From positions 1 to 27,164 of IMG/VR virus record IMGVR_UViG_3300031977_001857: DNA of 27,164 nucleotides, one strand, 5' to 3'. The translations under genes and the position numbers were made by a program. The notes beneath the pieces are model-generated. The model did no database searches and was not told where the DNA came from. It was given only the letters and a program-made list of their open reading frames with translations. The DNA is from a virus. Below are positions 1 to 27,164 of this stretch, piece by piece; the first letter of the stretch is position 1, and every line of letters begins with the position of its first letter.

Positions 1-2
1 TC

Positions 3-89
3 CCAGGAATGTACCGTAAGTATGAAACTGAATTGGCTTGGCAATCTTATTTAGCTGGTTATGAAGCTGCTAAGAAAGAAGCAAATTAA
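3..89 (+). CDS. C-terminal end of a small hypothetical phage protein (5'-truncated)
   Basis: The third frame is open from the left edge to a TAA at 87-89 and encodes 28 residues ending in a Trp/Tyr/Ala/Lys-rich tail (contains AWQSYLAGYEAAKK). The pattern of W-Q-x-Y followed by G-Y-E-A-A is common at the C-termini of small phage accessory proteins, but I cannot assign a family. It has the same strand and phase style as the following small genes, with a 28-nt gap to the next start, so it probably belongs to the same rightward early or middle transcript. The start lies outside the window. Confidence 0.6.
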   Translation, partial: PGMYRKYETELAWQSYLAGYEAAKKEAN

Positions 90-117
90 CTAACCTTATG
101 TATGGGGAATACAAATT

Positions 118-396
118 ATGAACTACATGAACTGTATTAACTACGTAAAAAAAAGTGCGCGTATCTTGGTGGAAGCATCAGACGGGAATCCAGCAATTAC
201 AGTAGCCACCATACTTTTACTTATATTTGTATTTAACTTGTTTGAGTGTGTTGTAGAAAATTTAATCTTTGGAGAAAGTTTTGTACATTTCCTAGACCTG
301 CTATTTACTGCTGCATTTATAACATACACTTTGTACGCAATCCGGGAGTGTGCAGAATACAACAAGACTAAAGAGAGAGACCTTCGAAAATGGTAA
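118..396 (+). CDS. small membrane protein, two predicted transmembrane segments
   Basis: This 92-aa product has no family I recognise. Residues about 26-46 (ITVATILLLIFVFNLF region) and about 53-74 (FLDLLFTAAFITYTLYAI region) are long enough and hydrophobic enough to be two membrane helices, and the C-terminus is charged (KTKERDLRKW). A GGGGA stretch about 10 nt before the ATG can serve as ribosome binding site. Its last 7 nt overlap the next start, which suggests translational coupling. Small two-helix proteins in phage early regions often modify the host envelope or exclude other phages, but nothing in the sequence fixes the role. Confidence 0.6.
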   Translation: MNYMNCINYVKKSARILVEASDGNPAITVATILLLIFVFNLFECVVENLIFGESFVHFLDLLFTAAFITYTLYAIRECAEYNKTKERDLRKW

Positions 397-572
397 AAGA
401 ACCCTTATCGGAAAAAGAATTAGAACTCTTGGCCGCTTTTACTGCAGCAGCAGCTACAAGAAACAGAATAGGTATTCTAAAAGAAGAATTCTTATCTGTA
501 GCAAATGCTTTAGTAAAAAAAGGGTACTTAATGCCGGAAGATACTTACGGACTTTACAAATTAAAAGAGTAG
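390..572 (+). CDS. small hypothetical protein
   Basis: A 60-aa soluble, mostly helical and charged protein of unknown function. The ATG at 390 lies inside the end of the preceding gene (7-nt overlap), and a purine-rich GAGAGAGA stretch stands 8-15 nt upstream. The frame looks protein-like: a balanced charged helix (SEKELELLAAFTAAAA) followed by EEFLSVANALVKKGYL. The competing frame beginning at 350 is Arg/Lys/Ser-rich and looks like a shadow. No domain was recognised. Confidence 0.55.
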   Translation: MVKEPLSEKELELLAAFTAAAATRNRIGILKEEFLSVANALVKKGYLMPEDTYGLYKLKE

Positions 573-626
573 TTTCTGCTTAACTAATCTATTTATATAA
601 AATAACTATTGCAGCGGGAGATAGAT

Positions 627-658
627 ACTTAGGTTAAAAACTTGAACGTCCACTAAGT
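627..658 (+). other. inverted repeat in the 5' leader of the 677-976 gene
   Basis: ACTTAG (627-632) and CTAAGT (653-658) are perfect complements separated by 20 nt and end just before the AGGAGA ribosome binding site of the next gene. It could form a weak leader hairpin. The stem is short and AT-rich, so this may be chance. Confidence 0.2.
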
Positions 659-676
659 TGAAATAGGAGAAACATT

Positions 677-976
677 ATGGGTTATAGAAGTGAAGTAGCT
701 ATAGCTATTATTAAAGATTATGCAACAGAAGAGTTATTAAACTTATTAGCAGATGCTGATGAGAAAAAGGAGTCCTACACTACTTACCTGTTTAAATATG
801 ACTGGGTTAAGTGGTATGAGGATTTTCCTGAAATACGTAGAATTATGGAAATCTTAGAAGGTATAAATTCAAAGCATTGGGGATTTATTAGATTAGGCGA
901 AGACTACGGAGATATGGAAGAGCTAGGCTCCCCTTATGCCCACGGTATAGAACTGTACAGGACAGTAAGTATATAG
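677..976 (+). CDS. conserved hypothetical phage protein (MGYRSEV-type)
   Basis: A 99-aa protein starting MGYRSEVAIAI, a small type seen repeatedly in phage genomes without known function. The start has a good ribosome binding site (AGGAGA about 7 nt upstream of the ATG). The protein is acidic, with no membrane segment and no Cys. It has an aromatic patch (KYDWVKWYEDF) and a Gly/Asp-rich C-terminal half (RLGEDYGDMEELG). The pattern of short beta strand then helix suggests a compact alpha/beta fold, but I infer no activity. It is the last clear gene before the noncoding segment that ends at the 1212-1265 terminator. Confidence 0.75.
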   Translation: MGYRSEVAIAIIKDYATEELLNLLADADEKKESYTTYLFKYDWVKWYEDFPEIRRIMEILEGINSKHWGFIRLGEDYGDMEELGSPYAHGIELYRTVSI

Positions 977-1011
977 GGTTGACTGTATATATATATTGAG
1001 TGTTTATATTA

Positions 1012-1211
1012 AGGTAGTCTTCAGTTACTGAAATCGTAGCTCTGGTAGATATAGCAGAAAGATACTTGATAACTAACGTCTTTGAAGGCGTAGGTTTACC
1101 GTTTAAATCTAGGGTTGTTCAATAATACTGCCTCGTTAAGTTAGTTGATCCAGCAATCCTAGAGAGGGGGTAAAACCCCTCACCCTAATCACTGTCCTCC
1201 TACAACAGTGT
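1012..1211 (+). ncRNA. candidate structured noncoding RNA upstream of a strong terminator
   Basis: About 200 nt without an ATG and with stops in all forward frames lie between the 677-976 gene and the terminator. Several helices can be drawn. A 5-bp hairpin spans 1020-1032 (TTCAG/CTGAA). GATAACTAAC (1068-1077) pairs with 1140-1150 through one bulged base. Nested inside, AGGCGTA (1086-1092) pairs with 1126-1133, again with one bulge. GAGGGG/CCCCTC pair at 1164-1181 and CACTGT/ACAGTG at 1190-1210. A TTGACT hexamer at 979-984 could be a -35 element, but no convincing -10 follows at normal spacing. It could be a free small RNA or a long structured 3' UTR. No tRNA cloverleaf was found. Confidence 0.4.
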
Positions 1212-1265
1212 AAAGCGCATCCTGCATCCCTCCTCCGTCATGCAGGCTCTGCGCTTTTTTTTTTT
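1212..1265 (+). terminator. strong Rho-independent terminator, rightward
   Basis: AAAGCGCA (1212-1219) pairs with TGCGCTTT (1250-1257). CTGCAT (1222-1227) and ATGCAG (1240-1245) form an inner stem, and an uninterrupted run of T extends to 1265. On the opposite strand the hairpin is not followed by a T-run, so termination is one-directional. It ends the rightward gene block beginning at the left edge. Confidence 0.93.
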
Positions 1266-1290
1266 ATTCCTAAACCAAGAGACTTTACTA

Positions 1291-1458
1291 ATGGAAGACG
1301 AAATTGATTACGTTGTTGAAGCGTTAACTAAATCTGATCTACAGAAGAAGTTGAATCAATGGCGACATGACTATCATCTTGAAATAGAGTCTATGGCTTA
1401 TGCTAAAGACGGAATTATGATGGTTATTATCAAGCGTAAGAGAAGGTTCAAAGGATGA
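1291..1458 (+). CDS. small hypothetical protein downstream of the terminator
   Basis: A 55-aa protein from ATG 1291: an acidic N-terminus (MEDEIDYVVEAL) followed by a strongly basic C-terminus (IIKRKRRFKG). The frame can be opened further upstream at 1240, but that ATG is part of the terminator stem and the resulting codons read through the T-run, so 1291 is preferred. There is no good Shine-Dalgarno (only AAGAGA about 10 nt upstream) and it lies directly after a strong terminator. Expression would need read-through or an unseen promoter. Function unknown. Confidence 0.45.
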   Translation: MEDEIDYVVEALTKSDLQKKLNQWRHDYHLEIESMAYAKDGIMMVIIKRKRRFKG

Positions 1459-1474
1459 AATACATGACGGTACT

Positions 1475-1567
1475 ATGAAGCCTTATGTCAAATTTAGGAA
1501 ACAAGAAGGCTATAAGTACAGCCCAACGGCTGTACTCATAAAAGATAAGCCAGAATTAGATATTTAG
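1475..1567 (+). CDS. possible 30-aa peptide ORF, convergent with the holin gene
   Basis: ATG 1475 opens a 30-codon frame ending with TAG at 1565-1567, overlapping the 3' end of the leftward holin gene by 4 nt. The product (starts MKPYVKFRKQEGYKY) is basic with no recognisable family. A purine-rich AAGGATGA stretch about 18 nt upstream is too far for a normal ribosome binding site. The perfect hairpin at 1515-1536 lies inside this frame, which argues that the segment may be noncoding. Confidence 0.25.
   Translation: MKPYVKFRKQEGYKYSPTAVLIKDKPELDI
1515..1536. terminator. perfect 9-bp hairpin at the convergent gene ends
   Basis: AGTACAGCC (1515-1523), loop CAAC, and GGCTGTACT (1528-1536) form a perfect 9-bp stem. 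It lies about 30 nt past the stop of the leftward late operon (holin ends at 1564). Read leftward, the hairpin is followed by a T-rich but interrupted stretch rather than a clean U-tract. It is therefore a candidate weak terminator or 3'-end-protecting structure for the leftward transcript. Confidence 0.45.
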
Positions 1568-1980
1568 ATTCTATCCCTTACCTTTTGTATAACGCCTTCT
1601 GCTGCGCCTCCACCAAAGTAGAGAAAACCAATTAGAAGTACGATACTTCCCAAGTCCCCGCCCACCAAGTTAATGTACTTATCTAATACGGTCATTCGGT
1701 ACTGGATTAACTCAGTAGCTCCTGCAACCGTAGGATCAATGCTACCTATCCAAACTAACATACCGCAACCAATGAAGGTAAGAATACAGAATGAAGCCAC
1801 TAAGATTAACGACAGATACCTCTGCGTTAGTTTGAACGGTTCGTAGGCTTTAAGAAACTTTAAAGCAGCATCTGACTTCTCTTCATCTGTAAACCAGAGC
1901 TTATCAGCCCCTTTGGATACAGCGTTAACTGTATCCTTTACCACTTCTTCTGCACCGAATATTTTAGACAAAATTCCCAT
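1564..1980 (-). CDS. holin, 3TM-type superfamily (GTA_holin_3TM-like)
   Basis: A 138-aa small membrane protein, probably the holin that makes inner-membrane holes at lysis. The N-terminal 50 residues are amphipathic and charged (MGILSKIFGAEEVVKDTV, then a D-E-E-K segment). A long hydrophobic helix follows at about residues 55-79 and another at about 110-130 (GSIVLLIGFLYFGGG). This organisation matches the phage 3TM holin superfamily (PF11351). The start is set by an excellent GAGGTG Shine-Dalgarno just upstream of ATG 1978-1980. A longer frame reaching 2034 has no comparable site. It is the last gene of the leftward module. No classical endolysin is visible beside it, so the lysin may lie elsewhere or the nearby Cys protease may contribute. 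Confidence 0.75.
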   Translation of the reverse strand: MGILSKIFGAEEVVKDTVNAVSKGADKLWFTDEEKSDAALKFLKAYEPFKLTQRYLSLILVASFCILTFIGCGMLVWIGSIDPTVAGATELIQYRMTVLDKYINLVGGDLGSIVLLIGFLYFGGGAAEGVIQKVRDRI

Positions 1981-2050
1981 ACTCACCTCTATATACTTTA
2001 AGTTCTTACCATTAAGGCTTTCGCCTCCCACCACCTCTACAGGGCTTTAA

Positions 2051-2434
2051 TTAGCCCTGTAGCTCCTCTATACGTTTCTTAATGCTGCGATAACCTGTTA
2101 CCAGCCCTTTCCAAAGTACCGTAGCACCATACATTGGGTATCTTGCACACCAGGGAATACCTTGCTCTTTAAGTGCTTGTAGAAATAATTTATTGGCTTT
2201 CATCCATGGGTGGTTATTAGCTAATAGCCAGTCATGTACCACTGCTGCTTGAAAGTACCTACCCACTGGAGGGAAGATAAACCAAAGTAATCGAGGTACG
2301 GACGCGCCATCAGAGACAAATCCAATAGGTACTGTAACCCCGCATAAATTTATTGATTGAAGTAGCCGATACCTGACTTTACTGAATAGTTTTTTAGGTA
2401 AAAGAATCTCTACCCGGATAGATAGTTGTTCCAT
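2051..2434 (-). CDS. DUF1353 family phage protein
   Basis: A 127-aa protein with the DUF1353 signature: GFVSDGASVPRLLW at about residues 38-51, then VGRYFQAAVVHDWLLAN at about 57-73. The conserved Asp/Ser/Pro and His-Asp residues are intact. The family (PF07087) is widespread in phages and prophages near tail or lysis genes, but its activity is not established. No signal peptide is visible. The start codon directly follows a terminator U-tract, and the only purine-rich ribosome site (GGAG) lies in the 3' arm of that hairpin (2441-2465). Its expression therefore depends on read-through and hairpin opening. It is followed by the holin gene. Confidence 0.75.
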   Translation of the reverse strand: MEQLSIRVEILLPKKLFSKVRYRLLQSINLCGVTVPIGFVSDGASVPRLLWFIFPPVGRYFQAAVVHDWLLANNHPWMKANKLFLQALKEQGIPWCARYPMYGATVLWKGLVTGYRSIKKRIEELQG

Positions 2435-2465
2435 AAAAAAAAAGACTCCGTAGTGAGGAGTCTTT
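2435..2465 (-). terminator. intrinsic terminator or attenuator abutting the DUF1353 start codon
   Basis: On the leftward strand AAAGACTCC, a 7-nt loop and GGAGTCTTT form a perfect 9-bp stem. With the last three stem bases, nine consecutive T residues run directly into the ATG at 2434. This is a textbook Rho-independent terminator in an intercistronic gap of 62 nt. Its 3' arm holds the GGAG that would serve as Shine-Dalgarno for the next gene, so the element can limit both transcription and translation of the DUF1353-holin pair. Confidence 0.88.
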
Positions 2466-2496
2466 AGAGTAGGGAACTTAGAAATAAATTTTTAAA

Positions 2497-2889
2497 CTAT
2501 TTCTGCCTGACTAATTTAGCTACCAACATTTTGATTGCAACCTGAAACCAAAAAAATTGCCAAGGCTTAAACTTGAAACCAGAACGACAAATTCCTGTTG
2601 TACCGCACCATTTGCGGGTAATGTTGTCGATGTATCGTCCTTGGTATTCTAGGATTGCATGACCTCGACCATTTACTTTGCCGTAGTGTATTTTAGCGTT
2701 GCCGAATATAAGCGCTATCCAGAAACGAAACATAGATTTATTACAAAGTAGGAATAAAACAGTAAGGGCGTAATCTTCACAATCACCCCGCACAATACCG
2801 TTGCTGTCTGGTTTTAGTATTGTCCAGTGATCCAGATTGCCATCTAGTCTGTACTGAAAGGCACGATTCAACTCTTCAACTGTGTTCAC
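2497..2889 (-). CDS. transglutaminase-like cysteine protease (BTLCP-like)
   Basis: A 130-aa protein with a likely Cys-His-Asp triad of the transglutaminase-like fold. The Cys is in GDCEDYALT (about residues 35-43), the His in GRGHAILEYQ (about 75-84) and the Asp in RYIDNITRKW (about 86-95). This order matches bacterial transglutaminase-like cysteine proteinases (PF06035), here in a short version. Many such phage proteins sit near tail or lysis genes. A role in peptidoglycan or protein cleavage is plausible but not shown. It starts with GTG, overlapping the stop of the upstream gene by 4 nt (GTGA), so translation is coupled. A basic C-terminus (KLVRQK) precedes the terminator at 2435-2465. Confidence 0.7.
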   Translation of the reverse strand: MNTVEELNRAFQYRLDGNLDHWTILKPDSNGIVRGDCEDYALTVLFLLCNKSMFRFWIALIFGNAKIHYGKVNGRGHAILEYQGRYIDNITRKWCGTTGICRSGFKFKPWQFFWFQVAIKMLVAKLVRQK

Positions 2890-3485
2890 ACGTTAGCCCT
2901 CGCGTTAATCCAGTAAAGAGGTAGTGTTTGGTCATTAGCATCCATAGCATCAATCGAATCAATCAAATCATTGGCTTCCTGTATCTTGGTCTCAGCATCC
3001 AGATAATCAGGATTAGGAATAACATTACCCTCTTCATCTTTGGCTGTTGCGGATATTGTTGGCTCTAGCTCAGGTAGGTAACGTACTATTTGCTGTTCTT
3101 GAGTCTCGTTACCCTCACCATCAACTACGGTCACTGTCTCATAGACAGGGGTTTCAGGACGACCATTAACCGCCACATAAAGACTCTTTGGGTAAATGGT
3201 ACTAACAGTCAGCTTGGCTTTCTCATAAGCCAATAACTGCTCTAGCAAAGCGTTAGCTTGTCTTGCTTGAGCTGCCGCTGTTTCCGCACCATAAGCCACA
3301 GACTCAAACGCAGACTCTAAGTCCTGCTCTTCTTGCGACATAGAGCGCCCTTTACCGTTGGCCCACTTGAGCCTGTTCAGTACCGCTTCATCTCCTTTCT
3401 TGAGAGGACGTTTAATCATACGCTCTGCACGCTTACGAATTTGAAGCTCTGTCATAGGCTGTTTTGCAGTTAACAAGTCAATCAT
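2886..3485 (-). CDS. tail-fibre-associated hypothetical protein
   Basis: A 199-aa protein of unrecognised family. The N-terminal half (residues about 1-95) is helical and basic, then Ala-rich (ETAAAQARQANALLEQLLAY), compatible with a coiled coil. The C-terminal half holds beta-type segments (YPKSLYVAVNGRPETPVYE) and an acidic tail. Its start overlaps the stop of the large fibre gene by one base (TAATG) and its stop overlaps the protease start by 4 nt, so it is co-translated with the fibre. Position and size suggest a fibre assembly protein, chaperone or small fibre-attached subunit. That is inference from context only. Confidence 0.6.
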   Translation of the reverse strand: MIDLLTAKQPMTELQIRKRAERMIKRPLKKGDEAVLNRLKWANGKGRSMSQEEQDLESAFESVAYGAETAAAQARQANALLEQLLAYEKAKLTVSTIYPKSLYVAVNGRPETPVYETVTVVDGEGNETQEQQIVRYLPELEPTISATAKDEEGNVIPNPDYLDAETKIQEANDLIDSIDAMDANDQTLPLYWINARANV

Positions 3486-6400
3486 TATTCAACCTCCTTA
3501 ATAGCTACATCCACAGCAGCAGGAGCTACCGCAAAGCGAGTTATCCACTGGAAACCATTGTGAGTAAGTACATAATCTTCTGTGCTACCGGGGCGTTGTA
3601 ACGCGCCATCTTCAAACACTTGTTCTGGCTTCTTGTCTGAATAGAAATCAGTCGTTGAACTGTCACCATCAAACCAGAGTGTTCGACTAGCAATCTTCCC
3701 ACCGATCACTGGTACATAAGGCGTCCCAACCATCTCGGTATAAATACCTGTAGCACTAGAAACCATCAACCAGTCATCGTTGAATGATGCTGCCGTAATG
3801 GTTCCGATACCAGGGGAGATAGAGCGAATAACCGCATTACCCTTGAGAATATCAACGACAGTACCGTTACAAGCCGCTGTCAGGTCTGCTTTCTTGCTGT
3901 GAGCCGCAATAACGTCAGTGCCTGTACCAGTCATCAGACCACCTTCATTAATAATGCGAAGGTCATCCTCCGCCATAGCTTTTACTTCATCGGGAGTGAG
4001 AACACGGTCTATTTGTTTGAGAAGGAACAAAGCGTTTGTTGACGGACTTGCCGGTACACCACTTACCTTCCTGACTCCTATGCTTATCGGTACTGTCGGT
4101 GCTGCTAGTGTGTGGCTAGATTCTGCTACTTTTATTCCGTTCTCGTACAGTATTTGTTCACCATCTTTTGTTGTCAGAGTTACGTGAGGCGTTGCCCCGA
4201 CACCATGTGTATTACCTAATAAATATCTTTTTGTGTTAGTGTTATCGTAAAATTGTGCCGCTACTTGGCCGACATTTATATAGATCATTGCTCCCGTATT
4301 TGAGGCAGCCTCGTCATGGTTACTTATAATAACGTCCGTACCCACCACATCAGCGAGCAAAGGTATTCCAGATAAAGTCGCCCCGGTTTTAATATCAGGA
4401 TCAGTGGTTACATCACCTTCCGCGTAATTGCTTGTACTGAAACCATCAAGGCCATAAATATCACCACCAGGACTAGCAGTCTTGGTCAGCGTGCCAATGA
4501 CGTTAAGCGGGTGTTTTAGTGCGCCATAGTCGGGAATAGCACGACTAACACTTATTGCAGATATATCACCATTGAAGTTTGAGTCCCCTCTAAACCTAAG
4601 CAACGTACCTGAACTAATAATTTTCTGACTATAAGTACCGTTTGCGTTTACATTTGTACCATCTATCGTTGTTCCAACTGGACGCACATTGCCTGCAACA
4701 TAGTTAGCAACCGTGAAAGTAACCAAGTAAGGTATCTCACCCACTATAATGTTTTCGTAAATGTCCGTTACCGCTGTTTGTGTGCCGTCACATGAAAACA
4801 CACCTCCCCCAGCATTGGTCCAGCCAGTGCCAAGAGTCGGTGAGTCAGTCCATAAATTAGTATCACTAACACTAGCACTATTGCCATCACACCCATAAGC
4901 AGAGGCATTGCCTAGCATGTATCCGGTGTTAAAGGTGCCTGTGACCTTTGAGTTAAGAGAGCGGCTTGGATCATCTGCGTTGTGGATGACTTTGCTTAGG
5001 CCGTTGTTGAAGCCAGCAACCAGAGAGCTATCTACGCTGTCTATGGATTTTAAATTGCCGTCAGCACTTATACTTGGCGCTAAGTTTGTTTTGCCAGTAA
5101 TACCTGCTTGAGCTACATATTTTCGTGTTAAGTAGCTTGATGCTGTCAGTGCATCATTCACGTTAGCAACTAGCCAATGTTTACCATTAGCTGACGTATC
5201 TGTTTGCCATAAAATATCATCATTAGCTTGAACAATGCCGCCCACATAATCAACACTACCACCACTCGTATCTGTCCAGTCAGTAACGCTTCCATCAGTG
5301 CGTATATTGTGAATACGAGATAACCCTTCCGTAGTACCTACGTAAACAGTCACATCCCGTAAACCAAGATTGTCTGTGGGAGCATCGTCTGCGGTTGTGA
5401 TTAGAACAGCCGTAGCATTACTGTTAACAATAGTGCTGCCAGGGATATTCCCATTGTTTGCGAGTGTACCTGAGCCACAGTCTCCACGGTCTGCAATACT
5501 AAACCCAGTACGTATAAGTGCTTTGTCCTGAAAATAATCAAACTCGAAAGAGCCCCCAGGATTTACAGAAGCCACAAGCAAACCATTTTTGTAGGCAAGA
5601 TCAGTAGCATTAGAGTTAGTAAACAGACGCTTTACTTGCCACATCGTACAAGCGCCGCAAGACATATCCCAAATAACAATCCGACTTTTACCAGTCTCAT
5701 TGGATACTGCAAAAGCCGGACTCTGAGGGAAATGCTTCGTTCCTGCTCTGAAGGTCTCTGTTTCAGTACCTGCTCCAGAAGTAGACGTTATTTCAAAGAA
5801 CTGTACTGTTCCTGACTTCTGATAATAAGCGCCTACCGCTGCGTTAACATCTAACAGAGCATCGGCTAAGTTTGTCTTGGTGCCTAGAAATTTACCTGTT
5901 GTTCTGGTTTCGTTGTAGTAGCTTGTCCACTCCTTACTGAATACCCAGTCAGGGTTGTCGTCAGGTTCAGCAGGAATAAAAGTAGCGACAGTGCCGGGGA
6001 GAGTGATTGTGGTGTTGGTGTCTACTGAATGTTTAATAGAAGCCACACTATCTTCTGCAATAACCTGTGCTGCTTCTGCTGCATTTTTATAAGTTAAAGC
6101 ATTAGCTTCTGATGTAGCAGCATTTGACTCAGAGGTACTAGCATTAGAAGCAGAAGTGCTTGCTGAAGTAGCACTGGAAGCCGCATTACTTTCAGAAGTA
6201 GAAGCATTACTTTCCGAAGTCGCTGCGTTAGATGCTGAAGTAGCTGCATTAGATTCACTTGTTGCTGCATTACTGGCAGAGGTTGCTGCAGCCGTAGCAC
6301 TGTTAGAAGCATTGGTTGCACTGGTAGTGGCTTCTGAAGCTTTAGTTGTTGCTGTACTTGCCGAAGCTGCAGCATTGGTTTCCGAGGTACTTGCAGCAGT

Positions 6401-6949
6401 TGCTGACCCACTAGCTGCTGTGGCACTCCCTGCTGCATTTATTGCAGAAGTATCTGCATTATTAGCTGACGTTACAGCATTGGTTTCTGCTGTCTCTGCT
6501 GCTGTCTTAGCAGCATTAGCATTAGTTGCTGCTGTAGACGCTGTAGATGCAGAAGCTGCTGCATTTGCCTCTGAGGTAGATGCTGCTGTTGCACTGTTAG
6601 CAGCATTAGTTGCAGAGGTTCCAGCATTTGTTGCTGAATTACTTGCATTGGCTGCCGATGTAGCTGCTGCCGTTTGAGAAGCCAAAGCAGAAGAAGCAGA
6701 GGAAGCTGCATTGGTTTCTGAGGTACTAGCGTTACTTGCTGATGTTGCTGCTGCAGTAGCACTTGAGGCTGCATTGGATTCACTGGCTGCTGCATCACTA
6801 GCTGCAGTTAAAGTCTCACCATGCTTAGTGGTAATGTCTTCGCTCATGGTTATAAGCGCAGCAGGTATTGTAACAATATCAGCAGTAAGAATAAGTAGGG
6901 TACTAGGGTCTTGAAATTGGACGGTAATATCTAAATTATTTGTAGCCAT
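3485..6949 (-). CDS. large tail fibre: heptad-repeat stalk and LamG-like domain
   Basis: A 1,154-aa receptor-binding fibre candidate. Residues 1-45 form a short attachment domain. Residues about 48-284 are an Ala/Ser/Thr/Asn repeat of period 7 (units such as AATSASN, AATSESN, ASTSESN), like the stalk of lambda Stf-type side fibres, and likely a trimeric rod. Beta-rich domains follow. Residues about 830-1000 resemble a LamG/concanavalin-type jellyroll (ILYENGIKVAES, then a terminal RVLTPDEVKAMAEDD helix), a fold often used to bind glycans. The last 130 residues form a separate tip domain. The start has a GGAG site about 8 nt upstream and lies 3 nt after the BppU-like gene. Long antisense frames across the repeat are by-products of its composition. 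Confidence 0.85.
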   Translation of the reverse strand: MATNNLDITVQFQDPSTLLILTADIVTIPAALITMSEDITTKHGETLTAASDAAASESNAASSATAAATSASNASTSETNAASSASSALASQTAAATSAANASNSATNAGTSATNAANSATAASTSEANAAASASTASTAATNANAAKTAAETAETNAVTSANNADTSAINAAGSATAASGSATAASTSETNAAASASTATTKASEATTSATNASNSATAAATSASNAATSESNAATSASNAATSESNASTSESNAASSATSASTSASNASTSESNAATSEANALTYKNAAEAAQVIAEDSVASIKHSVDTNTTITLPGTVATFIPAEPDDNPDWVFSKEWTSYYNETRTTGKFLGTKTNLADALLDVNAAVGAYYQKSGTVQFFEITSTSGAGTETETFRAGTKHFPQSPAFAVSNETGKSRIVIWDMSCGACTMWQVKRLFTNSNATDLAYKNGLLVASVNPGGSFEFDYFQDKALIRTGFSIADRGDCGSGTLANNGNIPGSTIVNSNATAVLITTADDAPTDNLGLRDVTVYVGTTEGLSRIHNIRTDGSVTDWTDTSGGSVDYVGGIVQANDDILWQTDTSANGKHWLVANVNDALTASSYLTRKYVAQAGITGKTNLAPSISADGNLKSIDSVDSSLVAGFNNGLSKVIHNADDPSRSLNSKVTGTFNTGYMLGNASAYGCDGNSASVSDTNLWTDSPTLGTGWTNAGGGVFSCDGTQTAVTDIYENIIVGEIPYLVTFTVANYVAGNVRPVGTTIDGTNVNANGTYSQKIISSGTLLRFRGDSNFNGDISAISVSRAIPDYGALKHPLNVIGTLTKTASPGGDIYGLDGFSTSNYAEGDVTTDPDIKTGATLSGIPLLADVVGTDVIISNHDEAASNTGAMIYINVGQVAAQFYDNTNTKRYLLGNTHGVGATPHVTLTTKDGEQILYENGIKVAESSHTLAAPTVPISIGVRKVSGVPASPSTNALFLLKQIDRVLTPDEVKAMAEDDLRIINEGGLMTGTGTDVIAAHSKKADLTAACNGTVVDILKGNAVIRSISPGIGTITAASFNDDWLMVSSATGIYTEMVGTPYVPVIGGKIASRTLWFDGDSSTTDFYSDKKPEQVFEDGALQRPGSTEDYVLTHNGFQWITRFAVAPAAVDVAIKEVE
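6100..6808 (-). repeat. 21-nt-period coding repeat (heptad stalk)
   Basis: About 34 degenerate copies of a 21-bp unit encode seven-residue repeats of the type A-[AS]-[TS]-S-[AE]-[ST]-N. Copy number in such stalks changes by slippage and recombination, altering fibre length. The low complexity also creates long spurious open frames on both strands. Confidence 0.85.
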
Positions 6950-6952
6950 AGT

Positions 6953-7309
6953 TTACGCTCCACGAGTCACATCAGCGATAACTTCATTAACCCCGCTTAA
7001 TACTGTCTGAGTGCTAGAGCCAGTTTTAACTTCAATATCGAAGAAATATTTACCCGGATTGAGTGTTTTAGTGTTAGCACTAGAGAGGAGAATAACAAGA
7101 AGACCATTACTGGCATCTAAATCAGAGAGGTTTTCTTTGGTTATCTGTAGGTCTGCTAAAGAGTCATCCCTGTTTAGGTTACGTTTCATAGTAAAAGTGA
7201 CAGTCCAACCCGTAAGGTCTACTGCAACATCAGAGGCATCTTTCACTTCTATCTTAAAAGCAAAGTCATCTCCTCTGTAAAAACTGAATAAAACATCTTG
7301 GCTGTACAT
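6953..7309 (-). CDS. BppU-like/Ig-like N-terminal domain tail protein
   Basis: A 118-aa beta-rich protein. The pattern FYRGDDFAFKIEV, then VDLTGWTVTFTMKR near residues 30-45, then LNPGKYFFDIEV near 85-96 matches the small Ig-like domain found at the N-termini of baseplate upper proteins (BppU/DUF2479-like) and as stand-alone proteins before tail fibres. It probably joins the fibre at 3485-6949 to the tail or baseplate. The start is supported by an AGAGGAG site 8 nt upstream of the ATG. The downstream fibre gene begins 3 nt after its stop, indicating tight co-expression. Confidence 0.65.
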   Translation of the reverse strand: MYSQDVLFSFYRGDDFAFKIEVKDASDVAVDLTGWTVTFTMKRNLNRDDSLADLQITKENLSDLDASNGLLVILLSSANTKTLNPGKYFFDIEVKTGSSTQTVLSGVNEVIADVTRGA

Positions 7310-7385
7310 GTACCACTCCTCTAACGTGTTATTAAAAGAATGGTACGTAGTTTTATTTTAAAATTTCTGAATTTTATTAAGAGGA

Positions 7386-10118
7386 TTAAGAACACATATA
7401 AATACATGCAATCATCTTTGTGCTTTCACTCTCCTGTGACCAGTCAACATCTTCACATGCTTGCGCAACTACAACTCGCATATCATTGCCCCCATAGAAT
7501 TGCCCTTTACCGGGTATTGTACTGGTTGAAATAAAACCACCGTCAACAATATTACCATTAGCACTGCAGACATTTATCTGACCTTCCCCAATACCGTTAG
7601 CTATGGCATTTTTGTAAGAAGCTTTTACTGCGTTGTATTCTGATTCTGTAAGACTATACAGAGACGCAACTTTTATTGGTCTAGTGTCTTCACTATCGTA
7701 CTCAGGTAATTCTAAAATATTTGACACTACTCCGAAGGCTTTTACATCTTCTGCTGATGAACATAGTTCAACATAGTGTATGGTGCTTGATACAGATTCT
7801 TTATATGCAACCGCTGTTCTTACCACAATATCCCCAAGTTCCGGTACAGGATTGGTTTTTGGGTATAAACTTTCATGGGCACCTGTAAATGACGCAAGAG
7901 TCCCAGTACCTCCTAAATATGCATCAGCAATTCCACCTACTAAATGCGCACCATAATTTCCCCCTTCTGCTGAAACACCTACTGGCCCTCCTTGAAACCA
8001 ACCTCCAATGTTGCCAGTACCTCCAACACCGTAAGCAACACCTTCCCCAAATAATCCCCTACTATTTGCACTATTTTTTGACTTGAAGTAACCAGCGTAA
8101 GCAGGACCTGTAGATGAGGTACATTCCCCCCAAACACCATAACCATTACCAGTAGCAATACCTTGTATAGCACGCCCACCTCCAGCTGAACCGGCAACAC
8201 CTACTGCATCGGTAGTAACCCCATAAACGGCTGCTTTACCTGCAGCATTGCTATATGCAATTACTCCGTAGCTATTAGCAGAATCTGCATGTACTGCAGA
8301 ACCACTACCGCTGTTTTCAACGTAGATGGTCATGTTAGAGCTGTTATTTCTAAAATCTCCAGCTTTACCCGTAGTTGTATTGGCGATTACCGCATCTCCT
8401 GCCTGAGAGATAGCTCTTAGTGCAGGGGTACTGTCATCTGCTTTTGCGTAAACTGCAGCACCGCCTGGATCATTATTAACATGTCTCGCATACACAGCAT
8501 AACTACCTCCATTTCCTTCAGTGTAAGCCTCAACACCTCTTGTTCCCGAGTGAACTCCTATAGCGAGTCCGTATACGCCTATACCATTGTCTGCGCCAAG
8601 GGTTCTTCCCGAAACAGCTACCATTGATCCATCTGCAGTTACTCCTGCTGCACACCCAATAACACTTATACCTTTTTTATTGCTCAGACCTTTTATATCT
8701 AGGTATCCTATAGTATTTGTAGCATCGTCTATTCTTACTCGCTCAGTATTAGTTAGATCGTAAAAACTCATAGAATTAGTTGGGGCTTGAATTTCAAGCC
8801 GCTGACCTGTCGAGTTTGTAATATAAGTTCTGCTTGATATAGTTCCTGATGTAAGCTTATCCGCAGATAAGTTCTGGATAAATGCTGACTGCATATAGAC
8901 ATCACCCCCAGATACATAGAAGGGCTTAATCTTATTGGCGTCACTTCTACCTACCCAGAAGTTATCTACATCAAAACCAGCGTCAACAGTAATACCATCA
9001 TTAACAACTCCAAAGCCTCCAACAAGTGGTTGTCCCAGAGGATCAGTAGAAACTGAGGTTTTCATAAAATACTCAGCTTTTAAATCGCCGAGATCGTCGC
9101 TGTGCACACTAACTGTCTGTTCTAATGCGCCTACACTTTGGTTATTATTTACAATATAATTATCTACGGAAGCAGCCCTTGCAGTAGTAGTGACCCACGT
9201 TCCTCCTGCCTGTGAACAAGCAGTTGCTGAATTGTAATTAGAGTTAGGCACCCCTCCAATTTCACAATGACCTACATATTCTGTGTAATCTGTGGAAGTT
9301 ATAGAAGCTGTTATTCTTCCTGGAATACCTGAATCCAACGCTTCTACAGAAGCGGCTAATGCCGCCATAGACTTCCAGGTACCTCCAGCCCCTTCACAAG
9401 CAGTTTTATCAGTGTAAGCTACATTAGGGCTACCACCAATTTCGCAATACCCTCCTGCGGTAACTGTATCTATATTAATGATGCTGGATTCAGTAGCACC
9501 TACCCTTACACCTAAAGCATTAATACTGTCTATTTGAGCAGAATCTGCAGTAATTCGTTCATTAGTCTCAGTAATAAGCGCAGTTCTTACGTCATCAAAA
9601 TCAGAAGAAGCGGTATCTAACGCTGTAGTTAATAGATTTTCTGCATCTGTTCTATCAAGTATTTCCTGCGCTAGACTACCTTCTATAGTAGTAATGTTAT
9701 CGATAGCATTGCTAAGAGAAGTAGCTAGATAAGACTGATCTATCTGCCCAGACAGTGCCGTAATAATATCTCCAACAGGAGCCTCTAATGTTACTGACGC
9801 AGGGCCAATTACATTGCCAGAGCGTCCTGAATTATCAAAGTTCCTAATCCAATAAAAGTATGTAGTTGTCTGACTAATATCATCCATAGGATCATAATAG
9901 TAATCCCCCTTTACCCTGGTTAACTCCAAGGCCAACGAGAAATCATTTACTAATCCGCGATATATTTGTGTATGCGATACACCTGCTATCGCTGAATCAG
10001 GAAAAGTCCATTTTAAATGCACTCCCGCAAATGCAGTTGTAGCAGTCAAAGCACTAGCATTCAAGTCTGGGTTAATCGGATCAGGAGTAGGAAATAAACC
10101 AGTACCACAAAATGACAT
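7386..10118 (-). CDS. J-like tail tip/fibre protein with FN3 domain and beta-repeat C-terminus
   Basis: A 910-aa first gene of the leftward module. Residues about 20-115 form an FN3-like domain (HLKWTFPDS, IYRG, TTYFYWIRNFDNSGRSG). Residues about 120-215 are helical, coiled-coil-like linkers. Residues about 220-310 contain two copies of a small Cys motif (CEIGG, then TAC and AGGTW). Residues about 345-430 resemble the J-type central domain (DUF1983-like; GFGVVNDGITVDAGFDVDNF, LTSGTISS). Residues about 480-740 are Gly/Ala-rich beta repeats (GVYGLAIG, GYGVWGEC) like a beta-helix stalk. The rest is a Cys-containing tip. The start is fixed by GGAGGTG just upstream of ATG 10116-10118. It resembles the C-terminal part of siphovirus host-specificity protein J without its N-terminal hub. 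Confidence 0.75.
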   Translation of the reverse strand: MSFCGTGLFPTPDPINPDLNASALTATTAFAGVHLKWTFPDSAIAGVSHTQIYRGLVNDFSLALELTRVKGDYYYDPMDDISQTTTYFYWIRNFDNSGRSGNVIGPASVTLEAPVGDIITALSGQIDQSYLATSLSNAIDNITTIEGSLAQEILDRTDAENLLTTALDTASSDFDDVRTALITETNERITADSAQIDSINALGVRVGATESSIINIDTVTAGGYCEIGGSPNVAYTDKTACEGAGGTWKSMAALAASVEALDSGIPGRITASITSTDYTEYVGHCEIGGVPNSNYNSATACSQAGGTWVTTTARAASVDNYIVNNNQSVGALEQTVSVHSDDLGDLKAEYFMKTSVSTDPLGQPLVGGFGVVNDGITVDAGFDVDNFWVGRSDANKIKPFYVSGGDVYMQSAFIQNLSADKLTSGTISSRTYITNSTGQRLEIQAPTNSMSFYDLTNTERVRIDDATNTIGYLDIKGLSNKKGISVIGCAAGVTADGSMVAVSGRTLGADNGIGVYGLAIGVHSGTRGVEAYTEGNGGSYAVYARHVNNDPGGAAVYAKADDSTPALRAISQAGDAVIANTTTGKAGDFRNNSSNMTIYVENSGSGSAVHADSANSYGVIAYSNAAGKAAVYGVTTDAVGVAGSAGGGRAIQGIATGNGYGVWGECTSSTGPAYAGYFKSKNSANSRGLFGEGVAYGVGGTGNIGGWFQGGPVGVSAEGGNYGAHLVGGIADAYLGGTGTLASFTGAHESLYPKTNPVPELGDIVVRTAVAYKESVSSTIHYVELCSSAEDVKAFGVVSNILELPEYDSEDTRPIKVASLYSLTESEYNAVKASYKNAIANGIGEGQINVCSANGNIVDGGFISTSTIPGKGQFYGGNDMRVVVAQACEDVDWSQESESTKMIACIYMCS

Positions 10119-10258
10119 ACACACCTCCAAATATAGTAATTAGAGGTAATTTACTCAGTCTAAATTTATTTTTTCTCGAAAAATAAAATCTCAGAAGAGT
10201 ACAACAGAGCAGAGGTGCCTTCGGCACTCGACCCAACATAAAAGATAGAGAGAATCCT
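10119..10258. promoter_or_regulatory. divergent control region with AT-only palindrome and triloop hairpin
   Basis: The 140-bp gap separates the leftward tail module from the rightward thyA operon, so promoters for both should lie here. Visible structures are a 9-bp AT-only inverted repeat around TCTCG (TTTATTTTT at 10165-10173, AAAAATAAA at 10179-10187) and a GC-rich hairpin GTGCC-TTC-GGCAC at 10215-10227, extendable by a G-U pair. I found no sigma70 promoter with both hexamers at normal spacing on either strand. N4-type late promoters are known to be weak matches and to rely on SSB activation. Confidence 0.5.
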
Positions 10259-11119
10259 ATGTCGATGCATGACATCACTTACTTAAACTTACTGCGGGAT
10301 TTAGTAGATCGTGCAGAAAAGGTAGCTACCCGTCCAGATCGAACGGGTACAGGTACTGTATCCATCTTCGGTCCTCAATTAGAGTTCAACCTAAAGCACG
10401 GTTTCCCGTTACTGACGGTTAAGAAGACTCACGTTAAATCCATTATTCATGAGTTACTTTGGTTCCTTAACGGTGATACCAATATTAAGTATCTCAGTGA
10501 TAACGGCGTTACGATTTGGGACGAATGGAGCAACTCGGCAGGGAACCTTGGCCCAATCTACGGTTTTCAATGGCGTAGATGGCCTACCAAGTTTGGGGGT
10601 AGCGTAGATCAAATAGAAAACCTAATGTATGAGCTGCGTCATAACCCCTATTCAAGAAGGCATATTGTCTCAGGATGGAACGTGGAATATCTCCCTGAAC
10701 CAGATTTATCCCCCCAGGAAAACGTAACAGCAGGCAAGATGGCGTTACCGCCTTGTCATACTCTCTGGCAAGTATTCGTTGACGATGTAACAGAAGAGGT
10801 AAGTCTTAAGCTGTATCAACGTAGTGCGGACTACTTCCTTGGTGTTCCGTTTAATATTGCTTCCTATGCGTTCTTAACTCACATGATTGCTAACATACTA
10901 GATAGGCCAGTAGGTAAGCTCATCATGAGTTTTGGGGACTGTCACTTGTACTCAAACCATATTGAACAAGCGAAAGAGTTACTTGAGCGGAAACCAAAAG
11001 ACTCACCTGCATTACAGCTTTTGAGTAAGCCATCAAACTTATGGGATTACAAATATGACGACTTCGCCATAATCAATTACAATCCCCATCCAGTAATTAA
11101 AGCTCCCATCTCAGTTTAA
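10259..11119 (+). CDS. thyA: thymidylate synthase (ThyA)
   Basis: A 286-aa folate-dependent enzyme converting dUMP to dTMP with methylene-tetrahydrofolate. All main motifs are present: DRTGTGTVSIFG near residue 23, the catalytic Cys166 in LPPCHTLWQVF, RSADYFLGVPFNIASYA with Asn199 (Asn favours dUMP; Asp at this site marks dCMP hydroxymethylases), and SFGDCHLYSNHIEQ. An insertion before the active site (DLSPQENVTAGKM) resembles that of T4 Td. The frame is uninterrupted, with no intron. Length fits the family. The start ATG 10259 has a GAGAGA site upstream. As first gene of the rightward operon it supplies dTMP for phage replication. Confidence 0.97.
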   Translation: MSMHDITYLNLLRDLVDRAEKVATRPDRTGTGTVSIFGPQLEFNLKHGFPLLTVKKTHVKSIIHELLWFLNGDTNIKYLSDNGVTIWDEWSNSAGNLGPIYGFQWRRWPTKFGGSVDQIENLMYELRHNPYSRRHIVSGWNVEYLPEPDLSPQENVTAGKMALPPCHTLWQVFVDDVTEEVSLKLYQRSADYFLGVPFNIASYAFLTHMIANILDRPVGKLIMSFGDCHLYSNHIEQAKELLERKPKDSPALQLLSKPSNLWDYKYDDFAIINYNPHPVIKAPISV

Positions 11120-11122
11120 ACC

Positions 11123-11208
11123 AAAGTAACCCTGATCGAGCGAAGGCCAAGGAGAAAATGCGCAGCACTTTTCGACGCAAGGCCGGTAGCGAAGAGAAGG
11201 GTTACTTT
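11123..11208 (+). ncRNA. candidate structured RNA element downstream of thyA
   Basis: An 86-nt element begins 3 nt after the thyA stop. Its ends form a perfect 11-bp stem: AAAGTAACCCT (11123-11133) with AGGGTTACTTT (11198-11208). Inside, GC..GGCC (11140-11148) can pair with GGCC..GC (11181-11190), and GAAAATGC with GCA-C-TTTTC caps the rod as a hairpin (about 11154-11173). The nested, near-symmetric pairing and higher GC content than the flanks suggest a folded RNA. It lacks a T-run, so it is not a simple terminator. It might stabilise the thyA mRNA end, be processed out, or be a single-stranded DNA hairpin signal. No known RNA family was recognised. Confidence 0.45.
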
Positions 11209-11216
11209 ATATTTGA

Positions 11217-11246
11217 GAAGATTCAGACACCCTCCGGGTGTTCTTC
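11217..11246 (+). other. hairpin with TCC triloop between thyA and the next gene
   Basis: ACACCC (11227-11232), loop TCC, GGGTGT (11236-11241), extended after a 5-nt bulge by GAAGA/TCTTC. A stem of 6 bp with a 3-nt loop (GGA on the other strand) resembles the size and loop of N4 vRNAP promoter hairpins, and the bases that follow are T-rich. It could also be an mRNA processing or terminator-like structure. The next gene starts 100 nt downstream. Confidence 0.4.
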
Positions 11247-11346
11247 GAACCTTCAGAAATGATCTTTATGGTTTAAATCTTTTACCTAAATTTACTTATA
11301 TATGTAGTTACTGTCTATGTGTATGATTTATAAGGAATTATTTTTT

Positions 11347-11742
11347 ATGGATAATGCTGTAAGACCTTTATCTGAAATGCCGAATTTAAGTAAACGACTG
11401 AACAAAGGGAAACAGGCGCAAGTACGTGCAAGTTATACACCATTGGCTTTAAGACCGTTGAGAGCCAAGGTTACTGAAAACCCTATCCAGAATCAATTAC
11501 AGGGCTATTCCTTCCCAGGGTTACCTACAGAAGTGCAAGACGTTATCGTAGGTGCTGCACGTAATTGCAGCAATGGTAACAAGCCATTAGACGTAGATTG
11601 TATCTTGGCTTGCTATCAGGTACTTCCTGAATTCCATACTAAAGGAATATCCAGTTTGCTGGATTGTTCAGAACACACTGCTCGGAAATACTTACAAGCA
11701 ATCCGTATGTGTAACCAACTTCTTAAAAAACTCTATTTATAA
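11347..11742 (+). CDS. hypothetical protein with C-terminal helix-turn-helix-like segment
   Basis: A 131-aa basic protein. ATG 11347 is chosen because AAGGA stands about 10 nt upstream. The in-frame ATGs at 11317 and 11323 have no ribosome site. The N-terminal 60 residues are basic and Pro-containing (SKRLNKGKQAQVRAS, ALRPLRAK) and probably flexible. Residues about 70-131 are helical. GISSLLDCSEHTARKYLQAIRM reads as a helix-turn-helix with a recognition helix at HTARKYLQAI, like small winged-helix or resolvase-type DNA-binding ends. It may regulate the operon it sits in. No family is assigned. It is 10 nt from the next gene. Confidence 0.6.
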   Translation: MDNAVRPLSEMPNLSKRLNKGKQAQVRASYTPLALRPLRAKVTENPIQNQLQGYSFPGLPTEVQDVIVGAARNCSNGNKPLDVDCILACYQVLPEFHTKGISSLLDCSEHTARKYLQAIRMCNQLLKKLYL

Positions 11743-11752
11743 GGAACTTCAA

Positions 11753-12334
11753 ATGACTCGTAAATTTAAAGAACCTATGGACAAGAAACTGGCCCTTAAG
11801 TTAGCAAAAGAACACTATCAAGAGTGTGTTGAGAAATGTGACGGTACTGACCTTTCTATAGCTCAATACTGTAAGAGTAAAGGTATTCCTGCGGAAGCTA
11901 TGTATAACTATAGACATTCCCTACGTAAACCTAAAACTTCTGGCTCAAAAGCTACTAACCCAGAAAAAGCAGAAACACTGGTTAAAGCTCGTAAAGAAGG
12001 AGAAGGGGTACATACCAAAAAAGGGGTTTTTATTGCTCCAGACTTCCTTACAAAAGCAGTAGGGCACTTACAAGATCGTGCAGTGACTTACGATAAGCCA
12101 GAAGGTGAGCGTTCTATGGCTAAAACCGTAGAAATGTTCAATGCCCTCACTGACTCTGCGATAACAGAAGAGCAGGGTTGGAAGTTTATGGCTTTACTTA
12201 AGTTGGTCCGCTCTGAGCAGGGTAACTTCAAAGCTGATAACTTTGAAGACGGTGCAGCTTATATGGCTTTAGCCGGAGAGACGGCTAGTAAAAACCAAAA
12301 AATTACTTACCAAGAAGGTAAGATGCCCTCCTGA
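11753..12334 (+). CDS. HTH-like N-terminus plus DUF6378-like domain protein
   Basis: A 193-aa protein. Residues about 30-60 (DLSIAQYCKSKGIPAEAMYN then YRHSLRK) resemble the helix-turn-helix at the start of transposase-type regulators. Residues about 110-180 (YDKPEGERSMAKTVEMFNAL, GWKFMALLKLVR, DNFEDGAAYMALAGE) match the pattern of the phage DUF6378 domain, whose Asp/Glu/Lys arrangement recalls nucleotide-metabolising all-alpha folds, though no activity is proven. The middle is a Lys-rich linker. The start has AAGGA about 8 nt upstream. It lies between a putative DNA-binding gene and a Lar-like gene in the replication operon. Confidence 0.65.
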   Translation: MTRKFKEPMDKKLALKLAKEHYQECVEKCDGTDLSIAQYCKSKGIPAEAMYNYRHSLRKPKTSGSKATNPEKAETLVKARKEGEGVHTKKGVFIAPDFLTKAVGHLQDRAVTYDKPEGERSMAKTVEMFNALTDSAITEEQGWKFMALLKLVRSEQGNFKADNFEDGAAYMALAGETASKNQKITYQEGKMPS

Positions 12335-12357
12335 ATTTATAACCATTAAGGCCAGTT

Positions 12358-12591
12358 ATGGGCGCATTGAAGAAACTAAAGAACCTTAAACCTTGTCCTT
12401 GTTGTGACTCTACTGAAGTAAGAGCCTTCCAAGGACATCATCCCGACCATACTCCATTTTGGCAAGTCTTCTGCCGAAAGTGTCAGTTAAGAACTGAACC
12501 TACTCTTAAAAAAGCAGATGTACTTGCTACCTGGAATACCAGACCAGAGAGTACCCATGAACCAACAACAGCTATTGGAGTTAAATGCTAG
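12358..12591 (+). CDS. Lar-like zinc-ribbon (restriction alleviation family) protein
   Basis: A 77-aa protein with the Lar pattern: LKPCPCCDSTEV (two Cys pairs start) then WQVFCRKCQLRTE and the closing ATWNTR motif. Lar proteins of lambdoid prophages ease type I restriction by promoting modification. Many phage relatives share only the zinc-ribbon shape, so function is uncertain here. Four Cys (CPxC, CxxC) are placed to bind one zinc. An AAGG stretch about 10 nt upstream of the ATG is a modest ribosome site. Its 3' end overlaps the next gene by 35 nt in another frame. Confidence 0.7.
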   Translation: MGALKKLKNLKPCPCCDSTEVRAFQGHHPDHTPFWQVFCRKCQLRTEPTLKKADVLATWNTRPESTHEPTTAIGVKC

Positions 12592-12805
12592 TGATTTGCA
12601 CTTTGAAGATTGTGATTACTTCAAATGGTTAGGGGATCATGGAGATGACTTGGGGTTTCGGATGGATAACTTAAAAAACTATCTGGACTCCCACGGAATC
12701 TCTCCCCCTATATATAGTGACGAACTTCGCAGAAATCTCCGATTTATTCACGAACACTTCTACTGGCTTAAATTCAAAGCCAGAAACTTTGCCGACATTC
12801 AGTAA
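12557..12805 (+). CDS. small hypothetical protein overlapping the Lar-like gene
   Basis: An 82-aa acidic, aromatic-rich protein (FEDCDYFKWLGDHGDDLGFR; RNLRFIHEHFYWLKFKAR) of unknown function. The frame opens upstream, but ATG 12557 is preferred because GAGAG stands about 6 nt before it and the protein then begins with an ordinary MNQQQLLELN helix. It overlaps the end of the Lar-like gene by 35 nt. No membrane segment, and one Cys. It ends 72 nt before the nuclease gene. Confidence 0.6.
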   Translation: MNQQQLLELNASDLHFEDCDYFKWLGDHGDDLGFRMDNLKNYLDSHGISPPIYSDELRRNLRFIHEHFYWLKFKARNFADIQ

Positions 12806-12820
12806 CAAAAATTCCAGAAA

Positions 12821-12839
12821 AAAGATTTTTTTAATCTTT
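12821..12839 (+). terminator. AT-rich inverted repeat before the nuclease gene
   Basis: AAAGATT and AATCTTT flank TTTTT in the 72-nt gap after 12805. The stem is 7 bp and AT-rich, followed by ACCCTTTT. It is a weak terminator or pause candidate at most. Confidence 0.25.
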
Positions 12840-12877
12840 ACCCTTTTAAACCTTTCCCAAAATAAAAGAGGCTTGTA

Positions 12878-13861
12878 ATGAGCAGATACTTAGACGCCCA
12901 AGATGTGCCTATCGGTTTGGCTGCGTTTTTGGCGTATGACGACTACGATCATATTGATGATCCAGACCATATTTCAGCAACAGCATTGTTACGCCCCACA
13001 AGGCAGTTAATTCTTTCCCAACGTCTAAGTCCTGAACAAAGACAAGACAGTCTGTATGACAGGCTCAAAGCTCGTATGGGGCAGGCTTTACACGGTGCTG
13101 TAGAAGATGTCTGGCAAAATCATTTAGACCAAGCACTGGCAGCTCTGGGAGTTCCGGAGAAGCGTAGAGCTATGGTTAAGGTGAATCCAGATAGAGATAC
13201 TCCACTACCACCCGGAACTATTCCGGTATACCTGGAACAACGCTCTTTCAAGAGAGTCGGTAAATACAACGTATCCGGTAAGTTTGATTTCGTCTTTGAC
13301 GGACAACTGCAGGACTTTAAGTTTACTTCCACCTTTACCTATGCAAACCAAAGTAAAGCGGAAGATTACATAAAGCAGGGCAGTATCTACCGTTGGCTTA
13401 ACCCAGACATCATTACCAAACCTACCATGTTAATTAACTATGGGTTCTGGGATTGGTCTGCAGCTAAGACCTACGGCAACAACTATCCACCTAAACCTGT
13501 ACTGGCTCAAGAGTTCCATCTTCAACCAGTTGCACAGGTAGAGCACTGGGTAGGTCAGAAGCTTAATGAGATCGAAAGATTCTCACAGGCTGATGACCAG
13601 CTTATCCCGCTATGTACTGATAAAGACCTCTGGCGTACAGAGCTTACCTACAAGTATTACGCTAATCCAGAAAAGATGGGTAGGGCTACTAAAGTCTTCC
13701 AAACCAGAGAAGAAGCCATTACTCATCAAATGAATAAAGGCGGTAAGGGCGTAATCCAAGAACATAAGCCTGAACCCAAAGCATGTAACTACTGTGATGC
13801 AAAGCCTATTTGCGGCCAATATAAATCATTCGTAGACCAAGGCATTATCAAGGAGGACTAG
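12878..13861 (+). CDS. PD-(D/E)XK nuclease (RecB/Cas4-like) with Cys cluster
   Basis: A 327-aa predicted DNA exonuclease of replication or recombination. The core shows Asp137 in GKFDFVFDG and the DxK pair Asp146-Phe-Lys148 in LQDFKFTS, the usual PD-(D/E)XK metal site. A downstream QGSIYRW helix matches motif Q/Y of RecB-type nucleases. At the C-terminus Cys303, Cys306 and Cys312 (CNYCDAKPIC) plus Cys246 can form the four-Cys iron-sulfur site known in Cas4 and AddB. ATG 12878 has AGAGG upstream. The stop is immediately followed by the next start, whose AAGGAGG lies within this gene's end. It forms a module with the primase, Sak4-like ATPase and SSB. Confidence 0.75.
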   Translation: MSRYLDAQDVPIGLAAFLAYDDYDHIDDPDHISATALLRPTRQLILSQRLSPEQRQDSLYDRLKARMGQALHGAVEDVWQNHLDQALAALGVPEKRRAMVKVNPDRDTPLPPGTIPVYLEQRSFKRVGKYNVSGKFDFVFDGQLQDFKFTSTFTYANQSKAEDYIKQGSIYRWLNPDIITKPTMLINYGFWDWSAAKTYGNNYPPKPVLAQEFHLQPVAQVEHWVGQKLNEIERFSQADDQLIPLCTDKDLWRTELTYKYYANPEKMGRATKVFQTREEAITHQMNKGGKGVIQEHKPEPKACNYCDAKPICGQYKSFVDQGIIKED

Positions 13862-16057
13862 ATGACAGCCGCTGTTACCCAAATTCAACCCAATAATACT
13901 TTACCTGATGTGGCTTCAATGCCTTTCCACCCTGATGTGGAAAAGTTAAGTGAAGTAATGTCAGTTAAAGCACAAAACTCTGACAAGCAATTTTTCAGAG
14001 TAGCCGTTTCGTATTACATGGCAGCAATGGCCGCTACTATGCGGGCAGCTATCCAAACCCCAGATAATCGAGTATTGCCAGTTAACATGTATGCTATTGG
14101 TTTAGCACCTTCTGGTTCTGGTAAAGGCTTATCTACGGGAATGATGGAACAAGAGATTGTTAACGACTTCCGAGAAATCTTTACCAATACCACCATTGAG
14201 CTGATGGCTGAGATGGAATTCCCTAAGATAGCTACCAAAAGAGCTACTCGAAAGGGTACTGACCCTGACGATGAAATGGAGCGTATTAAAAAAGAGTGGA
14301 AGGATACTGGAGAGTTCCTATTCTCTTTTGATTCTGGTACCAAAGCGGCATTGCTTCAAAGCCGCCACAAATTGAAAATGGCAATCTCCGGTGCTCTGAA
14401 CCTACAGGTGGATGAGATAGGGGATAACTTACTAGGTAATAAAGAGCTATTACCCTGTTACCTTGAACTTTACGATACCGGACAAATCAAACAGAAGCTG
14501 GTTAAAAACACTTCTGAGAATGTTCGTTTCGAAGACTTACCGGGTATCACTCCAGCTAACATGTTGCTATTCGGTACACCTACCAGATTATTTGATGGAG
14601 GTAAAACTGAGAGTGAGTTCTTCGCCTTCCTTGAAACTGGCTATGCTCGACGTAGCTTTTTTGCTTTTGTACAGAAGCATATCCGTAAAGCTCCAAAGAA
14701 TGCTGAAGAGTTATATAAGCACATTTTGGAAGTGAACAATGACAGTTACTTGGATGATTTACGCGAAAAGTATGCTGCTTTAGCTGACTCTGTGAACGTG
14801 GGTAAAGTGTTACCAATGTCACCTCACGTATTCAAGCTGTTGCTACAGTACCGGTTAGATTGTGAGAACAAAGCTGATGCCTTAGCTGAACACGAAGACC
14901 TATTGAAGACCGAATTAACTCACCGGTATTCAAAGGTTATGAAGTTAGCAGGAGCTTATGCTTTCCTTGATGAAGCTGCAGAAGTAGAGGAAAAGCATCT
15001 GTTCTATGCTATTCGGTTAGCTGAAGAGTCAGGTAAAGACTTCTACAGCATTGTTAAGCGAGACAAGTCACATGTGAGACTTGCTAAATATCTGGCAGGT
15101 ATTCCAGAAGACAGTGCAGTAACTCATGCTGATATCGTGGATGACCTACCTTTCTACCCACAGACTCAATCCAAAAGAGCTGATATCCTTCAGTTAGCCA
15201 TTGGCTATGGGTACCGGAATAACATCATCATTAAGAAAAGCTTCGACCAGGGTATTGAGTTCCTTCATGGAGAATGCCTGGAAGAAACCAATCTTGAAAA
15301 GATGATGTTGTCTTACAGTACCGACATTACTGATGGATTCCAGTTTGCAGAGGCACCGTGGGGCAAGTTACATAACATGACCCAACAGCCAGCATTACAT
15401 TGGATCAACCACAATACAGATAATGGTTATCGCTCTGACGATCATATTGTTCCTGGCTTTAATCTTATTGTGTTTGATATCGATGGTACTGCTACATTGG
15501 ATGAAGTGAATACGCTTCTGGAAGACTTTACTTACCTGACTTACACCACTAAAAGGCACGGTCAAGAGGGTAAAGATCGCTTCCGGTTGATCTTCCCAAC
15601 TAACTACATACTGAACCTGAGTAAGGAAGACTATAAAACTTTTATGGAGTCAGTTGCTGATTGGCTCCCTTTTGAAGTGGATTGTAAAACTTTCCAGCGT
15701 TCAAGAAAGTGGTTAACTAATAACGGTACCTATCACTACAACGAAGGTAAGTCCTTTGATGTGATTCCTTTCATTCCCCGTACAGAGCGTGATGAGCAAC
15801 GTAAACGTAGTCTTGCTGAGTACGGCTCTCTCGATGCACTGGAAAGATGGGTGCTCAATAACACAGGTGACGGTAACCGGAATAACCAGTTACTTCGCTA
15901 TGCCTTGCTCCTGTTGGATTTAGGCCATTCCTTTGAACAGATACGAAGTCGTGTTCTGGAAATGAATGAGCGTATTCAAGGTAGCCTTTCTGAGGCAGAG
16001 CTAATGTCAACCGTGATGATAACCGTCAGTAAGAAAATGTCTAACAAACAACCTTAG
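13862..16057 (+). CDS. replicative helicase-like P-loop ATPase fused to AEP-type primase domain
   Basis: A 731-aa replication protein. The N-terminal half carries a Walker A (GLAPSGSGKG, Lys88) and a Walker B-like LQVDEIGD (Asp184-Glu185), as in DUF3987-type phage helicases. Further along, FGTPTRLFDGG could be a sensor, with an Arg pair in YARRSFF. The C-terminal part has the archaeo-eukaryotic primase arrangement: FDID (Asp539, Asp541), TKRH (His566) and FEVD (Asp607), with RFRLIFP and QRSRKWL around it. It likely unwinds DNA and makes primers at the fork. The helicase-first order is opposite to the common primase-helicase fusions. The start is directly after the nuclease stop, with an AAGGAGG site. 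In N4 this position holds replication genes just before SSB. Confidence 0.7.
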   Translation: MTAAVTQIQPNNTLPDVASMPFHPDVEKLSEVMSVKAQNSDKQFFRVAVSYYMAAMAATMRAAIQTPDNRVLPVNMYAIGLAPSGSGKGLSTGMMEQEIVNDFREIFTNTTIELMAEMEFPKIATKRATRKGTDPDDEMERIKKEWKDTGEFLFSFDSGTKAALLQSRHKLKMAISGALNLQVDEIGDNLLGNKELLPCYLELYDTGQIKQKLVKNTSENVRFEDLPGITPANMLLFGTPTRLFDGGKTESEFFAFLETGYARRSFFAFVQKHIRKAPKNAEELYKHILEVNNDSYLDDLREKYAALADSVNVGKVLPMSPHVFKLLLQYRLDCENKADALAEHEDLLKTELTHRYSKVMKLAGAYAFLDEAAEVEEKHLFYAIRLAEESGKDFYSIVKRDKSHVRLAKYLAGIPEDSAVTHADIVDDLPFYPQTQSKRADILQLAIGYGYRNNIIIKKSFDQGIEFLHGECLEETNLEKMMLSYSTDITDGFQFAEAPWGKLHNMTQQPALHWINHNTDNGYRSDDHIVPGFNLIVFDIDGTATLDEVNTLLEDFTYLTYTTKRHGQEGKDRFRLIFPTNYILNLSKEDYKTFMESVADWLPFEVDCKTFQRSRKWLTNNGTYHYNEGKSFDVIPFIPRTERDEQRKRSLAEYGSLDALERWVLNNTGDGNRNNQLLRYALLLLDLGHSFEQIRSRVLEMNERIQGSLSEAELMSTVMITVSKKMSNKQP

Positions 16058-16073
16058 GGGGCCTCCGGCCCCT
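16057..16073 (+). other. GC-rich triloop hairpin at the primase stop codon
   Basis: GGGGCC (16058-16063), loop TCC, GGCCCC (16067-16072), plus a flanking G-U pair, in the 42-nt gap before the Sak4-like gene. No T-run follows, so it is not a standard terminator. It shares the CC-TCC-GG apex with the hairpin at 11227-11241. It may stabilise mRNA ends, pause polymerase, or be a vRNAP-type promoter hairpin. Confidence 0.5.
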
Positions 16074-16099
16074 CTCCGAACTCCTAAGAGGATTATTAA

Positions 16100-16852
16100 G
16101 TGGAAACAGTAATAAATGACCATCTTGTACTGATTTCAGGAAAGTCGGCTACTGGTAAAAGTGCCTGTCTTCGGAATATCAAAAACCAAGGGAATTGGAT
16201 TTACTTAAATTGTGAGGCGGGTAAACGCCTACCAATGAAGAACCAGTTCAGAACTATGAACATCACAGACCCTATGCAGGTCTACCAAGTCTTTGAAGAA
16301 GCTGAAAAGCATCCTGAAATCGAAGGCATTATCGTCGATTCCGTTACATACCTAATGGATATGTATGAATCTTTGTACGTAGCTACAGCAGCGGATACCC
16401 GCAAGGCTTGGGGTAACTTCTCAAAGTATTTTAAAGACCTAATGCAAGTTTATGTGTCTAGGAGTACCAAGAAGGTACTAATGACAGCACATACACTAGA
16501 TCAGCTTAACGAAACAGAAATGGTAGTAGAAACCAAGGTACCTGTTAAAGGTGCATTGAAGAACCAAGGCATTGAAAGTTATTTCTCTATCGTCATTTCA
16601 ACGAAGAAGATTCCACTTTCAGAAGCTGAGAAGCACAACAACGGTCTTCTTCACATCTCTCCACAGAACCAAGCCATGAAATGCAAATATGTATTTCAAA
16701 CCCAGATTGACGGTAACACAGTCAACGAACGTATCCGGGGGCCAATGGGCCTATTTGAATTGGAAGAGTTGTATATAGACAACGATATCCAGTTGGTACT
16801 TGACCGTCTGGAAGAATACTACGGGCCTTCTAACACACAAACCACTGCTTAA
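16100..16852 (+). CDS. Sak4-like RecA-fold ATPase (AAA_24), recombination mediator
   Basis: A 250-aa RecA-core ATPase. Walker A is GKSATGKS (residues 14-21) and Walker B is GIIVDS with Asp80. A likely sensor MTAHTLD follows near residue 134. This layout and size match phage Sak4/AAA_24 (PF13479) proteins, which act as single-strand annealing recombinases and are usually encoded next to an SSB, as here. Translation starts at GTG 16100, with AGAGGA 7 nt upstream. It probably loads on ssDNA coated by the SSB encoded 44 nt downstream, in replication-linked recombination. Confidence 0.8.
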   Translation: METVINDHLVLISGKSATGKSACLRNIKNQGNWIYLNCEAGKRLPMKNQFRTMNITDPMQVYQVFEEAEKHPEIEGIIVDSVTYLMDMYESLYVATAADTRKAWGNFSKYFKDLMQVYVSRSTKKVLMTAHTLDQLNETEMVVETKVPVKGALKNQGIESYFSIVISTKKIPLSEAEKHNNGLLHISPQNQAMKCKYVFQTQIDGNTVNERIRGPMGLFELEELYIDNDIQLVLDRLEEYYGPSNTQTTA

Positions 16853-16896
16853 GCTTTAACAACTAATTAATTTCGAAATTAAAAGGAAACAACCCT

Positions 16897-17673
16897 ATGA
16901 ACATGTTTGCAGATTTAGCCAATAACACTGACATCCAAGATGGAGAACGCGATGTATTAGGCGGTAGCTTTGCTATCCCGGAATCTGATGCGTACAAAGG
17001 TGTAGTGAAAGTGGCTTACATTACTGTTGCCAGCTCTGGCGCTAAAGCAGTTAACGTCACTATTGAACTTGAAACTGGTACAACTATACGTGAAACCATG
17101 TATGTAACTTCTGGTACTGCCAAAGGTGGTAACAACTACTACGTGAATGCTAAAGGTGAGAAGAAGTATCTGCCAGGATACCTTACTGCCAATACGTTAT
17201 GTGAGCTTGGTACAGGTAAAGGTCTTGTCGCAGTTACCATCGAAGAGAAAGTATTGAACCTTTACAACGCTGAAGCTGGTAAAGAGGTACCAACCAAAGT
17301 ACCAGTTATCATGGATTTGCTTGAAAAAGAAATCATGGTAGGGCTTATCAAGGTTATCGAGAATAAGCGCAAGAAGAACGATGTAGGTGATTACGTGGAT
17401 ACTGCCGAGTCTCGTGAATTGGTTGAGATCGATAAAGTATTTTATGCCGATGGATTAACCAAAACAGAGAAGGCAGCAGGTCAAGCCGCACCTGAATTTA
17501 TGGAGAAGTGGAGAGCTAAATGGAAAGACCAAGTTAAAGACCGTCGAACCATTAAAGATGGTGTAGCTCCTCAAGCTGCAGGAGGCGGTTTTACTCCTAA
17601 TGCTCAGGCAACCCAAGGTGCAGCTACTCAGAGTTCTGCAGCAGTAAGCACTAAATCACTGTTCGGCAATTAA
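16897..17673 (+). CDS. ssb: single-stranded DNA-binding protein, N4 SSB-like
   Basis: A 258-aa protein, close to the 265 aa of N4 SSB. The N-terminal ~170 residues are beta-rich and OB-fold-like (GVVKVAYITVASSGAKAVNV, then KGLVAVTIEEKVLNLY). A charged helical segment follows (FMEKWRAKWKDQVKDRR), then a flexible Ala/Gln/Gly tail ending TKSLFGN. In N4 the SSB serves replication and recombination, and its extreme C-terminus activates host sigma70 RNA polymerase at late promoters. The conserved-looking tip here fits such a partner-binding role. AAGGA lies about 10 nt before ATG 16897. The neighbours (Sak4-like upstream, RuvC-like overlapping by one base) support the assignment. Sequence identity to N4 SSB was not measured. 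Confidence 0.75.
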   Translation: MNMFADLANNTDIQDGERDVLGGSFAIPESDAYKGVVKVAYITVASSGAKAVNVTIELETGTTIRETMYVTSGTAKGGNNYYVNAKGEKKYLPGYLTANTLCELGTGKGLVAVTIEEKVLNLYNAEAGKEVPTKVPVIMDLLEKEIMVGLIKVIENKRKKNDVGDYVDTAESRELVEIDKVFYADGLTKTEKAAGQAAPEFMEKWRAKWKDQVKDRRTIKDGVAPQAAGGGFTPNAQATQGAATQSSAAVSTKSLFGN

Positions 17674-18236
17674 TGAAGATCATGGGCTTTGACCCCTCAA
17701 TGAATAATTGGGGGGTAGTAGCAGGGACTTATGACCCTGCTACTGCAGTGATTGCTACTATCGACTCTAAACTTATTCAACCAAGTAAGTTCTTAGAGAA
17801 GACTAAGTCAGTACGTAAAAACGTCCAGGACATCGATCACGCCTTAATTCTGGCTAAGAATCTGGAAGATGTACTCACTATCTGGAAACCAGAAGCATTG
17901 TTTGTAGAGGTTCCGGTAGGTAGTCAGAATGCGAGAGCCATGTGCTCTTATGGTATGTGCGTTGGGTTACTGGCTTTCGTCCGACAGTTAGGGTATCCAT
18001 TCTTCACGGTGACCCCGACAGAGGTAAAACTGGCAATGGGGCAAACTAAGTCTGCCTCAAAGCAGGATATGATCGATGCTGCTGTCAGTCGTCACCCCAA
18101 TCTCAACTGGTCCCGTAAAGGGGACACGATAATTAAGTCCCAAGCAGAGCATATAGCCGATGCTGTGGGCGCTATGTATGCGGGAGTTGGGTTAACCGAC
18201 TTCCAAAACCTTGTATCAATAGCTAAAGGAGCTTAA
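17673..18236 (+). CDS. RuvC-like Holliday junction resolvase
   Basis: A 187-aa RNase H-fold nuclease. It begins with MKIMGFDPS (Asp7), has a second acidic site at FVEVPVG (Glu79), and ends with the third metal site in EHIADAVGAM (His160, Asp163), as in RuvC. The basic, aromatic segment before the last motif (NLNWSRKGDTIIKSQ) may contact DNA. It probably resolves branched DNA from recombination before packaging. The start overlaps the SSB stop by one base (TAATG), so translation is coupled. The size is near that of bacterial RuvC (about 170 aa). Confidence 0.85.
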   Translation: MKIMGFDPSMNNWGVVAGTYDPATAVIATIDSKLIQPSKFLEKTKSVRKNVQDIDHALILAKNLEDVLTIWKPEALFVEVPVGSQNARAMCSYGMCVGLLAFVRQLGYPFFTVTPTEVKLAMGQTKSASKQDMIDAAVSRHPNLNWSRKGDTIIKSQAEHIADAVGAMYAGVGLTDFQNLVSIAKGA

Positions 18237-18238
18237 CC

Positions 18239-18556
18239 ATGCAAATCACATTAGGTTATTCTGATGTAGAAGCCGCAATCCGAAACTATGTGAAGACTAT
18301 CGGTATCGACAAAGAAGTAACCGAAATTAATGTTATTCAACAGCGTAAAGCCGGGGAACCAATTAAGGTAGAACTTACATTGGATACCTTTTCAGCACCA
18401 ATCCCTACAGCACAACCTACTCCAAGAGCTACAGTTACAGAAGCTGTCACTGAAGTTGAAGAAGCTCCGGTTGAAGCAGTAGCTGAAGAAGCTGAAAAAG
18501 CTGAAGACAGTGAATCCCAATCAGTAAGTAGACCTACCAACTTATTTAATAACTGA
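18239..18556 (+). CDS. small acidic protein with SSB-like C-terminal tip
   Basis: A 105-aa protein. Residues 1-60 form a small alpha/beta domain (LGYSDVEAAIRNYVKTIGI, then EINVIQQRKAGEPIKVELTL), a type found in phage replication regions with no known activity. Residues 60-95 are a Pro/Ala/Thr/Glu-rich, strongly acidic linker. The last residues, RPTNLFNN, resemble the SSB end TKSLFGN. The layout of a domain, an acidic linker and an aromatic tip is typical of proteins that dock on shared replication partners. The start has a good AAAGGAG site. The stop overlaps the next start by one base (TGATG). Confidence 0.7.
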   Translation: MQITLGYSDVEAAIRNYVKTIGIDKEVTEINVIQQRKAGEPIKVELTLDTFSAPIPTAQPTPRATVTEAVTEVEEAPVEAVAEEAEKAEDSESQSVSRPTNLFNN

Positions 18557-18774
18557 TGCGAGCTGTAAAAATAGTCAGCGCCTCAATGCTGGCAATCGTG
18601 ATTATCGCTATGCTTCCGGCCATAGTGATAATTGGTTACTTATTAGCGATACTTGCTGTTCTTGTAGCAGTAACTTTCTTAATTTATCTGTGGTTATTCC
18701 GCACGAACCCTTCAAAGCGTAAAATAACTCAGGACGAGTTAAACCACTTTATTGAATTAGATAGTGATAAGTAA
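18556..18774 (+). CDS. small membrane protein
   Basis: A 72-aa protein with a continuous hydrophobic stretch over about residues 8-50 (SASMLAIVIIAMLPAIVIIG, then LLAILAVLVAVTFLIYLWLF), enough for two closely spaced membrane helices, and a charged cytoplasmic-type tail (RTNPSKRKITQDELNHF). It overlaps the preceding stop by one base, so it is translated together with the tip-carrying protein. Function unknown. It is the last gene before the hairpin at 18784-18813. Confidence 0.65.
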   Translation: MRAVKIVSASMLAIVIIAMLPAIVIIGYLLAILAVLVAVTFLIYLWLFRTNPSKRKITQDELNHFIELDSDK

Positions 18775-18783
18775 CATTTAGAC

Positions 18784-18824
18784 AGGCAAGGGGTTTATGC
18801 AGTACCCTTGCTTGCTTGTACAAG
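18784..18824 (+). other. hairpin plus 10-bp palindrome after the small membrane gene
   Basis: AGGCAAGGG (18784-18792) pairs with CCCTTGCTT (18805-18813) over 9 bp including one G-U. It is followed at once by the perfect palindrome CTTGTACAAG (18815-18824). There is no T-run, so it is a poor intrinsic terminator. It may be an mRNA-end structure, and the palindrome could be an operator for a dimeric regulator. Both lie in the 92-bp gap before the gene at 18867. Confidence 0.4.
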
Positions 18825-18866
18825 GATACGTTAAGGTTAATAGCCGTAATTGATGGAATTTAATCA

Positions 18867-19310
18867 TTGATAAAACTAACTGCACCAAATGAACCAGGAT
18901 TTTATATGCCCTATATCAGAGAACCTGATGGTAGTTTGGAATTAGTTCCTGATGCTCAATTCATACTAGATAGATACCCAGATCATGTAGTCAAGAATTT
19001 GAAAGGAGACATCGTAAGGGGAGATTTTAGTAAAGAACATTTCAAACCAAAAACATTCGCAGACTACTTTCTTTATGTTTACGAACACGCATTCGTAGCA
19101 GATATTACCCAATCTGTTGCAGTAATGACTTTTATAGCTGACACACCACAACCATGTGGAGTATGTGGTACCCCAACTTCAGAGTTTTACCCGGAACCTT
19201 TCCAGAAAAACTCCAAAGATGAGGACGCCATCATATACGCTGTATGTAACAGTTGTTGGGATGATACCCATTTAGCACATACCGTCCTCCATGACGAAAA
19301 TGAGCATTAA
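18867..19310 (+). CDS. hypothetical protein with a C-terminal CxxC...CxxC zinc-ribbon-like site
   Basis: A 147-aa acidic protein of unknown family. A TTG at 18867 is the first possible start after an in-frame stop. The alternative ATG at 18906 would remove 13 residues, and neither has a strong ribosome site (GATGGA lies about 10 nt before the TTG). Residues about 1-90 are aromatic and acidic (PNEPGFYMPYIREPDG; ADYFLYVYEHAF). CGVCGTPTSEF and VCNSCWDDTH provide two Cys pairs spaced to hold one zinc. It ends 20 nt before the stop of the convergent vRNAP gene. Confidence 0.55.
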   Translation: MIKLTAPNEPGFYMPYIREPDGSLELVPDAQFILDRYPDHVVKNLKGDIVRGDFSKEHFKPKTFADYFLYVYEHAFVADITQSVAVMTFIADTPQPCGVCGTPTSEFYPEPFQKNSKDEDAIIYAVCNSCWDDTHLAHTVLHDENEH

Positions 19311-19322
19311 ATAACAAAGCTT

Positions 19323-19346
19323 GGGGCTGCTCAATCGAGCAACCCT
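19323..19346. terminator. hairpin at the convergent junction, overlapping the vRNAP stop
   Basis: TGCTC (19328-19332), loop AATC, GAGCA (19337-19341), extended past one mismatch by GGG/CCC. Read leftward it is followed by an interrupted T-rich stretch. It spans the vRNAP stop codon and may be a weak bidirectional terminator. Confidence 0.4.
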
Positions 19347-22300
19347 AGCAACACTTTCATTGTAATTGGTTCATCCCAAGCGTCTATGGCTTCTATAGCC
19401 CCACTTTCCAATGGATTACCTAACCTGCTTAGAATCCATGAATCATTAACAGACGGGATATTCCCTAAGAATCTATCTGCCAGAACCAGAAGAATACCTC
19501 TCGCCGTATTCTCTGAAAATAATCTGGCTATTACCTTTTGGATTCTCAGGAAATATCGTGTAAACATCAGTAAACCAGCCTTGTTCAACGTATGTAACGC
19601 TTTACCGGAAGGGATGTCATAGTTAATAAACGACTCACGGATAGTTCGTTGAGCGACATCTTCCTCAACACCTTCCCTTTTCAGCTTGTTATACATCGTG
19701 TACTTAGCGACAAAGTCACTCATCTGAGTAGTTTTATATAGCACTTTGTAGATCGGGGTATCCTTGGATACTGCTAAGAACTTACCCACTGTCACTAAAG
19801 GTTGAGGGAGTTTTTCTGTAAACTCGTCCAGCTTCTTATCTAAGTATGGCTTGAAGTTGTAGGATACCTCTTCATCCAAGTCTTCTAAGATAGAAGGGAA
19901 CTGTCCCGCATCCATTAAAGGAGTTACTGGATTATTCTTAATACTGGTTTCCAGTTCTACAATTCGATCATTGGCTTCATCTTCTCTACCAACAAGTAAG
20001 CCTGAAGAAAGCTTTAATTTAGTCTGGTTTAGTTCATGTAGCTCTTTTTGGTATCGAATCAGGGAATCAAAAGCTACACGATGGTCGTGTACAACATCTT
20101 TTAAAGATGCCCCATCCCACAGTAGTAAGGTTATGTTAGATATAATGTTACCGACTAAAGTGTCTAAGTTACGAATAACGTAAACATCCTTAACGTGCTT
20201 AACTACGTACTCCCACGCATCTTGAATCCTATCTAAACGGTGTACTGTATTTTTGCCGAGTAACTTTAAGAAAACTTCTGCTGCAATATTCTCTGCGGCA
20301 TTACGTATTTCCTTATCTTTTTTAACTATATTACTCAAACGAGCATCCCGGTAACCAAAGATCATATCCAGTACGTCAGCTCGAACGTACATGCTATCAC
20401 CTCCCCAAACTCTTCTAATTGCTTGTTTGGTGTGTTCTGGAAGCTGGATATACAGTTCCCTATGTCCTGCAGAAGAAGATTGAGGCCCAATCTCCACATA
20501 CATAGCAGATTTACGTTCCTTGTTCTCATTCCAATCTTGTTTAAGAGCACGTACAACTTCAGCATTCTGGGCTTTAGATGCTGGCTTATCCATGATACTA
20601 CCCATCATGGCCCCCATTACTTTAGTAATAGAAGTATCCCTGGAAAGTAAAGAATCTTTCTGGGTTGCTTCCATCATGTAACGGAACTTATAAATCCTAC
20701 CGTTACCATCAATAGCAGGTACTAAGCGTCCCTTATCCAGCTTATCGAACCTAGCAATAAAGTTAGCATCGCTTAAATTACGGTACTCAACAGTCTGTGC
20801 AGTTTTCTCTAACTTCACCCAACCAACAGTGGTTTTACTAACTTCTGGCTCAAAACCTTTACTCTGAGCACTGGTTAATGACATTGCTGCAGAGTTGTAT
20901 TGTGCTAAACCTCCGGTTTCGCTGTAATACAAACCCATACCTGTAAGATGCGCTTTATCAATATCTTGATGTTTGCCTAACAATTCATACCCATGTGCCT
21001 TCATTTCTGCTTCGTCAGCTAACGGCGCTGATTTTACTGCTACATAAGGATCATATAATTCACGGATATAACCTTTCTGCATCTTGGCTTTCTGACCAGA
21101 GAATAGGGCCTCTGTGGAGTTTCGAATCAGTCCCTGATTAAGTAGCATCAAATCCTTCAATACTTTTTCAGGATCAACCTGTTCAGACAGGTAGCTTCTT
21201 AAAGTAGATTTCTCTGCGCTCGGTAATCGCTGTAAAGCATACAATGTAGCCAAACGATCAATGATGGGTTCAATCTTATTAGACAAAGAGATGTCTACTT
21301 TCTGCTTTAACCCGGCTTTAGTTGCAATATTGTGAGCATTCAAAGATAACAAAGAAGTTTTAGACTCATCTGTTGCTAAGAAGTGGCCCAAAGCATAGGC
21401 AGCATTCTTAAAGTAGAAATCTTTACCTGTAAGCTTTTTCAAGGCTATCTCATGTGATTGGATTTCTTGTTTAAGAGCGGCACTGTCTTGTACCACCTCT
21501 AAGACCCTGGAAGCATCCATAGAGCTTAATAAACTTTGCAGGTCTGTACGTATTACCCCACGGGTTAACGCTCTTTCCTGCTCAGTAGAAGCCTCACCAA
21601 TGGCTTCACTGACTACTTCTTCCATGTCATTAATTACTTGCTGACGGTCTTTCTGGGAAATCTTGGCAGCATTTACCAGTTCATGTGCAAATCTAAGGTA
21701 AAGAGAATCTCCACGAACCTCTGTAAGTAATTTACTAAAGAAACCAGAGGACTTCTTAAACTTTGCCTGACGAAAGTGCTGTAACTGTTCTGAGAACTCG
21801 TCCAGCTTATCTCCATGGTAAAGATCAAGGAACTTACCAGTTCTACGTACTGCAGTAATGTCAGAAGATTTCATGGCATCGATAGCTTTATCAGCAACCT
21901 TACGGCTTGACTGATCGATGTAATCCATAACTTTACTTACATTATTATTTTTCTCAGCCAGCTTCTGTTGACGTAACTGCTCTCTACGTACCAAGCTAGT
22001 AGCTAATTGCATAACCTGCTTATTGGTTGCCGCAGTTGACCTATTATTAAATAAAAAGTTAGAGAATCTACGCAGTAAAGAGTCATACCAAATCTTAATA
22101 CGCTCACCAAGTTTAGTCCCCGCAGTAGGAATTATATTCTCAGGGGAATAATCCAAAGCAGTTCTCAGTGGCTCATAGGTCATTGAGAGAGCAGCAAATT
22201 GAGCTAGTAGACCTGAGCGGCGTTCCACGCCGTTGTCGGAATGGAAAAAGATACGGCGATATATCCGTGTCGCTTCCGCTTTCTCGCTGGCTGTGGCCGT

Positions 22301-25300
22301 GTCCCAATCCTTAACGAAATCTTTAGGACTAACCTTCTTCTTGGCTTCAGCGAATAGGTTCTCTAGTCGAGTATAAGCCAATGAGGTACGATCTAAAGCA
22401 GCTCTTATAGAGAGGTCAACCTGTTCAGCCACATACTGACTGGCTTCATCCATTACCAAACCACTGGTGTTGATACCGTTATATAAGGGCATATCTCCAC
22501 TCAGAATAGCTTGGTGGAATGCTTCTGCTGGATTAGCTTTACCCTGATGGCGTAACTTCTCGATGATATTCCCTAACGGGCCGTGTACTGAAGTCACTAA
22601 GGAATCCATAACAGAGTGTAGATGCTCAGTCTTAGTCTGTGAAAGACCCACTGAATTAGCTAAAGCCTGTAAGGTTTCGGATGATGACATCTCCATAAAC
22701 TGGGCCGTGTTAGCTGCCATAGGCAATACTTGCTGGCTCGGTAACTTAGTTTCCTGTACATCTGCACTTTCAATAATAGCTGCGCCATGTACCAAAAGAG
22801 CTTGGAAAGCATTTACCGTATTCTTGTCAGTATTACCTGTCAGTAGTTGCCCAATAAATTTAGCAAAAGCTCTTAAACCATTAAGAATATTCCCAGACTT
22901 GTCTTTAAAGGTGGAAGCATCGACTTCTACTTTGGCTAATACCTCTCGCTGGAACTCCGCATTAGTCAAACCCCAAGCGATAAACTCATCAAGATTAGTC
23001 ACTGATTTACCATGCTTGGCTTTAAGTTCTGGTGAACCATTCACATAAGCCATAACTTTGGTATACAACTGGCTTAAGTTACTTACTACTGGCTCAATCT
23101 CTTTAGAACCTTGACGTATCTTAAAATGAGTCGCTGCATGAACTAATTCATGTAACAAAACTTCTGGCGTCAAAGGTCTTTGAGTAAGCTCCGGGGAAGA
23201 GATACGGATAATTCCTTCATCTGGGAAGAAGTAACCACGGTTACCCTGACCTCTATACTTCTCAGGAACCAGTTCTGCTTCATTCTGGGCAGTAATAAAT
23301 TGAACCTTCATATCTGCAGGTAGGTTCCGAATTAACTTACCTAATACATAACGGTGACGGCTACGTACTTCAGTATCCTCAATTTCATTAATGGCTTGTA
23401 GAAGACTGTTTCTTATCTCTCCAAAAGTTTGGTCAGGTTTAGCATAAAAAGCTTCTACAAAACCAAGAGACATTATAGGAGTTTGCACCTCTTGCTGAAC
23501 TTCAGTACCTACATCTGTGGGAGGAGTAGCTGTACCACGTATAGCTGGGATATTTGAATCTGCTATCTGGCGTTGTAGTAATTGGTACAAGATATTTGGA
23601 TTTTTACCTGTAGCCTCTCGAATCTTATCCAGCATCAAAGGTTTAAGAGCTGCAGCTTCCCCTTCTTCGTTTAGGGAATCCCTAAAAGCTTGGTAGTCTT
23701 CTCTAATATATGTAGGTACGTCCTTACTTCTTAAACGAGAATCCATAAGTTTAATCAGTAAGGATTCTGAGAGATGCTCTGGGAAATTAGTATGCTGCGT
23801 AAATAGCTGCAGAGAGGCTTTACCTAAGTAGTCCTTAATGGAAGCAACATACTGCAGCTCAGCTTCAAGATTCTCAAGGGGAGTACCGTTCTTTTCAAGA
23901 GAAGCCTCATTATCAGCAAAAAGCTTACTTACAATTTTATTATAAGCATGTTCAAGATTACCTGTACGTGTGTATAGCTGACGGAATCTCGACAGTAATT
24001 CCTGACTTTTTTCTAAACCTGCTTTTTCTTCCTTGGTTATTCCAGACTTTAAACGCTGTTCTTGGTTTTCCTGACTCAACGTCAATAGTGTATTGATAAC
24101 TGAAGTATCGGGTATTACACCTTCTCGAACCAAACGCTTACCAATACGTCCCTCAAAAGATTGCCCCTGCAACTCTCTAATACGGGCTTTCTGTGCTTCT
24201 GTGACATTATGGTACGCGCCTGAATAAGCGTACTGGTGCACTCTTTCTATGGTAGATAGGAACTCTAAGCGGTTAGCGTCTGCTTGTTTAAGGAACTCAA
24301 ACTGTTCTCCTATCCGTTGTCCTAACGCACTTACAGAGGTAGAACCTCCTAAATACTGCATAGCGTTGTAGTAAGTACGGTAAGCTGACACTAACACTTC
24401 TTCGGGAATACTATGTTCAATCATAGCTTCCATAGTAGTGTTATTGTACTTCTCCATAACTTCTTTAAGTAGAGAAGGGATTGCTATGGCCGCATCATGG
24501 ACATTAAGAATGTTATAGTTCTGATAAACTGAAGTAGCAATGAAAGAGTCAGTAGCGTGAATGTTACCTACATAAGCTCTCGCTCCTGCTGTATCAAACT
24601 CAGGACGTTTGCCCCGGTAACCAATATTACTTAACTGAGTAACAACCCCTTTAATTTTCCTAGTAAGATTCTCCAATTTAATAGGAACACTTCCCTTATA
24701 AGGCGACATTTCTCCAGAAGGTACTCTGGCAGACGTTAATGGGGCTGATAAGTGTCCTGTAGATATTGCTCCACCTTTGCTACCAGGGGTAGCCAATATA
24801 GGGGCCATCTCCATTACTTCTTTGAAGATAGCATTGTATTGATCTCCTGTTAGGTCATCCAAGTAGTTACCACCTTCGGTTTTAGCAATACCTGCAGCTT
24901 CTTTGGCTTCCTCTACTTTTTTAAGGAATACTTCGTTAAGTGCCGCAGACATGCTGTTAGTGAGGCCAGTAACAGAATCCCTTACTGCCGTAAATGGATG
25001 CAATACGTCTTCAATAACATTTTGTGTGGTACCTCCGAAGTGATCCATAAACTGACGGTGAAAAGCTTGAATAGCTCTAGGATTAAGTTCTACATGCTCC
25101 AAGTCACTAAGTTTTTTATAATCAAATGGGGCAACTCCTACTTGCGTTTCGAACTGCTTAAGCATATCAACCAGTTCTTTTTTCAGTACGTTATCTTTAC
25201 CCCCAGTTGCTTCAATTTTAGAATAAAGTTTCTGCACACCGTCCAGCCAGTTATCCAACAACGTACTGCCCATATTGGTTACAGCTTTTCTAGTAGAGGA

Positions 25301-27164
25301 ACCGAAAGTAATCTCTGTCAATGGGCCTTTGAATAGCTTACGAGCAGCCGTAGTTACTTTCCCCGAAGATTGGGTTAAGTCTCCGATAACGCCTTGCCAG
25401 AAAGGAGGAAGATTACTTGTATTCAAGGCTTCGGATACTCTAAAGGCTAAGGTCTCATACAAGTCTTGGCTGGTTTCCTGTTCTGCCCAGTCTCCAAATT
25501 CACCTTCTTTCTCTTCATCTCCGGCTTTAAGGTCTTCAATATCCTCTTTGGCAAAGAAGCCACCTTTCTTTCGCCACTCTGCAAAGTTTTTAAGAGCAAG
25601 AATCCCTGCTTGAATAAAGGATAAGAACGGGCCGTTATTAACCCCATCAGCTTCACGAGTTAAGGTAGCCTTAAAGGTTTTACCCGGCTCTAACTTGAAA
25701 CGTGACCACTGCCATAAAGCATCTAATGAATGGAAGTTCTCACCACCTTTAGCTACACCGTTTTCTATTGCAGTGTAATCAGCGTCAGTCATTTCCTGTC
25801 CGGTAAGTAGCTTTTCTATAGCAGCTAATGCACCCTTAATTTCAGGGGCATCCATGGTAGATTTCCACTGCTTAAGAGCTTTAGCAGGAGACTTCTTATC
25901 TACTTTGACGCCTAAACCTTCAAGCACTGCTAACTTAAACTCTTTACGTTTAGCAGCAGCTTCTTTAGTCCTAGACTTAGTAGGTACTTCATACTCACCA
26001 CCTTCATTCATCATTACATGACGATGAGTCTTGTATAGAAGGGGATTCAGTAAGTTGGAAACCAACCCCATACGTTGAGTAACCCAAAACTCTCTCTTGA
26101 AGTAGATAGGGGTATTTACGTCCCAACTGTTAATGAATTCAAATAGGTTATCCAGCTCATTACGTAAACCAAGATTCTTACCGTGTACAGCATCTTTCTT
26201 AGAGGCTATCACCCCTTTTTCGGATACGATGCCTGCAGCACTTTCAAGAACTCTACGAGGAAGTAGATGTAAGAAGCCTGACTCAGGATTAACCGCATCA
26301 TCACGTAAGAATGAGGCTTGTTTCTGAGCCTTATTACCGCCTTCAGCCAGTTTCTTAGGCACAGCCATGATGGACTTTTTAACTCTTCGTGACATGTCCT
26401 CTGGGGGCGTATCTGTAGGCCACTCACGAGCATTCTCTACTTCAAAGAGCTTACCCGTAATACCTTTGGCTCCACGAACATCCTGTACCACATTCTGGAT
26501 TTGTGAAATAAAGTTTCTATCCTTTAAAGATTTGGTTTCGGCAGCAAGTCTATAAAAATTCATAGAGCCCCCATCGCTTTCGTTATTATTACCGTCTAAA
26601 CCAAATTTCTTTAAATCTTTGATAGGAATGAAGCTTTCTTTAATTAAACCAGCGTTTTTCATGTATGCAGTAGCGTAAGCACCTAACTCATTACGTAAAT
26701 TTTCCTGAACCTGTTTAGGTGCTGTTTTATGAGCTTTTCGGCCCATAACATCTACTATTGCTGAACCTAACTCTTCAATGAATTGGTTACGCACAGTGCC
26801 GCCGTACTGAATCTTGTGAATGGCTAAGTTAAAACCTTCTTCCCAATAGTTAACAGTTTCACCTCCAAACTTCTCCAAGATTTTATCTCTAGGAGTAATG
26901 GCAGTATTAGTAGCTTTAAAAGCAATAGTTTCAAAGATACCTATAGCAATAGCTGCTGCAGCATTAGGATCAAGTTGCCCGTCAGTAAGTAAACTTTGAG
27001 TAATGTTATAAAACTTGTCCTTGGCTTCTCTTTTTCCAAATCCATCAATAATACCTGTGAGGTGTGATTGGATAAAAGCAGCCAGTCTTGATAAAGACCG
27101 TAGTTGCTTTTCCTGTATCTCAGGAGATGGGTCAAGTAAAGCTTGAATCCTTGGGTGCCCGGTA
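19331..27164 (-). CDS. vRNAP: N4-type virion RNA polymerase (vRNAP), 5' end beyond the window
   Basis: The frame is open without a stop from the right edge to TGA at 19331-19333, at least 2,610 residues. A TTG at 26876-26878 is not the start, since the frame continues with sensible protein above it. Numbering from the first complete codon in the window: a candidate T/DxxGR-type motif with Arg364 (VTQRMG), motif A Asp506 (ADGVNNG), motif B Arg608/Lys612/Phe620 (R-x3-K-x7-F-G) and motif C Asp890 (NVHDA). The spacings (142, 106 and 278 residues from Arg to Asp to Lys to Asp) closely follow N4 mini-vRNAP (Arg424, Asp559, Lys670, Asp951). Motif B has Phe where T7 and N4 have Tyr. The ~1,600-residue C-terminal region is helical and contains HELVHAATH (from residue 1338), with Glu1393 as possible third zinc ligand. 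In N4 the protein is packaged, injected and transcribes early genes. About 1,000 N-terminal residues are probably missing here. Confidence 0.92.
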   Translation of the reverse strand, partial: TGHPRIQALLDPSPEIQEKQLRSLSRLAAFIQSHLTGIIDGFGKREAKDKFYNITQSLLTDGQLDPNAAAAIAIGIFETIAFKATNTAITPRDKILEKFGGETVNYWEEGFNLAIHKIQYGGTVRNQFIEELGSAIVDVMGRKAHKTAPKQVQENLRNELGAYATAYMKNAGLIKESFIPIKDLKKFGLDGNNNESDGGSMNFYRLAAETKSLKDRNFISQIQNVVQDVRGAKGITGKLFEVENAREWPTDTPPEDMSRRVKKSIMAVPKKLAEGGNKAQKQASFLRDDAVNPESGFLHLLPRRVLESAAGIVSEKGVIASKKDAVHGKNLGLRNELDNLFEFINSWDVNTPIYFKREFWVTQRMGLVSNLLNPLLYKTHRHVMMNEGGEYEVPTKSRTKEAAAKRKEFKLAVLEGLGVKVDKKSPAKALKQWKSTMDAPEIKGALAAIEKLLTGQEMTDADYTAIENGVAKGGENFHSLDALWQWSRFKLEPGKTFKATLTREADGVNNGPFLSFIQAGILALKNFAEWRKKGGFFAKEDIEDLKAGDEEKEGEFGDWAEQETSQDLYETLAFRVSEALNTSNLPPFWQGVIGDLTQSSGKVTTAARKLFKGPLTEITFGSSTRKAVTNMGSTLLDNWLDGVQKLYSKIEATGGKDNVLKKELVDMLKQFETQVGVAPFDYKKLSDLEHVELNPRAIQAFHRQFMDHFGGTTQNVIEDVLHPFTAVRDSVTGLTNSMSAALNEVFLKKVEEAKEAAGIAKTEGGNYLDDLTGDQYNAIFKEVMEMAPILATPGSKGGAISTGHLSAPLTSARVPSGEMSPYKGSVPIKLENLTRKIKGVVTQLSNIGYRGKRPEFDTAGARAYVGNIHATDSFIATSVYQNYNILNVHDAAIAIPSLLKEVMEKYNNTTMEAMIEHSIPEEVLVSAYRTYYNAMQYLGGSTSVSALGQRIGEQFEFLKQADANRLEFLSTIERVHQYAYSGAYHNVTEAQKARIRELQGQSFEGRIGKRLVREGVIPDTSVINTLLTLSQENQEQRLKSGITKEEKAGLEKSQELLSRFRQLYTRTGNLEHAYNKIVSKLFADNEASLEKNGTPLENLEAELQYVASIKDYLGKASLQLFTQHTNFPEHLSESLLIKLMDSRLRSKDVPTYIREDYQAFRDSLNEEGEAAALKPLMLDKIREATGKNPNILYQLLQRQIADSNIPAIRGTATPPTDVGTEVQQEVQTPIMSLGFVEAFYAKPDQTFGEIRNSLLQAINEIEDTEVRSRHRYVLGKLIRNLPADMKVQFITAQNEAELVPEKYRGQGNRGYFFPDEGIIRISSPELTQRPLTPEVLLHELVHAATHFKIRQGSKEIEPVVSNLSQLYTKVMAYVNGSPELKAKHGKSVTNLDEFIAWGLTNAEFQREVLAKVEVDASTFKDKSGNILNGLRAFAKFIGQLLTGNTDKNTVNAFQALLVHGAAIIESADVQETKLPSQQVLPMAANTAQFMEMSSSETLQALANSVGLSQTKTEHLHSVMDSLVTSVHGPLGNIIEKLRHQGKANPAEAFHQAILSGDMPLYNGINTSGLVMDEASQYVAEQVDLSIRAALDRTSLAYTRLENLFAEAKKKVSPKDFVKDWDTATASEKAEATRIYRRIFFHSDNGVERRSGLLAQFAALSMTYEPLRTALDYSPENIIPTAGTKLGERIKIWYDSLLRRFSNFLFNNRSTAATNKQVMQLATSLVRREQLRQQKLAEKNNNVSKVMDYIDQSSRKVADKAIDAMKSSDITAVRRTGKFLDLYHGDKLDEFSEQLQHFRQAKFKKSSGFFSKLLTEVRGDSLYLRFAHELVNAAKISQKDRQQVINDMEEVVSEAIGEASTEQERALTRGVIRTDLQSLLSSMDASRVLEVVQDSAALKQEIQSHEIALKKLTGKDFYFKNAAYALGHFLATDESKTSLLSLNAHNIATKAGLKQKVDISLSNKIEPIIDRLATLYALQRLPSAEKSTLRSYLSEQVDPEKVLKDLMLLNQGLIRNSTEALFSGQKAKMQKGYIRELYDPYVAVKSAPLADEAEMKAHGYELLGKHQDIDKAHLTGMGLYYSETGGLAQYNSAAMSLTSAQSKGFEPEVSKTTVGWVKLEKTAQTVEYRNLSDANFIARFDKLDKGRLVPAIDGNGRIYKFRYMMEATQKDSLLSRDTSITKVMGAMMGSIMDKPASKAQNAEVVRALKQDWNENKERKSAMYVEIGPQSSSAGHRELYIQLPEHTKQAIRRVWGGDSMYVRADVLDMIFGYRDARLSNIVKKDKEIRNAAENIAAEVFLKLLGKNTVHRLDRIQDAWEYVVKHVKDVYVIRNLDTLVGNIISNITLLLWDGASLKDVVHDHRVAFDSLIRYQKELHELNQTKLKLSSGLLVGREDEANDRIVELETSIKNNPVTPLMDAGQFPSILEDLDEEVSYNFKPYLDKKLDEFTEKLPQPLVTVGKFLAVSKDTPIYKVLYKTTQMSDFVAKYTMYNKLKREGVEEDVAQRTIRESFINYDIPSGKALHTLNKAGLLMFTRYFLRIQKVIARLFSENTARGILLVLADRFLGNIPSVNDSWILSRLGNPLESGAIEAIDAWDEPITMKVLLGLLD

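Follow-up and report, generated by a model that had tools for sequence, protein, structure and literature searches.

The classic sugar-selecting side chains of a single-subunit RNA polymerase (RNAP) are Tyr639 and His784 of T7 RNAP, a pair known mainly from mutants. Tyr639 senses the 2' group through its hydroxyl, and the contact of His784 is with the 2'-OH or the minor groove; the Y639F enzyme takes nucleotides with 2'-F or 2'-NH2, and the double mutant Y639F/H784A was designed for bulkier ones (PMC4551944, PMC13286181). Similarly, the Y564F mutant of Syn5 discriminates less against 2'-F nucleotides (PMC4538805). Among natural enzymes, Phe has been reported at the corresponding position of virion RNA polymerases (vRNAPs): a supplementary legend in Ceyssens et al. 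2010 gives "the Y678F substitution" as the sole motif exception in their N4-like phages, the phages concerned being LUZ7/LIT1/PEV2 (PMC3715699). The substitution itself is thus prior knowledge, in print since 2010.

The gene analysed here lies on a virus record of 27,164 bases (IMGVR_UViG_3300031977_001857, positions 1 to 27,164), and this whole stretch is what we call the window. The ORF is open at the right end of the window and its N-terminal part lies outside, so residue numbers refer to positions within the partial 2610-aa ORF (Table 1). Full-length N4-type vRNAPs have ~3400-3500 aa; they are carried in the virion and initiate at hairpin promoters. Residues 48-993 match PHROG 2206 "virion RNA polymerase" with E=6e-118 (the first 1000 residues were searched), and the catalytic residues R364, D506, R608/K612 and D890 follow one another in the order T/DxxGR, A, B, C and align with those of N4 and T7. 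The EADGVNNG segment fits ExDGxxxG, the motif used for calling N4-like vRNAPs (PMC10654107), and there is not a single Cys in the 2610 aa of this partial ORF, which lacks its N-terminal part; a cysteine-free sequence is a trait described for vRNAPs (PMC3715699, PMC2784036). A tblastn search with the protein gave 256 phage records, all of them <60% identical and headed by Pseudomonas N4-like phages at ~27%. Profiles were needed to detect relatives in the PDB and among viral contigs, as the single-sequence PDB search gave no match and the single-sequence viral-contig scan no relative. The AlphaFold2 model of the polymerase domain (alignment of 70 sequences; mean pLDDT 88, pTM 0.88) has the N4 mini-vRNAP 3c46 as its best PDB match (VIA Z 29.2, 789 residues aligned, rmsd 4.4), followed by T7 RNAP (Z 23.6) and mitochondrial RNAPs. 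With the PHROG match, the motifs in order and the N4 mini-vRNAP fold, the identification as an N4-type vRNAP made in the preliminary description is borne out: the gene is the virion RNA polymerase of a Schitoviridae (N4-like) phage, and it is an ordinary new member of that group carrying an already known substitution.

Table 1. Positions in the window of the vRNAP gene and of the features discussed in the text
Feature	Position	Strand	Basis
Virion RNA polymerase (vRNAP) gene	19331..27163	minus	ORF; the window holds 2610 codons and lacks the 5' end
Modelled polymerase domain with single-subunit RNAP fold	24329..27031	minus	AlphaFold2
Gln363-Arg364, T/DxxGR with Gln for Gly (N4 G423-R424; T7 G424-R425)	26072..26077	minus	alignments
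Asp506, motif A catalytic Asp (N4 D559, T7 D537), within EADGVNNG	25646..25648	minus	alignments
Motif B, R608-x3-K612-x7-F620-(G621)	25304..25342	minus	translation, N4 alignment
Phe620, codon TTC, N4 Tyr678 / T7 Tyr639 column	25304..25306	minus	alignments
His869, T7 His784 / N4 Gly926 column; putative partner of Phe620	24557..24559	minus	alignments
His889-Asp890, motif C catalytic HD (T7 H811-D812, N4 D951)	24494..24499	minus	alignments
HELVHAATH, HExxH motif	23126..23152	minus	sequence; cf. N4 gp50 C1 domain

Some other features of the enzyme and of the window deserve mention. Residue 375 (26039-26041, minus strand), in the NPQ segment that follows T/DxxGR, is Leu where 97% of 203 vRNAP cores have Gln, and residue 509 (25637-25639, minus strand), in the DGVNNG of motif A, is Asn in place of a Thr present in 94% of the cores. 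About 7 extra residues relative to the relatives follow motif B in two alignments (LDNWLDGVQ region, about 25235-25262, minus strand). An HExxH motif is present in the C1 domain of N4 gp50 (PMC12633501). Elsewhere, the window carries a thymidylate synthase gene (10259-11119, plus strand), near which there are matches to phage primase, exonuclease, Sak4-like annealing protein and SSB families, and a gene at 11753-12334 (plus strand) whose protein contains Pfam DUF6378 (E=7e-10).

The segment RKLFKGPLTEITFG, at 25342-25301 on the minus strand, belongs to the vRNAP ORF, and translation of the 13 codons from 25342 to 25304 gives RKLFKGPLTEITF. Motif B therefore reads R-KLF-K-GPLTEIT-F-G, the R-x3-K-x7-F-G with a TTC codon that had been proposed, and the codon of Phe620 is seen as GAA on the plus strand. 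In a MAFFT alignment with N4 gp50, Phe620 falls exactly on N4 residue 678, with no shift off that column. Furthermore, when the vRNAP profile was compared with T7 RNAP by hhalign, no motif being supplied, T7 R627/K631/Y639/G640 were placed on R608/K612/F620/G621 of the window, in agreement with the earlier assignment of this Phe to the Tyr678/Tyr639 column. The same comparison placed T7 R425, D537, H784, D787, H811 and D812 on R364, D506, H869, D872, H889 and D890, although the run was weak (probability 14%, the distal part being matched at a low threshold) and no readable match at 784 came from a second setting. Because of this weakness, and with the help of an H-x-x-D pattern that vRNAP and T7 have in common 21-28 residues upstream of the motif C Asp, the register of His869 with T7 His784 seems good but not beyond doubt. 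As overall identity to N4 is ~15%, the Phe could in principle reflect an alignment shift or a sequencing error, the true Tyr column lying elsewhere. We found no evidence supporting this, and we give it practically no credence: R-x3-K-x7-[YF]-G is gap-free in nearly all homologues, the register with N4 678 is exact and Phe is also found in independently assembled relatives. In fact, the closest neighbours of the window on the tree (L078, L097, L104 and L142, of which the nearest is ~33% identical to it) form an all-Phe clade with it. Phe620 is therefore not a sequencing slip, and the alignments refute an origin in misalignment or error.

The natural Tyr-to-Phe change singled out in the preliminary description is thus real, but it is not peculiar to this phage. 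A first survey of 93 distinct cores, a sample biased to Phe and to the Pseudomonas side, contained 60 with Phe and 33 with Tyr. When the scans were also seeded from other lineages, 213 non-redundant cores were obtained among the matches listed, 141 with Tyr, 70 with Phe and 2 unreadable. Phe is therefore present in 70 of the 211 readable non-redundant cores among these matches, including LUZ7, LIT1, Littlefix and phCDa, a fraction of about one third that is only rough because the searches of viral contigs were pattern-based. All sampled Migulavirinae, Littlefixvirus and Shizishanvirus have Phe. Changes between Phe and Tyr number about 11-13 on the trees; 6 of them are required by branches with good support in the larger tree. 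In five other vRNAPs (L018, L020, L015, L017 and L008) the motif-B Tyr is followed by Asn or Ser instead of Gly, and these YN and YS sequences depart from the RxxxKxxxxxxxYG signature.

T7-like RNAPs served as a control outside the vRNAPs. When viral DNA was scanned with a pattern encoding K-x2-V-M-T-L-[AP]-Y-G, at least 120 stretches matched; among the matches listed, Tyr was found in 81 of 81 sequences aligning to T7 RNAP (T7 included) and His at T7 position 784 in 73 of 73 readable T7-like sequences. The same pattern written with Phe found three viral stretches, none of which is an RNAP gene. Within the reach of the motif-B pattern, the presence of Phe in T7-like RNAPs was therefore rejected, and RNAPs other than vRNAPs usually combine Tyr with His.

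Within the vRNAPs, the state of the motif-B residue is coupled to that of the column of T7 His784 (926 in N4 numbering). Among 203 cores, 67 of the 68 with Phe have His in this column, and those with Tyr have Gly (64), Gln (29), His (26), Ser (9) or other residues and gaps (7). The sole exception, L162, has Ile there; the motif B of this divergent enzyme has NFL instead of xFG. In Phe enzymes 29 columns are fixed to 95% or more; of these, His926 is found least often in Tyr enzymes (20%). Column 926 is His or Gln in 122 cores, which comprise 67 Phe/His, 26 Tyr/His and 29 Tyr/Gln but no Phe/Gln, with the Tyr/Gln and Phe/His clades interleaved on the tree. A correlated-evolution test comparing dependent and independent rates in these 122 cores ranked column 926 first of 510 for covariation with Phe/Tyr (LRT 29.5, median 4.8), followed by columns 922 (LRT 19.9) and 930 (LRT 15.5, rank 3) of the same segment. 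Selecting these cores by their residue at 926 may favour that column. With all 203 rows, an unrelated column, 469, stands above 926 (LRT 33.7 versus 28.6). The Gln of the QR dipeptide, Gln363, was also considered as the main partner of Phe. Its column, 423, beside the Arg of T/DxxGR, reaches rank 8 of 510 (LRT 14.4), a weaker link than that of His869, and Tyr/Gln-423 cases are known. The suggestion of a compensating change elsewhere was a good guess, given the coupling of Phe to His in the T7-His784 column. No description of this coupling was found in the literature searched, where it appears to be undescribed.

Phe and Tyr are one base apart and interchange repeatedly, and the Phe-rich clade and Enquatrovirinae differ in many columns, so the choice between them could be near-neutral drift and the link to His a mere consequence of the shared ancestry of the Phe clade. 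An independent-pairs sign test leaves room for this, as it was not significant with so few pairs (5-7 usable pairs, median p 0.125-0.25), the opposite-direction pairs averaging at most about 0.1. However, shared ancestry does not sit well with interleaved Tyr/Gln and Phe/His clades from which Phe/Gln is absent, nor with a column 926 that stands above the other 509 in the 122-core subset. Moreover, simulations of either trait uncoupled from the other, on trees that contain long branches, gave on average 13-16 Phe/Gln cores against the 0 observed, and in each test, with about 1,800-2,600 runs on FastTree and IQ-TREE trees, at most one run went down to 0. We regard drift with shared ancestry as an unlikely explanation, though one that keeps some weight.

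What this combination means for the enzyme can be approached by analogy with the T7, SP6 and Syn5 mutants, from which we infer the altered sugar selectivity of Phe vRNAPs. No catalytic Arg, Lys or Asp residue is missing, so DNA would be copied into RNA by normal chemistry. With Phe620, the incoming sugar would no longer be checked by a Tyr hydroxyl, and His869, at the position of T7 His784, would be the remaining sugar check. The window vRNAP has Phe in the T7 Tyr639 column, as Y639F does, and keeps the equivalent of His784 that is missing from Y639F/H784A. We therefore think it fairly probable that the enzyme works without the Tyr-OH check and with the His check, resembling T7 Y639F and not the double mutant. 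The expected phenotype would be some acceptance of dNTPs and 2'-F-NTPs, with bulky 2' groups still poorly used. Cells could tolerate such a relaxed choice, since they contain far more rNTPs than dNTPs (an excess of NTPs is indicated in PMC10639073). One of the two sugar-sensing side chains would be dispensable, as Tyr/Gly or Tyr/Gln occur in N4-like and other vRNAPs and Phe/His here, and the loss of both is almost never seen among the sampled cores. This distribution suggests that the two checks could be partly redundant.

It could also be that selectivity has been fully restored, Gln363, His869 and Ser873 forming a rearranged 2'-OH pocket as strict as that of the N4 vRNAP. Two of these residues do track Phe, with Gln in column 423 (N4 numbering) at rank 8 and Ser in column 930 at rank 3 of 510, and column 423 adjoins the equivalent of T7 Arg425, which is among four residues close to the nucleotide that were randomised in T7 engineering (PMC4551944). 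Nevertheless, wild-type T7 RNAP has both His784 and Arg425 and its selectivity is still relaxed by Y639F (PMC4538805, PMC4551944), which indicates that these residues alone do not restore selectivity in T7, and we consider a restored pocket quite unlikely. The N4 vRNAP is also needed for N4 DNA replication (PMC2784036), and a further reading is that this lineage was selected for relaxed sugar choice, the vRNAP making mixed ribo/deoxy primers or transcripts with Phe/His as the tuned state; we hold this to be very improbable. Under the Y639F-like behaviour that we favour, natural Phe RNAPs are candidates for making 2'-modified RNA. Evolution has varied both sugar-selecting positions many times within this single family of enzymes, and natural vRNAPs almost lack Phe without His, the pairing with which laboratories have relaxed the enzyme most. 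Which of the two residues is dispensable, and when, is directly testable on natural enzymes.

Among the described systems, the Pseudomonas phages LUZ7, LIT1 and PEV2 (Migulavirinae, Schitoviridae) are like the window in having a giant vRNAP with Phe in the Tyr678 column, QR in T/DxxGR, His in the T7-His784 column, an HDA motif C and, over the 2610 aa present in the window, no cysteine. However, core identity to them is only ~29%, and the window differs in having NPL for NPQ, DGVNNG for DGVTNG and 7 extra residues after motif B. Escherichia phage N4 gp50 (PDB 2PO4, 3C3L, 9PNR) shares the fold, the motifs, the catalytic residues and an HExxH in the C-terminal region, but it has Tyr678, Gly926, GR and FDG, with an identity of ~14-15%. 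At the two sugar-selecting positions N4 is in fact the reverse of the window, with Tyr kept and His replaced by Gly. Wild-type T7 RNAP differs from both states in having Tyr plus His, whereas T7 Y639F is like the window in carrying Phe in the same column and keeping His784, a Phe state that is natural in the vRNAP described here and engineered in T7.
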